64,000 nucleotides of DNA from Gemmatimonadaceae bacterium (lineage in GTDB: Bacteria > Gemmatimonadota > Gemmatimonadetes > Gemmatimonadales > Gemmatimonadaceae), in contig JADZAN010000014.1 in assembly GCA_020852815.1 (NCBI GenBank), positions 1 to 64,000 on the forward strand, in the 5' to 3' direction. Made by a program: the position numbers and the translations under genes. Shown here one piece after another: positions 1-64,000 of the stretch. A model generated the notes under the pieces. It was given only the letters and a program-made list of their open reading frames with translations, made no database searches and had not been told where the DNA came from. How positions within the stretch are numbered: the first letter of the stretch is position 1; every line of letters begins with the position of its first letter.

Positions 1-292
1 AGTACAGCTCGATGTCGCGCACCATCACCATGTGCTCGTGCGCCTCGGCGAAGACCCCCGCGCCCACCACGTCCGCCACCTGCAGCCCGTAGCCGTGCGT
101 GAGGAACGCCATTGCCCGCGCCACCCGCTGCGGCGTGCGCTGCAGCCCCGCGCGCGCCGGATCCTCCCCCAGCAGCTCGAGCTGGCGCCGCACCAGCGGC
201 GCATAGCCGGCGATCCCCGGCCCCTCTCCGTCGTCTGCGGGATCGGGGAACGGCGCGGCACCGATGGCGAGCGATGAGTCGATGTCGTTCAA
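1..292 (-). CDS. folE: GTP cyclohydrolase I, N-terminal part (cut by window edge)
   Basis: GTP cyclohydrolase I makes dihydroneopterin triphosphate from GTP, the first step of folate/pterin synthesis in the cytoplasm. Hand translation of the minus strand gives an open frame containing LLGEDPARAGLQRTPQRVAR, then AMAFLTHGYG and EAHEHMVMVRDIELY at the window edge. This is the typical order of the FolE N-terminal half, just before the zinc-binding catalytic core, which lies outside the window. No ATG exists in this frame near the expected start. The best start is TTG at 290-292 (reading MNDIDSSLAI...), with a G-rich tract 8 nt upstream. It is divergent from coaE. The identity is from recognised family sequence; the start is inferred. 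Confidence 0.85.
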   Translation of the reverse strand, partial: MNDIDSSLAIGAAPFPDPADDGEGPGIAGYAPLVRRQLELLGEDPARAGLQRTPQRVARAMAFLTHGYGLQVADVVGAGVFAEAHEHMVMVRDIELY

Positions 293-428
293 CGTGGTTG
301 CCCCCGCAGGACGCCCGTTGCGCGTGATGGGAGATTGGGAGAAGATGCGCCGGTGCGGCGCCGTCGGACAGTCTGGTACACCGCGACTCGCAACGCCCTC
401 CGGTTTCACGTCACCCGTCCTCCCTTCG

Positions 429-1049
429 ATGCTCGTCGCCGCCCTCACGGGGAACATTGCCAGTGGAAAGTCGACCGTCGCCGCCGAACTCGTTCGACTC
501 GGCGCCTGGCTCGTCGACGCCGATCGCCTGGCGCGGGATGTCGTCGCGCCCGGGACGCCGGGCCTGGCGGCGATCGTCGAGCGATGGGGGGACACCACGC
601 TCACCGCCGACGGCGCGCTGGACCGCGCCTCGCTGCGACGGATCGTCTTTGCCGACGAGGCGGAACGCACAGCGCTGAATGCAATCGTTCATCCGCGCGT
701 CGAGGCGCTGCGGCGTGAGCGCGTGGCGGAGGCGCAGGCGGCCGGCGCGGACGTGGTCGTGTGCGACATTCCGCTCCTCTTCGAGACCGGGCGTTACCAG
801 GACGGGACTTTCGACGCGATCATCCTCGTCATGGCGCCACACCACGTGCGCCTCGCGCGACTGCTCGATCGACGCGGACTCGCGCGCGACGAGGCCGAGC
901 GCATCATGGCCGCGCAGTGGCCAGAGGAGGCGAAGCGCGCGCACGCCGACATCGTGATCGACAACGGTGGGTCGCTCGACGCGCTGCGCGCACAGGTGGA
1001 GACGTGCTGGCACGCACTGGTCGCGCGCGCGGCGGCGAAGTCGGCGTGA
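429..1049 (+). CDS. coaE: Dephospho-CoA kinase
   Basis: Catalyses ATP-dependent phosphorylation of dephospho-CoA, the last step of CoA synthesis. The 206-residue protein starts MLVAALTGNIASGKST, where the P-loop GNIASGKS is at residues 8-15. DADRLARDVV follows, then the lid/CoA region CDIPLLFE and the conserved RLLDRRG. Length fits the family (about 200). The frame is open further upstream (from 264), but the extra residues look like noise and the P-loop would then be unusually internal, so ATG 429 is chosen. No strong Shine-Dalgarno sequence is visible. It is followed by the gcvH promoter, so it is probably not cotranscribed with gcvH. Confidence 0.93.
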   Translation: MLVAALTGNIASGKSTVAAELVRLGAWLVDADRLARDVVAPGTPGLAAIVERWGDTTLTADGALDRASLRRIVFADEAERTALNAIVHPRVEALRRERVAEAQAAGADVVVCDIPLLFETGRYQDGTFDAIILVMAPHHVRLARLLDRRGLARDEAERIMAAQWPEEAKRAHADIVIDNGGSLDALRAQVETCWHALVARAAAKSA

Positions 1050-1068
1050 ACGCGGTCGCGTACTTTTC

Positions 1069-1098
1069 TTGACAACGACTTTCGGCGCCCGGTAGACT
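1069..1098 (+). promoter_or_regulatory. Sigma70-type promoter of gcvH
   Basis: TTGACA at 1069-1074, an 18-bp spacer and TAGACT at 1093-1098 form a near-consensus housekeeping promoter, rare in this GC-rich sequence. The predicted transcript starts near 1105, about 34 nt before the gcvH GTG. The TAGAYT -10 form recurs upstream of several other genes in the window. Confidence 0.75.
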
Positions 1099-1138
1099 TC
1101 GCGCGCACCCCTTCCCCACCTGCACCCTCCGGGCTCAC

Positions 1139-1528
1139 GTGTCAAATATCCCGAGCGATCTCCTCTATACGTCGGATCACGAGTACCTCAAGGCGACCGG
1201 CGACGCCAACGTCTACGCCGTTGGCATCACCCACTACGCGCAGGACCAGCTCGGCGACATCGTCTTCGTCGAACTCCCGCGCGTGGGCTCGAGCTACGGC
1301 GCCCACGACACCTTTGGCACCATCGAGGCGGTCAAGGCGGTCTCCGAACTCTTCTCGCCGGTGTCGGGCGAGGTGACCGAGGTGAACAGCGCCCTCGACG
1401 GCGACCCGGGCGCCATCAATCGCGATCCGTACGGCGACGGCTGGATGATCAAGATCAAGCTCTCCGATCCGTCGCAGGCCAAGTCGCTCCTCGACGCCGC
1501 CGCCTACGCCAAGCACATCGGGGAGTAG
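1139..1528 (+). CDS. gcvH: Glycine cleavage system H protein
   Basis: Lipoyl carrier that shuttles the aminomethyl group between GcvP and GcvT and is reoxidised by Lpd. The 129 residues match the usual length. The lipoylated lysine is K66 in TIEAVKAVSE; YTSDHEYLK near the N-terminus and the C-terminal DGWMIKI stretch are typical. The start is GTG 1139, 41 bp after the -10 box. gcvP lies convergently downstream, separated by a hairpin and a repeat cluster. gcvT is not in the window. Lipoylation could be supplied by the LipM-type gene at 4794, lipA (21442) and lipB (31430). Confidence 0.96.
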   Translation: MSNIPSDLLYTSDHEYLKATGDANVYAVGITHYAQDQLGDIVFVELPRVGSSYGAHDTFGTIEAVKAVSELFSPVSGEVTEVNSALDGDPGAINRDPYGDGWMIKIKLSDPSQAKSLLDAAAYAKHIGE

Positions 1529-1560
1529 CGCGAACCGCGTGGTAGAAGGAGCAGACGAGC

Positions 1561-1595
1561 GAAGGGCGGCGACCCGCGAGGGTTCGCCGCCCTTC
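1561..1595 (+). terminator. Hairpin terminator after gcvH
   Basis: The arms GAAGGGCGGCGAcCC (1561-1575) and GGttCGCCGCCCTTC (1581-1595) form a long GC stem with one bulge, 33 nt after the gcvH stop. It is followed by CCTTTG, so the T-run is poor. It probably acts as a terminator between the convergent gcvH and gcvP. Confidence 0.6.
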
Positions 1596-1642
1596 CCTTT
1601 GTGCGCCTCGCGCGCCGCCTAACGTCGCAAGTCGATTCTACT

Positions 1643-1736
1643 CCCCAGCCTTCGCCGGGGCAGGCCTATCGTCCCCAGCCGTCGCTGGGGCAGGCCTCTC
1701 GTCCTCTCGTCTTCTCGTCCCCAGCCTTCGCTGGGG
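1643..1736. repeat. Dispersed palindrome cluster, three copies
   Basis: Three copies of an 18-bp palindrome (CCCCAGCCTTCGCTGGGG and variants) lie at 1643-1660, 1673-1690 and 1719-1736, each followed by CAGGC and a pyrimidine run of TCTCGTC units. The same unit occurs at 19759, 19789, 24674, 46550 and 56573. The cluster fills the gap before the gcvP stop codon. Each copy can form a 7-bp stem with a 4-nt loop (CTTC or GTCG). A REP-like or miniature element origin is inferred. Confidence 0.8.
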
Positions 1737-1758
1737 CAGGCTTCTCGTCTTCTCGTCC

Positions 1759-4641
<2,883 letters not shown>

Positions 4642-4780
4642 GAACACCCCAGGGGCGAGGTCAGGGGCCCGCGCTGCGTTGCGGCGCACCGCACAGTGGC
4701 GGTCGCGTCGCCGTGCGATGGGAACGTCGGGCGTGCGCGCGGGAAAGCTAGTCGCCATGCGGACGAGGGCGAATAGCCTG

Positions 4781-4786
4781 TAGATT
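4781..4786 (+). promoter_or_regulatory. -10 box, possible leaderless start of lipM-like gene
   Basis: TAGATT ends 7 nt before the ATG at 4794, so a transcript would begin at or next to the start codon. No Shine-Dalgarno sequence precedes the ATG. No convincing -35 is seen. Confidence 0.45.
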
Positions 4787-4793
4787 CGTCGCC

Positions 4794-5585
4794 ATGATCG
4801 CCCTCCCCGAAGGCTCGCGCTGGACGCTCCTCCTCTCGCCGCCGCTGGAAGGCGTGGAGAACATGGCGCTGGATGAAGCGCTGATGGCGCACGCCCGCAC
4901 CACCGGCCACGGCACCGTGCGCGTCTATAGCTGGGCCTCGCCGACTCTATCGCTCGGGCGAAACCAGCGCGCGATCGATGCCTTTCCCGCGGTGCGGGCG
5001 AGTGCCCGCGGAATCGCGGTGGTGCGGCGCGCCACCGGCGGGCGCGCCCTCCTGCACCACCGCGAAATCACCTACTCGGTCACCGCCCCCGCGCCGGCGC
5101 ACGACTCGCTCACCCGCTCGTACCGCGCCATCAACGCGGTCCTGCTGGAAGCGCTGCGCACGCTCGGCGTGCAGGCGCAGGTCGCGCACGGCGCGTCGCG
5201 GCTCCCACCGCCGGGGAGTGCCCCCTGCTTCGAGATGCCGGCGGCGGGCGAACTGACCGTCGGGGGGCGCAAGCTCGTCGGGAGTGCGCAGTATCGCGAG
5301 CAAGGCGCGATGCTCCAGCACGGCTCCATCCTCGTCGACGACGACCAACCGCTGGTGACCGAGTTGGCCGCGCTCCCCGTCCCCGCCACCAGCCCCGCCG
5401 CCACGTTGCGGGAAGCGCTGGGACGCGCCCCCACCCCCGAGGAGTTTGCAGCCGCGCTGTTCGGCGCCGTGCGAGCGGCGTGGGGACCCGAGGCGCGGCA
5501 AACAGACGTGGCGCCGGTTGCCGCAGCCGACTTGCTCGCGGCGCGCGCGCGCTACGCGAGCGATGTCTGGACCTGGCGTCGCTGA
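4794..5585 (+). CDS. LipM-type octanoyltransferase / lipoate ligase family protein
   Basis: A 263-residue member of the BPL/LplA/LipB cofactor transferase fold (Pfam BPL_LplA_LipB). Visible motifs: [20 protein letters not shown] (residues 77-96), [17 protein letters not shown] with Cys145 and Lys160, then VGSAQ and LQHGSIL. A cysteine in the CFEMP position is the acyl-enzyme site of LipM-type octanoyl-ACP:protein N-octanoyltransferases. True LplA ligases lack it, which argues for octanoyl transfer. A LipB-type gene also lies at 31430, so the two may be redundant or serve different lipoyl proteins (GcvH versus PDH E2). It is divergent from gcvP and may be leaderless. The family call is firm; the exact reaction is inferred. 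Confidence 0.85.
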
Positions 5586-5646
5586 GTGCACCGGTCTACC
5601 CTGGCACGGCGTCCGAATGGTGCTCGCTCGTCAGGCAGCGAGGTCG

Positions 5647-5652
5647 TAGACT
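5647..5652 (+). promoter_or_regulatory. -10 box before peptide ABC operon
   Basis: TAGACT ends 9 nt before the ATG at 5662, again close enough for a leaderless or near-leaderless transcript. The -35 is not recognisable. Confidence 0.4.
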
Positions 5653-5661
5653 AGGGCGCGC

Positions 5662-6633
5662 ATGGTCACCTTCCTCTGCCGCCGGCTGCTGCAAGGCGTC
5701 GCGATCCTCTTCGTGGTCGCGACGGTGACCTTTGCGCTCATCCACGCCGCGCCGGGTGAGCCGTTCGCCGCCACCATGGAAGACTCGCGCGTCACGCCGG
5801 AAATGCGCGCCGAGTTGCGGCGGCAATACGGGCTCGACCAGCCCATCGCCACGCAGTACGCCCGTTTCGTCGCGCAGGTCGTGCGCGCCGACCTCGGTCG
5901 CTCGATCACGCAGCGTCGCCCGGTCCGGACCATCCTCGGCGAGGCAATTCCGCGCACGCTCCTCCTCATGACGGTGGCGCTCATCGCCGCCTTCGCGTTA
6001 GGCGTGGTGACCGGCGCCGTGCAGGCCGCTCGCGCCGGTTCGCGCCTGGACCGCGTCGCCGGGCGCGTCAGCGTCGCGTTCTCTGCACTCCCCGAGTTCT
6101 GGCTCGCGCTCGCCCTCCTCTTCCTGTTTGGCTGGCGGTTGCGATGGCTCCCCATCTCGGGGATGGTGGACGCGACGCTGCACGAGTACCTGTCGCCGGC
6201 GGGAAAGCTGCGCGACATCGCCGCGCACCTCGCCCTCCCCGCCGCATCCATCGCGCTCATCTTCGCCGCTGTCGTTGCGCGCTACCAGCGCCAGGCGATG
6301 GTCGACATCCTCCCCGACGACTTCGTGCGGACGGCGCGCGCCAAGGGAGTGCGCGAGCGCTCGATCGTCCTGCGCCACGCGTTGCGCAACGCCCTCCTCC
6401 CCACCATCACGCTGATGGGGCTCGCCCTCCCAGCGCTGGTGGGCGGGTCGGTCTTCGTCGAGAACATCTTCTCCTGGCCGGGGATGGGACGCGTGATCGT
6501 CGAGGCGCTCGGCGCGCGCGACTATCCGGTCGTCCTTGGTGCCACGCTGGTCGGGAGCCTCTTCGTGGTCCTCGGCGCCATCCTCGCCGATCTCCTCTCG
6601 GCGGCGGTCGATCCGCGGCTGCGCCGTGGCTGA
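5662..6633 (+). CDS. Peptide/nickel-type ABC transporter permease, OppB/DppB family
   Basis: Inner-membrane permease of a peptide-type ABC importer (323 residues). The N-terminal FLCRRLLQGVAILFVVATVTF is the classic DppB/OppB opening helix. Further helices lie around ALIAAFALGVVTGA, LALALLFLFG and the C-terminus. The cytoplasmic EAA-like loop is VRTARAKGVRERSIVLRHALRNALLPT, where the permease contacts the ATPases. It is first in a four-gene operon, overlapping the next gene by 8 nt. The substrate cannot be told from sequence; no binding protein is encoded nearby. Confidence 0.92.
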   Translation: MVTFLCRRLLQGVAILFVVATVTFALIHAAPGEPFAATMEDSRVTPEMRAELRRQYGLDQPIATQYARFVAQVVRADLGRSITQRRPVRTILGEAIPRTLLLMTVALIAAFALGVVTGAVQAARAGSRLDRVAGRVSVAFSALPEFWLALALLFLFGWRLRWLPISGMVDATLHEYLSPAGKLRDIAAHLALPAASIALIFAAVVARYQRQAMVDILPDDFVRTARAKGVRERSIVLRHALRNALLPTITLMGLALPALVGGSVFVENIFSWPGMGRVIVEALGARDYPVVLGATLVGSLFVVLGAILADLLSAAVDPRLRRG

Positions 6634-7549
6634 TACCCCGGTCGTCGCGACGATCGCGATTCCCGCCACGCCGGACACCGGCGCGTCGGACTGGTCGACG
6701 CCGTTCCGCCGCGCGTTGCAGCTGCTGTGGGGCGACCGCTCCGCGCGCGCGGCGCTCTGCTTCCTCGGCGCCCTGGCGGCCGCTGCGCTCCTGGCGCCGT
6801 GGATCGTCCCCTACGATCCCGCGCGCGTCCTCGACGCCATCGCCCTGCGCTCTGTCCCCCCGTCGGCCGCACACTGGTTCGGCACCGACGAGACGAGCCG
6901 CGACGTCTTTTCGCGCATGCTGTACGGGGCGCGCATCTCGCTGGCGGTCGCGGCGCTCTCCGCGCTCCTGGCATCGGTCGTCGGGCTGCTGTACGGCGGC
7001 ATCGCGGGATTCGTGGGCGGTCGCATCGACGGAGCAATGATGCGCTTCGTGGACGCGATGCTGGCGATACCGCGCATCCTCTTCGTGATGACGATCCTCT
7101 CGCTCTGGGGGGAGATCGAGCCGCCGGCGCTCGTCCTCGTCCTCGGCGCGACGGGGTGGTTCGCGGTGGCGCGCCTGGCGAGAGCCGAGGCGGCGGCGCT
7201 CCGCCATCGCGATTTCGTGGTCGCCGTGCAGGCGCTGGGGGCCGCGCCTGGGCGCGTATTCGTTAGGCACATCCTCCCGCACACCCTGGGACCCGTGCTG
7301 GTGGCCGCCACCATCGCCGTAGGGCAGGTGGTCGTGCTCGAGGCCGGGCTCTCCTACCTGGGCTACGGCGTCCGCGCCCCCACGCCCACGTGGGGCAACA
7401 TCATCAGCGACGGGAGATCGACCATCGCCACGACGTGGTGGTTGACCCTGTTCCCCGGGCTGGCGCTCGTCCTGACGGCGCTGGCGGTGAATACCGTTGC
7501 AGACCGCTTGCGCGCTGCGCTCAACCCGCGCCAGCTTCCCGCGCGATGA
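6626..7549 (+). CDS. Peptide-type ABC transporter permease, OppC/DppC family
   Basis: Second permease (307 residues). The GTG start at 6626 overlaps the previous stop (6631-6633). The frame is open earlier, but earlier residues are out-of-frame reading of the upstream permease. Features typical of OppC are [20 protein letters not shown] (extracellular segment after the first helix), [15 protein letters not shown], and an EAA-like loop ending [15 protein letters not shown]. About six membrane helices are expected. The 3' end overlaps the next ATG by 4 nt (ATGA), showing translational coupling. Confidence 0.93.
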
Positions 7550-8574
7550 CCCAGGCCAGCACCCCGCTCCTCCGCGTGGAGAACCTGCGCACCTTCTTCC
7601 ATACACCCGCCGGCATTGCCCGGGCGGTGGATGGAGTCTCGTTCGCCATCGACAAGGGGGAGACGGTCAGCGTAGTTGGCGAGTCGGGGTGCGGCAAGTC
7701 GGTCACCGCGCTCTCGCTGTTGCGGCTCATCCAGGCACCGGGACGCATCGAGGCCGGAAGCCACATCTGGTTCGAGGGGCGCGACCTGCTCACGCTCGAC
7801 GCCGAGGCGATCCGTCAGGTGCGCGGCAACCGCATCGCGATGGTCTTCCAGGAGCCGATGACGGCGCTCAACCCCGTCTTCACCGTCGGCGACCAGATCG
7901 CGGAGGTCGCGCGCGTCCACGCGGGCGCCTCGCGCAAGGCATCGTGGGAGCGCGCCGTCGAGATGCTGTCGCTCGTTGGGATTCCGTCGCCGCGCGAACG
8001 CGCCGGCAACTACCCGCACCAGATGTCGGGCGGGATGCGGCAACGCGTCCTCATCGCGATGGCGTTGGTCATGAACCCGGCGCTCCTCATTGCCGACGAG
8101 CCGACGACCGCGCTCGACGTCACCATCCAGGCGCAGATCCTCGAGCTGCTGGCCAGGGTGCAGCAGGAGTTCGGGACGGCGATCCTCCTCATCACGCACG
8201 ACCTGGGCGTGGTGGCCGAGTCGGCGCAGCGCGTGGTGGTGATGTACGGCGGACAGGTCGTGGAGGAAGCGCCGGTGCGAACGCTCTTTGCCAACCCGGC
8301 GCACCCGTACACGCGTGGACTCATGCAGGCGATGCCGCGCGTGGGGATGCAGCGCGATCGCCTGGTGACGATTCCCGGTAGCGTCCCGCCACCCACGGCC
8401 TGGCCCTCGGGCTGTCGCTTCCGCGATCGCTGCGCGCACGCGTGGGACAAGTGCGAGCGCGAGGCGCCGGCGATGCTCCCCGCAGGTGAGGGGCACGCGG
8501 CCCGCTGTCATCTCGTGTCGGAGCGGTTGCTTGCAGCCGCGCACGCGCCGTTCCCGCCCGCGAGGCCGTTGTGA
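7546..8574 (+). CDS. Peptide-type ABC transporter ATPase, OppD/DppD family
   Basis: A 342-residue ATP-binding subunit. Walker A is GESGCGKS, signature MSGGMRQR, Walker [14 protein letters not shown]-loop [10 protein letters not shown]. The C-terminal oligopeptide-family extension contains the cysteine pattern [20 protein letters not shown], known in OppD/OppF as an Fe-S or zinc-like site. The ATG at 7546 overlaps the oppC stop (ATGA). The 3' end overlaps the next gene by GTGA. Confidence 0.95.
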
Positions 8575-9671
8575 GCGCCGCCGCGACCAACGGGGCGGGC
8601 GCTTCCCCGCTCCTCGAGGTGCGCGACCTGCGCACGCACTTCGCGCAGAAGACTGGCCTGTTCGGGGGTTCCGGCGGCGTGGTGCGCGCGGTGGACGGCG
8701 TCTCGTTCGATGTCTTCCCCGGTGAGACGTTAGGCATCGTGGGCGAGTCGGGTTGCGGCAAGACGACGTTGGGGCGCACCATCCTCCGCCTGGTCGACCC
8801 CACCAGCGGGTCGGTGCGCTTTGACGGAACCGACCTGCTCGCGCTCAAGGGCGCGGCGCTGCGCGCGATGCGCCGCCACATCCAGATCATCTTCCAGGAT
8901 CCCTTCTCCTCGCTCAACCCGCGCCTCACCATCGGCGCAACCATCCGCGAAGGGATCACGGTGCACCGCCTGGCCGAGGGCGCCGAGGCCGACAAGCGCG
9001 TGCGCCAACTGCTGGAAGAGGTGGGGCTCCGCGCCGAGTACGCCACGCGCTATCCGCACGAGTTCTCCGGCGGGCAGCGGCAACGCGTGGGCATCGCACG
9101 TGCCCTCGCCGTGCAACCCAAGCTCATCGTCTGCGACGAGCCGGTCTCCGCGCTCGACGTGTCGGTGCAGGCGCAAGTCATCAACCTGCTGCAGGACCTG
9201 CAGCGCGATCGCGGGCTCACCTACGTCTTCATTGCGCACGACCTGTCGGTGGTGGAACACATGGCCACGCGCGTCGCCGTGATGTACCTGGGGCGCATCG
9301 TGGAGTTGGCGTCGGCCGACACGCTGTATCGCGTACCGGTCATGCCGTACACGCAGGCGCTGCTCTCCGCGGTCCCTGTCCCCGACCCGACACGCGCCCG
9401 CCAGCGCATCGTCCTCACCGGCGACGTCCCCTCCCCCGCGGCCCCTCCGTCGGGGTGCGTCTTTCATCCGCGCTGCCATCACCCGGCGCGCGACGCGGCC
9501 TGCGAGCGCCTCGTCCCCCCGCTCGAAGCGAAGGGGACTGAGCACGTGGCGGCGTGCATCAAGCAGCTACCCACCGCGGTGGAGTGGAGTGCGCAACTGC
9601 AGGCCGGCGGCACGCAGCCCCCGCAGCGCTATCTCCCCCTTGCCGCCATCGGCACGCGATTCGACTCCTGA
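8571..9671 (+). CDS. Peptide-type ABC transporter ATPase, OppF/DppF family
   Basis: A 366-residue second ATPase, starting GTG 8571 inside the end of the previous gene (GTGA). Walker A GESGCGKT, signature FSGGQRQR, Walker [14 protein letters not shown]-loop [12 protein letters not shown]. The C-terminal cysteine motif is [17 protein letters not shown]. With the preceding ATPase it would form a heterodimer that drives the two permeases. The next gene, a POT peptide symporter, starts 25 nt later, so both peptide uptake routes may share transcription. Confidence 0.95.
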
Positions 9672-9695
9672 CCGCCCTTCCTCACACGCCCTCCC

Positions 9696-11258
9696 ATGGC
9701 CACCGCCCCCGCGTCTCCCGCCTCGTCCGCACCTAACGCCGCCGACGAGGCCGCCCGACGCCCGTACACGAGCGACACGAGCTTCTTCGGGCATCCGCGC
9801 GGGCTCGCCACGCTCTTCGCCACCGAGATGTGGGAGCGCTTCTCGTACTACGGGATCCGCCCGCTGCTCGTCCTCTTCATGACCGCCGCCCTCGTCGACG
9901 GCGGTTTCGGCTTCGAGCGCGCTCAGGCCTCGTCGATCGTCGGGATCTACGCCGCCAGCGTCTATCTCGCGTCGCTCCCCGGCGGATGGGTGGCCGACCG
10001 ATGGCTCGGGCTGCAACGCTCGATTTGGTACGGCGGGCTCTTCATCGCGGCGGGACACCTCAGCATCGCCCTCTCGGCGGTCTTCGCGCAGAGCGCCTTC
10101 TTCCTCGGGCTCGTCCTCATCGTCGTCGGGACGGGGCTCCTCAAGCCCAACATCTCGGCGCTCGTTGGCGACCTCTATCCCGAGGGCGGTGCGCGGCGCG
10201 ACGCCGGCTTCTCGATCTTCTACATGGGGATCAACACCGGCGCCTTCATCGCCCCGCTCATCACCGGTTACCTGGGCGAACGCGTGGGCTGGCACCTCGG
10301 CTTTGGCGCCGCCGGTATCGGGATGCTCGCCGGCGTCATCACCTATCGCGCTCGCATCGCCAGCACCCTTGGCCCGTTAGGCGTCCTCCCGTCGGGGGGC
10401 CCGGCGGAACAGCAGCGCGTGAAGCGCTGGGCCATCGGGCTCCTCGCCGCCGTCTTCGCGATCGTCCTCCTCACCATGGCGGGGGTGATCCACATCGACC
10501 CCGTGGCCGTCGCCGAGAAGATGAGCATCGTCATGGCGACCATGGGGCTCGGCTACTTCGCCTATCTCTTCCTCCTCGCCGGGCTCACCGGCGACGAGAA
10601 GAAGCGGATGGCCGTCATCCTCGTCCTCTGCCTCGCGTCGGTTGTCTTCTGGGCCGCGTTCGAGCAGGCGCCCACCTCGCTCAACCTCTTCGCGCGCGAC
10701 TTCACCGACCGCAACTTCTTCGGTTGGGAAGTGCCGACGCTCTGGATGCAGGCCACCAACTCGCTGTTCGTGATCTCCCTCGCCCCGGTCTTCGGCGCGC
10801 TCTGGGTCTGGCTCGCCAAGCGCGGGATGGAGATCTCGCCCATCGCCAAGTTCGCGGTGTCGCTCGCCATCACCGCCCTCGGCTTCCTCGTGATGGTCAA
10901 GGCGTCGGACGTCGTGATCGACTCCAACGGCGCCGTGAAGGTGTCGATGTGGTGGCTCACGGTGAGCTACCTGTTCCAGACCTTTGGGGAACTCTCGCTT
11001 TCGCCGGTTGGTCTCTCGTCGATGACCAAGCTCGCCCCGCGCAAGTTCGTGGGTCAGATGATGGGGCTCTGGTTCCTCGCGACGGCCATGGGGAACCTGA
11101 TCGCGGGGCTCGTCGGCGGCGAAGTCGACCCCGAAAAGCTCCAGCAGATGCCCGTGCTCTTCCAGCGCACCGCCCTCTCGCTCCTCATCGCCTCTCTCGT
11201 GATGGCCGCACTCATCGTCCCCATCCGGAAGATGCTCGCCCGGAAGAGCGACGCCTAG
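9696..11258 (+). CDS. POT-family proton:oligopeptide symporter
   Basis: Proton-driven di/tripeptide importer of the inner membrane (POT/PTR2, major facilitator superfamily), 520 residues, about 12-14 helices. The family hallmark ExxERFxYYG appears as TEMWERFSYYGIRP near residue 50, and GTGLLKPNISALVGDLY matches the second POT signature. The first about 30 residues are Ala/Pro-rich and disordered. It is placed 25 nt after the peptide ABC operon. It ends at a purine/pyrimidine inverted repeat shared with the convergent outer-membrane gene. Confidence 0.95.
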   Translation: MATAPASPASSAPNAADEAARRPYTSDTSFFGHPRGLATLFATEMWERFSYYGIRPLLVLFMTAALVDGGFGFERAQASSIVGIYAASVYLASLPGGWVADRWLGLQRSIWYGGLFIAAGHLSIALSAVFAQSAFFLGLVLIVVGTGLLKPNISALVGDLYPEGGARRDAGFSIFYMGINTGAFIAPLITGYLGERVGWHLGFGAAGIGMLAGVITYRARIASTLGPLGVLPSGGPAEQQRVKRWAIGLLAAVFAIVLLTMAGVIHIDPVAVAEKMSIVMATMGLGYFAYLFLLAGLTGDEKKRMAVILVLCLASVVFWAAFEQAPTSLNLFARDFTDRNFFGWEVPTLWMQATNSLFVISLAPVFGALWVWLAKRGMEISPIAKFAVSLAITALGFLVMVKASDVVIDSNGAVKVSMWWLTVSYLFQTFGELSLSPVGLSSMTKLAPRKFVGQMMGLWFLATAMGNLIAGLVGGEVDPEKLQQMPVLFQRTALSLLIASLVMAALIVPIRKMLARKSDA

Positions 11259-11266
11259 GCTGTTAG

Positions 11267-11338
11267 GACGAGAAGACGAGAAGACGAGAAGACGAGAGGG
11301 CGCACTCGTCTTCTCGTCCTCTCGTCCTCTCGTCTTCC
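11267..11338. terminator. Long purine/pyrimidine inverted repeat between convergent genes
   Basis: GACGAGAAGACGAGAAGACG-type repeats (11267 to about 11300) face their pyrimidine complement (about 11305-11338) across a very short loop, giving an imperfect stem of about 30 bp. It lies exactly between two convergent stops (11258 and 11345) and could terminate both. It is built from the 8-9 bp GACGAGA(A/G)GAC units that flank the dispersed palindromes elsewhere in the window. Confidence 0.65.
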
Positions 11339-11344
11339 GCCCCT

Positions 11345-13075
11345 CTATGGCCAGTTGAAGATCGACTGCGGCAACACGCGCTCGCGAATGCGTCGCACGT
11401 CGCCGGTCGTGGTGTGAAAGGCACGCGTCCGATCCTCGCTCGACAGGCGCATCCCCCAGCGTGAGCCATCGCGCCGGTCGAGCGGGAAGGCGACGTCGAG
11501 GCGCCACATCCGTTGCGACCGTGGCGGGACGGCGGCCATGAGCGAGAAGCCAGCCGACTGACGGAAGCCGCTGTTGAGGCCTAACGGGACGTCGCCCGCC
11601 CACACGCGTCCCGCGTCGGTGAAGATCCCGACGCCAGCGTCGGCGGTGCCGCGAAAGCTCCCGATGCGCCAGCGCTCCTCCAGCCGCCCGACGATGCGAC
11701 GGGCGCCGCCCAGCTCGACGTCGTCGTAGCCGCGCAGCCCGCCGCGGCGCGCCCCCAGGTCGAGCTGGTACGGGATGCGCGCGCTCCATCCCCCGCCCCA
11801 CGTCATGTCCGCCGACACGAGGTGACGCGGATGCGGTTTGAGGTACCACGCCACGCGCCCGCTGGTGAGGACGTCGTCCCACCCGTTCGTGTCGCGCGAG
11901 CGCCGCCCCTCCACGTCGCCCTGCACCGCCGCATACGAACGCTGCCCACCGACGCCGAAGTAGATGTTGGCGCCGACGTACTTCTCATTGCGCGCAATGC
12001 CGCGTGAGGCGGGGAGCGAATGGCCGATGGTGAGGCCGAGCTGCGTCCCCACGCGAAGGTCCTGCGGCCCGCTCAGCGCATCGAAGCCGGTCACGCGCAC
12101 GAAGCGCACGCGGCGAAGTCCGAGCAGTGTGTTGATGCGCGCGCTGCGCGCCGTGCGATAGCGCCCGAAGAGTGACGACGTGGTGTCGGCCCTGACCCCC
12201 GAGTCGGTGACCAGCACCGGCGCGTGCGCCGGATCCGACGACTCGTACGACAGTTGCGCCCCAACGAGGCCCAGCAGCCCGGTGCTCCCGATGCGCAGCA
12301 TGGCGCCGGCGTCGGCAAAGCGGCGTTGCACCTGCAGCGAGCTCGCCATCCCCTGGGGGCGAAGGAAGCGCGCGTACTCGTCGACCTCGCCACCGCTCAC
12401 GCGCCACGCCGAGCGTTGCACGTCGGTGAGGAAGGGATAGCTGACCTCGGCCTGCCAGTCGCTCCCCAGCTCGCGCCGCGCAGCCGACAGCTGCAACTGG
12501 TAGGGATTCCCCCACAGCTGGTAGTTGTGGTAGCGCCCCGCAAAGCGGTCGCGATAGTAGAAGCCGTCGCGCCACGACGCCGCGGCATGCACGGCGTTCC
12601 CCAGCAGGTTCTGGTTGCCGAGGGTGAGCCCCGTGACATACGGCGCATCGTTCTCGAGCCCGATCGACCCCAGCAGCGAGGGCTCGTCGACCGTGACCAC
12701 CTCCACCCGCACGCGGTCCATCCCGTCCTGGTACGCGGTGACACTCGCATCGGCAATGAACGGCATCGCACGCAGGATGCGCTCGCTTTCCGAGCGCAGC
12801 AGCGGGCTGCACCGCTCCCCCTGCTTGAGGAGGACAAAATTGCGGATGACGCTCGGGGCGGTCGTCACGTGCAACGCGGTGACCATGTGCCCGAGGAAGG
12901 GCGAGCGCGCAAACAGCCCGCCAAAGCCGGGGGCCTGCGCCACGATGACGACGTCGGTGATCGTCTGTCCGTCGCAGCGCACCTGCGTGCGCCCCGGGCC
13001 CTGCGCGACCAACGCTCCCGTGCAGAGCGTCGTCGCGACCATCGCGGCCGTGCAGCAGGCCGCCGGCGAGACCAA
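11345..13075 (-). CDS. Omp85/BamA-like outer-membrane barrel protein
   Basis: A 576-residue predicted exported protein. An N-terminal hydrophobic segment (VATTLCTGALVAQ) is followed by a region resembling POTRA domains (ILRAMPFIADASVTAYQDGMDRVRVEVVTVDE). The rest alternates in beta-strand fashion and ends SIFNWP, with aromatic and glycine periodicity like Omp85 barrels. A YGARRGGLRGYDD-like segment resembles the barrel substrate-loop region of BamA/TamA. The start is uncertain: TTG 13073-13075 extends the signal region, whereas ATG at 13040-13042 would shorten it. The upstream coiled-coil gene ends 20 nt before, so the two are cotranscribed. The exact role (assembly, secretion) is inferred only. 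Confidence 0.75.
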   Translation of the reverse strand: MVSPAACCTAAMVATTLCTGALVAQGPGRTQVRCDGQTITDVVIVAQAPGFGGLFARSPFLGHMVTALHVTTAPSVIRNFVLLKQGERCSPLLRSESERILRAMPFIADASVTAYQDGMDRVRVEVVTVDEPSLLGSIGLENDAPYVTGLTLGNQNLLGNAVHAAASWRDGFYYRDRFAGRYHNYQLWGNPYQLQLSAARRELGSDWQAEVSYPFLTDVQRSAWRVSGGEVDEYARFLRPQGMASSLQVQRRFADAGAMLRIGSTGLLGLVGAQLSYESSDPAHAPVLVTDSGVRADTTSSLFGRYRTARSARINTLLGLRRVRFVRVTGFDALSGPQDLRVGTQLGLTIGHSLPASRGIARNEKYVGANIYFGVGGQRSYAAVQGDVEGRRSRDTNGWDDVLTSGRVAWYLKPHPRHLVSADMTWGGGWSARIPYQLDLGARRGGLRGYDDVELGGARRIVGRLEERWRIGSFRGTADAGVGIFTDAGRVWAGDVPLGLNSGFRQSAGFSLMAAVPPRSQRMWRLDVAFPLDRRDGSRWGMRLSSEDRTRAFHTTTGDVRRIRERVLPQSIFNWP

Positions 13076-13095
13076 CGCGCGGATGGTCGCCAGCG

Positions 13096-13668
13096 CTAGA
13101 GCCCCATGCGCTTCTTGAGCTCGGCCAGGCGCGCCTCTGCATCGGCGGCATTGTTCGCCCGGCGACGCTCGCGGTCGAGCGCTCCCAGTTCCTGCGCCAA
13201 CCCCGCCCCGCGATCGTCGAGCCCGAGTTCCGCATCGCTCGGCGGCGCCGTTCCCGCCCCCCCCGCGCGCAACCCCGATCCCACACCCGCATTCGCCGCC
13301 TTGAACTGCGCCTTCATCTCCTCCACCTCGCGCTCCACCAGCACCAGCTCGCCTTCCTCCGCCTCGAGCTTCTTCTGCAGCAGCGCGACGCGCTCCATGT
13401 GCAGCGCTTCGTACTTGGCCGCGAGCGCGACCGTCTCCGCGTCGTTGATCCCCTCGGCCAGCGCCTTGCGACGGACCGCCGTCTCCAGCTCGCGCTGTTC
13501 TACCGTGAGGCGCTTTCGCGTCGCCTCCGCGCCCTGCCGCAGGTCGTCCACCGCCATGCGGGCCCGCACCAGCGAGTCGCGCATGCTCCCCAGCAGGTCG
13601 CGCCGGTCCTCCGGCGCCACGTTGCCGTTCAACAAATCATGGAATGCCTGCCGAATGTCCTCGAACAC
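13096..13668 (-). CDS. Coiled-coil protein, PspA/IM30-like
   Basis: A 190-residue, strongly charged, nearly all-helical protein. It starts GTG 13668 with GAGG 4 nt upstream. Residues 30-130 show continuous heptad-like Leu/Ala/Glu spacing (RARMAVDDLRQGAEATRKRL and on), then a Gly/Pro linker and a short C-terminal helix ARLAELKKRMGL. The pattern and length resemble PspA/IM30 or similar membrane-stress coiled-coil proteins, but I see no decisive motif. It is cotranscribed with the downstream outer-membrane barrel gene, suggesting an envelope role. Confidence 0.7.
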   Translation of the reverse strand: MFEDIRQAFHDLLNGNVAPEDRRDLLGSMRDSLVRARMAVDDLRQGAEATRKRLTVEQRELETAVRRKALAEGINDAETVALAAKYEALHMERVALLQKKLEAEEGELVLVEREVEEMKAQFKAANAGVGSGLRAGGAGTAPPSDAELGLDDRGAGLAQELGALDRERRRANNAADAEARLAELKKRMGL

Positions 13669-13867
13669 GACGCCTCGGGGGTGGAGAGTACGGCGGTTGC
13701 CGGAACGTTATCCCGTCGCGCCCGGCAAGGGCAACCGCGCACGGCATGACCCGAAGTTCCGCGACCCGTTCCGCCCCCGCAGGCGCCCTCCACTCCGCTG
13801 TCGGCGGGGCCAAGGACCGGGGCGGCGCGTTGCCTTCCCGCCCGTCCCATCGCCACCTTTCGGAGGC

Positions 13868-14932
13868 ATGCCACTCCGAATACTCCACGTCGACAGCGGG
13901 CGCGAATGGCGCGGTGGCCAGCGACAGGTCCTGCTGCTGACGCGCGGCCAGCGCGACCAGGGACACGAGCCGCTGGTCGTCGCCGCGGCCGACGCCCCGT
14001 TGCTGCATCGCCTGCGTAGTGCGGGGCTCGCCGCCAGCGCGCTGCGCATGCGCGCCGACTGGGATCTCGTCGCCGCTCGCCGGCTGCATGCCCTCGTCGC
14101 GACATGGCGCCCCCACATCGTGCATGCGCACGACGCGCGCGCCCACGCCCTCGCGCTCGGGGCGCTCATCGGCAAGCGCGACATCCCGCTCGTCGTCACG
14201 CGACGCGTCGCCTTCACGCCCCGGGGGCGCCTCAAGTACGGCCCGCGCGTCGCCCGTTTCATCGCCATCTCGCACGCCGTGCGCGACGCACTGGTGCGCG
14301 GCGGCGTCCCCGTGGACCACATCGACGTGGTCTATTCGGGCGTCCCCACACCGCGCATCGAGGCACCGCGCGATTGGCGCGTCGAGCGCGGATGGGCCCC
14401 CGACACCATCCTCTGCGGCGTGGTCGGCGCGATGACCGCGGAAAAGGGGGTGCGCCTCCTTGCCGGGATCGGCGATCAACTCGCCCCCGCACTCCGCTCC
14501 CGCATTCGCCTCGTCCTCCTGGGGGGCAAGGCAACCGGGACCGAGTCGCTTGGCGGGATCGAGGCCTATCGCGCGGGCTTCGTGGATGAGGTGCATCGCG
14601 CCATGGCCGGGCTCGACCTCCTCTGGCACCCCTCCAGCGCCGAGGGGCTCGGCACCGCGGTGATCGATGCCATGGCGCTCGGCGTCCCGCCCATAGCCTT
14701 CTCCGTCGGCGGCCTCCCCGAGCTCATCGTCGACGGCACCACTGGGCTCCTCGTCCCGCCTGGCGATGTGGGAGCCTTTGCCCAGGCGGCGTCGCGCGCG
14801 CTGCAGGACACGGCGCTGCGCCGAGCCATGCACGTGGCCGGTCCTGAGCGCGCCCGCCAGTTCAGCGTCGAACGCATGGTTGCCGGCACTGGGGAGAGCT
14901 ACGTGCGAGTGCTGTCCGGCACGGGGCACTGA
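13868..14932 (+). CDS. Glycosyltransferase, GT4 family
   Basis: A 354-residue GT-B glycosyltransferase. The N-terminal domain opens MPLRILHVDSGREWRGGQRQ, the usual first strand plus glycine loop. The C-terminal nucleotide-sugar domain shows VVGAMTAEKG, LLGGKATG and the GT4 donor-site signature SSAEGLGTAVIDAMALGVPP followed by GGLPELI. Such enzymes add sugars to LPS cores or exopolysaccharide; the acceptor is unknown. ATG 13868 sits almost on a GGAGG tract (1 nt spacing), so the ribosome site is not ideal. A second glycosyltransferase follows after 275 bp. Confidence 0.9.
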   Translation: MPLRILHVDSGREWRGGQRQVLLLTRGQRDQGHEPLVVAAADAPLLHRLRSAGLAASALRMRADWDLVAARRLHALVATWRPHIVHAHDARAHALALGALIGKRDIPLVVTRRVAFTPRGRLKYGPRVARFIAISHAVRDALVRGGVPVDHIDVVYSGVPTPRIEAPRDWRVERGWAPDTILCGVVGAMTAEKGVRLLAGIGDQLAPALRSRIRLVLLGGKATGTESLGGIEAYRAGFVDEVHRAMAGLDLLWHPSSAEGLGTAVIDAMALGVPPIAFSVGGLPELIVDGTTGLLVPPGDVGAFAQAASRALQDTALRRAMHVAGPERARQFSVERMVAGTGESYVRVLSGTGH

Positions 14933-15207
14933 GCGCGACGCCGCCAGCGCATGCGGACGTGCCTGCTGGCCCCTGCGTTGTTCGTGCGTCGTCTGTTGGG
15001 GTGCTGTGCGGATGCATGCGCTTTCGTCGTGAACGTGCCGGGCGAGCACGCCGTGGTGAATGCGCCGTGATGCATGCGCTCTCAGGCACGCGCGGTGATG
15101 AAAGCGCCGAGCTGAGCGCCCCGACGCGCGAACGCGACCTGCGACGCGGTGTACAATCGACGCTGTCCCCCGCCTAGCTTTCGGCGGACCTCTCACCACG
15201 CGCACCC
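14933..15207 (+). other. Intergenic region with 12-bp direct repeat and -10 box
   Basis: No gene is supported here. GATGCATGCGCT occurs at 15011-15022 and 15069-15080, and related GTGATG/GTGAATGCGC segments lie between and after them. TACAAT at 15152-15157 is a good -10 box for the GTG at 15208, with a weak -35. The repeats could be operator sites for that promoter. Confidence 0.4.
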
Positions 15208-16080
15208 GTGCTCTACATCTGCATCCCGGCCCACGACGAGGCCCAGACCATCGGCGTCCTGCTCTGGAAGATCCGCAAGGTCTTCCAGGAGTACTCGCGC
15301 GAGTACGAGATCCTGGTCTACAACGATGCCAGCACCGACGCGACGGCTGAGACGCTCGAGTCATATCGCAAGGTTCTCCCGCTCACCGTCCTTGGCAGCG
15401 AGCAGCGGGTGGGGTACGCGGGAGCGCTGACCGCGCTCTGTCGTGACGCGACGCAGCGCACCAGGTACGCTCGGCGCGACGCGGTCATCACGCTGCAGGG
15501 CGACTTCACCGACCAGCCGGAACACATCCCGGAGCTCATCAAGCGTTTCGAGGGTGGCGCCGATGTGGTGGTGGGCGAATCGTCCGATGCGACGCTCGGC
15601 CCCAAGGCGGTGCGTCGCCTGCGGCGCTTTGCGCCGTGGACGCTGCGCTGGTCGGTGAAGACCCCCGGGGTGAAGGACCCGTTCGGGTCGTTGCGGCTGT
15701 ACCGCGTCTCCGTGCTGCGCGACGCCCTGCGCGCCGCCGGTGAGGCGCCGCTCATTGCGGCTGACGGATGGGCCGCGAATGTCGACCTCCTCCTCAACAC
15801 CCTCCCGCACGCGCGCCGTGTCGAGACGGTGACGATGGAGCCGCGCTACGACCTGCGCCCGCGCGACACGCGCGTGAAGCCGCTGGCCGACGCCATGAAG
15901 CTGTATCGCTTTGGTCGCATCGCGCGCCGCCGCCCCGCACGCGCCAGCGCCGCCCGCGATGGGCGCGAATTGCGCGACGCGCGAGAGCCGCGCGACGCGC
16001 GTGAGCCGCGCGACGCGCGTGAGCCGCGCGACGCGCGTGAGTCCCGCGCGCACGCTGCTCCCACTCCCCCGACCACCTGA
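15208..16080 (+). CDS. Glycosyltransferase, GT2 family, with repeat tail
   Basis: A 290-residue GT-A fold enzyme starting GTG 15208 (MLYICIPAHDEAQTIG). YNDASTDAT carries the first acidic site and the ITLQGDFTDQPEHIPELI stretch contains the metal-binding region. This layout matches dolichyl-phosphate/undecaprenyl-phosphate sugar transferases. After about residue 250 the sequence becomes low complexity: an 18-bp DNA repeat encodes REPRDA/REPRDA units, then a short Pro/Thr end. The tail is not part of the enzyme fold and probably varies in copy number. The stop overlaps the next ATG (TGATG). The acceptor is unknown. Confidence 0.88.
   Translation: MLYICIPAHDEAQTIGVLLWKIRKVFQEYSREYEILVYNDASTDATAETLESYRKVLPLTVLGSEQRVGYAGALTALCRDATQRTRYARRDAVITLQGDFTDQPEHIPELIKRFEGGADVVVGESSDATLGPKAVRRLRRFAPWTLRWSVKTPGVKDPFGSLRLYRVSVLRDALRAAGEAPLIAADGWAANVDLLLNTLPHARRVETVTMEPRYDLRPRDTRVKPLADAMKLYRFGRIARRRPARASAARDGRELRDAREPRDAREPRDAREPRDARESRAHAAPTPPTT
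15973..16044 (+). repeat. 18-bp tandem repeat, four copies, in coding sequence
   Basis: Four adjacent 18-bp copies of CGCGACGCGCGTGAGCCG (first and last with small changes) at 15973, 15991, 16009 and 16027. The unit is a multiple of 3, so copy-number change keeps the glycosyltransferase frame and only alters the charged tail. Confidence 0.9.
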
Positions 16081-16901
16081 TGTCGTGGGCCCTGGCGCGA
16101 GGCGTCCTCACGGTGGGCGCACTCCTCGCCCTTGCCCAATCGGGCGGGGTCGCGGCGCAGTCGTCGGGGACGCTCGACTCGGTGGCGCCTCCCGCGTCCC
16201 CCTACGCCCCGGTCCCCTTCGCTGTCGGTGAACGACTCGTCTACGACGTGAAGTTCGGCGCCATCAAGGTGGGACAGGGGAGCATGGAGGTGCTCGACAC
16301 CGTCACGCTGCGCGGTCGTCCCGCCTGGCACACGCGCTTTCGCGTGCGCGGCGGCATCCCCTTCTATCGCGTCGACGACGTGCTGGAGAGCTGGATCGAT
16401 CGCACCGCCTTCAGTTCGCTCCGCTTCGTGCAGGACTTCGACGAAGGGGGGCGCGAGCGCGAGCGTCGCTACGAGATCTTCCCCGAGCGCGCGATGTTCC
16501 AGGAGAACGACAAGCCGGAGGAACCCTCGGTGGGGAACCCGCTCGACGACGGCTCGTTCCTCTACTTCATCCGCACTATCCCGCTCGAGGTGGGGAAGAC
16601 GTACGAGTTCCACCGCTACTTTCGCCCCGACCGCAACCCGGTGGTGGTGAAGGTCGTGGGGCGCGAGCGCATCTCGGTGCCCGCGGGGAGCTACGAGACG
16701 ATCGTCATCCAACCGATCATCAAGTCGAAGGGGATCTTCTCCGAGAACGGGCAGGCGCGCATCTGGCTCTCCGACGACGCCAACCGCATCATGGTGCAGA
16801 TGAAGTCGCGCACCAAGATCGGCTCCCTCAACCTGTACCTCCAATCGCACCGTCCGTCCCCCCTCCAGCCCCCGACCGCCCCGGCGAGCGCGCCTCGTTA
16901 G
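16080..16901 (+). CDS. DUF3108 family secreted protein
   Basis: A 273-residue protein with an N-terminal signal peptide (MSWALARGVLTVGALLALAQ, cleavage near AAQS). The mature part opens PFAVGERLVYDVKFGAIKVGQGSMEV, the characteristic start of DUF3108 proteins, and continues with alternating beta strands (RVRGGIPFYRVDDVLESW). DUF3108 proteins are periplasmic or outer-membrane associated with no settled function. Translation is coupled to the upstream glycosyltransferase (TGATG). It ends CGT TAG inside a CGTTAGGC motif. The reading frame of the next protein appears to run into its 3' end. Confidence 0.88.
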   Translation: MSWALARGVLTVGALLALAQSGGVAAQSSGTLDSVAPPASPYAPVPFAVGERLVYDVKFGAIKVGQGSMEVLDTVTLRGRPAWHTRFRVRGGIPFYRVDDVLESWIDRTAFSSLRFVQDFDEGGRERERRYEIFPERAMFQENDKPEEPSVGNPLDDGSFLYFIRTIPLEVGKTYEFHRYFRPDRNPVVVKVVGRERISVPAGSYETIVIQPIIKSKGIFSENGQARIWLSDDANRIMVQMKSRTKIGSLNLYLQSHRPSPLQPPTAPASAPR

Positions 16902-17086
16902 GCGACGCCCCGAGCGCGCCGGTCGCGGAAGCCGACCTCTCGCAGGTCCGCACCGTCCCGGTCGCCCGCCGCCCCAACAAGGTCAATTCGAGCGAGTTCT
17001 CGCGCCCGCCGGGCGATGACCGCTCGTTCCGCGCCTTCCTCGGCGCCCTCCCCGACATCCTCGTCGCTCGCGACTTCAAGCGCGTC

Positions 17087-17905
17087 GTGCACGCCCTCGT
17101 GCATGCGGCACGAGAGCGCCGCGCCGTGATCGTGATGCTCGGCGGTCACGTCGTGAAGACCGGGCTCACCCCCGTCCTGGTCGACCTCATGCGGCGCGGC
17201 GTCATCACGCATCTCGCCATGAACGGTTCGGCCGCCATCCACGACTACGAGATGGCGCGCTTCGGTGCCACCTCCGAGGACGTGGCCGCCGGGCTCCGCG
17301 ACGGGACGTTCGGGATGGCCGAGGAGACCGGGCGCGCGCTGAATGAGGCCTTTGTCGAGGGACAGCGGGAGGGATGGGGGATGGGTGAGGCCGTCGCGCG
17401 CGCGTTGCACGCGACGGCCTCCCTCGCGCACCCGGAACTCTCGGTGCTCCACAACGCCCGCACCCTTGGCGTCACCGCCACGGTGCACGCCGCGTTAGGC
17501 GCGGAGATCATCCACCAGCACCCGGCGGCCAACGGCGCCGCCATCGGCGACACCAGCCACCGCGACTTTCGCCGGCTCGCCGCGGCCATCCCCGCGCTGC
17601 ACGACGGCGGCGTCGTCCTCAACCTGGGGAGCGCGGTGATCATGCCCGAGGTCTTCCTCAAGGCGCTCACCGTCGCGCGCAACCTGCACGCGGGGCGCCC
17701 GACCGACTTCACGACGTGCGACCTCGACATGCACCGCCACTACCGCCCGCGGATGAACGTCGTCCAGCGCCCGGTGCTCGCCGGCGGTGAGGGCTTCGAG
17801 ATCACCGGGCATCACGAGATCATGGTACCGCTCCTGGCATGGGCGGTGGCGGAGGAAATGCGGACGGGCGACGGGGGACGGGGGACGGGCGTGGCGGCGC
17901 GCTGA
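17087..17905 (+). CDS. Conserved protein of unknown function, start unclear
   Basis: From GTG 17087 the protein is 272 residues. It has strongly protein-like sequence: VIVMLGGHVVKTGLTPVLVD, HLAMNGSAAIHDYEMA, FGMAEETGRALNEA, EIIHQHPAANGAAIGDTSH and NLGSAVIMPEVFLKALTVAR. It resembles a widespread cytoplasmic family with a Rossmann-like core that I cannot name securely (perhaps deoxyhypusine-synthase-like). The coding signal clearly continues upstream (RSFRAFLGALPDILVARDFK) to about 16900. I find no ATG, GTG or TTG in that frame back to at least 16781, inside the previous gene. The C-terminus ends in a GDGGRGTG tract made by a purine repeat. A frameshift or unusual start is possible. Confidence 0.7.
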   Translation: MHALVHAARERRAVIVMLGGHVVKTGLTPVLVDLMRRGVITHLAMNGSAAIHDYEMARFGATSEDVAAGLRDGTFGMAEETGRALNEAFVEGQREGWGMGEAVARALHATASLAHPELSVLHNARTLGVTATVHAALGAEIIHQHPAANGAAIGDTSHRDFRRLAAAIPALHDGGVVLNLGSAVIMPEVFLKALTVARNLHAGRPTDFTTCDLDMHRHYRPRMNVVQRPVLAGGEGFEITGHHEIMVPLLAWAVAEEMRTGDGGRGTGVAAR

Positions 17906-18002
17906 CGCGCGCCGCCGGCTCAGCGCTCGCTTCCGGAATCGCGAACGGCGCCTCGCGGCGCCGTTCGCACTCCCGTCTCCCGTCTACCGTCTCCCGTCTG
18001 CC

Positions 18003-19601
18003 CTACTGCGTCGCCGTCGGCTTGGGACGCGTCGAGCGGTTTCCCAGCACCACCCCCGCCTCGTACATCAACGCGCCGATGCGCGCCATCTTTGGATAGT
18101 TGATCAGCGCCGCCTCGTCCGTCACCTGGTGGTACTGCGGGTGCAGCCCGGTGGTGAAGAAGACGATCGGGATCCCCTTGCGGGCGTAGTTGAAGTGGTC
18201 GCTGCGGTAGTAGATGCGCTCCGGGTGCGTCGTCGTGTCCCACTCGCGGTTGAAGGTGAAGGGGCGCGCCTGCGCCGCGTTCACCGAGTCGATCACCGCA
18301 CCCAGCACCGAACTCTGCCCGTTCGGTGCCGCCCCGGGCCCAACGATGTACAGCGAGTCGTCGCCATTGCGCCCCACCATGTCGGCGTTGAGCTGGGCGA
18401 CGATCGAGTCGAGCGGGACGGTGGGGTTGGTCGTGAAGACGTCGGAGCCGAACAGCCCTTTCTCCTCGCCCACGTGCCACACGAAGAGCACGGAACGCTT
18501 CGGCTTGGGCCCCTGCGCGAAGGCGCGCGCCACCGACAGCTGCAACATGCTGCCGGAACCATCGTCATCGGCGCCGTTGGCGATGGAGTCGCCGTTCACC
18601 GCTGGCTGGATCCCGATGTGATCATAGTGCGCGCCGTAGGCGACGTACGTGTTCCGCAAGGCCGGGTCGGTCCCGCGCACGATCCCTACGACGTTGTAGC
18701 CGTTGAACGGCTGCGTGGTCTGCTTCACCGACGCCACCAGGCGCGTCCCTGCCGGCACCGTCGACTGCTCTGCCGACGGCCAGGCGGCGGGCACGAGCGG
18801 CGAGCCGGAGGCCAGGCGCGCCACTGCGACCATGGGCAAGGGGCGCGCCGCCCCTGCCGGCGAGGCGCCGCGCGCCAGCTCCACCGGGCTCCCCGAGAAC
18901 TGCCCCGCCGCCATCTGGAAGATCGAATCGGGAAGAAGCAGGACAATCGCCGCCGGGCCGCGACCAATGGCCGCTCCCAGCCGGCCAAAGAGCGCATCCG
19001 CGCCCTGCATCGATTTGCGCCTGGCGGAGTCGACCCCCGCTGGCACGGCCCCCGCAATCACTACCACCTTTCCCTTCACGTCGAGCCCCTTGTAGTCGTC
19101 ACGCCCCAACCCGGCATCGATGATCCCGTAGGACGCAAAGACGACATCCGCATCCACCGACAGCTTGGGGAGCGGGGCGCCCGGGCCAAGGGACGTCAGG
19201 AGCAGGAAGTCGTTGCCCAGGCGCAGCGCGCGCCGGCCACCCGGCGTGACGACGACGATCGAGTCGGCGGCCAGGGTCGACCTGCGCATCGGAACGCGCT
19301 GGAAGTAGCCGCTGTCGCCCGCCGGCTCCACGCCCAGCGCCGTCAGGCGCCGCGCAATCCATGCCGCGGCCCGATCGGCATCCGGCGTCCCCGTCTCGCG
19401 CCCGCGAAACGAGTCCGCCGAGAAGGCGAAGAGGTCCGCGCGCAATTCGTTCACGTTAGGTTCGAGGCTCGCCGGCGCCGGCGCCGCCACCACCCTGGGC
19501 GACGGCGAACACCCCGCCAGCAGCAATCCACCCATCACCGCCACCACCCCAACCGCGCCCCGCCCCGTACGCATCCGTCCCATCCGTCGCATCCTACGCA
19601 T
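18003..19601 (-). CDS. M28-family metallopeptidase lipoprotein with PA domain
   Basis: A 532-residue exported zinc peptidase. The signal ends GGLLLAGC, a lipobox, so it is membrane-anchored. Residues about 150-300 look like a PA (protease-associated) insert (YKGLDVKGKVVVIAGAVP). The catalytic part shows the M28 ligand motifs YGAHYDHIG, ADDDGSG, GEEKGLFGSD and a C-terminal YRSDHFNYARKGIP. M28 enzymes are aminopeptidases or carboxypeptidases, fitting the peptide uptake genes in the window. The start ATG at 19599-19601 has GAGGG just upstream; three further in-frame ATGs follow closely, so the exact N-terminus could be up to nine residues shorter. Confidence 0.92.
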   Translation of the reverse strand: MRRMRRMGRMRTGRGAVGVVAVMGGLLLAGCSPSPRVVAAPAPASLEPNVNELRADLFAFSADSFRGRETGTPDADRAAAWIARRLTALGVEPAGDSGYFQRVPMRRSTLAADSIVVVTPGGRRALRLGNDFLLLTSLGPGAPLPKLSVDADVVFASYGIIDAGLGRDDYKGLDVKGKVVVIAGAVPAGVDSARRKSMQGADALFGRLGAAIGRGPAAIVLLLPDSIFQMAAGQFSGSPVELARGASPAGAARPLPMVAVARLASGSPLVPAAWPSAEQSTVPAGTRLVASVKQTTQPFNGYNVVGIVRGTDPALRNTYVAYGAHYDHIGIQPAVNGDSIANGADDDGSGSMLQLSVARAFAQGPKPKRSVLFVWHVGEEKGLFGSDVFTTNPTVPLDSIVAQLNADMVGRNGDDSLYIVGPGAAPNGQSSVLGAVIDSVNAAQARPFTFNREWDTTTHPERIYYRSDHFNYARKGIPIVFFTTGLHPQYHQVTDEAALINYPKMARIGALMYEAGVVLGNRSTRPKPTATQ

Positions 19602-19843
19602 TCGCCCTCGATCGTTGATGGTGTCCGTCCCCCGCCGCACCGCCCCTCCCACGCCCCCCCGTGCCCCTCCCGCCCCCCCTCCCCCCCCGACAGCGCAACG
19701 GGCCGATCCCCAGGACCGGCCCGCAGTTTCTCGGGAATACCCCCACCCCAACCCTCCACCCCCACCTTCGCTGGGGCAGGCTTCTCGTCCCCAGCCTTCG
19801 CTGGGGCAGGCTTCTCGTCTTCCCGTCCTCTCGTCTTCTCCCC
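19602..19843. other. Gap with C-tracts, hairpin and two palindrome repeats
   Basis: This 240-bp gap between two minus-strand genes has a pyrimidine-rich tract (19625-19690) and a hairpin CGGGCCG/CGGCCCG (19699-19705 with 19717-19723), a likely terminator of the small membrane protein gene. It also has two copies of the dispersed palindrome (variant at 19759-19776, full at 19789-19806) with TCTCGTC arrays up to about 19843. No gene is supported. Confidence 0.6.
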
Positions 19844-20071
19844 CTAAACCGACGCCGCCCCCGACCACCGCTCCCGCAGCCGGCGCGCCGTGTCGGGCGA
19901 GACCACGCGAATGACGAGGTAGATGATTCCGCCGAAGATGGCGATCTTCACCGCCAGCGCGAGCAGGCCAAGCAGAAGCCCGAAGAACACGCCGAATACG
20001 CCAAAGAACAGCTTGAGCAGGAACAGCCCGCCAATGGCGAACAGCCCGATCATGAGAATGGTGCGAAGCAT
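19844..20071 (-). CDS. Small membrane protein
   Basis: A 75-residue protein, almost entirely hydrophobic: MLRTILMIGLFAIGGLFLLK, then FFGVFGVFFGLLLGLLALAVKIAIFGGIIYLVIRVV, ending in a charged tail (DTARRLRERW). Two to three membrane helices with phenylalanine and glycine spacing. ATG 20069-20071 has GGAG 9-10 nt upstream, better than the TTG five codons earlier. The function is not recognisable. Confidence 0.75.
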   Translation of the reverse strand: MLRTILMIGLFAIGGLFLLKLFFGVFGVFFGLLLGLLALAVKIAIFGGIIYLVIRVVSPDTARRLRERWSGAASV

Positions 20072-20200
20072 GGTTCCGGACTCCAATTCTAGGACTGCAC
20101 ACTGTACGCGACCGCCGCGGTCACGGTTTCACGGCGCGTGGACCCACTCCTCCATCACAACGGAGCTCCGACGTCGCTCCAATCTCGCGAGCCTCGCCGC

Positions 20201-21304
20201 ATGACGTCCAGTGATTTCCTCGACGTCGTCGTGATTGGCGACGGCCTCGTGGGGCTCGCCAGCGCCCGGGCCTGTGCGGCTCGCGGGCTCTCCACCGCCC
20301 TCGTGGGAAAGCGCCGCCCAGGCCTGGGCTCGGCCGCCGCCGCCGGTTTCCTCGCCCCCACGATCGAACCCGCTCGCGGCGCCGCGCTCGCCTTCACCCT
20401 CGCCGCCCGCGAGCACTACGCCGGCTACCTGAACGAATTGCAGCAGCTCACGGGACACTTCGTCCCCTTCGCCCTCGACGGCATCCTGCGCCTCCCGGCC
20501 ACGGAGCGCGATGCCGAAGCCTGGGCCGGCGCCGCCGATCCCTTCTCGACCTGGCTATCGCCCAGCGAGGTGTCGGTGCTCGAACCCGCGCTGCACGCCC
20601 CGCTCGGCGCCCGCTTTCACGACGGCGACGGGATGGTCGACAACCAGCGCCTCCTCCACTCGCTCGGCGAGGCGGTCGCGTTAGGCGGGGTGCAGCTCGT
20701 TGTCGGCGACGCCCGCCGCATCGAAGTCATCGGCGATCTCGTCGCCATCGAGGTCGCCGGAGGGCCGCGCCTCCGCACGCGCCGCGTCGTCATCGCCAAC
20801 GGCCCGTGGGCGCCCCTCCTCGACGGAACGCCGCGCGCGATCCCCGTTCGCCCCCTTCGCGGCCAGATGATGGCGCTTGCCGGAACGCCGGTGTCACGCC
20901 CTGTATTCGGCGCAGGCGGTTACGTCGTCCCGCGCGCCGCCGACCGACAGGTCTTCGTGGGAAGCACCTCCGAGGCGGTCGGCTACGAGCTTGGGACGAC
21001 CGATGCCGCGCTGACGGGCTTCCGCGAGTCGGCCGGACGACTCGTCCCCGCCCTGGCCCGCGCCGACGAGGTCCGCATCTGGTCCGGGCTGCGCCCCATG
21101 ACACTGGATGGGCTCCCCATCGTAGGCCCCGACCCCGACCATTCGTGCGTCATCTACGCCTGCGGACACTCCCGCAACGGGATCCTGCTGGCACCGCTCA
21201 CCGGTGAGGTGGTGGCGGCCCTGGCCTCGGGCTCTCCCGTCGACTTTGACCTCACCCCGTTCTCCATCGCACGCTTTCCCGCGGGAACGGGCACAATCGC
21301 ATAA
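20201..21304 (+). CDS. thiO: FAD-dependent glycine oxidase / D-amino-acid oxidase family
   Basis: A 367-residue DAO-family flavoenzyme. The N-terminal FAD-binding motif is VVVIGDGLVGLASARACAAR. The C-terminal part shows IWSGLRPMTLDGLPIVGPDP and YACGHSRNGILLAPLTGE, typical of ThiO glycine oxidases that make iminoglycine for the thiazole ring of thiamine. No other thi gene is present here, so another small-amine oxidase role is possible. The start ATG 20201 gives MTSSDFLDVVVIG; the frame is open 21 residues further, but these are unlike the family. The stop codon lies inside a CATAACCG inverted repeat. Confidence 0.82.
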   Translation: MTSSDFLDVVVIGDGLVGLASARACAARGLSTALVGKRRPGLGSAAAAGFLAPTIEPARGAALAFTLAAREHYAGYLNELQQLTGHFVPFALDGILRLPATERDAEAWAGAADPFSTWLSPSEVSVLEPALHAPLGARFHDGDGMVDNQRLLHSLGEAVALGGVQLVVGDARRIEVIGDLVAIEVAGGPRLRTRRVVIANGPWAPLLDGTPRAIPVRPLRGQMMALAGTPVSRPVFGAGGYVVPRAADRQVFVGSTSEAVGYELGTTDAALTGFRESAGRLVPALARADEVRIWSGLRPMTLDGLPIVGPDPDHSCVIYACGHSRNGILLAPLTGEVVAALASGSPVDFDLTPFSIARFPAGTGTIA

Positions 21305-21331
21305 CCGCTCAGCGTGCGAATAACGGTTATG
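21300..21331. promoter_or_regulatory. Inverted repeat CATAACCG...CGGTTATG
   Basis: Perfect 8-bp arms at 21300-21307 and 21324-21331 separated by 16 bp, overlapping the thiO stop. The right arm ends 7 bp before the predicted lipA -35, so it may be an operator. As RNA it could also be a weak terminator, but it lacks a T-run. Confidence 0.45.
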
Positions 21332-21337
21332 GCATCT

Positions 21338-21366
21338 TTGCCGCCTCGTCGCACGACGGGTAGATT
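21338..21366 (+). promoter_or_regulatory. Promoter of lipA
   Basis: TTGCCG (21338-21343), 17-bp spacer, TAGATT (21361-21366). The predicted start is near 21373, leaving a leader of about 70 nt before ATG 21442. Confidence 0.6.
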
Positions 21367-21441
21367 GCCGCACCGATTTGGAGAGCGGCGGCCCCCTCGT
21401 TCCGGGGTCCTCCCTGCTCACACCGCTCCATCCAGCCGCGA

Positions 21442-22359
21442 ATGTCGGATACGCTGCACCAGATCATGGGTCGCCACCGCGCGGAACCGCTCCCCGAGCG
21501 GAAACCGTCGTGGCTCAAGGTGAAGGCTCCCGGCGGCGAGAACTACGTCCGCCTCAAGGGGCTCATGAAGGAGCTCAACCTCCACACCGTGTGCGAGGAA
21601 GCGCACTGCCCCAACGTCGGCGAATGCTGGCAGCACGGGACAGCCACCTTCATGATCCTGGGCGACGTCTGCACCCGTAACTGCGGATACTGCGCGGTTG
21701 CCCACGGTCGCCCCCCGAAGTACGACCTCGACGAACCGAACCGCGTGGGCGCCGCGATTGCCGAGATGCGCCTGCAGCACGCCGTCATCACGTCGGTCGA
21801 CCGCGACGACCTTCCCGACTACGGCGCCTACATCTTTGCCGAGACCATCCGGCAAATCCACCAGCGCCTTCCGGGGTGCTCGGTGGAGGTACTGGTCCCC
21901 GACTTCCAGGGGAATGAGGACTCGATCCGCGCCGTCCTCGACGCGGGGCCGGACATCTACAATCACAACACGGAGACCGTCCCGCGCCTGTACAAGCGCG
22001 CCCGCCCCGGCGGCCGCTACGAGCGCGTGATGAACATCTTCCGCTACGCCAAGCAGGTTGCCCCGCACATCCCCACCAAGACGGGAATGATGGTGGGCCT
22101 TGGCGAGACGATGGAGGAACTGGTCGTCGTGATGCGCGACCTGCGGGCGGTCGACGTCGACATTCTCACGCTCGGCCAGTACCTCCGCCCTTCTGACGGA
22201 CACCTCCCGCTCGACCGATACTACTCGCCGGAGGAGTTCCGGGAGCTGCGCACCATCGGCATGGAACTCGGCTTCCGGCACGTCGAGGCCGCCCCGCTCG
22301 TGCGTTCCAGCTACCACGCCTGGGAGCAGGTACAAGCCGCGGCTGCGGCGGGGAAATGA
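21442..22359 (+). CDS. lipA: Lipoyl synthase
   Basis: Radical SAM enzyme that inserts two sulfurs into the protein-bound octanoyl chain. The 305 residues carry the auxiliary cluster motif CEEAHCPNVGEC (C51, C56, C62), the radical SAM motif CTRNCGYC (C77, C81, C84) and the C-terminal RSSY that ligates the auxiliary cluster. All expected residues are present. It has its own promoter. Downstream the PDH genes (pdhA, pdhB, pdhC) follow in the same direction, giving lipoyl synthesis and use side by side. A perfect inverted repeat at 22373 separates it from pdhA. Confidence 0.97.
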   Translation: MSDTLHQIMGRHRAEPLPERKPSWLKVKAPGGENYVRLKGLMKELNLHTVCEEAHCPNVGECWQHGTATFMILGDVCTRNCGYCAVAHGRPPKYDLDEPNRVGAAIAEMRLQHAVITSVDRDDLPDYGAYIFAETIRQIHQRLPGCSVEVLVPDFQGNEDSIRAVLDAGPDIYNHNTETVPRLYKRARPGGRYERVMNIFRYAKQVAPHIPTKTGMMVGLGETMEELVVVMRDLRAVDVDILTLGQYLRPSDGHLPLDRYYSPEEFRELRTIGMELGFRHVEAAPLVRSSYHAWEQVQAAAAAGK

Positions 22360-22372
22360 GAACATGAAAATC

Positions 22373-22415
22373 GGGGTCAGAGTCACCGAACCAAATTCTC
22401 GGGGACTCTGACCCC
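22373..22415. repeat. 12-bp perfect inverted repeat after lipA
   Basis: GGGGTCAGAGTC (22373-22384) and GACTCTGACCCC (22404-22415) with a 19-nt loop, 14 nt after the lipA stop. There is no T-run. It may terminate lipA transcription. The GGGGTCAGAGTC form also resembles dispersed palindromes I associate with REP elements in other genomes; this is from memory and not checked. Confidence 0.6.
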
Positions 22416-22560
22416 AAATCGCTCAGAACGCGGGTACGTCGTCCACCGGGACGCGGTTGCCGCTAGGGCTTCCGCGAGCATCCCAGCAGCTCACATCCGA
22501 GCGCGCCAGAGCGTGCGCCACGGTGACCGGGTGCCAGCCTCGGCATCCGACTCCTTGACC

Positions 22561-23583
22561 ATGGCGAAGAAGAAAACCGAGACCAAGACCGCCGACGCCT
22601 CCGTCGGCCAGACCGACGCGCCAACGCGCGCCGCCCTGCTCCACTCCATGCTCCTGCAGCGCCGCTTCGAGGAGCGCTGCGCCGAGGCCTACGCGTTAGG
22701 CAAGATCGGCGGTTTCTGCCACCTCTACATCGGGCAGGAAGCGTGCGGCACCGGCGCCATCTCGGTGCTGCGCCCCGACGACTACGTCATCACGACCTAC
22801 CGCGACCATGGGCAGGCGCTCGCCCGCGGCATCACCCCACGCGCCGTCATGGCCGAGCTGTTTGGCCGCAGCGACGGCTGCGCGCGCGGCAAGGGCGGCT
22901 CGATGCACCTCTTCGACCGCAACACGAACTTCCTGGGCGGTCACGGCATCGTGGGCGGTCACGTCCCCGTGGCAACCGGCGTCGGCTTCGCGATCAAGTA
23001 TCGCGGCACCGACCAGGTCATCCTCTGCTTCATGGGCGAGTCGGTGGTGAACACCGGGGCCTTCCATGAGGCGCTGAACATGGCGGGGCTGTGGAAGCTC
23101 CCGGTGGTCTACATCATCGAGAACAACCGCTACGGGATGGGGACCGCGCTCGAGCGCGCCTCGGCCATCCACGACATCTACCAGCGCGGTGCCGCGTACG
23201 ACATGCCGCGCGCGCAGGTCGATGGGCAGGATGTGCTCGCCGTCCGTGCCGCGGTCGCCGAGGCGGTGCACCGCGCCCGCACCGAGTCGCTCCCGACGCT
23301 CCTCGAGGTGCGCACGTACCGCTTCATGGGACACTCCATGTCCGACGCGGTGAGCGGGACGTACCGGTCCAAGCAGGAGCTGGAAGAGTACATGAAGCGC
23401 GACCCGATCCACGTGCTGCGCGCGCACATGGAAGCGTTAGGCGAGATGGACGACGCGGGGATGGAGACACTCGACGCCGAGGTGAAGGCGATTGTCCAGG
23501 ACAGCTGGGACTTCGCCGACGCCAGCCCCGAGCCGGCGCTGGAGAGCCTGTGGGAGGACGTGCTGGTGGAGACGACGACATGA
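22561..23583 (+). CDS. pdhA: Pyruvate dehydrogenase E1 component, alpha subunit
   Basis: Thiamine-diphosphate enzyme subunit that decarboxylates pyruvate (340 residues). YRDHGQALARG, GKGGSMHLFD, GGHGIVGGHVPVATGVGFA and WKLPVVYIIENNRYGMGT are characteristic of E1-alpha. The ThDP/Mg motif, normally GDG...NN, reads GESVVNTGAFHEALNMAG, so Asp is replaced by Glu and the second Gly by Ser. The phosphorylation-loop-like segment is YRFMGHSMSDAVSGTYRS. Start ATG 22561 (MAKKKTETK) follows a non-conserved open stretch. pdhB follows after 81 bp of pyrimidine-rich repeat DNA. Confidence 0.92.
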   Translation: MAKKKTETKTADASVGQTDAPTRAALLHSMLLQRRFEERCAEAYALGKIGGFCHLYIGQEACGTGAISVLRPDDYVITTYRDHGQALARGITPRAVMAELFGRSDGCARGKGGSMHLFDRNTNFLGGHGIVGGHVPVATGVGFAIKYRGTDQVILCFMGESVVNTGAFHEALNMAGLWKLPVVYIIENNRYGMGTALERASAIHDIYQRGAAYDMPRAQVDGQDVLAVRAAVAEAVHRARTESLPTLLEVRTYRFMGHSMSDAVSGTYRSKQELEEYMKRDPIHVLRAHMEALGEMDDAGMETLDAEVKAIVQDSWDFADASPEPALESLWEDVLVETTT

Positions 23584-23664
23584 GCGGATTCGATCGCGCG
23601 CTCCCGCGCGCCGTGCCCTCCCCCGTCTTCTCGTCTTCCCGTCTTCACGTCCTCTAGAGGATTC

Positions 23665-24648
23665 ATGCCGATCATCACATACCGCGACGCCTTGAACCAG
23701 GCGCTCCGCGAAGAGATGCAGCGCGACGATCGCGTCTTCCTCATGGGTGAGGAAGTGGCGGTCTACCAGGGCGCCTACAAGGTGTCCAAAGGATTGTTGC
23801 AGGAGTTCGGCGAGATGCGCGTCGTCGACACGCCCATCACCGAGCTGGGCTTCGCCGGCGTCGGCGTGGGCGCGGCGATGGCGGGGCTGCGCCCGGTCAT
23901 CGAGTTCATGACCTGGAACTTCGCCCTCCTCGCCCTCGACCAGGTGGTGAACGCCGCCGCCAAGATGCTCTACATGTCGGGGGGCCAGTACCCGATGCCG
24001 ATGGTCTTCCGCGGCCCCAACGGCGCCGCGTTGCAGCTGTCGGCGCAACACTCCCAGGCTTGGGAATCGTGGCTCGCCCACATCCCGGGACTCAAGGTCG
24101 TCACCCCGGGCACCCCCTACGACGCCAAGGGACTCCTCAAGGCCGCCATCCGCGACGACAACCCGGTGGTCGTCCTCGAAGGGGAAATGCTCTACAACAC
24201 CAAGGGCGAAGTCCCCGAGGACGACTACATCGTCCCCATCGGGAAAGCCGAGGTGAAGCGCGAGGGCGACCACTGCACCGTCGTCACGCACGGCAAGTCG
24301 GTCCTCGTGGCGCTGCAGACCGCCGACGCCCTCGCCAAGGAAGGGATCCGCGTCGAGGTCGTCGACCTGCGCACCGTGCGCCCCATGGACGTGGAGACGA
24401 TCGCCGCATCGGTCCGCAAGACCAACCGCGCCGTGGTCCTCGAGGAAGGGTGGGAAGTCTGCGGCGTCGGGGCCCAGGTGGTGGACTACATCCAGCGCCA
24501 CTGCTTCGACGACCTGGACGCGCCAATCATCCGCGTGCACCAGGAAGACGTCCCCATGCCCTACGCAAAGAGCCTCGAGCGCGCGGCCAAGCCCGATGTC
24601 GCCAAGACGGCCGCCGCCATCAAGCAGGTGATGTATGTGGGGGCTTGA
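23665..24648 (+). CDS. pdhB: Pyruvate dehydrogenase E1 component, beta subunit
   Basis: Partner of PdhA, completing the ThDP site (327 residues). MPIITYRDALNQALREEM opens like all E1-beta chains. VFLMGEEVAVYQGAYKVSKGL, DTPITELGFAGVGVGAAM and the transketolase C-terminal part (VEVVDLRTVRPMD) are visible. ATG 23665 has AGAGG four nt upstream at 23656-23660. The 81-bp gap after pdhA contains the TCTTCTCGTC pyrimidine array seen near the dispersed palindromes. Confidence 0.96.
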   Translation: MPIITYRDALNQALREEMQRDDRVFLMGEEVAVYQGAYKVSKGLLQEFGEMRVVDTPITELGFAGVGVGAAMAGLRPVIEFMTWNFALLALDQVVNAAAKMLYMSGGQYPMPMVFRGPNGAALQLSAQHSQAWESWLAHIPGLKVVTPGTPYDAKGLLKAAIRDDNPVVVLEGEMLYNTKGEVPEDDYIVPIGKAEVKREGDHCTVVTHGKSVLVALQTADALAKEGIRVEVVDLRTVRPMDVETIAASVRKTNRAVVLEEGWEVCGVGAQVVDYIQRHCFDDLDAPIIRVHQEDVPMPYAKSLERAAKPDVAKTAAAIKQVMYVGA

Positions 24649-24673
24649 GTCGCACCCGCGCCGCCCCGTCTCT

Positions 24674-24691
24674 CCCCAGCCGTCGCTGGGC
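24674..24691. repeat. Dispersed palindrome copy between pdhB and pdhC
   Basis: One copy of the family, CCCCAGCCGTCGCTGGGC (last base changed), followed by CAGGC and CCGTCTCCCGTCT. It sits within the 72-bp pdhB-pdhC gap, so the element lies inside an operon. Confidence 0.75.
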
Positions 24692-24720
24692 CAGGCTTCC
24701 CCGTCTCCCGTCTAGCTCAT

Positions 24721-26067
24721 ATGGCAACCAAGGTCTTCATGGAGGCGCTCTCCCCAACGATGGAGGAAGGGCGCCTGGTCAAGTGGCTCCGGAACGAAGG
24801 CGACGCCGTCAAGAACGGTGAGACGCTCGCCGAGGTCGAGACGGACAAGGCGATCATGGAACTCGTCGCCCGCGGCGACGGGATCCTGCGCAAGCGCCTC
24901 ATCGCCGAAGGGGCCACCACGCCCGTCGGCGCGCTGATCGGCATCATTGCAGCTGCCGACGAGAACATCGACGCCCTGCTCGGCGGCGCCCCCGCCGCGC
25001 CGGCGAGCACCGCCGCCGTTCCGGCGGCGCCCCCGGCAGCTGCACCGCCGGCCGCCGCGCCAGCCGCTCCGCCAGCCGCTCCGCCAGCTGCACCTTCCGC
25101 GGCAGCGTCGCCATCGCCGGCCCCGGCTCCGGCAGCGCCCAGCGCCGCCACTCCCATCCCCGCCGACGACGCCCGCCAGCGCTCCTCCCCCCTCGCCCGC
25201 CGCCTCGCCGCCGACCGCGGCATCGCGTTAGGCGCGGTCCACGGCTCCGGCCCCGGCGGCCGCATCATCAAGCGCGACGTCGAGGCCGCGGCAACCGGCA
25301 CGGCAACCGGCGCGCCCAGTGGCGCGTCGGCGGCGCCGTCCGCCGCTGCCGCCCCCCGCTCCCCGTCGCTCGTCCCGACCGGCGACGCGTTCCGCGACGT
25401 CGCGTTGACGCAGATCCGCAAGACGATCGCCCGCCGACTCGCCGAGTCCATCGGCCCGGTGCCGACGTTCTACCTCACCGCCGAGTTCGACATGGAACGC
25501 GTCGCCGAGATGCGCGGCGCGATGGCGGAGCTGGGCGATGGCTACAAGGTCTCCTTCAACGACATCGTCCTCAAGGCGGTCGCCACGGCGCTGGCACAAC
25601 ATCCGGAATGCAACGCCCACTGGCTCGGCGACTCCATCCGCTACTGGAATCGCGTCCACATCGGGATGGCCGTCGCCATCGACGACGGACTCATCACCCC
25701 GGTGATCTTCGACGCCCACACCAAGGGGCTGGCGCAGATCGCCGCCGAGTCGCGCGACCTCGCCAAGCGCGCCCGCGAACGAAAGCTCAAGCCCGATGAA
25801 TACAGCGGCTCGACCTTCTCCGTCTCCAACCTCGGGATGTTCGGGATCGACCAGTTCACCGCGATCATCAATCCCCCCGAAGCGGGGATCGTCGCCATCG
25901 GCGGGATCGAGTCGAAGCCGGTGGTCGTGGGCGGCGAGATCCAGGTGCGCCGACGCATGCGCGTGACGATGAGCTGCGACCACCGCGTCATCGACGGTGC
26001 CTCCGGCGCCAAGTTCCTCCAGACGCTGCGGCGCCTGATCGAGAACCCGCTCCTTCTGGTGTACTGA
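24721..26067 (+). CDS. pdhC: Pyruvate dehydrogenase E2 component (dihydrolipoamide acetyltransferase)
   Basis: Core of the PDH complex (448 residues). One N-terminal lipoyl domain has the modified Lys43 in [10 protein letters not shown]. An Ala/Pro-rich linker (about residues 95-140) follows. Then comes a peripheral-subunit binding domain ([20 protein letters not shown]...[12 protein letters not shown], about 158-185), a second Ala/Pro linker and the catalytic domain, ending with the HxxxDG site in [16 protein letters not shown]. Only one lipoyl domain is present. The lpd gene (30013) is separated from the operon by the large metzincin gene. Confidence 0.95.
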
Positions 26068-26160
26068 TCCGGAGTGTTCCCCCGTGATCGGTGAGTCCGG
26101 CGCGCGCTTCGCCCCGCACATGCGCCGCCACCCGCCGGCGCATGTGCGGCCATGCCTAAC

Positions 26161-26176
26161 TGTGAGCTGGCTCACA
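26161..26176. promoter_or_regulatory. Perfect CRP-type binding site
   Basis: TGTGAGCTGGCTCACA is an exact match to the CRP consensus TGTGA-N6-TCACA, 12 bp before a TATAAT box. Its centre is about 32 bp before the expected transcription start, so it covers the -35 region, which has no TTGACA. This arrangement could be repressing or a non-standard activation site for a CRP/FNR-family regulator. Confidence 0.65.
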
Positions 26177-26187
26177 TTCGTCAGCGG

Positions 26188-26193
26188 TATAAT
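26188..26193 (+). promoter_or_regulatory. Consensus -10 box before metzincin gene
   Basis: TATAAT at 26188-26193, the only perfect -10 hexamer I noted. Predicted start near 26200, about 19 nt before a strong hairpin. No -35; the position is occupied by the CRP-type site. Confidence 0.6.
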
Positions 26194-26218
26194 GGATGAG
26201 CACGTTGCACGACGGCAC

Positions 26219-26268
26219 GCGCATGCGTCCTTGAGGGAGACGTTTCCCCCAAGGACGCATGCGCTTTT
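26219..26268 (+). terminator. Strong hairpin with T-run in leader (attenuator or sRNA terminator)
   Basis: GCGCATGCGTCCTT (26219-26232) pairs perfectly with AAGGACGCATGCGC (26251-26264), the stem extends inward (GGGA with TCCC), and TTTT follows at once. A transcript from 26200 would end here after about 65-70 nt unless read through. The ATG at 26259 lies inside the right arm, so it would be sequestered. Confidence 0.65.
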
Positions 26269-29200
26269 CGACCGCCCATCCCGTGGCGCCCCCGACGTGC
26301 GGAACGCCCTCCGCCGCGCCAACGGCGCCCGTGAGTCCCGACGCACTCCGCCACACCGCACACGTCGCCCGGCGCACGCGCCTGGCTCGTTCGCTTGCAG
26401 CTGCCGCCCTCACGCTCGGCGCCCTCGCGGCGACGGCGTGCGGGACGAGTGAAGGGGGAAACGCCACCGGATCGAACGGCCCCGACACGCCGAAGACCGG
26501 CGCGCTCACCGTCACCGTCGCCGGCGTTCCCGCCGGCTCGAGCGCGGCCATTCAGCTCACCGGCAGCGCGGGCTACGCGCGCACCATCAGCGCCACCGAG
26601 ACCGTGAGCGCCCTCGCCCCCGGCGCCTATGAGCTGTCCGCCAGCGACGTCACGGCTGGTGCCGACCGTTACGGCGCCACCCCGCGCACGCAAGGCGTGA
26701 CGATCACTGCCGGCGCGAGCGCCTCGGCCACCGTGGGATACGGAATCCTCACCGGGTCGTTGGCGATCACCGCCAGCGGACTCCCCACGGGGAGCACGAC
26801 GAATGTGCAGGTGACGGGGCCCGACAGCTTCGCGCGAACTGTCACGGCCGGGACGACGCTGGGTGGCCTCGCCCCCGGCGCGTATCGCGTCACCGCCGCG
26901 TCGGTCACCGTCGAGAGCCACACCTACACGCCGCAAGCAGCCACGCTGGATGTTGCCGTGGCAGCGTCCACGACGCCGGTCCCCGTCGCGGTCGCGTACC
27001 AGATCGCCTCGGGGGCGCTGATCGTCGGGGTAACCGGGCTCCCCGGCGGCGCCACCGCGCAGGCCGTGGTCACCGGCCCAGGCGGCTTCCAGAAGACCGT
27101 CGCCTCCGGCGAGCTCCTCTCGAATCTCGTTCCGGGACCGTATCTCATCACCGCCGCGCCCGTGACGGTGGGTATCGACGGCTATCGCGTGTCCGCCCCG
27201 GTCTCGGTGGCGATCGTCGCCTCCACGACCCCCGTGAGCGTTCCCGTCGCCTACGCGCTCGCCACCGGCCGACTGGCCCTCGCGGTTGGCGGGCTCCCTG
27301 CCGGCGCTGCGGCAGCGGTCACCGTCACCGGCCCGGGCGGCTTTTCCACGGGCATCACGGCCACCGACACGCTCGTCGCCCTTGCACCTGGCGACTACAC
27401 CATCGCCGCCACGCCGGTGGCCACCGCCACGCTCACCTACGGCCCCACGCCGGCCACGCAGGTCATCGCCGTCACCGCGGGGACCACGCCGGTTGCCGGA
27501 TCGGTCGACTACGCCGTCACGACGGGGAGCCTGCTCGTTACCATCACCGGGTTGCCGCAAGCCCTGGCCGCGAGCGTCACCGTCACCGGACCCGCCAACT
27601 ACTCGCAGCAGGTCGCCAACACCTCGACGCTCAGCAACCTCGCCCCCGGCACCTACACACTCACGGCAGCCAACGCCACCACCGGGTCGCACACCTACGC
27701 GCCGTCGCCTGCCTCTCGCAGCGTCACCGTCGTGGCTGGGCCGTCACCTGCAACAGCGGTCTTTGCCTACGCGCTCTCCACCGGGGGGATCCAGTTCGCC
27801 GTCAACGGCCTGGCGGGCAATGTCCCGGCCGACATCACGATCACCGGGCCGGGCGGCTACTCGCGGAACGTCACCGCGTCGCAGTTGCTCCTCGGCCTCA
27901 CCGCGGGGATGTACACCATCACCGCGCGCAATGTCGCCAGCGGCGCCAACGCCTGGGCCCCCAACCCGGCATCACAGAACGTCGCGGTCCCGGCGTCCAC
28001 CTTCACCGTCGATGCGGCGGTCACCTACGTGACCGCGATCGGGGCGCTCACCGTCACGGTGAACGGCCTCCCGGGCGGCGTGAACGCCGCCGTCACCGTC
28101 ACGGGCGCCGGCGGCTACTCGCGCGCCGTGACGGCCACCACGACGATCACCGGCCTCGCCCAGGGGATCTACACCGTCAAGGCGAGCAGCGTGAGCAACG
28201 CCGGCACCACCTACACGCCCACTCCCGCCACGGGGAACGTTTCCGTCGGCGGCGGCGTGACGTCGACGGCAACGGTGTCGTACTCCGCATCGGCCCCGCC
28301 GCCACCGTCGTCGCTCAACCTGGTCATCGATGGGATGCACGTGCAGCAAGTCGTGCAGACCTACGGCGGCACGGTGCCACTCGTCGCCGGGCGCGACGGA
28401 CTGCTGCGCGTCTTCGTGAAGGCCAACATGGCCAACACCGCCACACCCACGGTGCGCGTCCGCCTCTACAGCGGCGCAACGCTCGCCAGCACCGTGAGTA
28501 TTCCCGCGCCGGGCACTTCCGTTCCGCAGACCATCACCGAGGGGACGCTGGCCTCGTCGTGGAACACCACGATCCCCGCCGCCCTCATGCAGAACGGGCT
28601 CAAGATCCTGGCCGACGTCGACCCGACCAACACCGTCACCGAGTCGTCCGACAGCGACAACAGCTATCCCGTCTCGGGAACCGCCGGCTCGATGGACGTG
28701 CGCAATGTCAGCACGCTCAGCGTGCGCCTGGTCCCCGTGCTGCAGAGCGCCAACGGCTTGCAGGGGAATGTCACGGCGGGCAATGCGACCCAGTTCACCG
28801 CCGACATCCTCAAGCTGTACCCGCTCACCCAGGTCGACGCCGAGGTGCGCGCACCCTACACAACGGCAGCGCCCGCGCTCCAGAGCGGCGATAACAACGG
28901 GGCCTGGCTCCAGATCCTGAGCGAGGTGAATGCACTCCGCACGGCCGACGCGAGTTCGCGCTACTACTACGGCGTCGTGAAGACGAGCTACGGGAGCGGC
29001 ATCGCCGGCCTCGGCTACGTGCCTGGACGTGCGGCGATCGGGTGGGACCACCTGCCGTCAGGCGCAAACGTGATGGCGCACGAAGTGGGGCACAACCTCG
29101 GGCGCTTCCACGCGCCAGGGTGCGGCGCGGGAGGGCCGGATCCCTCATATCCCAAGGCGACCGGGAGGCTCGAAGGCTACGGCTACAACATCGCCACCAA

Positions 29201-29909
29201 TGCGCTCAAGGACACGGCCGTCACCTACGATCTGATGAGCTACTGCAGTCCGGTATGGATCAGCGCCTACACATACTCGGCGATACTCTCCTATCGCGCC
29301 GCAAACCCATTCGTCGCCGCCGCGTCGGCAGTCGCGGGCTCGTACTCGCAGCGCGGGCTCCTGGTCTGGGGACGCATCCAGAACGGGCAGGTGATCCTCG
29401 AACCGACGTACGAGGTCGATGCGCCACCCTCGCTCCCGACCAAGGGCGGACGCAATCGCCTGCAGGGCTTCGGGCCGCTGGGCCAGCCCCTCTTCGACTT
29501 CACCTTTGATGGCGATCAGGTCGCCGATCACCCCGCGGGGAGCGCCGAACACTTCGCCTTCATCGTCCCGATGGGGATGATGGGGGGAACGTCGCCGACA
29601 CGCGTGCGCGCCAGCGCCGGCGCACGGCAGGCCGAGTATCTCTCGATCGCGTCCACCCCCGCGTCGGCGGCGGCGCCCGTGGTGCAACGCCTCAACTCGC
29701 GAGCCGTCCGCCTGCGGTGGAACGGCGCCGAGGCGAGAGGCGTGCTGGTGCGCCACCCGCGCACCGGGGAGATCCTCGCCTTCGCGCGCGGCGGCGACGC
29801 CGTGGTGTACACGGCGGAAGGGTCGCTCGACCTCACGCTTTCCGATGGGGTGCGCAGCGCCCGTCAGCGCGTGACTGTCGGGGCGCCCGGGGCGACGCCG
29901 CAACGCTAG
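26259..29909 (+). CDS. Giant repeat-containing metzincin-type metalloprotease lipoprotein
   Basis: Up to 1216 residues, probably exported. A signal-like stretch ARSLAAAALTLGALAATAC ends at a possible lipobox cysteine (about residue 66). Seven repeats of about 83 residues follow (each like GALTVTVNGLPGG...VTGPGGYSR...LAPGTYTITA...YTPTPATQ). A CARDB-like segment (VPLVAGRDGLLRVFVKA) comes next, then a zinc protease domain with HEVGHNLGRFH at residues 941-951 and a Met-turn LMSYC (M993). This HExxHxxGxxH plus Met-turn pattern defines metzincins. A C-terminal domain of about 200 residues is unassigned. ATG 26259 is buried in a hairpin; GTG 26331 is an alternative start. It lies between pdhC and lpd with its own promoter. 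Likely role: cell-surface degradation of protein, inferred. Confidence 0.85.
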   Translation: MRFSTAHPVAPPTCGTPSAAPTAPVSPDALRHTAHVARRTRLARSLAAAALTLGALAATACGTSEGGNATGSNGPDTPKTGALTVTVAGVPAGSSAAIQLTGSAGYARTISATETVSALAPGAYELSASDVTAGADRYGATPRTQGVTITAGASASATVGYGILTGSLAITASGLPTGSTTNVQVTGPDSFARTVTAGTTLGGLAPGAYRVTAASVTVESHTYTPQAATLDVAVAASTTPVPVAVAYQIASGALIVGVTGLPGGATAQAVVTGPGGFQKTVASGELLSNLVPGPYLITAAPVTVGIDGYRVSAPVSVAIVASTTPVSVPVAYALATGRLALAVGGLPAGAAAAVTVTGPGGFSTGITATDTLVALAPGDYTIAATPVATATLTYGPTPATQVIAVTAGTTPVAGSVDYAVTTGSLLVTITGLPQALAASVTVTGPANYSQQVANTSTLSNLAPGTYTLTAANATTGSHTYAPSPASRSVTVVAGPSPATAVFAYALSTGGIQFAVNGLAGNVPADITITGPGGYSRNVTASQLLLGLTAGMYTITARNVASGANAWAPNPASQNVAVPASTFTVDAAVTYVTAIGALTVTVNGLPGGVNAAVTVTGAGGYSRAVTATTTITGLAQGIYTVKASSVSNAGTTYTPTPATGNVSVGGGVTSTATVSYSASAPPPPSSLNLVIDGMHVQQVVQTYGGTVPLVAGRDGLLRVFVKANMANTATPTVRVRLYSGATLASTVSIPAPGTSVPQTITEGTLASSWNTTIPAALMQNGLKILADVDPTNTVTESSDSDNSYPVSGTAGSMDVRNVSTLSVRLVPVLQSANGLQGNVTAGNATQFTADILKLYPLTQVDAEVRAPYTTAAPALQSGDNNGAWLQILSEVNALRTADASSRYYYGVVKTSYGSGIAGLGYVPGRAAIGWDHLPSGANVMAHEVGHNLGRFHAPGCGAGGPDPSYPKATGRLEGYGYNIATNALKDTAVTYDLMSYCSPVWISAYTYSAILSYRAANPFVAAASAVAGSYSQRGLLVWGRIQNGQVILEPTYEVDAPPSLPTKGGRNRLQGFGPLGQPLFDFTFDGDQVADHPAGSAEHFAFIVPMGMMGGTSPTRVRASAGARQAEYLSIASTPASAAAPVVQRLNSRAVRLRWNGAEARGVLVRHPRTGEILAFARGGDAVVYTAEGSLDLTLSDGVRSARQRVTVGAPGATPQR

Positions 29910-29941
29910 GCGGCGCCCTGCGCAGCCCCGCGGCAATGGCG

Positions 29942-29947
29942 TAGATT
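29942..29947 (+). promoter_or_regulatory. -10 box before lpd
   Basis: TAGATT at 29942-29947, about 65 nt before the lpd ATG. The -35 is weak (TGCGCA). It follows the metzincin stop by 32 nt, so lpd is likely transcribed on its own. Confidence 0.4.
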
Positions 29948-30012
29948 AGGGGTCGTCTCGCGCGCGGTTGCCGGAACGCCGGTGCGCGCCCTCACGCCAA
30001 CACCGACTCGTC

Positions 30013-31437
30013 ATGGCCTCGTACGACGTCATCTTCCTCGGCGGCGGCCCCGCCGGATATGTCGGCGCCATCCGCTGCGCCCAACTCGGACTCTCCACCG
30101 CCGTCGTCGAGCGCGAAGGGCTCGGCGGTACCTGCGTGCTCTGGGGATGCATCCCGGCCAAGGCGCTGCTGGAGAGCGCATCGCTCGCCAACAAGGTGCG
30201 GCATGCCGACGACTTCGGGGTGAAGATCGGCGGGGAGATCGGGTTCGACTACAACGTGGCGATGAAGCGTTCGCGCGGCGTGTCGAACCAGAACTCGAAG
30301 GGGGTCGAGTTCCTCTTCAAGAAGAACAAGGTCACCTGGATCAAGGGGACGGGAAAGATCGTGAAGGCGAGCGCCGGCGCCGCCGCCACGCTCAGCGTGA
30401 AGGGTGCCGACGGCAAGGAAGAGAAGCACGACGCGAAGAAGGCGCTGGTCGTCGCGACCGGCTCGCGCGTGCGCGGCCTTCCGCAGATCGGGCTCGAACT
30501 CAACAAGTCGACCGTCATCTCCTCCGACGAGGCACTGACGCTGGAGCGCGCGCCGAAGTCGATCGCCATCGTCGGCGCCGGCGCCATTGGCTGCGAGTTT
30601 GCCGACGTCTTCAACGCCTTCGGCAGCGACGTGCACCTCCTCGAGGCGCTCCCCGCGATCCTCCCCCTCGAGGACGCCGACTGCAGCGCCGAGCTGCAGC
30701 GCGCCTTCAAGAAGCGGAAGATCAACGTCACCACCGGCGCGAAGATCTCCAACGTGAAGGTCGGAAAGTCGAGCGTGTCGTTGTCGGTCGAGGCTAGCGG
30801 TGCAAAGCAGGACCTCACCGTCGACCAGGTGCTGGTTGCCGCCGGGCGCGCACCGAATGTGGAGGACATCGGGCTCAAGGAACTCGGTGTGCAGCTGACG
30901 GATCGCGGCTTCATCAAGGTCGACACCACGACCTACCAGACGTCGGTGAAGGGGATCTACGCCATCGGCGACGTGATCGGCGCCCCGATGCTCGCCCACA
31001 AGGGATCGCGCGAGGGGCACATCCTGGCCGAGCTCCTCGCCGGGCAGCACGCGCACGCGCTCAATTACGGCAACATCCCCAACGCCACCTACTGCCATCC
31101 GGAAGTCGCCTCCATCGGACTCACGGAGCAGCAGTGCAAGGACAAGAAGCTCGAGTACAAGGTCGGCAAGTTCCCCTTCTCTGCGAACGGGCGCGCGCGC
31201 ACGTCCGGCGAGACCGAGGGCTTCGTGAAGATCATCCGCGACGCCAAGTACGGGGAGATCCTCGGCGCGCACATCGTCGGCGCGCATGCCACGGAGATGA
31301 TCCACGAGCTGGCTGTGGCCCGGGAGAACGAGTTCACCGTCGAGGAGATCGACCTGGCCATCCACGCCCACCCAACGCTGTCGGAGGCGGTGGCCGAGGC
31401 CGCGCTCGATTCGTTAGGCAAGATGATACATGCGTAG
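30013..31437 (+). CDS. lpd: Dihydrolipoamide dehydrogenase (E3)
   Basis: FAD enzyme that reoxidises lipoamide of PDH, other 2-oxo acid complexes and GcvH using NAD+. The 474 residues contain the FAD motif GGGPAGYVGAI, redox-active Cys41 and Cys46 in GGTCVLWGCIPAK, the NAD motif IVGAGAIGCEFADVF, the second FAD motif GIYAIGDVIG and the C-terminal active-site HAHPTLSEA. ATG 30013 gives MASYDVIFLGG; an extra 15 codons upstream are not family-like. A very strong terminator hairpin follows directly. Confidence 0.97.
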   Translation: MASYDVIFLGGGPAGYVGAIRCAQLGLSTAVVEREGLGGTCVLWGCIPAKALLESASLANKVRHADDFGVKIGGEIGFDYNVAMKRSRGVSNQNSKGVEFLFKKNKVTWIKGTGKIVKASAGAAATLSVKGADGKEEKHDAKKALVVATGSRVRGLPQIGLELNKSTVISSDEALTLERAPKSIAIVGAGAIGCEFADVFNAFGSDVHLLEALPAILPLEDADCSAELQRAFKKRKINVTTGAKISNVKVGKSSVSLSVEASGAKQDLTVDQVLVAAGRAPNVEDIGLKELGVQLTDRGFIKVDTTTYQTSVKGIYAIGDVIGAPMLAHKGSREGHILAELLAGQHAHALNYGNIPNATYCHPEVASIGLTEQQCKDKKLEYKVGKFPFSANGRARTSGETEGFVKIIRDAKYGEILGAHIVGAHATEMIHELAVARENEFTVEEIDLAIHAHPTLSEAVAEAALDSLGKMIHA

Positions 31438-32362
31438 TGGGACGGGCGACGGGAACGCTCGCCTCAGCGAAAGCAGGGGGGAGACGGGAGAGGGGCGCGC
31501 GGAGCGCGCCCCTCTTTCGTTTCCGGAAGCGACGGGCACCACCGCCACCCCCACCCCCACCCCCGCCCCGCCCCCCCGCGAGCCGCAACGCGGCGAGCAC
31601 TCCCGTCTCCCGTCTCCCGTCCCCCGTCCGCTTTTCCTCGTCGACGCCGGCCACCTGCCCTACGGTCAGGCGCTCGAGCTGCAGCGCGCCGTTGCCCGCG
31701 CACGCATCAGCGGCGCGCTGACCAACGACGTCCTCCTCTTCGTGGAGCACCCGAGCGTCATCACGCTCGGGCGCTCGTCGAAGGATGGCCACCTCGTGGC
31801 CTCGGATGCGCTGCTGGCCGCGCGCGGTGTGGAGCGATTCGAGGTGGACCGCGGCGGCGACGTCACCTACCACGGACCGGGACAGCTCGTCGGTTATCCC
31901 ATCCTCGACCTCAAGGAGCACCGGCAGGACCTGCATTGGTACCTGCGGCAGCTCGAGGAGGCGCTCATCGTGGCGCTGCGCACCTTTGGGATCGAGGGGG
32001 CGCGGAGCACCGGCTACACCGGCGTATGGGTGGGCGACCGGAAGATCGCGTCGATCGGCGTACACGCACGCGACTGGGTCACCTGGCACGGCTTTGCCCT
32101 CAACGTCACCACCGACCTGTCGTACTTCGACCTCATCGTCCCCTGCGGGATCCCCAACGTGGTCATGACCTCGGTGGAGCGCGAACAGGCTGCCGGCACG
32201 GGAGCGGTTGGCCCGGCGCCAGGCGCAGCGCCAGGCGCGCTGCTGCCGCGCGTTGCGGACGCTGTCGCCACCAGCATGGGGACGGTCTTCTCGCGCGCGG
32301 TCATCCGCCACCCGCTCGAGTCGCTTCTGGGGTCGCTGCAAGCGCTGGAACGCTCCGCGTGA
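31430..32362 (+). CDS. lipB: Octanoyltransferase LipB with repeat-derived N-terminal extension
   Basis: Transfers octanoate from ACP to lipoyl domains. The core, from about PLFLVDAGHLPYGQALELQR (residue 68 on), carries DVTYHGPGQLVGYPI, the lysine motif GDRKIASIGVHARDW and the cysteine motif VPCGIPNVVMTSVE, all expected for LipB. The only ATG/GTG/TTG in frame before the core is ATG 31430, which overlaps the lpd stop. The 67-residue leader it would add is purine-repeat and Pro/Thr sequence, and it contains the lpd terminator hairpin. The real start is probably a non-AUG codon near 31600. A LipM-type enzyme at 4794 may back it up. Confidence 0.85.
   Translation: MRSGTGDGNARLSESRGETGEGRAERAPLSFPEATGTTATPTPTPAPPPREPQRGEHSRLPSPVPRPLFLVDAGHLPYGQALELQRAVARARISGALTNDVLLFVEHPSVITLGRSSKDGHLVASDALLAARGVERFEVDRGGDVTYHGPGQLVGYPILDLKEHRQDLHWYLRQLEEALIVALRTFGIEGARSTGYTGVWVGDRKIASIGVHARDWVTWHGFALNVTTDLSYFDLIVPCGIPNVVMTSVEREQAAGTGAVGPAPGAAPGALLPRVADAVATSMGTVFSRAVIRHPLESLLGSLQALERSA
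31489..31520 (+). terminator. Intrinsic terminator after lpd
   Basis: AGAGGGGCGCGC, loop GGA, GCGCGCCCCTCT: perfect 12-bp stem at 31489-31515, followed by TTCGTTT. One of the clearest terminators in the window. It lies within the nominal lipB frame. Confidence 0.75.
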
Positions 32363-32448
32363 GCGGTGAGGCCCGCGGTGCGCCGTACCCTGTGGAATAG
32401 CTGAGGAATGAACTTCGGCGAGGGGTGGGGTATGTGGTTCAGCTCGTG

Positions 32449-32454
32449 TAGATT
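32449..32454 (+). promoter_or_regulatory. -10 box before small lipoprotein
   Basis: TAGATT about 59 nt upstream of ATG 32513; the -35 is not clear. Confidence 0.35.
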
Positions 32455-32512
32455 TCGCGACCGGCCCAGGCAGCACGCCGATCATAGACCCGCCGCACTC
32501 CCTCGACCATCC

Positions 32513-32911
32513 ATGCGCGTTCACCCATCGCGCCGCGTCGCCACCTTCGCGACTGCCGCGCTCCTCGCCCTCCTTGCCTCCGCCTGCACCGATAGCCGCG
32601 TGCGGGAGCTTACCCTCGGCATCAGCAAGGACTCCGTCTTCAAGATCATCGGACAGGGAGCCCCCGCTGGCGACTCGCTCCCCAACGTCTACAAGCGCGT
32701 CCAGTACTTCGTGGACAGCAAGTTCTTCGACATCTTCCTCTTCGACCCGCAGAACCGAAAGGTCTGGGAGGAGCCAAACGTCCTCGACAAGGAGCTGACG
32801 CCAATCGTCGTCATCCAGGACAAGCTCGAGGGAACGGGCTGGGGGTACGCGGATGAACTCGCGGGGAAGTACAAGTTCCAGATCCGCTCCACGAAGGCGG
32901 CGACCAAGTAG
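32513..32911 (+). CDS. Small lipoprotein, BamE/SmpA-like pattern
   Basis: A 132-residue exported lipoprotein: MRVHPSRRVATFATAALLALLASAC, lipobox LASAC with Cys25. The mature part starts RVRELTLGISKDSVFKIIGQGAP, a pattern (LxxGxxKxxVxxxxGxP) seen in the SmpA/OmlA (BamE) fold and related small outer-membrane lipoproteins, but homology is not certain. The start ATG 32513 is chosen because the signal peptide begins there; the frame is open 35 residues earlier without protein character. Confidence 0.75.
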   Translation: MRVHPSRRVATFATAALLALLASACTDSRVRELTLGISKDSVFKIIGQGAPAGDSLPNVYKRVQYFVDSKFFDIFLFDPQNRKVWEEPNVLDKELTPIVVIQDKLEGTGWGYADELAGKYKFQIRSTKAATK

Positions 32912-32952
32912 TCGGTAGTGCGCGGCGCGACCGGCTCCCGGTCGCGCTCGTG

Positions 32953-32994
32953 GCACCACCAGTCACGCACCACCAGTCACGCACCACCAGTCAC
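32953..32994 (+). repeat. 14-bp tandem repeat, three perfect copies
   Basis: GCACCACCAGTCAC repeated at 32953, 32967 and 32981, in the gap between two convergent genes. No coding role. Confidence 0.9.
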
Positions 32995-33045
32995 GCGCCT
33001 CCAACAGCGCGACACCTACCACCCGCCAGCCGCCACGCCCCCCGA

Positions 33046-34239
33046 CTACGGCGTGTAGCCGAGCCGTAGCCAGCGAAGCTCCCACGGCTCTCCCTCGGTG
33101 GGGCGATGCACCAGGAGCGAATCGCCGGCGAACAGGAGCACATGCGTGCGCCCGGGAAGGGCGAATCGATGCGACGGACGGCCGCCGTGCTCCGCCACGA
33201 TGTAGTTCACGCTGTCCTGCGTTGGCGTCGCGTATCCCGCCAGCAGCAAACGCCCCTTCGGCTCGATGACTATCCCCCCGAGCACGGGATGACGCTTCCC
33301 CGTGCGCGCCTGCATCGAGTCGAGGTCACCCGGCTTGAGCGATCCAGCCGGTGACAGGCGCGAGATCTCGTCGCGACGATTGGTGATGTCCTGCTCGCTC
33401 ACCGCCACGCCGGCTCGGTCGCTGGTCAGCGTCCACTCCACCTTGCCATCGAACGTGCGCCGCTGCACGAGGAAGGAGTCGGCCGGTGTCCAGACGATGC
33501 TGTGGTCCGCATCGATCGCGTAGCGCGGCATGGCCGGGAAGAGCGGCGTCGCATCCAGGGCATCACGCCCCTTCAGGCGAAGCCAGGGGAGCGGGAGGTC
33601 CAGCACCTTTGTCCCCCCAAGCTCCGTCTGGGAACGAAGGATCCGAACCCTGAGATGCGCCACGCCACTGTCGCCGTCGGCGCCAATGGACTGCAGCACC
33701 GGCGTCGAGCCGGCAAAGCCTGGCGCGGCGTTCTCTTCCGGGCGGGGGATGTTGTCCTCGCGGTCGAACGTCTGGTCTTCGTTGTAGCGCACCAGCTTCG
33801 TGCGCTGCATGTCGACAACGGCGATGCGCCCCTCGAGCATGCCGACGGCGGTGGCGTAGACGTACTGCCCAACCCTGTCGCCAAAGCTCCCCACCACCCT
33901 CCCCGTGGGGCTCTCCTTGTCCAGCAGCAAGACCGGATGCCCGGGCTCCCACACCACCACTCGGCTGGGCGTGAGCCAGTTGGCGACGGCGCTGCGCAGC
34001 GGGCAGGAATCATTCCCCATCGCCGTGCAGACCACCGGCCCTTCGGAGACGTGCGCCAGCGGTAGCGCGCCAAGCACGGAGTCGCTGACGAAGCGCGCAG
34101 GTCCATCGTTGCCCCCACCAGACTCGCGGCAAGCCGCCAGCCACAGGGCGGCAGAAACGGAAAGAAGTGCGTGCGCCGCGGCGCGACGCGCGCGTGCGCG
34201 CGGGCGGGCGGAGGCTATGGATGCGAGCCTGTGGTTCAT
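33046..34239 (-). CDS. Lipoprotein, possible beta-propeller
   Basis: A 397-residue exported lipoprotein. Signal SVSAALWLAAC gives a lipobox cysteine, followed by a short Gly-rich stretch. The body shows repeated beta-strand blocks (VVVWEPGHPVLLLDKESPTG, GRIAVVDMQRTKLVRYNED, YAIDADHSIVWTPADSFLVQ, GRLLLAGYATPTQD) like six-bladed propellers of the NHL/6-bladed type. No catalytic motif is seen. ATG 34239 has GAGG 5-6 nt upstream. The function is unknown. Confidence 0.75.
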   Translation of the reverse strand: MNHRLASIASARPRARARRAAAHALLSVSAALWLAACRESGGGNDGPARFVSDSVLGALPLAHVSEGPVVCTAMGNDSCPLRSAVANWLTPSRVVVWEPGHPVLLLDKESPTGRVVGSFGDRVGQYVYATAVGMLEGRIAVVDMQRTKLVRYNEDQTFDREDNIPRPEENAAPGFAGSTPVLQSIGADGDSGVAHLRVRILRSQTELGGTKVLDLPLPWLRLKGRDALDATPLFPAMPRYAIDADHSIVWTPADSFLVQRRTFDGKVEWTLTSDRAGVAVSEQDITNRRDEISRLSPAGSLKPGDLDSMQARTGKRHPVLGGIVIEPKGRLLLAGYATPTQDSVNYIVAEHGGRPSHRFALPGRTHVLLFAGDSLLVHRPTEGEPWELRWLRLGYTP

Positions 34240-34389
34240 GGAGACCTCGTGGTACGAAGGACGGCGCGACGAACGCGCGATGACCTGCACGCGCCGGCGC
34301 GGTCGGAATGCTGATGCATCGGTCGGCTAGGGTCAAGCGCTGCCGGTGACTCGTTAGGGCGCGCGATGGACCGACCGGTGGGAAAACCA

Positions 34390-34415
34390 AACGGCCCCGC
34401 TTTCGCGGGGCCGTT
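34390..34415 (-). terminator. Intrinsic terminator of Ig-like lipoprotein gene
   Basis: AACGGCCCCGC, loop TTTC/GAAA, GCGGGGCCGTT: perfect 11-bp stem. Read on the minus strand it is followed by TGGTTTTCC. It lies 40 nt past the stop of the gene ending at 34455. Confidence 0.75.
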
Positions 34416-34454
34416 GGTGTTCCTGTTCAACCAATCCCGTCAGCTCTTGCGAGC

Positions 34455-37400
34455 TTACGGCATCACCTGCACCTGCGTGACGATCGCATCGCCATTCGAC
34501 AGAACGCCGACCGCGATGAAGGTATCGCCCGTGGCGGCAGCCGTCTGGATGGCCGTCGTGTTCCAGGCGTTGACGAACGAGGCGTTCGGCAGCGCGTAGA
34601 TCCACGAGCGGTACGTGCCCTGGTCGCTGCCGATAGCCGAGCTGCTGCTGCCGACATAGTTCCACCAGGTGCCGCCCGCGTCGAGACGGTAGAAGTCAAC
34701 GCGCGTGAACGGCGGGTTCGGTGCATTGGTCGGCGAGGCAACCTGCGCGCGAAGCGGGGTTGTCGAGCCGAACCAATCGGTCGTCGCCAGCGACGGGATC
34801 AGGCGGAAATGGTTCACCGCGATCGTCGGGTTGGCAACGTTCCAAGCCTGGACGCCCGCGCCATTCTGGACGTTCAGCGCCGGGATCGGGATGACCGGCG
34901 AGGTCGACGGAGCCGGGAAGCCGACGCCGTTGCCCTTGGTGCTACCGACGTTCCACGACCAGACGGTCGCCGAAGTCGGCTTGGCCGTGCCAGCCGCGTA
35001 GGCCTGGACGTTGACCGCCGGGAAGACCGACGCATCCGTCGACTCGATGCCGCGAGCGTACACGGCGCCGTGCGTCGGCGAGATGGTCACAGCCAGCGGC
35101 GACGAGATGACGTCGTCGAAGGCGGTGCCAACGGACCCACGCGCATAGCGGAGGGCCGTAACCGTCGGAACGGCCGGGTAGGTCAGTTCGAGCGACTGGG
35201 CGATGACTTCGGCCGAGTCGGCGTGCGTCGCATTGAAGACGAACGTCGAGCCGGTGAGCGTCGCCGGGACGCCGAGGCCCGTCGAGAACGGCGAGGCAGC
35301 GTTCACAAGCGTGCGGCGGAAGATCGTCGACGAAGTGTTACCGGCGGCGTCCATGACCCACGTCTTGTAGCCGTAGTAGCCTTCCGGCTGCGGAACGTCG
35401 ACGCGCTGACCAGCCTTCCAACCGTCGACACGGACACCCGCGACCGCCAGCGTGATGCGCGTGAAGCCGCACTGCGGGTCGGTGACGAAGGTGGCGCCAG
35501 GCGTGGAGCCTGCCGAAGCGACCGAGCAGAGACCGGTCGGGTTCAGGTGACCAGCGGTCGAGAGGTGGTGCGACTGCGCCGCGACGTTGTTGACCGCGTC
35601 GTAGTCACCGGCGTTGTAGAAGCCGGCGCGATCGTCGAGGTACTCAGCGCGGAACTCGTTGGTGCCGGCAACCGGCTTCACCGTGTAGACGGTGTCGACC
35701 GGATCCGTCGCCGTGCCGCCGTAAGCGACCGGGAGACCGGCGCCCACGATGCCCCAGCGGATGTTCGGGTTGGTGTAGTCCGTGCCGAACGTCTGCGTGG
35801 CCGACGAGACGCCACGGTTGTCGAGGCGATCCGACTCCGAGCCCTTCACGGTCCACGGAGCGGTGCCACCGAGGCCAGGCGTGCCGCCGATGAAGTTCGT
35901 CGGGCAGGCAACGGCCCCGTTGATGTCGGCGCCCGTGCCGGTCGCCATCGCGACGTCAGTCGCGGTCACGCCCGAGCAGTTCACCGAGGTGTACGAGGTC
36001 GCACGGTCGCGGGTGGCGCGGAGGCCAACGCCGTTATCGGCCGAGGCGAAGTTGATGAAGCTGAACGCACCGTTCACCCAGCCCGTCACCGCCGGCAGCG
36101 TACGCGTGATCGACGGCGTGTTGACCGACGGCGCGCGGTAGTCGAGGCGGAGCGAGTCCGGCGTCGCGTTGAAGACCACCGTGTTGGCGATCAGCGGCGT
36201 CGTGGCGAACGTGTTGTTCGTGTTGTCCTGCGCGGAGGCGACCACGACGTTGTCGCGGGTGCCGCCGTTGTTCTCGTACGAGGTGCAGGCTTCCTGCGCG
36301 CCGTTGGCCGTGTAGCCGAACGAGCGCGTGCGGCCCTGCTGCGTGCGACCACCGTTCGACGCCGCGAGGACGCCGGTCGTGTCGAGCGAGCAGCCGCCCA
36401 GGGTCCAGATCGCGTTCGAGACGCTACGGCCCGGGGTGTAGATGACCGGGTACACCGTGGCCGACGCGTTGGCGGTCGGGCCACCCCAGTACGTGATGTT
36501 CGCAGCCGAAACCGCGTTCACCGACGGCTTCGTGATGTCGGCCGACCACCCGTCGACGTTGTTCAGGACGATCGCGACCGGCGAGGCGCAGGTCGGGTCC
36601 GACGGGTTGTTCGTGCAGTTGGCCGCCGTCGAGCCCGTGGCACCCTTCGGGTACACCTGGGCCGACACCGTGCTCGGGCCATTGAGGAGGTCAACCGTCA
36701 CCGACGGAGCGGCGGCGTCCTTCACGAAGTTCGCGGTGTTGACCGAGAGCGTGAGGATGCCGGCGGCCGGGATGGCGCCACCGAAGTTCTGCTTCGCAAC
36801 ACGACGGAGGCCGTCGGGCTGGTTCATGCGAACGACGACCGAGTCAATCGGCAGGCCGCTCGGCTGGAAGTTCAGGTTGATTTCGATCTGGCCGTTCACG
36901 TTGTTGACCGGCACCGGGGTGTTCGTGGCGCCGTACGTGATCGAGTTGATCGAGACCTGCGGGGTGAGGACGTTGACCGCGACCGTCGCCTGGAGCGAGT
37001 TGGTCGACAGGCCGGCGCCCGAGCCCGTGGCGGTGATCGTCACGACGCAAGCACCCGAAGCGACGGCGGTGATCGTCGTCGCGCCCGAGGTGGCGTTGGT
37101 CGAGGCGGTGGCGATGCCGGGGCAGCCCGAGGCGGCCGTGGCAGCGTTGTTCGAGTAGGCAACCGTGGCGCCCGACGCCGTCGTCACCGTCGTGGTGACC
37201 GTCTGCGCGGAGCCCGGGCCGAGGGTGATGACCGTCGGGGTGACCGTCAGCGTGTTGAGGGCCGCCGGCTGCGCCGAGACCGTCACGGCAAGCGCGCCCG
37301 ACTTCGTCGCGTCAGCCGTCGAGGTCGCGGTGATGACCGCCGTACCCACGGCAACCGCCGTGATCTTGCCCGTGGCGTCGACCGTCGCAATGGCTTCGGC

Positions 37401-37892
37401 GCTCGACTTCCACGTCACCGTCGAGGCGGCGCCCGCGTCACGGTTGACCGTGGCGACAGCCGTCGCGGACTCACCAACCTTCAGCGCGAGCGCGGTCGGC
37501 TGGACCGTCACGCTCGTCACCTGCGGGGCGCGAACCGTCACGGCCGCGGCACCACGCTTGGTGTTGTCAGCCGTCGACGTCGCAACGATCGTCGTCGTGC
37601 CAGCCGCAACGCCCGTCACTTCGCCCGCCGCACTGACCGTCGCAATCGTCGACGAGTTCGTCGACCACGTGACCGTCGTCGCCGGCGCGCCGGTGCCCTG
37701 GCTGACCGTGACCGAAGCCGACAGGATGACCTTCTCGCCAACGGCGATGGTCACCTGGGCCGGCGTCACGTTCACGCCCGTCACAATCGCCGGCAGCGGC
37801 TCCTGCGGCGGCGTGACCGATACGTCGTCTCCGCAAGCGGCGAGTCCGAGGACCGCGCCGACCGCAAATAACGACCGAGTGAATTTCTGCAT
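34455..37892 (-). CDS. Large lipoprotein with bacterial Ig-like (Big_2) domains
   Basis: An 1145-residue cell-surface lipoprotein: MQKFTRSLFAVGAVLGLAAC, Cys20 in the lipobox. Two clear Big_2-type domains (about residues 35-120 and 121-205) share VTPAQVTIAVGEKV/VQPTALALKVGES, VTWS..IATV and GTTTIVATSTAD. A third, more diverged one follows (about 210-310). The remaining 800 residues are beta-rich with Asn/Thr-rich stretches and no recognisable catalytic site. This resembles adhesin-like or structural surface proteins. AAGGGGG precedes ATG 37892 by 7 nt. It has a long structured leader upstream and an intrinsic terminator downstream. Its codon use is visibly less GC-extreme than neighbours (many GTCGG, ACCGTC blocks with A/T), but no transfer signs are seen. 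Confidence 0.85.
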   Translation of the reverse strand: MQKFTRSLFAVGAVLGLAACGDDVSVTPPQEPLPAIVTGVNVTPAQVTIAVGEKVILSASVTVSQGTGAPATTVTWSTNSSTIATVSAAGEVTGVAAGTTTIVATSTADNTKRGAAAVTVRAPQVTSVTVQPTALALKVGESATAVATVNRDAGAASTVTWKSSAEAIATVDATGKITAVAVGTAVITATSTADATKSGALAVTVSAQPAALNTLTVTPTVITLGPGSAQTVTTTVTTASGATVAYSNNAATAASGCPGIATASTNATSGATTITAVASGACVVTITATGSGAGLSTNSLQATVAVNVLTPQVSINSITYGATNTPVPVNNVNGQIEINLNFQPSGLPIDSVVVRMNQPDGLRRVAKQNFGGAIPAAGILTLSVNTANFVKDAAAPSVTVDLLNGPSTVSAQVYPKGATGSTAANCTNNPSDPTCASPVAIVLNNVDGWSADITKPSVNAVSAANITYWGGPTANASATVYPVIYTPGRSVSNAIWTLGGCSLDTTGVLAASNGGRTQQGRTRSFGYTANGAQEACTSYENNGGTRDNVVVASAQDNTNNTFATTPLIANTVVFNATPDSLRLDYRAPSVNTPSITRTLPAVTGWVNGAFSFINFASADNGVGLRATRDRATSYTSVNCSGVTATDVAMATGTGADINGAVACPTNFIGGTPGLGGTAPWTVKGSESDRLDNRGVSSATQTFGTDYTNPNIRWGIVGAGLPVAYGGTATDPVDTVYTVKPVAGTNEFRAEYLDDRAGFYNAGDYDAVNNVAAQSHHLSTAGHLNPTGLCSVASAGSTPGATFVTDPQCGFTRITLAVAGVRVDGWKAGQRVDVPQPEGYYGYKTWVMDAAGNTSSTIFRRTLVNAASPFSTGLGVPATLTGSTFVFNATHADSAEVIAQSLELTYPAVPTVTALRYARGSVGTAFDDVISSPLAVTISPTHGAVYARGIESTDASVFPAVNVQAYAAGTAKPTSATVWSWNVGSTKGNGVGFPAPSTSPVIPIPALNVQNGAGVQAWNVANPTIAVNHFRLIPSLATTDWFGSTTPLRAQVASPTNAPNPPFTRVDFYRLDAGGTWWNYVGSSSSAIGSDQGTYRSWIYALPNASFVNAWNTTAIQTAAATGDTFIAVGVLSNGDAIVTQVQVMP

Positions 37893-38513
37893 TCCTTTTC
37901 CCCCTTCTGCAGAGTGAGTTGTGTCCTGCTCGGACTGGTCCTGCTACTGCCTTCCTGCACTTACCGCCTTGCTCTCGTCTGGCGGGACACCCGCTCGACG
38001 CACAAGCGTCGACCGAAGGCGCAATGCGGCCTCCGTCTCAATGACTGGAGACCCCACGTTGCTTCGGCCGGTCACTTCTTGATGTCAGATCCGAAAAACC
38101 CGCGTCCGGATACCCCCGGGACGCAGCCAACCAAGCTACCGGCACCAGAATACCGGGTCAAGGCAAAGTGTTGTCGCTGAACGACACACCTAGCCCGCCC
38201 CGATTCTCCTGTCACCGGCAGCTCAGCTTTCCCTCGGTTATCCAACATCGCGCCGCTGGTGCCCCCCGTCGCCCCGCTTCCGGGTGCAGGGACTCCAACG
38301 AGCAAAGACCAGCACCACAGGGCATCCAACACTCTCGCACCCCGCGATACCGCCCTCCTCCAGCAAAACGCGGCGCGAATCTACACGCTCTCGCCACCAT
38401 ATCGCCAGAGGAAATCCGGACAACCGCACGACGGGTAATGACGGACACCCCGACCCCACCGTCACAGCCACGCCCCACTTCGTCATGCTCCCCTCCCCCA
38501 CCATCTTGTCCCC
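37893..38513 (-). other. 621-bp divergent gap; candidate promoter and structured leader
   Basis: No gene is supported. On the minus strand, TTGACC (38156-38161), 17-bp spacer and TAGCTT (38133-38138) form a plausible promoter. The transcript would give a leader of about 234 nt to ATG 37892. It contains hairpins GCGTCC/GGACGC (38102-38124) followed by GGGTTTTTC, GTCTC/GAGAC (38034-38052 region), CGACGC-ttgt-GCGTCG and GCGGG-tgt-CCCGC. The right part (38170-38513) holds the upstream region of the helicase gene, where I see no clear promoter. Confidence 0.45.
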
Positions 38514-40571
38514 ATGTCCGACCCGCGCCTCTACTCCCGCTCCTCCGAGGTCCCCGCCCCCGCGCGTAACCTCGCCGCCGAGCTCAACCCGGAGCAGGGA
38601 GCAGCCGCAACGTTCGGCACCGGACCCCTCCTCATCATCGCCGGCGCCGGCACCGGAAAGACCCGCACCCTCGTCTACCGCGTCGCCCATCTTATAGATC
38701 AGGGCACGCCACCCGAACGCATCCTCCTCCTCACCTTCACCCGGCGCGCCGCCCAGGAGATGCTCCAGCGCGCCGAACGGCTCGTGGGAAGCGCCTCGCG
38801 CCACGTGGCCGGTGGCACCTTCCACGGCACCGGCCATCGCCTGCTCCGCCGCTTTGGTGCCGCCGCCGGCATCCCCGCCGACTTCACCATCATGGACCAG
38901 GGGGACGCCGAAGACCTCATGCAGCTGTCGCGCGCCCAACTGGGCTTCGGCGAGAAGAAAAAGCGCTTTCCCAAGAAGGAGACGCTGCACTACCTCTACT
39001 CGCGTCACGTCAACACGGAGATCGCGCTCGACCACCTGCTGCGCGACGAGTATCCCCCGTTTGTCGACTATCGCGAGGACATCGCACGCATCTTCGCCGA
39101 CTACACCGAGCGAAAGGCGGCGCGCAACCTGGTCGACTACGACGACCTCCTCCTCTTCTGGCAGGCGATGCTGGAGAGCGCACCAGCGCTCGCCGATCGC
39201 ATCGCCGGGCTCTACGACCACATCCTCGTCGACGAATACCAGGACACCAACCTCCTGCAGGCGCGCGTCCTCAAGGGGATGTGCCGCGCGCACCGCAACA
39301 TCACCGTCGTCGGCGACGACGCGCAGAGCATCTATTCGTTCCGCGGTGCCTCCTTCCGCAACATCCTCGACTTCCCGCGCGAGTTTCCCGGGACGACGAT
39401 GATCACCCTCGAACAGAACTACCGTTCGACGCAACCGATCCTCGACGTCACCAACACGCTCATTGCGCGTGCCGAGGAGCGCTTCACGAAGAACCTGTGG
39501 ACGAAGCGCGAAGGCGGGGAGCGCCCGTGGCTCGTGTCGGTGCAGGACGAGGCGCAGCAGACGCGCTTCGTGGTGGAGCGCGTCCTCGAGCTGCACGAGG
39601 AAGGGATCGCGTTGCGCGAGATGTCGGTGCTGTTCCGCGCCGGCTACATGTCGGCCGACCTCGAGATCGAGCTCACCAACCGCAAGATCCCGTTCGAGAA
39701 GTGGGGAGGACTCAAGTTCCTCGAGGCGGCACACGTGAAGGACGTGCTCGCCTTCCTGCGCATCCTGGAGAACCCGCGCGACGAGGTGAGCTGGTACCGC
39801 CTCCTGTTGCTCCTGCCGGGAATCGGCGACGCGACGGCGCGGCAGGCGATTGCCTCGATGGCGGCGCACGCGTGGGACCCGCGCGCCTTCCAGCGGTGGT
39901 CGCCGCCGCCGCGCGCGCGCGCGGCGCACGTCACGTTAGGCGTCCTGCTGGAACAACTCGCCGGCCACGACGCCGAGGGACAGGTGGGGCACGACCTGGC
40001 GCGCGTGCGCCTGGTGTACGACGACATCCTGCGCGAGCGCTACGACCGCGTGGAGCCACGGCTGGCCGATCTCGACCAGCTGCAAGTGATTGCGGGTGGC
40101 TATCCCTCGCGCGGCGCCTTCCTCGCCGCGCTGGCGCTCGAGCCGCCGCAGGCCACGCAGGACCTGGCGGGTGGGACGACCGACGAGGACGACGCGCTCA
40201 TCCTCAGCACGGTGCACAGCGCGAAGGGAAAGGAATGGGACGCGGTCTTCCTCATCTGGGCGGTGGACGGCTTCTTCCCCATGGCGCGGTCGATGAACGA
40301 CGCGGACGAGCTGGAAGAAGAGCGCCGCCTGATGTACGTCGCCCTGACGCGGGCGCGGAACCACCTGGCCGTCACCTACCCGCTCAACTCCTACGGCTCG
40401 CGCCGCGGCGCCGACTACTCGATCGACCAGATGTCGCGCTTCCTCGATCGCGGCGTGCGCGAGCAGATGGAGAAGGTGGTGCCGCGCTGGGACGATGCGC
40501 CGCCGCCTGATGCGCCGCCGGCGCCGGGAACGATCGATGTGCGGGCGTTGATGCGGGCGAGGTTCAAGTAG
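38514..40571 (+). CDS. UvrD/Rep/PcrA-family DNA helicase
   Basis: A 685-residue superfamily 1 3'-5' helicase acting in repair or replication restart. Walker A is AGAGTGKT (residues 43-50), Walker B VDEYQDTN, motif III DDAQSIYSFRGA, motif IV EQNYRST, motif V TVHSAKGKEWDAVFLIW and motif VI RRLMYVALTRARNHL. The N-terminal Q-motif region is LNPEQGAAA. It is slightly shorter than PcrA (about 720) and lacks a long C-terminal tail. It could be UvrD or PcrA; which one cannot be settled here. Confidence 0.93.
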   Translation: MSDPRLYSRSSEVPAPARNLAAELNPEQGAAATFGTGPLLIIAGAGTGKTRTLVYRVAHLIDQGTPPERILLLTFTRRAAQEMLQRAERLVGSASRHVAGGTFHGTGHRLLRRFGAAAGIPADFTIMDQGDAEDLMQLSRAQLGFGEKKKRFPKKETLHYLYSRHVNTEIALDHLLRDEYPPFVDYREDIARIFADYTERKAARNLVDYDDLLLFWQAMLESAPALADRIAGLYDHILVDEYQDTNLLQARVLKGMCRAHRNITVVGDDAQSIYSFRGASFRNILDFPREFPGTTMITLEQNYRSTQPILDVTNTLIARAEERFTKNLWTKREGGERPWLVSVQDEAQQTRFVVERVLELHEEGIALREMSVLFRAGYMSADLEIELTNRKIPFEKWGGLKFLEAAHVKDVLAFLRILENPRDEVSWYRLLLLLPGIGDATARQAIASMAAHAWDPRAFQRWSPPPRARAAHVTLGVLLEQLAGHDAEGQVGHDLARVRLVYDDILRERYDRVEPRLADLDQLQVIAGGYPSRGAFLAALALEPPQATQDLAGGTTDEDDALILSTVHSAKGKEWDAVFLIWAVDGFFPMARSMNDADELEEERRLMYVALTRARNHLAVTYPLNSYGSRRGADYSIDQMSRFLDRGVREQMEKVVPRWDDAPPPDAPPAPGTIDVRALMRARFK

Positions 40572-40588
40572 GGGTTCGGGGGGGCGAG

Positions 40589-40622
40589 CGGGCGGGAGGG
40601 CGGGAGGGCGGGAGGGCGGGAG
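40589..40622 (+). repeat. G-rich tandem repeat between convergent genes
   Basis: Four units of GGGCGGGA in a row on the plus strand, giving at least eight G-triplets separated by 1 nt. This meets the usual G-quadruplex pattern. It lies between the ends of the helicase and aminopeptidase genes. Confidence 0.8.
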
Positions 40623-40650
40623 CGAGCGTATCGGCGGCTGCTGCGTGCGT

Positions 40651-41844
40651 TTAGGGTAAGGGCGCGTGCTCGGCGAGCCAGGACCGGAGCTGCTCGAAGG
40701 GGTCTCCCTTCCCGCCGCGCGTCAGCTGCCTGACGAGTGCCACGGTCTCCTTCACCGAACCGCCGGCACGTGCGTGGACGGCGTCGAAGAGCCAGAGGTC
40801 GGCGGCGTAGACGCGGCGGGCGAGGAGGGAGGCGTTGTCGAGCGGGAGGCGCGCGAGCCGCGACGTGTCGATGGTCGTCAGCCGGGGGGCAAGGTCGCGG
40901 GTCAGGACGCGGCGCATTCGCGCGAAGACGGAGTCGCGCGCGGCAACCCTGGCGGTGGAGTCGCCTGCATGCGCGGTGTAGGCGGAATCGACGGCGGCGA
41001 GCGTGGCGCCCCAGAACGAGCCCAGCAGCTTCTCGTCGCGCCACTCGGCCTCGAGGCGGCGTACCGCCGCCCCCTGCCCACGCGCACGGAAGAACTCCAT
41101 CGCCCCGCGTGCCCCCACGAACGATGCGAACGACTCGTTGAAGGTGACCTTGCCCTTCACGAACAGCGTGTTGTGCGTGAGTTCGTGGATCACGGTGTTG
41201 GCCAGGTCGAGCGTGTCCAGGCGCAACGTGGTCGAGAGGAGCGGATCGTTGAACCAGCCTAACGTGGAGAAGGCCGAGGCGGGGCGCAGCCAGGTGTCGA
41301 ACCCGCGCCGGCGCATGGACTCGGCGGTGCGCTCGGCTTCGGCGAAGTCGAAGAACCCCTTGTACGGGAAGCGCCCCACCACCGGGAACCACCAGGTGTA
41401 GGGGGCCAGCGTGTCGCGGCGCGCCGCCGACAGGACGAGGACGAGGGTGTCGCGTTCCAGCGCCGAGTACGTCGTGAACGACTCGCCGCCGGCGAGGGCG
41501 AGCGAGCGCTGGGCGAAGGCCCGCGCATCCACCACCAGCTGCAACCGGCGTTGCAGCTCACGGGAGGCCGGGCTCGCGGGGACCGCGGTACCTACTGCCG
41601 CCCCCCCTTCGCCCCCCCCCGCCGCCGCGGCACCCTCGGCAAGGATCGCGGCAATCGGCCGGCGCCGGGCGAGGATCTTCCCCTCCTCCCACGCCGCGCG
41701 CGCCACGTAGCGACCAAGCGGCGTCGCCACGACGAGCAGGACCGCCAGCGCCAGCACGCCCCCCGCGATGCGCCTGACGAGTCGCCACCAACGGCGCCCG
41801 GACGTGACCGCGGCGCCCCGCGCTCCCGGCGAACTCACGACCAC
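40651..41844 (-). CDS. Predicted zinc aminopeptidase (Pfam Aminopep family)
   Basis: A 397-residue protein with one N-terminal membrane helix (IAGGVLALAVLLVVATPLG). PYTWWFPVVGRFPYKGFFD and the zinc motif ANTVIHELTHNTLFVKG followed by FNESFASFVGARGA (third ligand Glu) are characteristic of the family annotated as putative aminopeptidase (COG4324, PF10023). A Gly/Ala-rich low-complexity insert occurs near residue 75. The start is GTG 41844. With the active site expected outside the membrane it may act on peptides in the periplasm. One CGTTAGGC motif is at about 41259 on its coding strand. Confidence 0.85.
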   Translation of the reverse strand: MVVSSPGARGAAVTSGRRWWRLVRRIAGGVLALAVLLVVATPLGRYVARAAWEEGKILARRRPIAAILAEGAAAAGGGEGGAAVGTAVPASPASRELQRRLQLVVDARAFAQRSLALAGGESFTTYSALERDTLVLVLSAARRDTLAPYTWWFPVVGRFPYKGFFDFAEAERTAESMRRRGFDTWLRPASAFSTLGWFNDPLLSTTLRLDTLDLANTVIHELTHNTLFVKGKVTFNESFASFVGARGAMEFFRARGQGAAVRRLEAEWRDEKLLGSFWGATLAAVDSAYTAHAGDSTARVAARDSVFARMRRVLTRDLAPRLTTIDTSRLARLPLDNASLLARRVYAADLWLFDAVHARAGGSVKETVALVRQLTRGGKGDPFEQLRSWLAEHAPLP

Positions 41845-41998
41845 GTGGCAAACGCGGGCCAGGGCGCGCGGGCGCCCGACTCGAGGCTGCGCGGCTGGTC
41901 AGTCATGAGAGCGCCAGGGTGGCGAGGCGAGGCGGGATAACACGCATAAGCAGAATGCTGTCAAGGAGATAGCCGGTTCCCGGCGCCGTCGCCCCGGT

Positions 41999-42027
41999 TT
42001 GGCGCCGGCCGTCGTGACCACTAAGTT
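41999..42027 (+). promoter_or_regulatory. Promoter of dnaE, probably leaderless
   Basis: TTGGCG (41999-42004), 17-bp spacer, TAAGTT (42022-42027), then only 8 nt to ATG 42036. No Shine-Dalgarno sequence is present. The start of transcription should fall at or beside the A of the ATG. Confidence 0.5.
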
Positions 42028-42035
42028 ACGTCGCA

Positions 42036-45000
42036 ATGTCCTTCGTCCATCTGCACTGCCATTCCGAATTCTCGCTCCTCGACGGTGCCAACCGCATCGA
42101 GGACCTGATCAAGCGTGCGCAGGAGTTCGAACAGCCGGCGCTGGCCATCACCGATCACGGCAACCTGCACGCCGCCTGGGAGTTCCAGGAGAAGGCGAAG
42201 AAGGCCAAGGTCAAGCCGATCATCGGGATGGAGGCGTACGTGGCGCCGGGCGATCGCCGCCTCAAGGCGCGTCCGGCCCCGGGCCTGAAGCCGTACTACC
42301 ACCTCGTCCTGCTGGCCCGCGACATCGTAGGCTACCGGAACCTGGTGAAGCTCTCCTCGCTGGCCTACACCGAGGGATTCTACACGCGCCCGCGCATGGA
42401 CCGGGAGCTGCTGGCCCGGTACAGCGAGGGGATCATCGTCTCCTCGGCGTGCATGGCGGGGGAAATCGCCGTCCACCTCGAGAAGAACGACTGGGCGGGC
42501 GCCCGCGCCGCGGCCGCCTGGTACGCCGAGACGTTCAAGGACCGCTACTACCTCGAGGTCCAGGCGCACGACTCCGGCGGACAGGCGACGCTCAACGAGC
42601 AGGTGTTGCAGCTGGCGAAGGAGGTCGGGCTTCCGGTCATCGCCACCAACGACGCGCACTTCCTCAAGGCCAGCGACCACGACGCGCACGACATCCTGCT
42701 CTGCATCGGCCTCGGGAAGGACCGGGACGACAAGGACCGGATGAAGTACGACGAGGGGCTCTACTTCAAGAGCGCCCCGGAGATGGCGCAGCGCTTCCCC
42801 GACCACCCGGAAGTGCTCACGAACACGCTGGCCATCGCCGAGCAGTGTGACGTGGTCTTCTCGAAGAAGTACCACGTGCCGTCGTTCCCGCTCCCCGCCA
42901 CGGTACGGAGCGAGGACGACCTGCTCGTGCAGCTGGCGACCGAGGGGGCACGGGCGCGCTACGGCGAGGCGCTTCCCGCGCACGTGCAGGAACGGCTCGA
43001 CTACGAACTTGGCGTCATCACCAAGACGGGGTACTCGGGCTACTTCCTCATCACCTACGACTTCATCAAGGCGGCGCGCGATCGCGGGATCCCGGTGGGG
43101 CCGGGGCGCGGCTCGGCGGCCGGCTCGATTGTCGCCTACGCGCTCCGCATCACCGACGTCTGTCCCCTCAGGTACGACCTCCTGTTCGAGCGCTTCCTGA
43201 ACCCGGAGCGCGTCTCGATGCCCGATATCGACGTCGACTTCTGCTTCGAGCGTCGCGGCGAGGTGATCGAGTACGTGCGCGAGAAGTACGGCAAGGACGC
43301 GGTAGGGCAGATCGTGACGTTTGGGACGATGAAGTCACGCGCCGCGGTGAAGGACGTGGGGCGCGTGCTGGGCTTCACGCCGGCCGAGACCGACGCGCTG
43401 GCCAAGCTCATCCCCAACCAGCCCAACTTCTCGCTCACCGTCGGCGAGGCGATCGAGAAGGTCCCCGAGGTGCGGAAGTTCTACGAGACCGACGAGCGCT
43501 ACACGACGTTGCTGGACTACGCCGTTGCTCTCGAAGGTTTGTCTCGCCACACCGGGGTGCACGCGGCCGGCGTGGTGATCGCACCCGGCCCGCTGGACGA
43601 CTACGTCCCCATCTGCACGCAGAGTTCGAAGGGAGCGGGCGCGGGGAGCGAGGAGACGGTCATCGTCACGCAGTACGACATGACGTGCCTCGAGAAGGCG
43701 GGGATGCTCAAGATGGACTTCCTCGGCCTGACGACACTGACCGTCATTCACGATGCGCTGCAAAACATCGCGGCGCGCGGGAAGGCCGTCCCCAACCTCG
43801 ACGAGATCCCCGACAACGACCCCGAGACGTACCGAATGCTGCGCATGGGGCGCACGGTCGGGGTGTTCCAGTTCGAGTCGCCGCTGGCCACCGACATGCT
43901 GCGCAGCATGCGGTGCGACCGCTTCGACGACCTCGTCGCCTCCAACGCGCTGATGCGCCCCGGCCCGCTCGACGCGGGGATGCACAAGGTCTACCAGCGG
44001 CGCAAGCGCGGCGAGGAACCGGTCGTCTACGCACTCCCCGAGCTGGAGCCGATCCTCGAACCCACCTACGGCGTCATCACCTACCAGGAACAGGTGATGC
44101 GCATCGCGCAGGTGCTGGCCGGCATCTCGCTGGCCGAAGCCGACGTGCTGCGCAAGGCGGTGGGGAAGAAGGACGCGGAGCTGATCAAGATCGAGCTCGG
44201 CAAGTTCGTCGAGAAGTCGCTCGAGCGCGGGTACGACAAGCGCACCATCGAGGACCTCGCCGCACAGATCGAGACGTTCGGGCGCTACGGCTTCAACAAG
44301 TCGCACTCCGTTGCCTACTCGGTGGTCTCGTATCACACCGCCTGGCTCAAGTGCCACTTCCCCGCCGAGTTCATGGCGGCGGTGCTGTCGTCGTCGATTG
44401 GCGACACCGACAGCGTGGTGAAGTTCATCAACGAGGCGCGCGAGCTGGGGATCGAGGTGCTGGCTCCCGATGTCAACGAGTCGGGGTACAAGTTCACCGT
44501 CGTTGGCGACAAGCGCATCCGCTTTGGCCTGGGGGCGATCCGCAACGTGGGGAAGACGGCGATCGACTCGATCCTCGGCGCGCGCACGGATGGCCCCTTT
44601 GCGTCGATCTTCGACCTGTGCGAGCGCATCGACCTGCGGATGTGCAACAAGCGCGTCTTCGAGGCGCTCATCCACTCGGGGGCGCTCGATTCGTTAGGCG
44701 GCCACCGCGGGCAGTACCTCGCCATCCTCGATGCCGCGCTGCAGGAGGCGTCGCTCAAGCAGGCGGAGAAGGCAACCGGGCAGGGGTCGCTGTTCGGGGA
44801 GCTGTTGGGAGCGACGGGGGACGGGGGACGGGAGACGGGGGGGCACCAGCTCACGTTGCCCAACGTGGCGCCACTGTCCGAGTCGGAGCGACTCACCCAG
44901 GAGAAGGGGATCCTCGGCTTCTATATCTCCGGGCATCCGCTGGAGCCATACCGGGCCGAATGCGAACTGTTCACCTCGGCCAGCGTTTCGCAGCTTGGGG

Positions 45001-45557
45001 TGTGGCAGGAAGGGGGCATGACGCTGGGCGTGGTCGTGACCGCGGTGAAGCGGCAAGTTTCCAAGAAGTCGGGAGCCGAGTTCGCCCGGTTGACAGTGGA
45101 GGATTTTTCGGGATCTTCGGAGCTTCTGGTATTTCCGGAAGCCTGGGCCGCACTGTCGGATCGCGTGAAGACCGACATCCCTCTGTTGGTGAAAGGGGGG
45201 TATTCCAAGCGGGATCAGGGGGCCGACAACCCGACGTTCATCGTGGAGTCGGTCCAACGCTTCGAGGAGTTGCGCGTGGCGGGGCAGGTCGGGGTGGAAC
45301 TGGATCTGGGGGATGGGAGACGGGAGACGGGGGACGGGAGTTCATTGTCGCCGGATCTCATGAAGGACGTCCGAATCGTGGCTGAATCCCATCCAGGCTC
45401 GGCACCGCTCGAAGTTCGATACACAGACGCCAGGGGAACGCCGTCGCGACTGCGATCGCGCTCCATCAGGATTGCCGCCAACAGTGCGGCACTCGGCGAA
45501 CTGCGCGCCTTGCTTGGCCAGGACCGCGTGCGCCTCGTGCGCGTCGGAGGGCAATAA
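42036..45557 (+). CDS. dnaE: DNA polymerase III alpha subunit
   Basis: Replicative polymerase (1173 residues). The N-terminal PHP domain begins MSFVHLHCHSEFSLLDGANR. The palm has the catalytic acids in PDIDVDF (D399, D401, with D397 nearby). Fingers, tandem HhH and an OB-fold part (MTLGVVVTAVKRQVSKKSGAEFARLTVEDFSGSSELLVF) follow. Two in-frame insertions come from purine repeats: GDGGRETGG at about residues 926-937 (DNA 44815-44843) and GDGRRETGDG at about 1091-1101 (DNA 45310-45341), both in linker regions. accA starts directly after the stop (TAAATG). Confidence 0.96.
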   Translation: MSFVHLHCHSEFSLLDGANRIEDLIKRAQEFEQPALAITDHGNLHAAWEFQEKAKKAKVKPIIGMEAYVAPGDRRLKARPAPGLKPYYHLVLLARDIVGYRNLVKLSSLAYTEGFYTRPRMDRELLARYSEGIIVSSACMAGEIAVHLEKNDWAGARAAAAWYAETFKDRYYLEVQAHDSGGQATLNEQVLQLAKEVGLPVIATNDAHFLKASDHDAHDILLCIGLGKDRDDKDRMKYDEGLYFKSAPEMAQRFPDHPEVLTNTLAIAEQCDVVFSKKYHVPSFPLPATVRSEDDLLVQLATEGARARYGEALPAHVQERLDYELGVITKTGYSGYFLITYDFIKAARDRGIPVGPGRGSAAGSIVAYALRITDVCPLRYDLLFERFLNPERVSMPDIDVDFCFERRGEVIEYVREKYGKDAVGQIVTFGTMKSRAAVKDVGRVLGFTPAETDALAKLIPNQPNFSLTVGEAIEKVPEVRKFYETDERYTTLLDYAVALEGLSRHTGVHAAGVVIAPGPLDDYVPICTQSSKGAGAGSEETVIVTQYDMTCLEKAGMLKMDFLGLTTLTVIHDALQNIAARGKAVPNLDEIPDNDPETYRMLRMGRTVGVFQFESPLATDMLRSMRCDRFDDLVASNALMRPGPLDAGMHKVYQRRKRGEEPVVYALPELEPILEPTYGVITYQEQVMRIAQVLAGISLAEADVLRKAVGKKDAELIKIELGKFVEKSLERGYDKRTIEDLAAQIETFGRYGFNKSHSVAYSVVSYHTAWLKCHFPAEFMAAVLSSSIGDTDSVVKFINEARELGIEVLAPDVNESGYKFTVVGDKRIRFGLGAIRNVGKTAIDSILGARTDGPFASIFDLCERIDLRMCNKRVFEALIHSGALDSLGGHRGQYLAILDAALQEASLKQAEKATGQGSLFGELLGATGDGGRETGGHQLTLPNVAPLSESERLTQEKGILGFYISGHPLEPYRAECELFTSASVSQLGVWQEGGMTLGVVVTAVKRQVSKKSGAEFARLTVEDFSGSSELLVFPEAWAALSDRVKTDIPLLVKGGYSKRDQGADNPTFIVESVQRFEELRVAGQVGVELDLGDGRRETGDGSSLSPDLMKDVRIVAESHPGSAPLEVRYTDARGTPSRLRSRSIRIAANSAALGELRALLGQDRVRLVRVGGQ
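44815..44843 (+). repeat. Purine repeat insertion in dnaE, copy 1
   Basis: GACGGGGGACGGGAGACGGG-type units (7-8 bp, related to GACGAG arrays elsewhere) read in frame as GDGGRETGG in the linker before the OB-fold of DnaE. Confidence 0.7.
45310..45341 (+). repeat. Purine repeat insertion in dnaE, copy 2
   Basis: GGGAGACGGGAGACGGGGGA-type units, read in frame as GDGRRETGDG near the C-terminus of DnaE. Same reading frame outcome as copy 1 (ETG), suggesting that only tolerated phases survive. Confidence 0.7.
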
Positions 45558-46526
45558 ATGGCTGGCACACCGACCATGGAGTTCGAGCGCCCCATCTTCG
45601 AACTCGAGAAACAGATCGACGAACTGAAGCGGATGGCGGGCGACCAGCAGCTGAGCGTGGACGCCGACCTCAAGCCGCTGGAGCGCAAGCTCACCGACCT
45701 CCGGCAGGAGGTGTATCGCAACCTTTCCCCGCTGCAGCGGTTGCAGGTGGCGCGCTCGAGCAAGCGCCCGTTCACGCTCGACTACGTGCGGCTCTGCTTC
45801 ACGGATTTTGTCGAGCTGCACGGCGACCGTGCCTTTCGCGAGGATGCGGCGATCGTGGGCGGGTGGGCCCGGCTCGACGGCGAGACCGTCATGATCATCG
45901 GGCATCAGCGCGGACGCGACACCAAGGAGAACCTGAAGCGCAACTTCGGGATGCCGCACCCCGAGGGGTATCGCAAGGCGCTGCGCCTCATGAAGCTCGC
46001 CGAGAAGTTCCACGTCCCGGTCTTCACCTTCATCGACACCCCGGGAGCGTGGGCCGGCCTTGGCGCCGAGGAGCGCGGACAGGCCGAGGCGATTGCACGC
46101 AACCTGTTCGAGATGAGCAACCTCGAGGTGCCGATCATCGCCACGGTGATTGGCGAGGGGGGCTCGGGCGGTGCGCTCGCGTTAGGCGTCGCCGACCGCG
46201 TCCTGATGCTGGAGAACGCCGTCTACTCGGTGATCACCGTCGAGGGGTGCGCGGCGATCCTCTGGAAGGACGGCAAGTCGCCGGTGATGCGTGAGAAGGC
46301 GGCGGGCGCGCTCAAGATCACCGCCCAGGACCTCCTGGAACTCGGCGTCATCGACGAAATCGTCCCCGAGCCGCTGGGCGGCGCGCACGCCAACCACGAG
46401 GTGGCGGCCGCGGCGCTGCAGGAATCGCTGATCAAGCATTACGAGGAGCTGCGCCGATTCAAGCCGGAGAAGCTGGTTCGCAAGCGGCGGGAGAAGTTCC
46501 TGAAGATGGGGAAGTTCTCTGAGTAG
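45558..46526 (+). CDS. accA: Acetyl-CoA carboxylase carboxyltransferase, alpha subunit
   Basis: Transfers carboxyl from biotin to acetyl-CoA, giving malonyl-CoA for fatty acid synthesis, together with AccD (not in the window). The 322 residues are standard: FERPIFELEKQIDELKRMA opening, crotonase-fold segments HGDRAFREDAAIVGGWARL, FIDTPGAWAGLGAEERGQAE and the oxyanion region GEGGSGGALALG. ATG 45558 abuts the dnaE stop, so translation is coupled. accA after dnaE is a common gene order in bacteria. Confidence 0.97.
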   Translation: MAGTPTMEFERPIFELEKQIDELKRMAGDQQLSVDADLKPLERKLTDLRQEVYRNLSPLQRLQVARSSKRPFTLDYVRLCFTDFVELHGDRAFREDAAIVGGWARLDGETVMIIGHQRGRDTKENLKRNFGMPHPEGYRKALRLMKLAEKFHVPVFTFIDTPGAWAGLGAEERGQAEAIARNLFEMSNLEVPIIATVIGEGGSGGALALGVADRVLMLENAVYSVITVEGCAAILWKDGKSPVMREKAAGALKITAQDLLELGVIDEIVPEPLGGAHANHEVAAAALQESLIKHYEELRRFKPEKLVRKRREKFLKMGKFSE

Positions 46527-46660
46527 AAGACGAGAGGACGAGTAGCCTGCCCCAGCGAAGGCTGGGGACGGGAAGACGAGAGGGGCGTTCGCCTGTTATA
46601 GTTCAACTTATGTCCCGCCCTCTCGCCTTCTCGTCCTCTCGTCTTCTCGTCTTCTCGAGC
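46527..46660. repeat. Dispersed palindrome and purine/pyrimidine arrays
   Basis: The gap holds GAAGACGAGAGGACGAG purine units, one palindrome copy in opposite orientation (CCCCAGCGAAGGCTGGGG, 46550-46567) and, after TATAGT (46597-46602, a possible -10 for the next gene), a pyrimidine array CTTCTCGTCCTCTCGTCTTC up to the ATG. The two arrays are complementary and could fold back. Confidence 0.7.
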
Positions 46661-46661
46661 C

Positions 46662-48047
46662 ATGCCGTTGCTCGTTGAAGTCGCCTTCAAGGGAAACCGA
46701 AAGGAGTTCTTCCACTGGAACGGTGACGAACCGCTACCAGTGAAGGCGGCCGTCATTGTCGAGGCCGATCGCGGGGAAGACCTGGGCTTCATCTATGCCA
46801 CGGGCGACGCGGCGGAGAAGCGCGTGGTCGCGGTGGCGCACAAGCCGACCGAGGAGGAGCCGGTTTCGCGCGAGGTGCGCCGCCTTGCCACCCCGGACGA
46901 GCTCAAGCGGGTGAGCGAGCTTCGCGAGCAGGACGAGGTCGCGCGGCGCAAGGCCATCGAGCGGGTCAAGGCCAACAGCCTGGTCATGAAGTTGACGGAC
47001 GCCGAGTGGCGGTGGGACCGTCGCAAGCTCACGATCTACTTCACCGCCGACAAACGCGTCGACTTCCGCAACCTGGTGCGCGAACTGGCGGCGATGTTCC
47101 GCACGCGCATCGAGCTGAAGCAGATCGGGGTGCGCGACGAGGCCAAGCGGCTGGGCGGGATCGGGCGGTGCGGGCGTGAGTACTGTTCGGCGTCGTGGCT
47201 TCCGGAGCTGCGTCCCGTCAACCTCGGCGTGGCCAAGGACCAGCGGCTCTCGCTCAACCCGACGCAGATTTCCGGCGCATGCGGGAGGCTCATGTGCTGC
47301 CTGCGCTACGAGCACGACTTCTACGTGCAGCAGCGCAAGCGGTTTCCCAAAGAGGGAAAGATCATCGAGACCTCGAAGGGCGAGGAGAAGGTGATCTCGA
47401 ACGACATCTTCCGGGAGCGGGTGACGCTGCGTGCACCTGACGGCGAGCTGCGGATCGTGCCGCTGGCCGAGCTGCGGCGCGAGTGGAAGAACCCGCCGGC
47501 GGGGACGCAGGGGCTGGACGAGGAGGCGACGCCCTTCCCGTACGATTCCGTCCCCGAGGAAGTGCTGCGGCTGCAGGACACGAGCGAGATGCCGGCGTGG
47601 CGCCCGGGGGCCGATCGTGCGCCGCCGCGCGGTCTCCCCGTCTTCCCGGGCGAGGGGGCGGCGGGAGACACGTCGCGTCCGGAGGCGGGCAGTTCTCGTC
47701 AGGAGCGAGGTGATCGCCCACGGCGCGAGCGTGGCGAGCGTGGCGAGCGTGGCGAGCGTGGCGAGCGAACGGCGAGGGGAGAGCCGCAGGCGCGAGCGAA
47801 CCGCGAGGCGCGAACGCCGAATCCGCGCGTGGTTCCGCCGCCGGAGTCGGGGAGCGACGAGGGAGCGGAGGGCGACGCGCCGGACGACGAGGCGACTCCG
47901 CCAGATGCAACGCCCGGTGACCAGCCCGACGCGCGCGGTGGCGACGATCGCCGCATGCGGCGCCGGCGCGGGCGGCGCGGCGGGCGGCGCTCACGCGGCG
48001 GCGGGCGCGACACCACTTCGGATCCAGGACCAGGAGAAGGCGCGTGA
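46662..48047 (+). CDS. RicT/PSP1-domain protein with charged repeat tail
   Basis: A 461-residue protein. The PSP1 domain (about 80-280) shows the Cys motifs GRCGREYCSASW and GACGRLMCCLRYEHDFY that in Bacillus RicT (YaaT) help bind Fe-S clusters. RicT acts with RicA/RicF in RNA processing and development; whether the others exist here is unknown. After about residue 330 the chain is disordered, with RGERGERGERGERTARGE encoded by a 9-bp DNA repeat (GCGAGCGTG). The stop overlaps the metG GTG (GTGA). PSP1 genes next to metG occur in other bacteria. Confidence 0.87.
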   Translation: MPLLVEVAFKGNRKEFFHWNGDEPLPVKAAVIVEADRGEDLGFIYATGDAAEKRVVAVAHKPTEEEPVSREVRRLATPDELKRVSELREQDEVARRKAIERVKANSLVMKLTDAEWRWDRRKLTIYFTADKRVDFRNLVRELAAMFRTRIELKQIGVRDEAKRLGGIGRCGREYCSASWLPELRPVNLGVAKDQRLSLNPTQISGACGRLMCCLRYEHDFYVQQRKRFPKEGKIIETSKGEEKVISNDIFRERVTLRAPDGELRIVPLAELRREWKNPPAGTQGLDEEATPFPYDSVPEEVLRLQDTSEMPAWRPGADRAPPRGLPVFPGEGAAGDTSRPEAGSSRQERGDRPRRERGERGERGERGERTARGEPQARANREARTPNPRVVPPPESGSDEGAEGDAPDDEATPPDATPGDQPDARGGDDRRMRRRRGRRGGRRSRGGGRDTTSDPGPGEGA

Positions 48048-49582
48048 GCCGATTCTACATCACGACGGCCATCGACTACGCCAACGGCGACCCGCACCTG
48101 GGGCACGCCTTCGAGAAGATCGGCACCGACGTCATTGCCCGGTACATGCGCCTGGCGGGAAGGGACGTCCACTTCCTCACGGGGATGGACGAGCACGGAC
48201 AGAAGGTGGCGCAGACCGCCGCCGACCGTGGCGTCACCCCGCAGGCGTTCGTTGACGGGATCGCCGCGCGCTTCCAGGCCATGTGGGCGCGCCTCGCCAT
48301 CTCGTACGACCAGTTCATCCGCACCACCGACCCGGCGCACAAGGCCGGCGTGCGCGCGCTCATCGAGCGCATCCGCGAGGTCTCCCCCGACGACTACTAC
48401 GAGAAATCGTACGAAGGGTGGTACTGCGTGGGGTGCGAGCTGTTCAAGCGCGAGGCCGAGATCGTGGACGGGAAGTGCATCGTGCACCCCACCCGTGAGC
48501 TGCAATGGACGCAGGAGCGGAACTGGTTCTTCCGCCTGTCGCGGTACGAGGAGTTCCTGAAGGGGCTGTTCGCCGAGCGTCCGGACTTCCTGCAGCCCGA
48601 GTCGCGGCGCAACGAGATCCTCTCGCTCATCGACCAGGGGCTGGAGGACATCTCGATCACGCGATCGCGCCTGTCGTGGGCCATCCCCTTCCCCATCCCC
48701 ACCTCCGACGGCGTCCCGCAGGGGACCTGGGTCTGGTTCGACGCCCTCCCCAACTACCTCACCGCGACGGGCTACCCGGGTGCGGGGTGGACGGAGCGCT
48801 GGCCCGCCGACTACCACGTGATCGGAAAAGACATCACCCGCCTGCACGCGGTGGTTTGGCCGGCGATGTTGCAGGCGGCGGGACTCCCGCTGCCGCGCCA
48901 CGTATGGGCACACGGCTTCGTGAACCTGGGAGGCGAGCGCTTTTCCAAGTCGGCCGGCGTCAAGCTCGAACTCGCCGAGGCGATCGATCGCTTTGGCCCA
49001 GACGCCTTCCGCTACTTCCTCATGCGCGAGGTCCCGTTCGACGCCGACGGCAACTTCTCGTGGGAACGGTTCGAGGAGCGCTACAACGCCGATCTCGCCA
49101 ACGCCTGGGGAAACCTCGCCTCGCGCACGATCTCGATGATCGAGAAGTACTGCGACGGCGTGGTCCCGAGCGCCCCGCCCACCACACTGGACGAGGGAGA
49201 CGCCGCCGACATCGCCAACTACCACGCCGCGATGGACGGGTCCAACGGATTCCTCCTGCACGACGGCCTCAAGGCGGTCTGGCAGTCGGTGGCGCGCGGC
49301 AACGAGTTCGTCGACCGGCAGGCGCCGTGGAAGCTGGCCAAGGACCCCGCGCAACGAGCCGAGCTGGAGGCGACGATGGGCGCGCTGGCGCGGCATCTGG
49401 CGCGCCACTGCGTCCTCCTGCACCCGTTCATGCCCGGCAAGACGTTGGAGCTGTGGCGGGCCCTTGGCGCCCCGGGAACGCCCGACGAACAGCGCCTGGC
49501 CGCCCTCCCCGCGATGGACGCCACCGGCTGGAAGGTGACCAAGCCCGCCCCGCTCTTCCCCAAGGAAGCGCCCGCCAGGTAG
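48044..49582 (+). CDS. metG: Methionyl-tRNA synthetase
   Basis: Charges tRNA-Met. The 512-residue core has the HIGH-type motif in YANGDPHLGHAFEKI, the anticodon-side KMSKS motif in the form GGERFSKSAGV (Phe in place of Met), and a single knuckle CVGCELF in the zinc-binding insert. Length matches the short form without the C-terminal dimerisation (EMAP-like) domain. Start GTG 48044 overlaps the previous stop. FITTAIDYANGDPH is a typical N-terminus of class I MetRS. Confidence 0.96.
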   Translation: MSRFYITTAIDYANGDPHLGHAFEKIGTDVIARYMRLAGRDVHFLTGMDEHGQKVAQTAADRGVTPQAFVDGIAARFQAMWARLAISYDQFIRTTDPAHKAGVRALIERIREVSPDDYYEKSYEGWYCVGCELFKREAEIVDGKCIVHPTRELQWTQERNWFFRLSRYEEFLKGLFAERPDFLQPESRRNEILSLIDQGLEDISITRSRLSWAIPFPIPTSDGVPQGTWVWFDALPNYLTATGYPGAGWTERWPADYHVIGKDITRLHAVVWPAMLQAAGLPLPRHVWAHGFVNLGGERFSKSAGVKLELAEAIDRFGPDAFRYFLMREVPFDADGNFSWERFEERYNADLANAWGNLASRTISMIEKYCDGVVPSAPPTTLDEGDAADIANYHAAMDGSNGFLLHDGLKAVWQSVARGNEFVDRQAPWKLAKDPAQRAELEATMGALARHLARHCVLLHPFMPGKTLELWRALGAPGTPDEQRLAALPAMDATGWKVTKPAPLFPKEAPAR

Positions 49583-49817
49583 CGCTCGTCAGGAGCTGTC
49601 GCAGGGCACGGCTCGCTTGGCGGTGCGCGGCGAATTGTCGCGTCCGCCAAGCGCGATCCGTTGGCGATGTAGGTCATGCCCGGCGCGTGACCGCCACACT
49701 TGCCCGCTCCCCCGAGGCGCTGTAACTCACGATCACCGCGTGAAGCGAGGGGGCCGCCCCCCTCTGGGAACCAGCGCTCGCTGGCGTCCCCGCTTCGCTT
49801 CCCCCATCCGCCCACCA
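49583..49817 (+). other. Intergenic region with several inverted repeats
   Basis: No gene is supported. CGCTTGGCGG (49614-49623) and CCGCCAAGCG (49644-49653) form a 10-bp stem 30 nt after metG, a likely terminator. Further on are GAGGGGG/CCCCCTC (about 49747-49764) and the small palindrome CCAGCGCTCGCTGG (49771-49784), followed by CGCTTCGCTT before the next gene. Confidence 0.5.
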
Positions 49818-50336
49818 ATGCGTCGCTGGACCATCCTCTTCATCCCGCACGATACCGAAGAACCGCGGAGCTTCGCGGTCTCGGATCGTGCGCTGCGATG
49901 GATGGCAGGGGGAGCGGCGGCGCTGATCCTCACCGGGGCGGTGGGGCTTGGCGCCATTGCCTGGTGGGCGTCGAGCCAGCGGCTGCAACGCGCCGAGGCG
50001 CGGCTTGCCGCCGAAAGCGACGTGCTGGGCCGGACGGCGGCGGAGATGGACTCGCTGCGCGCCACCGTGAGCGCGCTCAATGGCGCGCTGGACACGATTC
50101 GTCATGCCGACGCACGCCTGAGCGCCGCGGCCGGCGTGGCGGTGCCCGACTCGGCGACATTGCAGACGCAGGCCGAGCTGCGCGGAAGCCGCGCCGCGGC
50201 CGACTCGCTCCTGCGCCGCGCCGCGTTTGTCGCGCAGCGCATCGGGGCCATGGCCGACTCGGCCAGCGCGCGCCGGCCTAACGAGGACCGCCGCCTCCCC
50301 CTCCCGTCGAGTTCCCCCCGCTCCTCCCCCCAATAA
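49818..50336 (+). CDS. Membrane-anchored coiled-coil protein, M23-peptidase-like N-terminus without peptidase domain
   Basis: A 172-residue protein: MRRWTILFIPHDTEEPRSFAVSDRALRW, then one membrane helix (AALILTGAVGLGAIAWW), then a coiled coil (ERAEARLAAESDVLGRTAAEMDSLRATV) and a Ser/Pro-rich end. The opening closely resembles the start of LytM/M23 cell-wall peptidases that begin with this cytoplasmic motif, helix and coiled coil, but the zinc peptidase domain is absent. It may be a truncated relative or an EnvC-like activator part. Its last 59 bp overlap the convergent gene ending at 50278. Confidence 0.7.
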   Translation: MRRWTILFIPHDTEEPRSFAVSDRALRWMAGGAAALILTGAVGLGAIAWWASSQRLQRAEARLAAESDVLGRTAAEMDSLRATVSALNGALDTIRHADARLSAAAGVAVPDSATLQTQAELRGSRAAADSLLRRAAFVAQRIGAMADSASARRPNEDRRLPLPSSSPRSSPQ

Positions 50337-50733
50337 GGGCAAACGCGCCGCCCACCGCGGCGACGGCGGCCACCGACAATCCCGCGACCACCCACGACTT
50401 CCGGCGGTTGAGCGAACGTCGCTCGATCGACGAGACATAGGTCGCCGGCACGCGCACGTCCTCGCCGTTCCACGTGGTCGTGTACCCCACGCGGTTGATC
50501 ACGCTGCTCACGCGCACGTGCACCACGGAGTCGCCCGGTGTCACCATCTGCCCGTCGAGCGCGGTCACCTGCGGCCCGATGAGTGCCGCCAGTTCCACCG
50601 AGCCGCGATCGGTCAGCGTCAGCCGCACCGGCCGCCCGACCGGGGCATTCGCCATCGTGATGGCGTGATACTCGTAGCACGCCAGCTGCAACACCATGGC
50701 CGACGCCAGGACCAGCCCGCGGATTCGCTGCAT
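50278..50733 (-). CDS. Small lipoprotein with C-terminal membrane segment
   Basis: A 151-residue protein. Signal MQRIRGLVLASAMVLQLAC gives a lipobox (LQLAC). The middle is beta-rich (GRPVRLTLTDRGSVELAALI, VTPGDSVVHVRVSSV, TTTWNGEDVRVPATYVSSIERRSLNR). The end has a helix SWVVAGLSVAAVAAVGGAFAL and a Gly tail. The function is unknown. ATG 50733 is chosen as the signal start. It is convergent with and overlaps the coiled-coil gene by 59 bp; its stop TAG lies in a CGTTAGGC motif. Confidence 0.7.
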   Translation of the reverse strand: MQRIRGLVLASAMVLQLACYEYHAITMANAPVGRPVRLTLTDRGSVELAALIGPQVTALDGQMVTPGDSVVHVRVSSVINRVGYTTTWNGEDVRVPATYVSSIERRSLNRRKSWVVAGLSVAAVAAVGGAFALIGGRSGGNSTGGGGGGPR

Positions 50734-50854
50734 GAGATGAATAGGGGAGCGATGTGGAGTCCCGAAGCCAAACCCGGAAGGGGACGCCGCGCGAGCGACG
50801 CCCCCTTCGTGTCGGGCATGTGGCGTGGCGGCCGGTGATACCACCGCCACGCTC

Positions 50855-50914
50855 GTGATGTTGCCTGTGATGTTGCCTGTGATGTTGCCTGTGGTGTTGC
50901 CTGTGGTGTTGCCT
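50855..50914 (-). repeat. 12-bp tandem repeat, five copies
   Basis: GTGATGTTGCCT at 50855, 50867 and 50879, then GTGGTGTTGCCT at 50891 and 50903, ending 8 bp before the stop codon of the SusD-like gene. It is followed by TACTGCCTTACTGCC, which is a partial degenerate unit. Noncoding. Confidence 0.9.
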
Positions 50915-50921
50915 TACTGCC

Positions 50922-52283
50922 TTACTGCCCCTTGCAGGCCGAGCCGTCGGTCGATGTCGTCGTGCGCGGGTCGTTGGTATTCCGCCGCGGCTGCTGCGAC
51001 GGCGACGGGATGTTCGGGTTGGAGTTCCGCTCGCTGGCGCCGTAGAGGAAGCGCGCCGGGATCGTCGTCCCCGTGACGGGCGTCAGGTTCGGATAGCAGG
51101 TGCGCTTGTAGTCGTTCCACACCTCGACGTTCTGGAAGAGCGAGACGTACTTCTCCTCCATGATGGCGGTGAGCAGTGCGCTCCCGCTCACGCTGAGCGC
51201 GGGGAGACCCACGGTGGCGCGGAAGGCGTTCAGCGTCTGCAACGCCGCCGCGGTGGCGCCCGTCCTGTACTGCGCTTCGGCGCGAATGAGCTGGTTCTCG
51301 GCGAACGTCACGATCGGCTGCCGGAAGTCCGGCGCGCCGCGCACGTCGCTGAGCCAGGCAAAGGTGCCGTCGTCCTCCTCACCGGGATTGGCGCCGATGA
51401 TCACGTCGCCAGCTGCAGGGCCCGCCGAGAAGTAGTCGGTAAGCCGCGGGTCGTTGCGCGACTTCATGAGGTTGACCAGGAGCGAACTCGCGCCGATGTC
51501 GGTGCCTCGCTGGATGCGGAACTGGAACCATTGGTTCTGCTCGCCGGTGGTTCCGCTCTGGTAGGTGGTGAAGTCGTTGGCTGCGGACGAGATGCCGCTG
51601 GCCGTCTCGGTGAGCGCCTTGGCATACGCGCTGTTGTCGCCCTCCGCGGTGTGCAGGTAGAGGCGCGCCTTGAGCGTGCGCGCCACCTGCAGCCACGGCG
51701 CCTTGGCTCCCCCGAACACCAGGTCGGCCGCGCCCGGGCCCGTGCCGCCGGCATTGAGGTTGGTGATGGCGTTGTCGAGGAGCGTCTGCAGCTTGGCGTA
51801 GACATCGCCCTGCTTGTCGAGCGACGGCGTGCTCGAGGTGCCTAACGCATCGGAGTAGGGAATGTCGCCCCACATGTCGGCCAGTTGCCCGACGATGAGC
51901 GCTTCCCATACCTGCGCGATCCCGAGGTACAGCTTGTCACCCTTGACCTGGTCCTGGACCTTGCGCAGGTCCACGAGGCCACCGCCGTTGTAGTAGCTGT
52001 CCCACTGGAAGTCGTTTTCGGTGATCGAGTACTTGTCGTAGCCGGCCCACTGGCGGCCCGTGCCGGCCATCTGCTGCGTGAACAGCGCGATGACGCGATT
52101 GTTGTCACCGGTCATGTTCGCGGTCGAGAAGCTCTGGAAGCCAACGAAGAGCTGGTCGGCGGCGGCCTGCGAGGGCACGTTCGGGTTCTGGTCGATGCCC
52201 GGACCCGAGAAGTAGGAGTCGCAGGCACCGAGCACGCCGAGTGTGCCGACGACCGTGAGCGCCGTGATTGTGCGTCTCATCAT
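50922..52283 (-). CDS. SusD/RagB-family outer-membrane lipoprotein
   Basis: Surface lipoprotein that captures ligands for a SusC-type transporter (453 residues). Signal TALTVVGTLGVLGAC ends in a lipobox. N-terminal FTQQMAG..., an Asn/Gly-rich helical TPR-like body (YNGGGLVDLRKVQDQVKGDK, GQLADMWGDIPYSDALG) and C-terminal FAENQLIRAEAQYRTG, EEKYVSLFQNVEVWNDYKR are typical of SusD proteins. ATG 52281-52283 has GAGGA 8-9 nt upstream. An alternative ATG at 52304 would overlap the SusC stop as TAATG. The substrate is unknown; SusD pairs are often for glycans or peptides. Confidence 0.93.
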   Translation of the reverse strand: MMRRTITALTVVGTLGVLGACDSYFSGPGIDQNPNVPSQAAADQLFVGFQSFSTANMTGDNNRVIALFTQQMAGTGRQWAGYDKYSITENDFQWDSYYNGGGLVDLRKVQDQVKGDKLYLGIAQVWEALIVGQLADMWGDIPYSDALGTSSTPSLDKQGDVYAKLQTLLDNAITNLNAGGTGPGAADLVFGGAKAPWLQVARTLKARLYLHTAEGDNSAYAKALTETASGISSAANDFTTYQSGTTGEQNQWFQFRIQRGTDIGASSLLVNLMKSRNDPRLTDYFSAGPAAGDVIIGANPGEEDDGTFAWLSDVRGAPDFRQPIVTFAENQLIRAEAQYRTGATAAALQTLNAFRATVGLPALSVSGSALLTAIMEEKYVSLFQNVEVWNDYKRTCYPNLTPVTGTTIPARFLYGASERNSNPNIPSPSQQPRRNTNDPRTTTSTDGSACKGQ

Positions 52284-52303
52284 GTGGTCAGTCCTCGTGC
52301 GCA

Positions 52304-55300
52304 TTAGCGGTTGAGCCCCACGCTGATCACCACGGAGCGATTCTGCGGGGAGTTGAAGTAGTCCTGGCCACGCCCGATGCCGAGCGAACCGAGGAGGTTG
52401 GTTTCCGGATCGATCCCCTTGTAGTCGGTCCAGAGCGCGAGGTTGCGCCCGGCGATGCGGAGGTCGGCCGAACTGAAGCCGGCGAGGCGGTGGATCCAGC
52501 CACCGGTCACGTTGTAGCTGACGCCGATTTCGCGGAGCTTGACGTAGCCGCCGTCCTCGACGCCCTGCCCGGTGGGGCCGTTGAAGTTGTTGCCGAGCCC
52601 GGCGCGCCACCAATTCTCGCCGACCGGAACCGCCTTGTTGGCCCCCGGTCCAACGATGCCTGGCGACTTCTCGATGTCCTTGCCGAACACCATGTCATTG
52701 CCGGTGCAGACCAGGTCGCCCGAGACCTGCTTGCAGTCCGCGCGCGGGGCGGTGTAGGCCGAGGTGCCAAAGCGCTGCAGCGCGAGGCGCGTGCCGTTCC
52801 AGTTCACCCCACCCTGCTTGATGTCGAGCAGGCCGTTCACGGTGACCTTCTTCCAGAACGTGAAGCTCGAGCGAAGGCCGAGCTGGTAGTCGGGGTTCGG
52901 GTTGCCCAACACGCGATTGGCGTCGTCCTGGACCGGGAAGCCGTCAGCCGCAACGTACAGCGACTTGTCCGGCGCCTTGGCCGTGCGGCAGAGCGCATTG
53001 ATGTCCACGCCGCCCACGATGTTCTCGGCGTCGGCGATGTCGTAGCGGCAGCGCGCCCAGTCGGTGCCGTAGAAGGCGCCCACGGGCTGCCCCTTCACCA
53101 CCGTCGACACGCCGAAGCCGCCGACGATCCCCACGTAGGTCGCCCCGTTGAGCTCCGTGACCTTGTTCTGGTTGCGGGCAAAGGAGGCGCCGAACTCACC
53201 GCTCACGTTCTTCATCTCGAAGGCGCGCCAGTTGAGCTGCACTTCCCATCCCTTGTTGGAGATCGCCCCGCCGTTCGACAGCGCCGAGCTGTAGCCGGTA
53301 GACGCCGGCGTGGGGAGCGAGAAGATGACGTCGGTGGTCTTGGCGTCGTAGTACGTGACCGTCCCGTCGATCTTCGAGTTCCAGATGCCGAAATCGAAGC
53401 CGGCCTCCAACTCCGCGGTGCGCTCCGGCTTGAGCGTCGGGGCGCCGCGCGTGGTCGACGAGGTGAGGCCGCCGATGCCGGCCTGCGTCGGGTTGGTCGA
53501 GCCGCCGCCGTAGGCAAACGACGCGGGTGATCCCGTGTAGCTGTCGAGGATCTGGTAGGCGAAGGGTTCGCGCCCCACGGTCCCATACGCGGTGCGCGCC
53601 TTGAGGTAGTTGATGAACCCGGAGCCACCGGAGTTCGCGCCGCCGACGAGATTCCAGGCGAGCGAGGCCTTCGGGTAGTAGTTGGTGCGGTCCTTCTTGG
53701 GGAAGGTCGACGACTGGTCGGCGCGGAGGGCGACCGTCAGGAAGACCTTGTTCCACAGGTCGGCCTGTCCCTGCACGAAGTAGCCGGCAATGCGTGTCTT
53801 GGACTCGAAGTTCTGCGGCTGCAGGTTGCTCGAGACCATGTTGTTGAGCGTGAAGAGCGACGGGTCGATGAACGTCGTTCCCTTCACCTGCACCTGGTTG
53901 ATGTCGCGCGCATTGAGGTTCTGCCCGACCGTGAGCGACGTATTGAAGTTGGAGTTCCAGGCCTTCGTCGCCGTCGCGATCAGGTTGTGGTCGAGTTCGA
54001 GGTAGTTGTACGTCCCCTGCCAGAGCTGCCCGGTGAGCGCGTCACCCGACGACTGCGGGGGGAGTCCCTCGAGGCGCTCGTCCGAGTTGTAGTCGGCGCC
54101 TAACGTGTACTTGACCTGGAGCCACGGCAGCGGCTCGTAGTCGACCTGCATGTTGCCGAAGGCGCGCCCCACCTGCGACGTGTTCCGGTCCTCGTTCATT
54201 ACCCAGAACGGGTTGTCGTACACGCGGTCGTCGGTGGCGTTGGCGGGGTCGGGGTATCGATACGAGCGGTGCAACCCGTCGACCTTGTACGGGAAGTTGT
54301 TGAAGTCGGGTGGCGTGCGGGCCAGGCCCAGGAGGAGTCCGTTGAGGTTGTTCCCCTTCTGCACCAGCGCCATGCGGACGTCGCTGTAGGCGAAGTTGCC
54401 GCCGATGCGCAGCTTCTCGGTGAGCGACTGCGACGCCTTCAGGCGCAACGTGGAGCGATCGTACCAGGAGTTGGGCGAGTTGATCGTCCCCTGCTGGTCG
54501 AGTCGGCCGGCGGAGAGGAAGAACTGGCGACGGTCATCGCCCCCCGAGATCGAGAGCGCATTGTCGAAGACGTGCCCGGTCCGGAAGGCCTCGCCCCAGT
54601 GATCGTAGACCGGCGTGGACGACGAGAGCTTCGGCCCCCAGGTGGACGAGGTGGGATAGCACCCCGCCTCCGCACACACCCCAAACGATGCGTCGCCGAA
54701 CTGCCCACGCCCGTACTGCATCTGCAGCGGGAGGTCGCGGTTGACCTCGTCGAACGAGTAGTTGCTGCGGAGGCTGTAGCGGGTGGCGCCGGCACGACCG
54801 CTCTTGGTGGTGATGAGGATGACGCCGTTGGCCGCGCGTGCACCATAGATGGCGGCGGCCGCCGCCCCCTTCAGCACCTCGATCGACTCGATGTCGTTGG
54901 GGTTGATGTCGGAGGCGCGGTTCGAGTACGACGTCGAGGCGTCGGCGAACTCCGAGGTCGCGTTGGTCGAGTTGTCGATCGGCGAGCCGTCAACGACGAA
55001 GAGCGGCTGCCCATTCCCCTGGATCGTCTTGAGCCCGCGGATGATGATCGTCGAGCCGGCGCCCGGGTCGCCCGCCTGCGCGGTGATGTCGACCCCCGGC
55101 GCCTTGGCGGCCAGGGCGTTGACGATGTTGACCTCGTTCGAGCGCATCACCTCGCTCCCTTTCACCGAGTTCACCGTGTTGCCGAGCTTCTCGCTCGTGG
55201 TGGTCGTCCCGGCGCCCGTCACGACGACCTCGCCCAGGCGCAGCGGGTTGGATTCGAGGGTGAAGTCCTGCGAGATACTCCCCGCGCGTAGGGTGATCGT

Positions 55301-55579
55301 GGCCAGGGCCTGCTTGTAGCCGATGGCGCGGACGGCGATGGTGGCGGCCTGGTTGGTGACGCGCGCCGCGGGAACCGTGAGCGTATACCGGCCATCCGAG
55401 CCGGTCTGGGTCCCCACACCGAGCGCGCCGATGAAGACACTCGCGTTGGCAATCGGGTTCTGCGCCTCTCCTGTCACTCGCCCGGTGATCGTCGCGCCCT
55501 GCTGCGCGCTGGCAACGGTTGGAGTGATGGGGAGGAGTACTGCCAACGCCGCTGCAAACAGACGTTGCGTTTGAGACAT
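52304..55579 (-). CDS. SusC/RagA-family TonB-dependent outer-membrane transporter
   Basis: A 1091-residue barrel importer forming a complex with the SusD lipoprotein downstream. Signal [20 protein letters not shown], then a carboxypeptidase-like (DUF4480) domain ([21 protein letters not shown]), a TonB-box-like [10 protein letters not shown], the plug with [20 protein letters not shown] and [38 protein letters not shown], and the 22-strand barrel to the end. All expected SusC marks are visible. ATG 55577-55579 is preceded by AAGGAGG (strong). One CGTTAGGC motif is in frame at about 54100. Confidence 0.95.
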   Translation of the reverse strand: [1091 protein letters not shown]

Positions 55580-55951
55580 GAGGGGGCCTCCTTCCTGGGA
55601 AAGCCGTCACGCGGACGGCAGCGAACCACACCGTTACTTTGCCTGCTGCGCGGCACTGACGCGCGCCTCCGACGCGCGCCTCCCGCGCGCCACGGAGAAG
55701 AGGGAGCGTTGACGCCACGACCAGGCACAGCGAGCCAGCTGCACGCGCGCCACGCCAGGGTCAGGGAAACAGAAGGCGCAACAGTACGCCTTACCGGGGT
55801 TAGGTGTCAACGAAACGTTGCCGGGACGCGTAGACGCATCTTCACTCGATCTTTGTACGCGCGCCAAACAGGAGAGGGGCGCCCCCACCGGGAGCGCCCC
55901 TCTCGTCTGTCCGCTCGTGTGCCTGGCGCGCCACGCCAGGCTCGTGCTTCG
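55580..55951 (-). other. Intergenic region upstream of susC, with terminator
   Basis: The 372-bp gap has the hairpin GAGAGGGGCGC/GCGCCCCTCTC (55872-55882 with 55894-55904), a likely terminator of lemA. A GGTTAGGTGTCAAC segment and AT-rich stretches near 55795-55850 may hold the susC promoter. A pyrimidine or operator element is not evident. No gene is supported. Confidence 0.4.
55872..55904 (-). terminator. Hairpin after lemA
   Basis: Perfect 11-bp stem GAGAGGGGCGC/GCGCCCCTCTC, 47 nt beyond the lemA stop; followed on the minus strand by CTGTTTGG. Confidence 0.55.
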
Positions 55952-56515
55952 CTACTTGGTCAGGTCGATCCTGGGCGCCTCGCGCGCCGCCGAGTTCGTC
56001 ACCTCGAAGTACTCCTTGGGCTTGGCCCCGATGACCTTCGCCGTCACCACCTGCGGGAAGGTCCTGATGTAGCGGTTGTATTGCTCCACCGCGCCGTTGA
56101 GGTCGGTGCGGGCGACGGCGATGCGGTTCTCCGTCCCGGTGAGTTCATCCTGCAGGCGAAGGAAGGCCTGGTCGGACTTGATCTGCGGATACGCCTCGAC
56201 CTGGATCATCAGTCCCTTCATGGCGCCGGTGAGCTGCTCATTGGCCTCGGCCATCTGGCGCGGGTCGCCCTTCTGCACCGCGTCGACCAGCCCCGAGCGC
56301 GCGCGCGCCACCTGCGTGAAGACCTCCAGTTCCTGCTTGGCCTGCCCGCGCACCACCTCGACGAGGTTGGGGACGAGGTCGGCGCGGCGTTGCAGCTGGA
56401 CCTCGATTTGCTGCTTGGCCGCGTTTGCCCGCTCGTCGTACGACTGGATCGTGTTGTAGCCACACGCCGTGAGGACGAGAGGAAGCACCGCAACGAGTCG
56501 TCGAGCGCGCATCAT
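55952..56515 (-). CDS. lemA: LemA family lipoprotein
   Basis: A 187-residue protein of the LemA family. A short N-terminal hydrophobic stretch (LVAVLPLVLTAC) ends in a lipobox-like cysteine, then the typical LemA body: YNTIQSYDERANAAKQQIEVQLQ, RRADLVPNLVEVVRGQAKQELEV, ENRIAVARTDLNGAVEQYNRYIR and FPQVVTAKVIGAKPKEYFEV. LemA proteins are membrane coiled-coil proteins often next to a TPM (YgcG) gene, as here. Two ATG codons are adjacent (56513-56515 and 56510-56512); the second has better spacing (6 nt) from AGGAG. Confidence 0.93.
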   Translation of the reverse strand: MMRARRLVAVLPLVLTACGYNTIQSYDERANAAKQQIEVQLQRRADLVPNLVEVVRGQAKQELEVFTQVARARSGLVDAVQKGDPRQMAEANEQLTGAMKGLMIQVEAYPQIKSDQAFLRLQDELTGTENRIAVARTDLNGAVEQYNRYIRTFPQVVTAKVIGAKPKEYFEVTNSAAREAPRIDLTK

Positions 56516-56525
56516 GGACTCCTTT

Positions 56526-56605
56526 TGTAATAGAAGACGAGAAGACAAGAAGACGAGAAGACGAGAGGCCTGCCCCAGCGAAGGCTGGGGACGAGAGGAC
56601 GAGTG
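56526..56605. repeat. Dispersed palindrome with purine array
   Basis: GAAGACGAGAAGACAAGAAG units, then a palindrome copy CCCCAGCGAAGGCTGGGG (56573-56590) and GACGAGAGGACGAG, lying between the lemA start and the end of the nucleotidyltransferase gene. Confidence 0.75.
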
Positions 56606-56608
56606 TGG

Positions 56609-57343
56609 TCAGGCGGGGTAGCCGCCGTCGGCACCGAGGGTCTGCGAGAACGCGTCGAGGTAGCCCACGAGCGACTCGGCGAAGGTGAGATACTGCTCCA
56701 CCAGCGGCGCAACATCGCGCGGGGTGATGGGGTCATGGCCGCGGTTGTGGCGCACGATGCGCTTGAGGGCGCCCGCGTCGCGCCCGCTCTGCGCGGTGAA
56801 GCGGTCGCACACGGCCTCCGAGTCGGTGGGCGGCTCGGCCCCCGTGAGCCGCAACGCGGCGCGCAGCAGGACGAGCATCGCGCTCACGCTCACCTCGAGC
56901 AGCTCGAGCAGCGCCTTCTGGTCTCCCGAGGCCTCCATCACCGCATGACGCAGGCGCAACAGCTTGCTCATTGCCTCGTGCTCGAGCTGCAGCCGAAGGT
57001 CGGCACGCTCCACCGACACGCCCGTCAGCGGGAGCGTCCCCGCCAGCACCTTGTGGTGCGCCAGGATGTCGGCGTACTCGATGGGGAAGATGTCGGCGCT
57101 GCCCAACCACTCGGCGCGCGTCATCGTCAAGGGCGGCGGATTCCCCGCCTCACGCCAGGCACGGGCCGTCGCCCCCTCACGACGCAGCGTCTCCATCGTG
57201 ATGCGCTGCACCACGACGAGCACGTTGAGGTCGGAGCGCCGGCCGATCGACTCGCCGCGTGCCGCCGAACCGTACAGCGCCACGCCGACGAGATCGTCGC
57301 CATAGGCGCCTTGCAACTGTGACACCAGGGTCTCGAGAGTCAT
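56609..57343 (-). CDS. Nucleotidyltransferase-fold protein with degenerate metal site
   Basis: A 244-residue protein. The N-terminal part has the pol-beta/MNT superfamily motif in the form ALYGSAARGESIGRRSDLNVLVV, where GS is kept but the expected SD-x-D reads SD-L-N. The C-terminal 130 residues are helical (KLLRLRHAVMEASGDQKALLELLEVS). This might bind nucleotides without full catalysis, or the third acid may lie elsewhere. ATG 57341-57343 starts MTLETLVSQLQ. It sits between TPM and lemA on the same strand, gaps of 20 nt and about 90 nt. Confidence 0.8.
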   Translation of the reverse strand: MTLETLVSQLQGAYGDDLVGVALYGSAARGESIGRRSDLNVLVVVQRITMETLRREGATARAWREAGNPPPLTMTRAEWLGSADIFPIEYADILAHHKVLAGTLPLTGVSVERADLRLQLEHEAMSKLLRLRHAVMEASGDQKALLELLEVSVSAMLVLLRAALRLTGAEPPTDSEAVCDRFTAQSGRDAGALKRIVRHNRGHDPITPRDVAPLVEQYLTFAESLVGYLDAFSQTLGADGGYPA

Positions 57344-57363
57344 CTTTGCTATGTTGGTCCGCC

Positions 57364-58221
57364 TCACCAGCTCCCGCTGGAGCCGCCACCACTGAAACCG
57401 CCGCCTCCACCAAACCCGCCAAAGCCGCCGCCACCGCCGCCACCGCCCCAACTTCCGCCCCCAAACCCGCCGCCCCCCCAATGCGAGTGCCGGCGCCCAC
57501 GCGACCCGGACAGCGCGTCGGCCACCAGCAGCGCCTGCAGGCACCCACCGCGCCCCCCGCCAGATGCACGCGCCATCGCGCTGAACACGATCAGCAGCAC
57601 CACCAGTACCACCAGCAAGGCCAGCGGCGAGATCGAGTCGCCGCTCCCCCCCACCCGCTGCACCGTCTGCGGCACGAGCGCCGTATCGAGCTGGAAGCCG
57701 AACTCGCGCGCATAGCGCTGCGCCACTTGAAGCGTGATCAGCTCCAGCGCCGACGAATAGTCACGCTGCTGCAGATACGGGATCGCCGCACGACGGATGT
57801 CACCCGCCGTGGCATCGGTGATGAATCCCTCCGCCCCCTGCCCTGTCTGGATCGAGATGTAGCCCCGAGCGTCCGAGCTGGTCTCCTTCGGGACCACGAG
57901 GATCACCACGCCGGCATTGCGCGACCGTTCACCGATCGTCGCGGCGGCGCCCACCTTCCACTCGCGCCCGATGCGTAGCGCCACATCCCCCACATCGCGA
58001 CCGGCGATGTCGGGGAGGGTGACCACGACGATCTCTCCCCCCGACTTGACCTTCACATCGAAGATGATGCGATTGATGCGCGCCACGGCGTCGGCCGACA
58101 GTGTCCTGGCGGCATCCACCACCATGTCGGCCTGCGTCTGGCTGAACCCTCGGGGAGGAGGCGGGAGGACGACGTCCTGCACAGCCACCACCAGCGACAT
58201 CGCGAGTGCAAGGAGCCCCAT
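57364..58221 (-). CDS. TPM-domain protein, YgcG-like, with Gly-rich tail
   Basis: A 285-residue exported protein. Signal MGLLALAMSLVVAVQ, then the TPM (TLP18.3/Psb32/MOLO-1) domain: FSQTQADMVVDAARTLSADAVARIN, GGEIVVVTLPDIAGRDVGD, AGVVILVVPKET and a RIEVGQG-like IQTGQGAEGF. A membrane helix LALLVVLVVLLIVFSAMA precedes the C-terminal tail of GGGG/FGG repeats. This architecture matches YgcG proteins that pair with LemA. Start ATG 58219-58221; a GTG one codon upstream and longer frames are possible. Confidence 0.92.
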   Translation of the reverse strand: MGLLALAMSLVVAVQDVVLPPPPRGFSQTQADMVVDAARTLSADAVARINRIIFDVKVKSGGEIVVVTLPDIAGRDVGDVALRIGREWKVGAAATIGERSRNAGVVILVVPKETSSDARGYISIQTGQGAEGFITDATAGDIRRAAIPYLQQRDYSSALELITLQVAQRYAREFGFQLDTALVPQTVQRVGGSGDSISPLALLVVLVVLLIVFSAMARASGGGRGGCLQALLVADALSGSRGRRHSHWGGGGFGGGSWGGGGGGGGFGGFGGGGGFSGGGSSGSW

Positions 58222-58482
58222 CACGGGCGAGCGTTCTCCTGTACAGCGTGACGCCCGGCGCGTATCGCGTGCGCTCGACGGAGCGCGCACGTGCCGGGCG
58301 AAAAGACGGACGCTGCGGGTATGCTAGCCTTACGCAGGGGGCCCGGGTAGGGATTCACCCCTCCCCCTTCGCGGCGGGGACGCCTGCCGGGTGGGGGGCT
58401 CCCGCGAGATGCGCTACTTTACCGGGTCGGCGTGCCGTCACCCAACCGCGCGCTCCAGTTCCCGCACTCCAGCACATCACAC

Positions 58483-59205
58483 ATGTCGCGTCCCCTCTCC
58501 ACCGCCGCGCTCGCAGCGCTCCTGGTCGCCGCGCCCTCCCTGGCGTCGCTCGCCGGCTGCAGCGCCAAGCCCGGCGCCGCCGCCGACAGCTCGTCAGCTG
58601 CAAAGACCGCCCCGGGCGCCACCGGCGCGACCACCCCCGCGCCGGCTTCCGCCGACCCGCGCGTCACCCGCGCCGACCAGGCCCGCATCCTCGGCGACAG
58701 CACCGCCAAGCTCTGGATCGTCGTCGTCAGCGACTTCCAGTGCCCCTTCTGCGGACAGTGGGAGCGCGAAACATCGGCGCAGGTCATCGACGAGTTCGTG
58801 AAGACGGGAAAGGCACGCCTCGCCTTCATCAACTTCCCGTTGCAGCAGCACCCCAACGCGCTCCCGGCCGCCGAGGCGGCCATGTGCGCCGGCGCGCAGG
58901 GGAAGTTCTGGGAGATGCACGACCGGATCTTCGAGAAGCAGGCAACCTGGAGCCCCCTCCCCGACGCCACCGCCTTCTTCGAGACCGAGGCGGGGACCTT
59001 GTCGCTCGATGCAGCGGCGTACAAGGCCTGCATCGGCGAGCACGCGATGCGCGCGATGATCGCCGCCGACGCCGAGCGGGCCCGCAGCGCCGGCGCCAAC
59101 TCCACGCCGACCTTCTTCATCGGCAACCAGGTCCTGGCCGGCGCCGAGAAGATCGACACATTCCGCAAGGCATTCGCCCAGGCGGAGGCGGCGATTCCCA
59201 GGTAA
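58483..59205 (+). CDS. DsbA-like thioredoxin-fold lipoprotein
   Basis: A 240-residue exported thiol oxidoreductase. Signal AALLVAAPSLASLAGC has a lipobox (Cys26). A Ala/Thr/Ser/Pro-rich linker follows. The active site is CPFC (C87, C90) in DFQCPFCGQWE, and the cis-Pro loop is NSTPTFFIG. The rest follows the DsbA/DsbG-like pattern (thioredoxin_4). A free cysteine pair is also seen at MCAGAQGK. It acts outside the cytoplasm, forming or isomerising disulfides. ATG 58483 has no strong Shine-Dalgarno sequence. The next gene starts 10 nt later. Confidence 0.9.
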   Translation: MSRPLSTAALAALLVAAPSLASLAGCSAKPGAAADSSSAAKTAPGATGATTPAPASADPRVTRADQARILGDSTAKLWIVVVSDFQCPFCGQWERETSAQVIDEFVKTGKARLAFINFPLQQHPNALPAAEAAMCAGAQGKFWEMHDRIFEKQATWSPLPDATAFFETEAGTLSLDAAAYKACIGEHAMRAMIAADAERARSAGANSTPTFFIGNQVLAGAEKIDTFRKAFAQAEAAIPR

Positions 59206-59215
59206 AGGCGACGAG

Positions 59216-60559
59216 GTGAACCCACTCCTCGGCTGGGCCTACGGCGCGGCGGGCACCTTCGCATCGCTGGCCGCGCGCGTTGCGCCTGCCGGAGAGGGTA
59301 AGCTCGCCCGCTCGCTCGTCGCGCGGCGCGGTATCCTCGACCGCTACCGCAGTTGGGGGCGCAGCGGACGCGACGTGTCACGCCCCCTGCTCTGGATGCA
59401 CGCCCCAAGCGTCGGCGAGGGGCTGCAGGCGCGAGAGATCCTCGAGCGCATGCGCGCGCGCCATCCGGAGGTGCAACTCGCCTACACCTTCTTCAGCCCC
59501 AGCGCGGCGCCGTTTGCCGCACGGCTCGACGTCGACTTCGCCGACTACCTGCCGTTCGACACGCTCGCCGCCGCGCGCGCCACACTCGACGCGCTGCGCC
59601 CATCGGCGCTCGTCTACGCAAAGCTCGACGTCTGGCCCACCCTCACGCGCGAGGCGCGGCAACGGGGGGTCCCGCTGGGGATGGTAAGCGCGACCGTCGC
59701 GCCCGGCTCCTCGCGCACCGGCACGCTGGCGCGGGCGCTCCTCCACGACGCCTACCGCGCGCTCGACCGCGTTGGCGCCGTGGCTTCCGACGACGGCGCG
59801 CGACTCGAGGCGTTAGGCGTGCGCGGCGACGCGCTCGAGATCACGGGCGACACGCGCTACGACCAGGTCGCGCGACGCGCGCGCTCGGTCGATCGCGCGT
59901 CGCCACTCCTCACACCGCTCTCCGCATCGCCGCGCGAGGCGCCGCGCGACGAGCAACGCGCAGCGTCGCCATCGAGTCTCCGACCCACTCTCGTCGCCGG
60001 GAGCACGTGGCCGGCGGACGAGTCTGTCCTCCTCCCCGGATGGGAGCGCGTGCGTGCGCGCGTTGCGGGGGCGAGGCTCATCATTGCTCCGCACGAGCCC
60101 ACCGAGGGGCATCTCGCCCCCATCGAGGCGTGGGGGCGCCGAACGCACATCGCCGTCGTTCGCCTCGGCGCCGCCGGACAGGAGACGGCGGAGGTGGTCC
60201 TCGTCGATCGCGTTGGCGTGCTGGGTGAGCTGTACGCCCTGGCCGACGCCGCCTTTGTTGGCGGTGGCTTCCACGACGCCGGGTTGCATTCGGTCCTCGA
60301 GCCCGCGGCCTTCGGCGCGCCGGTCGCGTTTGGCCCGCGCTTCGCCAACGCGCGCGATGCCGTGCTCCTGGCGGAGTGCGGCGGCGGCGCGCCGGTGTCG
60401 AACGTCGATGACGCCGAGCAATTGTTCGTGCGCTGGTTAGGCACCAGCGCCGAGCGGCGTGAAGCGGGGAGGCGCGCGCGCGCCCTCGTGGACTCCGGGG
60501 TGGGCGCCGCCGACCGTTCGCTCGCGATGGTCGAACGGCTCCTGTCCGCGGCGCGGTGA
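59216..60559 (+). CDS. waaA: 3-deoxy-D-manno-octulosonic acid (KDO) transferase
   Basis: Adds KDO to lipid A at the inner membrane, so the organism makes LPS. The 447 residues, from GTG 59216, include WMHAPSVGEGLQAREIL with the catalytic Glu in SVGEG, VYAKLDVWPTL, GDTRYDQV, the GT-B donor part LVAGSTWPADE, IIAPHEPTEGH and FVGGGFHDAGLHSVLEPAAFG. An arginine-rich insert (SPREAPRDEQRAASPSS) interrupts the domain linker. It is closely spaced with the DsbA-like gene (10 nt). Confidence 0.93.
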   Translation: MNPLLGWAYGAAGTFASLAARVAPAGEGKLARSLVARRGILDRYRSWGRSGRDVSRPLLWMHAPSVGEGLQAREILERMRARHPEVQLAYTFFSPSAAPFAARLDVDFADYLPFDTLAAARATLDALRPSALVYAKLDVWPTLTREARQRGVPLGMVSATVAPGSSRTGTLARALLHDAYRALDRVGAVASDDGARLEALGVRGDALEITGDTRYDQVARRARSVDRASPLLTPLSASPREAPRDEQRAASPSSLRPTLVAGSTWPADESVLLPGWERVRARVAGARLIIAPHEPTEGHLAPIEAWGRRTHIAVVRLGAAGQETAEVVLVDRVGVLGELYALADAAFVGGGFHDAGLHSVLEPAAFGAPVAFGPRFANARDAVLLAECGGGAPVSNVDDAEQLFVRWLGTSAERREAGRRARALVDSGVGAADRSLAMVERLLSAAR

Positions 60560-60584
60560 GCCCCGCGCGCCGCCGCCGCGCCGC

Positions 60585-61271
60585 CTAACGCTTGAGGCCG
60601 GGCGGCGTCCAGACGAGGGAGAGCCCGATTCCGTCGTCACCGAATCGATCGGAGCCGCCGAAGAACGCCGAGCCGCGGATCGCCAGCGCGCGTGTCAGCT
60701 CGAAGTTGGCGCCGACGTCGAAGTTGATCCCCACCTGCGATTCCTCGCTCTTGCAGCCGCCGCAGAAGTCGAGCGAGACGCGCGGATGCACGTACGGCGT
60801 CAGCGCGAGCCCGCCTTCCAGCGGGAACCGGTGGCCGATCGAGACGCCGACCGGGACGCGCAACGTCGTCTTGTTGCCGAAGGCGAGCCCTGCCCCTGCC
60901 GTGAGGAGGAAGTCGAGCGGGACGTCCGGCGTCGACTTGGTCAGCTGGTAAGCGTACTGCCCGCCGATGAAGGCCACGTTGTCCACTCCCTTGGCCTCGG
61001 GGTCGGCGATCCCGAAGTCGAGCGAGAGCTGCGCGCGGCTCCCGAACCCTTCGCGCCACTGGAACAGGACGCTCGTCCCGGCGTCGCGCCCATCGGCGAT
61101 GCCGAAGTTGAACTCGCGCGTTGCCGTGACCGGCGGCTGGAACGAGGGGTAGGCCCATGCCTGCGCCGAGAGCTGCGTGGGGGAGAGCACGATGAGGGCG
61201 GCCGCGACGGCGAGTGCGGCGGAACGGATCGCGCGCATGCGCGGGTGTGACGGGCAGGTCGTTCGATGCAT
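60585..61271 (-). CDS. Small outer-membrane beta-barrel protein
   Basis: A 228-residue exported protein. Signal SAALAVAAALIVLSPTQLSAQ, cleavage near AQA. The mature chain is antiparallel beta-like with amphipathic strands (GYQYAYQL-like GGQYAYQLTKSTPDVPLDFL, LTPYVHPRVSLDFCGGCKSEES), ending DDGIGLSLVWTPPGLKR. It resembles small 8-10-stranded barrels of the OmpA/OmpW type. A CGGC motif may form a disulfide. ATG 61271 has GAGGA 6 nt upstream, better than the second ATG at 61238. The stop lies in a CGTTAGGC motif. Confidence 0.75.
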   Translation of the reverse strand: MHRTTCPSHPRMRAIRSAALAVAAALIVLSPTQLSAQAWAYPSFQPPVTATREFNFGIADGRDAGTSVLFQWREGFGSRAQLSLDFGIADPEAKGVDNVAFIGGQYAYQLTKSTPDVPLDFLLTAGAGLAFGNKTTLRVPVGVSIGHRFPLEGGLALTPYVHPRVSLDFCGGCKSEESQVGINFDVGANFELTRALAIRGSAFFGGSDRFGDDGIGLSLVWTPPGLKR

Positions 61272-61521
61272 GACGAGTCCTCGGGCACGGGCGGTAGGCG
61301 CCCGCATGGTGCGGAAGAACCCACGCAAGGCCACGGCTGTCGTTGGCCGGCACGACTCAGCGCCGAACGGCAGCACGCGGTCCGCGAGGGACGAGCGCCC
61401 TGTCATACGCCACAGGGGACCGGAAGATTCGTCAGGCACCACCACCAATGACAAGCGCCGGCGCGCATCATCGCGCGCACGCCGGCCGTGCTCCACACAG
61501 GCGCTGCTGCGCCCGTCTGCG
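61272..61521. other. Intergenic region between two minus-strand genes
   Basis: A hairpin GCCGGCG...CGCCGGC with inner CGCGC/GCGCG arms at about 61453-61488 is a possible terminator of the CHRD gene that starts at 62010. The remainder up to 61521 shows no supported gene. Two or three weak -10-like boxes cannot be ranked. Confidence 0.35.
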
Positions 61522-62010
61522 TCAGCGCACGATCTGTCCGCGCAGCTCGCCCCCGGGAAACCGGCGCGTGTGCACGTTGAGGTATGCGGTCCCGGCGCGC
61601 ATGCGAGACAGTAGCGAGTCCATCGAGAAGGCGCCGCTGAACGTCCCGCTACGCGTGAGAAAGCCGTGCCGGAACGCCCCGTCGATGCGGCCGGTCACGG
61701 GGCCGCCGAAGGTGAAGACCATGATTGGCCCGGCAGCGTTGGCGTCGCCGGCGTGGATGTGCGACGCGGTGATCGAGTCCCCCGAGACGTACATCAGGAA
61801 CTCGACCGAGTCCTTGTTGAGCACCGTGATGACGGCGCTTCCCGAGGCGGTGGTGGTCACGGGATTCGGGCGCTCGGCGACGCCGGTCAGCGCCAGGACG
61901 TAGCGCTCGGGTTCGGGGGCGGTGGAGTTGTCGTCGTCGCACGCCGAAATCGCGGCGACGACCACGAGCGTCAGCGGGGCCAGTGTCAGGAGCTTACGGG
62001 AGAGGGGCAT
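61522..62010 (-). CDS. CHRD-domain lipoprotein
   Basis: A 162-residue exported lipoprotein. Signal LLTLAPLTLVVVAAISAC has a lipobox cysteine, followed by an Asp/Asn-rich spacer. The body YVLALTGVAERPNPVTTTASGSAVITVL, ASHIHAGDANAAGPIMVFTFG and TRRFPGGELRGQI matches the CHRD (chordin) domain, a secreted beta-fold with unknown ligand. ATG 62008-62010 is used; upstream frames are not family-like. It is divergent from the gene at 62234. Confidence 0.88.
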   Translation of the reverse strand: MPLSRKLLTLAPLTLVVVAAISACDDDNSTAPEPERYVLALTGVAERPNPVTTTASGSAVITVLNKDSVEFLMYVSGDSITASHIHAGDANAAGPIMVFTFGGPVTGRIDGAFRHGFLTRSGTFSGAFSMDSLLSRMRAGTAYLNVHTRRFPGGELRGQIVR

Positions 62011-62159
62011 GCGGGCCTCGGCGTGGCTGATGGATGTGCGCGAAACTGCAATCCTCCGTTGGCGCATGCCACGCGCGCGCGGCCAAGGGGAGGATCGGGG
62101 CGGTAAACGCCACGTTCCGCGCGGTGGAGACGGACGGGATCGGCACGGCTTCCGCGGGG

Positions 62160-62165
62160 TATACT
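62160..62165 (+). promoter_or_regulatory. -10 box before exported protein at 62234
   Basis: TATACT at 62160-62165; no clear -35. It lies 39-69 nt before the two possible ATGs of the exported protein. Confidence 0.4.
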
Positions 62166-62233
62166 TCAGGAACAACGCCAAGCCGCTCGCATTGCGTGCG
62201 GCGATGACCGGTTCCCCCAACTCGCGAACGCCC

Positions 62234-62725
62234 ATGCACGCCTCGTTGCGCACGGCCGCCTTCATGCTCGCCAGCGCCCTTCTCCCGACCATTGCGAAGG
62301 GGCAGGACGCCGGTGCCTCCACCGAACCGAAGCGGGTTCGATGGTCGGGCAACTTCACTCCAGTCCAGGTGCGCTCGTCGAACGTCGCCATGCGCTCGCA
62401 GTCGCGCATCTACGGCACGGTGTCGCTTGTCTCGCTCCCCGACAACAAGGATCGCGCCCAGGTGCGCATCAACTTCACCAGCCAGTCGGGCGCCAACTCC
62501 TACACCGCGCAGTGGGCGCTCGTGCAGGGGCGGTGTGGGTCGGGGAGCCTTCCCATGGCGGCCATCGACATCTTTCCCATCATCGAGGTAGGCGGCGACG
62601 GACGCGCGCAACTCGACACCGAGCTTTCGCTCACCCTCCCCGAGAGCGGGGAGTACCACGTCAACGTCTACGTGGGTGGGCAGGAGCTGAGCAACGTCAT
62701 CACCTGCGCGAACCTCAAGCGCTGA
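62234..62725 (+). CDS. Secreted beta-rich protein of unknown function
   Basis: A 163-residue exported protein. MHASLRTAAFMLASALLPTIAKGQ is a clear signal peptide. The mature protein has regular beta strands (VRWSGNFTPVQVRSSNVA, RIYGTVSLVSLPDNKDRAQVRINFTS, TELSLTLPESGEYHVNVYVGG) and one Cys pair (GRCGSGS and ITCANLKR). No family is recognised. An ATG at 62204 is in frame and would lengthen the N-terminus by 10 residues, but 62234 fits the signal better. Confidence 0.7.
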   Translation: MHASLRTAAFMLASALLPTIAKGQDAGASTEPKRVRWSGNFTPVQVRSSNVAMRSQSRIYGTVSLVSLPDNKDRAQVRINFTSQSGANSYTAQWALVQGRCGSGSLPMAAIDIFPIIEVGGDGRAQLDTELSLTLPESGEYHVNVYVGGQELSNVITCANLKR

Positions 62726-62774
62726 CGAGCGCGCGCTGCCGCCGCATGCCGCGCGGTTGTCCAGGCGCCTAACG

Positions 62775-62811
62775 CGAAGGGCGCGTCCCCCGCTGGGAGA
62801 CGCGCCCTTCG
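62775..62811. terminator. Bidirectional terminator hairpin
   Basis: CGAAGGGCGCGTC (62775-62787) and GACGCGCCCTTCG (62799-62811) form a perfect 13-bp stem with an 11-nt loop, exactly between convergent genes ending at 62725 and 62836. It lies directly beside a CGTTAGGC motif on the minus strand. Confidence 0.7.
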
Positions 62812-62835
62812 TTGTCCTGCCGGTGCTGCGGTGCG

Positions 62836-64000
62836 CTACTTCTCGATCTTCATCGTCGTCCCGGTGCGCAGCTTGCGACGCATCGCTGCGATGTCCTCAC
62901 GCGCCACGCCCAACGCCTGGTCGAGCGCGCGCCCGAACTCCTCGCCCACGTACTTGTCGGGGAGGCCCACACCACCAAAGGTGTAGATCGGGAGGCGGAG
63001 GATTTCGAGTTCCTTCGCCGGCACCGGAAGGTGGCGCAACGTCCCCGCCTGGAGGCGGTCGGTGCGCCGTGCATCGTACAGTTCGATGCCGCTGGTGTTG
63101 AATAGCTCCACCTGCCGCTCGTAGTTGAGCTTCGTGATCAGCGACGCCGCCCCGTCGGCCGCGGTGGCCGCCGGGAGGTTGCCGCGTCCCACGCGGGTCT
63201 TGTTGATGAGCGTCGCCGCCTTGGCGAGATCGCCATTGCTGCGAATGAGCCCCTCGGCCCACAGCAGGTCGTTCTCGGCGCCCAGGATGAGCGGCGCCGG
63301 CCCTTCACCCGACGTCGGTGACGTGCGGGCGTGAAAGCGATAGCGCTTGTGCGAGTACGGGCTCTGCATGAAGAGGCCACGTGCCGGGTCGCCGATCACG
63401 GCGCCGTGGTACTGGAAATCGCTGGCGAAACGCGCGTCGGCCGACGTTCCGGCGGGCGGCATCGTCCCCGTGTACTTCGACGGCGAGTTGGGGTCCATGA
63501 CGTTGATCAACCGCATGTCGACGCGCAGCCACGTCGGCTCGTTGTTGTAGTACACGAACAGCGAGCACCAGTTGTTGCAGTCATCGCCCACGACGTTGAT
63601 GTCGATCGGAGTCCCGGTGGTGCCGGTGATCCCCTTCTCGGCGTACGACACGACCTTGGCCCAGTTCACCGTCGCGTTGTCCGCCGCGGTGCGCGGCGTG
63701 TAGGCGAGGAGGCGGGCCGCCATCGTGTTCGAGAGGCGGTTCAGGATCGACGAGCTCAGCACGCCGGCCGACAGCGGCAGGACGGTGGGCTCGTACGTGT
63801 AGCTGGTTCCGTTCAGCGACGCGATCAGCGCGTCCCACTTTGCCAGCGCGGTGGTGGCGACCTCGGTGTACTTCTTGAACGCCGGCGTCTGGCCCGTGGA
63901 GGTCTCGTCGACGACGAACGCCTGGTCGAACAGGAGGGCGAGGTCGGTGAGCGAGGCCGCCTGCGAGAAGGCCGCGAGCGCCTTGTACTTCGCTGTCTCG
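62836..64000 (-). CDS. SusD/RagB-like outer-membrane lipoprotein, C-terminal part (cut by window edge)
   Basis: Open frame to the window edge, at least 388 residues. The N-terminal end is missing. Sequence such as KALAAFSQAASLTDLALLFD, SSSILNRLSNTMAARLLAYT, ENDLLWAEGLIRSNGDLAK, TKLNYERQVELFNTSGIELYDARR and IYTFGGVGLPDKYVG matches SusD/RagB proteins. It diverges clearly from the SusD at 50922. A SusC partner would be expected upstream, outside the window. A terminator precedes its 3' end. Confidence 0.88.
   Translation of the reverse strand, partial: ETAKYKALAAFSQAASLTDLALLFDQAFVVDETSTGQTPAFKKYTEVATTALAKWDALIASLNGTSYTYEPTVLPLSAGVLSSSILNRLSNTMAARLLAYTPRTAADNATVNWAKVVSYAEKGITGTTGTPIDINVVGDDCNNWCSLFVYYNNEPTWLRVDMRLINVMDPNSPSKYTGTMPPAGTSADARFASDFQYHGAVIGDPARGLFMQSPYSHKRYRFHARTSPTSGEGPAPLILGAENDLLWAEGLIRSNGDLAKAATLINKTRVGRGNLPAATAADGAASLITKLNYERQVELFNTSGIELYDARRTDRLQAGTLRHLPVPAKELEILRLPIYTFGGVGLPDKYVGEEFGRALDQALGVAREDIAAMRRKLRTGTTMKIEK

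Follow-up and report, generated by a model that had tools for sequence, protein, structure and literature searches.

In phage T4, gene e is controlled at the level of translation by a hairpin over its start, and late promoters are located on the DNA that encodes the 5′ strand of this helix (PMC3014915). Long read-through transcripts of gene e, and also of soc, 49 and I-TevI, hide the start in the helix. The locus described here, at the junction of pdhC and a metzincin-type lipoprotein gene of a Gemmatimonadaceae bacterium, has a layout of the gene e type if the CGTC at 26226-26229 is part of a promoter: CGTC lies in the 5′ arm of a hairpin, and the ATG at 26259-26261 lies in its 3′ arm. The hairpin-over-start design resembles that of gene e. 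In contrast to gene e, however, the gene is chromosomal and its putative promoter is of the ECF type; moreover, a long G+C-rich stem is followed here by a T run, which suggests that termination may precede the block to translation. In IS10 and IS50, the transposase start becomes hidden when read-through RNA folds, whereas RNA from the promoter inside leaves it exposed. Unlike these cases, no mobile element was noticed at our locus, and the element sits between housekeeping genes. Class I and class II promoters controlled by Escherichia coli CRP carry a TGTGA-N6-TCACA operator, and the likeness here consists of a site of this form together with a genomic regulator containing the sequence SRETVSR. 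Finally, ECF promoters with a -10 element of CGTC and a spacer of ~16-17 bp have been documented (PMC3426412, PMC6767563). In ECF41 and Streptomyces sigma-E promoters, the -10 element and the spacer agree with those of the locus studied here, but the -35 element is GTTGC in our case and not TGTCACA or GGAAC.

The window, by which we mean the whole stretch of 64,000 nucleotides that was analysed, has a G+C content of 65-72%. The gene order at the locus is lipA, pdhA, pdhB, pdhC, metzincin, lpdA and lipB, where we take the first three to be lipA, pdhA and pdhB from recognition of their own translations. The pdhC gene, upstream of the metzincin gene, is the final one of the lipA-pdhA-pdhB-pdhC cluster. 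The features of the junction are as follows:

24721-26067, forward strand: pdhC, the E2 of pyruvate dehydrogenase (Pfam 2-oxoacid_dh, 2.3e-81; Biotin_lipoyl; E3_binding)
26114-26149, forward strand: first inverted repeat after pdhC, a 14-bp perfect stem with an 8-nt loop and without a T run
26161-26176, forward strand: CRP-type operator TGTGAGCTGGCTCACA (TGTGA-N6-TCACA), 0 mismatches, a single clear regulator of the CRP type being encoded in the genome
26188-26193, forward strand: TATAAT, a possible -10 box without a -35 box, not conserved in the same-genus copy
26204-26229, forward strand: candidate ECF-type promoter GTTGC-N17-CGTC, the top dyad in 8/8 spacers, with CGTC in the 5′ arm of the hairpin
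26219-26264, forward strand: hairpin GCGCATGCGTCC...GGACGCATGCGC, with arms 24/24 identical in the same-genus copy; only RNA whose 5′ end lies upstream of it can form it
26265-26268, forward strand: TTTT, a terminator-type tail directly after the stem (TTTTT in the same-genus copy)
26259-29909, forward strand: metzincin-type lipoprotein gene, with HExxHxxGxxH in its translation

The metzincin lipoprotein gene begins in the region 26161-26268. An earlier, sequence-only reading had named this gene a metzincin, and its translation contains the motif HEVGHNLGRFH. The N-terminal half of the protein consists of repeats of ~80 residues without a Pfam match. A Pfam search with the whole protein returned no families, an NCBIfam search returned a weak match to CpaA and nothing else, and a PDB search with the metzincin domain returned no matches. 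Among the best 80 of the 91 relatives of this domain, which were retrieved, the best named ones come from metagenome-derived Gemmatimonadetes or Gemmatimonadaceae genomes; the search for pdh genes nearby covered 42 of these 80. The metzincin gene is placed between pdhC and lpdA in the window, and these two genes are directly adjacent in three other genomes (G002, G011 and G117). On contigs of two further genomes (G098 and G124), a metzincin gene is present without pdhC alongside.

In the hairpin stem, 15 perfect pairs are followed by one mismatch and then by another 5 pairs. The sequence-only reading had reported 14 perfect pairs followed by TTTT, with the nominal ATG inside the stem, and both observations hold, the stem being one pair longer. 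RNA 26200-26270 (71 nt) folds with a free energy of -44.1 kcal/mol, compared with -21.0 kcal/mol (sd 2.7) for shuffled sequences (z = -8.5), and RNAs starting at 26234-26238 fold weakly (-9.9 to -12.0 kcal/mol). A terminator scan omits the hairpin because its rule calls for five T in eight positions and the window has four. The palindrome over the -10 element was found in two genomes, the second being the sole same-genus copy (G001). This genome is 74% complete, and its contig ends before the metzincin domain, so that the palindrome there presumably adjoins the metzincin gene on contig C408. Both arms are identical in the two genomes (12/12 and 12/12) and the T run after the 3′ arm is kept, while the loop has diverged and the flanks match at only 13 of 60 nt upstream and 15 of 40 nt after. 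In G001 the read-through RNA folds at -36.7 kcal/mol, as against -7.2 kcal/mol for the RNA from its own promoter. As the palindrome was seen in only two genomes, with identical arms, an RNA hairpin and a DNA operator are indistinguishable by covariation. A DNA search with the spacer in 60 genomes returned, beyond the window and G001, short and scattered matches.

To our eye, a motif composed of GTTGC and CGTC stood out in these spacers, and a search for dyads was run independently of that impression. This unbiased 5+4 search of eight pdhC-metzincin spacers, the window included, returned GTTGC-N16/17-CGTC as the top dyad, present in all eight. In dinucleotide shuffles (n = 100), the best dyad reached three spacers (83 times) or four (17 times), a contrast that is somewhat overstated since the spacers are related; the remainder of the spacers hardly aligns. 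The eight belong to nine close loci, of which the ninth (G029) was omitted, since it lacks the motif and its pdhC and metzincin gene nearly abut. When 30 pdhC loci were compared, the dyad was present in 8 of the 9 adjoining a metzincin gene versus 1 of the 21 without. GTTGC occupies 26204-26208 in the window. Every one of the eight close spacers shows the properties of an ECF-type promoter, namely a dyad spacer of 16-17 bp, CGTC as the -10 element and a position upstream of the start. The distance from CGTC to the ATG is 24-62 nt (29 nt in the window), and since this spacing fits in all eight, the ATG at 26259 would be the true start. We thus regard GTTGC-N17-CGTC as most likely the metzincin gene's own promoter, and we infer from its form that an ECF-type sigma factor reads it. 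ECF transcription starts ~7-9 nt after CGTC, which would put the start near 26236, in the hairpin loop and past the 5′ arm. GTTGC was not found in the literature as the -35 element of any named ECF group. In 17 more divergent pdhC-metzincin loci the dyad does not precede the gene, and the matches that two of these loci contain fall within coding sequence. In the genome itself, the motif with CGTCNT has 18 matches versus 7 for the control, a mild excess, mostly inside long open reading frames. A large regulon is not supported: a longer form of the motif with one mismatch gave 286 matches versus 186 for the control summed over 41 genomes.

On balance, we lean towards a model drawn from sequence that combines a promoter of the gene's own within the hairpin, an action of the hairpin on RNA from upstream, and control by a CRP-family protein. 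Transcription of the metzincin gene would begin in the loop near the position predicted above. The hairpin and its TTTT tail would act on RNA arriving from upstream, mainly read-through from lipA-pdhABC, which would be terminated at the hairpin, with the ATG buried in the 15-bp stem. Any RNA from TATAAT would likewise form the hairpin and be either terminated or left with its ATG buried. Transcripts initiated at the gene's own promoter would begin beyond the 5′ arm, could not form the hairpin, and would be translated from the ATG at 26259. The attenuation proposed by the sequence-only reading is thus retained in part: there is support for a hairpin that can halt transcripts or keep them silent, but the gene's own transcript would escape attenuation because its start lies inside the hairpin.

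The same reading had taken TATAAT as the promoter of the gene. Transcription would then start at ~26200 and meet the hairpin within 69 nt, yielding an attenuated gene or a small RNA of 65-70 nt, with CRP bound over the -35 position. The box is perfect and rare (one occurrence in the window, 0.49 expected), and the RNA that begins at 26200 folds far better than its shuffles. However, a sigma-70 scan of 19000-34000 returned no promoters, TATAAT having no -35 box, and TATAAT is missing in G001 although the hairpin is kept there. It is the GTTGC-N17-CGTC dyad that is conserved instead, and TATAAT is probably not the conserved promoter of the metzincin gene. A small RNA at 26200-26268 may still be made, but nothing conserved speaks for it. 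Rfam gave no match at gathering scores in the whole window, and a search of 26050-26450 at a loose threshold gave weak chance matches only. The position of the CRP-type site, considered below, also argues against a start from TATAAT, which we regard as unlikely.

The perfect TGTGA-N6-TCACA that the sequence-only reading had pointed out is indeed present, and it is the only CRP-type site in the window with at most one mismatch. At this stringency 0.84 sites are expected by chance, so the window alone cannot settle whether the site is genuine. The whole genome contains eight perfect sites compared with no matches to a reversed control pattern; three of the eight are of the TGTGAA type, resembling Rex operators, and five remain CRP-like. 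Summed over 36 genomes, CRP-type sites number 183 versus 12 for the control, an excess inflated by Rex-like sites. In relatives, sites of the form TGTGAA-N4-TTCACA precede rex-like genes (L242, L247, L255 and other loci). A single protein of the genome, encoded on contig C16, scores above the HTH_Crp_2 cut-off. Its best NCBIfam match is CRP PRK11753 (118 bits, under the model's cut-off of 266 bits), and its SRETVSR resembles the helix of CRP.

CRP-type sites recur upstream of GTTGC-N16/17-CGTC in four of the eight spacers, with 43 bp between the starts of the site and of GTTGC in the genome of the window (G000), 40 bp in G001, and 30 bp each in G078 and G112. The site is perfect in G078 and G112 and has one mismatch in G001; in a further genome (G013), a palindrome with two mismatches lies 29 bp before GTTGC. 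The site at 26161-26176 is probably genuine, and a CRP-family protein bound there probably controls the metzincin promoter. The regulator and the recurrence of the sites upstream of the dyad thus lend support to the CRP-family control suggested from the sequence.

The centre of the site lies ~67 bp upstream of the start predicted from the GTTGC-N17-CGTC dyad, or at ~-31.5 relative to a TATAAT promoter, neither being the class II position of E. coli CRP. The genome has a CRP class II promoter elsewhere (L275, G000:C46:58800-59800), with its site at G000:C46:59302-59317 before a small lipoprotein-like gene, MSGIRKLSAAALAAMALSACATKGY.... At that locus G000, G002 and G078 have TATACT at offset 37, where G001 has TATGTT. 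Offset 37 corresponds to class II spacing, in which the site centre is 41.5 bp upstream of the start. TATAAT in the window is at offset 27 and not 37, 10 bp too close for class II geometry. When the CRP site, 11 nt and TATAAT were searched together in 60 genomes with up to two mismatches, the perfect form was returned only from the window, and 8 of the 60 genomes had any match. In another family of the order, TGTGAAAGCGCTCGCAATCGTCAGGGGTATAGT (L012, G059:C52:709-741) resembles the CRP site, spacer and TATAAT of the window.

Downstream of pdhC, a strong stem is a frequent feature. In 16 of 26 metzincin loci, compared with 6 of 24 other loci, the best stem surpassed every one of 20 shuffles, and stem positions vary between genera. 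Both observations would fit the view that the pdh operon simply ends in an intrinsic terminator, which overlaps the start of the next gene by chance and has no regulatory role. Yet the arms are identical within the genus over the -10 element and the ATG while the remainder has diverged, and in five further genomes, too, a stem lies in or next to the region where the metzincin gene starts, which makes a mere terminator improbable to us. There is also little to recommend a DNA operator at which a dimeric repressor would sit over both the transcription start and the -10 element of the metzincin promoter: the inverted symmetry is perfect and the arms are conserved 24/24 while the loop differs, but a terminator-like T run directly follows the 3′ arm in both genomes, the half-sites are ~34 bp apart centre to centre, which is unusual for one dimer, and no regulator gene was noticed adjoining the palindrome.

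In four of the divergent pdhC-metzincin loci (L179, L182, L183 and L190), the codons for the signal peptide of the metzincin gene contain a terminator-like stem, whose letters differ between loci while pairing is kept. At L189 (G169:C19:5600-6900), a stem reaches as far as the metzincin ATG, where it ends, and CGTTTT comes next, similar to ATGCGCTTTT of the window. This pattern suggests repeated origin or movement of a stem overlying the start of the metzincin gene, although plain terminators in tight spacers could also account for it. In its fullest form, which we offer tentatively and with more doubt than confidence, the proposal is that of a self-exempting terminator. One palindrome would serve as terminator and start-codon trap for RNA of the neighbouring operon and, at the same time, as the -10 element and start of an ECF-type promoter activated by a CRP-family protein from ~-67, so that the secreted protease would be made only from its own promoter; in Gemmatimonadaceae, hairpins would have come to overlie the gene start in a similar way on more than one occasion where pdhC meets the metzincin gene. 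If true, logic of the type known from phage T4 and from insertion elements would operate in a chromosomal gene of a little-studied bacterial group, and terminator, promoter -10 element and start codon would be united in 46 bp. A literature search found no promoter or CRP study of Gemmatimonadota; the present analysis supplies a promoter candidate and a putative CRP operator for Gemmatimonadaceae. A different ECF-like dyad, GGAAC-N17-GTT, is seen directly after pdhC in L180, L191, L192 and L193.

Follow-up and report, generated by a model that had tools for sequence, protein, structure and literature searches.

A family of predicted stalked metzincin lipoproteins in Gemmatimonadota, with a member set between pyruvate dehydrogenase genes

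The open reading frame (ORF) between the pyruvate dehydrogenase (PDH) E2 and lpd genes in the 64,000-nucleotide stretch of DNA analysed here (the window) is a real ORF for a predicted envelope lipoprotein, in which a lipobox is followed by seven beta repeats, a CARDB-like domain, a metzincin-type zinc protease domain and an all-beta C-terminal region (Table 1). We consider that the product is probably a lipid-anchored cell-envelope endoprotease, carried on a stalk and acting on extracellular or periplasmic protein. The protease belongs to a multi-copy family that extends across the phylum. Every part of the protein comes from a known fold class; the family itself and its lasting position within the PDH operon seem to be undescribed.

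Table 1. Features of the protease gene and its surroundings (positions in the window; residues counted from ATG 26259)
Feature	Residues	Positions	Strand	Basis
PDH E2 (pdhC, dihydrolipoamide acyltransferase), upstream neighbour		24721..26067	+	
Hairpin with perfect 15-bp outer stem, then CUUUU; spans ATG 26259; may be a terminator or leader structure		26219..26264	+	sequence
Protease ORF	1216 aa	26259..29909	+	no internal stop codons
Predicted lipoprotein signal peptide, counted from the GTG candidate start and ending in the lipobox LAATA-C61		26331..26441	+	sequence
Seven CnaB/prealbumin-like repeats	81-679	26499..28295	+	repeat analysis and predicted structure
Repeat borders	81-165, 166-251, 252-336, 337-422, 423-508, 509-594, 595-679			
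CARDB-like domain	about 688-804	28320..28670	+	Foldseek and Pfam
Metzincin catalytic domain, adamalysin-like	about 813-1026	28695..29336	+	structure alignment of model
Zinc-binding motif HEVGHNLGRFH	941-951	29079..29111	+	sequence
Met-turn LMSYC	992-996	29232..29246	+	sequence
C-terminal all-beta region	about 1031-1216	29349..29906	+	predicted secondary structure
Dihydrolipoamide dehydrogenase lpd (E3), downstream neighbour		29968..31437	+	

By its relatives, the genome of this soil-type bacterium belongs to Gemmatimonadaceae. The ORF is not a chance frame, because its protein sequence is conserved across dozens of genomes. The first-pass annotation had proposed a 1216-residue lipoprotein, and a frame of that length is present; the start, however, may be later than annotated. 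A hairpin encloses the ATG at 26259, and in-frame GTG codons at 26283 and 26331 offer alternative starts; therefore, the true start may be downstream of the ATG (GTG 26331 or 26283) and the protein slightly shorter than 1216 residues. The proposed lipoprotein anchor was recovered by inspection as the lipobox LAATAC, which follows a hydrophobic stretch and has its Cys at residue 61, and lipobox-like motifs occur in many other family members as well. An antisense ORF of 503 codons (26181-27692, minus strand) overlaps the protease gene and is probably an artefact of high G+C content.

The assignment of the protein to the metzincin-type zinc proteases, which the first-pass annotation had made from the zinc motif and Met-turn, holds for both motifs and is joined by an ADAM8-like predicted fold. 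In an alignment of 34 members (A4, which covers repeat 7 and the CARDB-like, catalytic and C-terminal parts), the H, E, H and H of the zinc motif are invariant, as are the Met and Cys of the Met-turn. This Cys (Cys996) probably pairs with Cys955, which follows the zinc motif. The model of the catalytic domain aligns with ADAM8 (4dd8) with a VIA-align Z of 15.9 over 174 residues (rmsd 3.1), and the next best structure matches are snake venom metalloproteinases. As modelled, the domain is metzincin-type and of the adamalysin-like fold class, resembling ADAM8 and snake venom adamalysin II at Z 15-16 over about 170 residues and sharing with adamalysins the HExxHxxGxxH motif, the Met-turn, a Cys past the zinc motif and another in the Met-turn. 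In adamalysins, an Asp directly follows the third zinc His (HExxHxxGxxHD), but the corresponding residue is Ala in the window protein, and almost every aligned member has Ala or Ser there; we therefore do not claim membership of the adamalysin family. Moreover, the window protein differs from adamalysins in its low identity (11-20%) and in being a bacterial lipoprotein with a CnaB-like stalk, in which neither a disintegrin nor an ADAM-type prodomain was seen. That no prodomain was identified speaks against the endoprotease reading. In three divergent relatives (L018, L040 and L042) the Gly of HExxHxxGxxH is replaced by Asn or Ser, with all zinc ligands kept.

The possibility that the protein is a catalytically dead adhesin, which the frequent occurrence of CnaB-like and CARDB modules in adhesins might suggest, is very remote, as HExxH, the third His and the Met-turn are kept throughout the family. 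The idea of a pseudoenzyme was rejected on the same grounds.

No Pfam or NCBIfam model scores above its cut-off on the window protein. The Pfam Reprolysin model gives 16.6 bits versus 22.4 and Peptidase_M66 gives 9.7 bits versus 20.6, while some relatives pass (L019 with 33.6 versus 27 for Reprolysin; L012, L017 and L019 with 21.6, 23.3 and 24.4 for Peptidase_M66). Peptidase_M66 matches are found in 31 of the 34 members at E up to 0.1, the best at 3.4e-7. A sequence search of the PDB returned only weak matches to the zinc motif and to CARDB. Thus, the earlier description of an undescribed protease stands only to the extent that the searched libraries contain no curated family for the protein and that no paper on the family or its PDH linkage was found in the open-access literature; it does not extend to the catalytic fold class, which is known.

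The first-pass annotation had also described seven novel-looking repeats of 83 residues. There are indeed seven, with a period of 85-86 residues rather than 83 and a mean pairwise identity of 41%, and they lie outside any Pfam model at its cut-off; the idea of a new fold, in contrast, was rejected on matches of the predicted structure to CnaB/prealbumin-like domains. The AlphaFold model of repeats 5-6 (mean pLDDT 97) is a beta-sandwich that matches TIE (6fwv) at Z 10.6 with an rmsd of 10.2 across two modules, CnaB2 (8bdw) at Z 8.6 with an rmsd of 3.7 across 82 residues, and also pilins and the transthyretin-like domain of carboxypeptidase D. The modelled repeats adopt a CnaB/prealbumin-like fold; a Z near 8 is modest, yet most of the matches listed belong to that fold class. 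In their predicted beta-sandwich and tandem, stalk-like arrangement the repeats resemble CnaB2 of L. plantarum, TIE of B. anthracis and GBS52. Unlike CnaB pilins, however, the window protein has no match to Pfam CnaB/SpaA, and because there are 2 Lys among the 599 repeat residues, Lys-Asn/Asp isopeptide bonds of the CnaB type are excluded for most repeats on sequence grounds. No PEGA or PKD match, which would have made the repeats a known type, was listed when the window protein was searched with E values as high as 10, and neither was among the 25 families shown for A5. When repeats were compared between seven-repeat orthologues, 175 of 294 best matches fell at the corresponding position (1/7 expected by chance). 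Judged from these comparisons, the repeats are positionally orthologous and the array appears old, without re-expansion.

The CARDB-like segment noted in the first pass was found again by structure and, below the cut-off, by sequence. It matches a solved CARDB domain (PF1109, 3idu_B) with a Foldseek probability of 1.00 and a TM score of 0.57 by target length, and shares with it the fold, a weak Pfam score and a DVDP...ESxxxDN ending, but the Pfam CARDB model gives 14.0 bits on the window protein versus a cut-off of 22.7. With an E threshold of 0.1, Pfam CARDB is recognised in 26 of the 34 members, the lowest E being 3.2e-6. Mean pLDDT is 91 for the AlphaFold model that covers the C-terminal half.

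Matches to A4 occur in 150 of the 298 Gemmatimonadota genomes sampled, often several per genome, while in the genome of the window the protein has no second copy, counting close matches. The family is also present in two Holophagaceae MAGs, with genomes outside Gemmatimonadota thinly sampled. No relatives were found in viral contigs, and a phage origin is without support from that scan. Members carry from 1 to 9 repeats, and in one relative (L020) Big_2 and PPC domains stand in place of the repeats; the N-terminal stalk is thus, from the sequences, apparently exchangeable, and the C-terminal half conserved.

The variable stalk bears on whether the protein is instead a glycoprotein-directed protease like StcE or CpaA, in which the beta modules recognise substrate glycans rather than acting as a plain spacer. 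StcE/TagA (Peptidase_M66) and CpaA are, like the window protein, bacterial exported metzincins with weak profile similarity at the zinc motif, and the Peptidase_M66 matches, above the cut-off in some relatives, together with an E value of 0.0012 for the CpaA model (NF033511, NCBIfam) favour this reading. In addition, CpaA resembles the window protein in carrying tandem beta repeats ahead of a C-terminal metzincin domain, and the CpaA repeats help to form the substrate cleft (PMC7542363). Nevertheless, the window protein scores far below the cut-off for CpaA (17.2 bits versus 750), the M66 and CpaA matches are limited to the region of the zinc motif, and a stalk whose repeats number anywhere from 1 to 9, or give way to Big_2/PPC domains in one relative, is easier to reconcile with a spacer than with a substrate cleft. 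The window protein also differs from StcE/TagA and CpaA in scoring below the M66 cut-off, in having a lipobox where they have plain export, and in the type of its repeats. CpaA and StcE are absent among the structure matches listed, an absence that is no evidence against kinship. On balance, we consider a glycoprotease improbable and favour the general endoprotease on a spacer.

As the first-pass annotation had pointed out, the gene is inserted among PDH genes: upstream lie lipA and the genes for PDH E1 alpha, E1 beta and E2, and downstream lie lpd and a lipoyl ligase/transferase gene. The order in carriers is lipA-E1a-E1b-E2-protease-lpd-lplA, while E2 and lpd are back to back in many relatives without the protease gene. 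A family copy adjoins lpd in 25 of the 37 family-bearing Gemmatimonadaceae genomes, representing 6 genera; linkage was counted from lpd only, and sampling is uneven, with 15 of the 25 genomes from genus g23. The adjoining copy is on the E2 side in 24 of the 25 and just downstream of lpd in the remaining one (G002). Further linked cases are G010 and G029, two copies are found on the E2 side in G026, G202, G260, G024, G094 and G198, and in G001 lpd is flanked by a copy on either side. The copy just downstream of lpd in the same-genus relatives G001 and G002 is a distinct one (L021 4100-6589 and L015 1477-4113). Outside this setting, the protease lies between class-V aminotransferase and SDR genes in two other Gemmatimonadota genomes (L026 and L029), a second conserved setting. 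Since unlinked copies adjoin unrelated genes, the protease does not need PDH alongside.

On a maximum-likelihood tree the linked copies cluster, with 2 changes of the label 'PDH-linked' compared to 12.2 in shuffles. This clustering and the positional orthology of the repeats support one or two ancient insertions between E2 and lpd, after which the gene would have been inherited vertically. The site itself may be permissive. The E2-lpd gap is widened to 1.1-6.4 kb without a family member in G005, G016 and G018 (L045 4907-6615, L051 5316-6433 and L053 5438-11809), the gap in G005 containing an open frame of 532 aa that has membrane segments and zinc-ribbon-like ones, and G017 (L052) lacks an E2 within 6.8 kb upstream of lpd; these cases suggest a recurrent insertion site.

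Transcription across the insertion may also be interrupted. Two strong perfect hairpins (26114-26149 and 26219-26264) lie between E2 and the protease gene, the second of which was not reported by a terminator scan. A TATAAT sequence lies between them; one run of a sigma-70 promoter scan reported no promoter, this sequence included. Because the E2-protease spacing in the window is 191-263 nt and holds two strong hairpins, one of them terminator-like, co-transcription of E2 and protease is doubtful here. No Rfam families or tRNAs were found in the window at default thresholds.

Thus, the PDH linkage could be a neutral historical insertion into a tolerant gap, a reading that is compatible with the endoprotease and to which we give an even chance. 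One or two origins with vertical descent explain the pattern, the gap is widened without any family member in G005, G016 and G018 and E2 is absent from the 6.8 kb upstream of lpd in G017, and the intergenic hairpins could uncouple transcription. Against neutrality, the gene order has lasted through 6 genera, although the protease itself has diverged to an identity of about 50%; tandem duplicates remain at the site; and in G029 (L016) about 30 nt or less separate the E2 stop from the start of the protease. A functional explanation strikes us as unlikely: that the protease is kept in the PDH operon because proteolysis outside the cell is regulated jointly with pyruvate oxidation, turning on the uptake of protein-derived carbon and its entry into the TCA cycle at the same time.

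The gene neighbourhoods also bear on the substrate. A lipid anchor that holds the protease at the cell, the ADAM-like fold, and CARDB and beta modules that suggest protein contacts would all suit a protease that processes the cell's own surface proteins, by maturation or shedding, rather than foreign protein. We nonetheless hold this to be of low probability: there is no conserved partner gene, PDH-linked and unlinked copies differ in their neighbours, and the distribution is multi-copy and patchy even within Gemmatimonadaceae. Nearby in the window are genes for an M28 peptidase, a POT-family peptide transporter, the glycine dehydrogenase GcvP and a DAO-type oxidase, which fit peptide use, although as ordinary genes they are weak evidence. 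The M28 peptidase gene (18003-20102, minus strand) is near the PDH genes, and L064 likewise has, upstream of lipA, a stretch with 69% identity to it. Farther along the window, two long ORFs overlap on opposite strands, of which the minus-strand frame (34455-37892) encodes Big_2 domains and the plus-strand frame (34809-37871) has a 41% match in L024.

The likeliest role of the protein is that of a surface-tethered endoprotease for scavenging extracellular protein. The lipid on Cys61 would anchor it, most likely in the outer membrane, and the seven CnaB/prealbumin-like modules would form an extended spacer of fixed length that presents the CARDB-like domain and the adamalysin-type zinc metzincin to protein substrates outside the cell or in the periplasm. 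The gene would have moved into the PDH operon of Gemmatimonadaceae, in the gap from E2 to lpd, on one or two occasions and been passed down there since, with local tandem duplication. The substrate, the activity and any tie to PDH are our reading of domain content and gene order.

Gemmatimonadota are a common, poorly studied phylum with six cultured species (PMC10581226). The family described here adds to the phylum an uncurated, phylum-wide set of stalked metzincin lipoproteins, and it provides a case of an envelope enzyme unusually stably inserted in a core metabolic operon, a link that is unexplained. Should that link prove functional, the breakdown of protein outside the cell would be tied to the pyruvate node.
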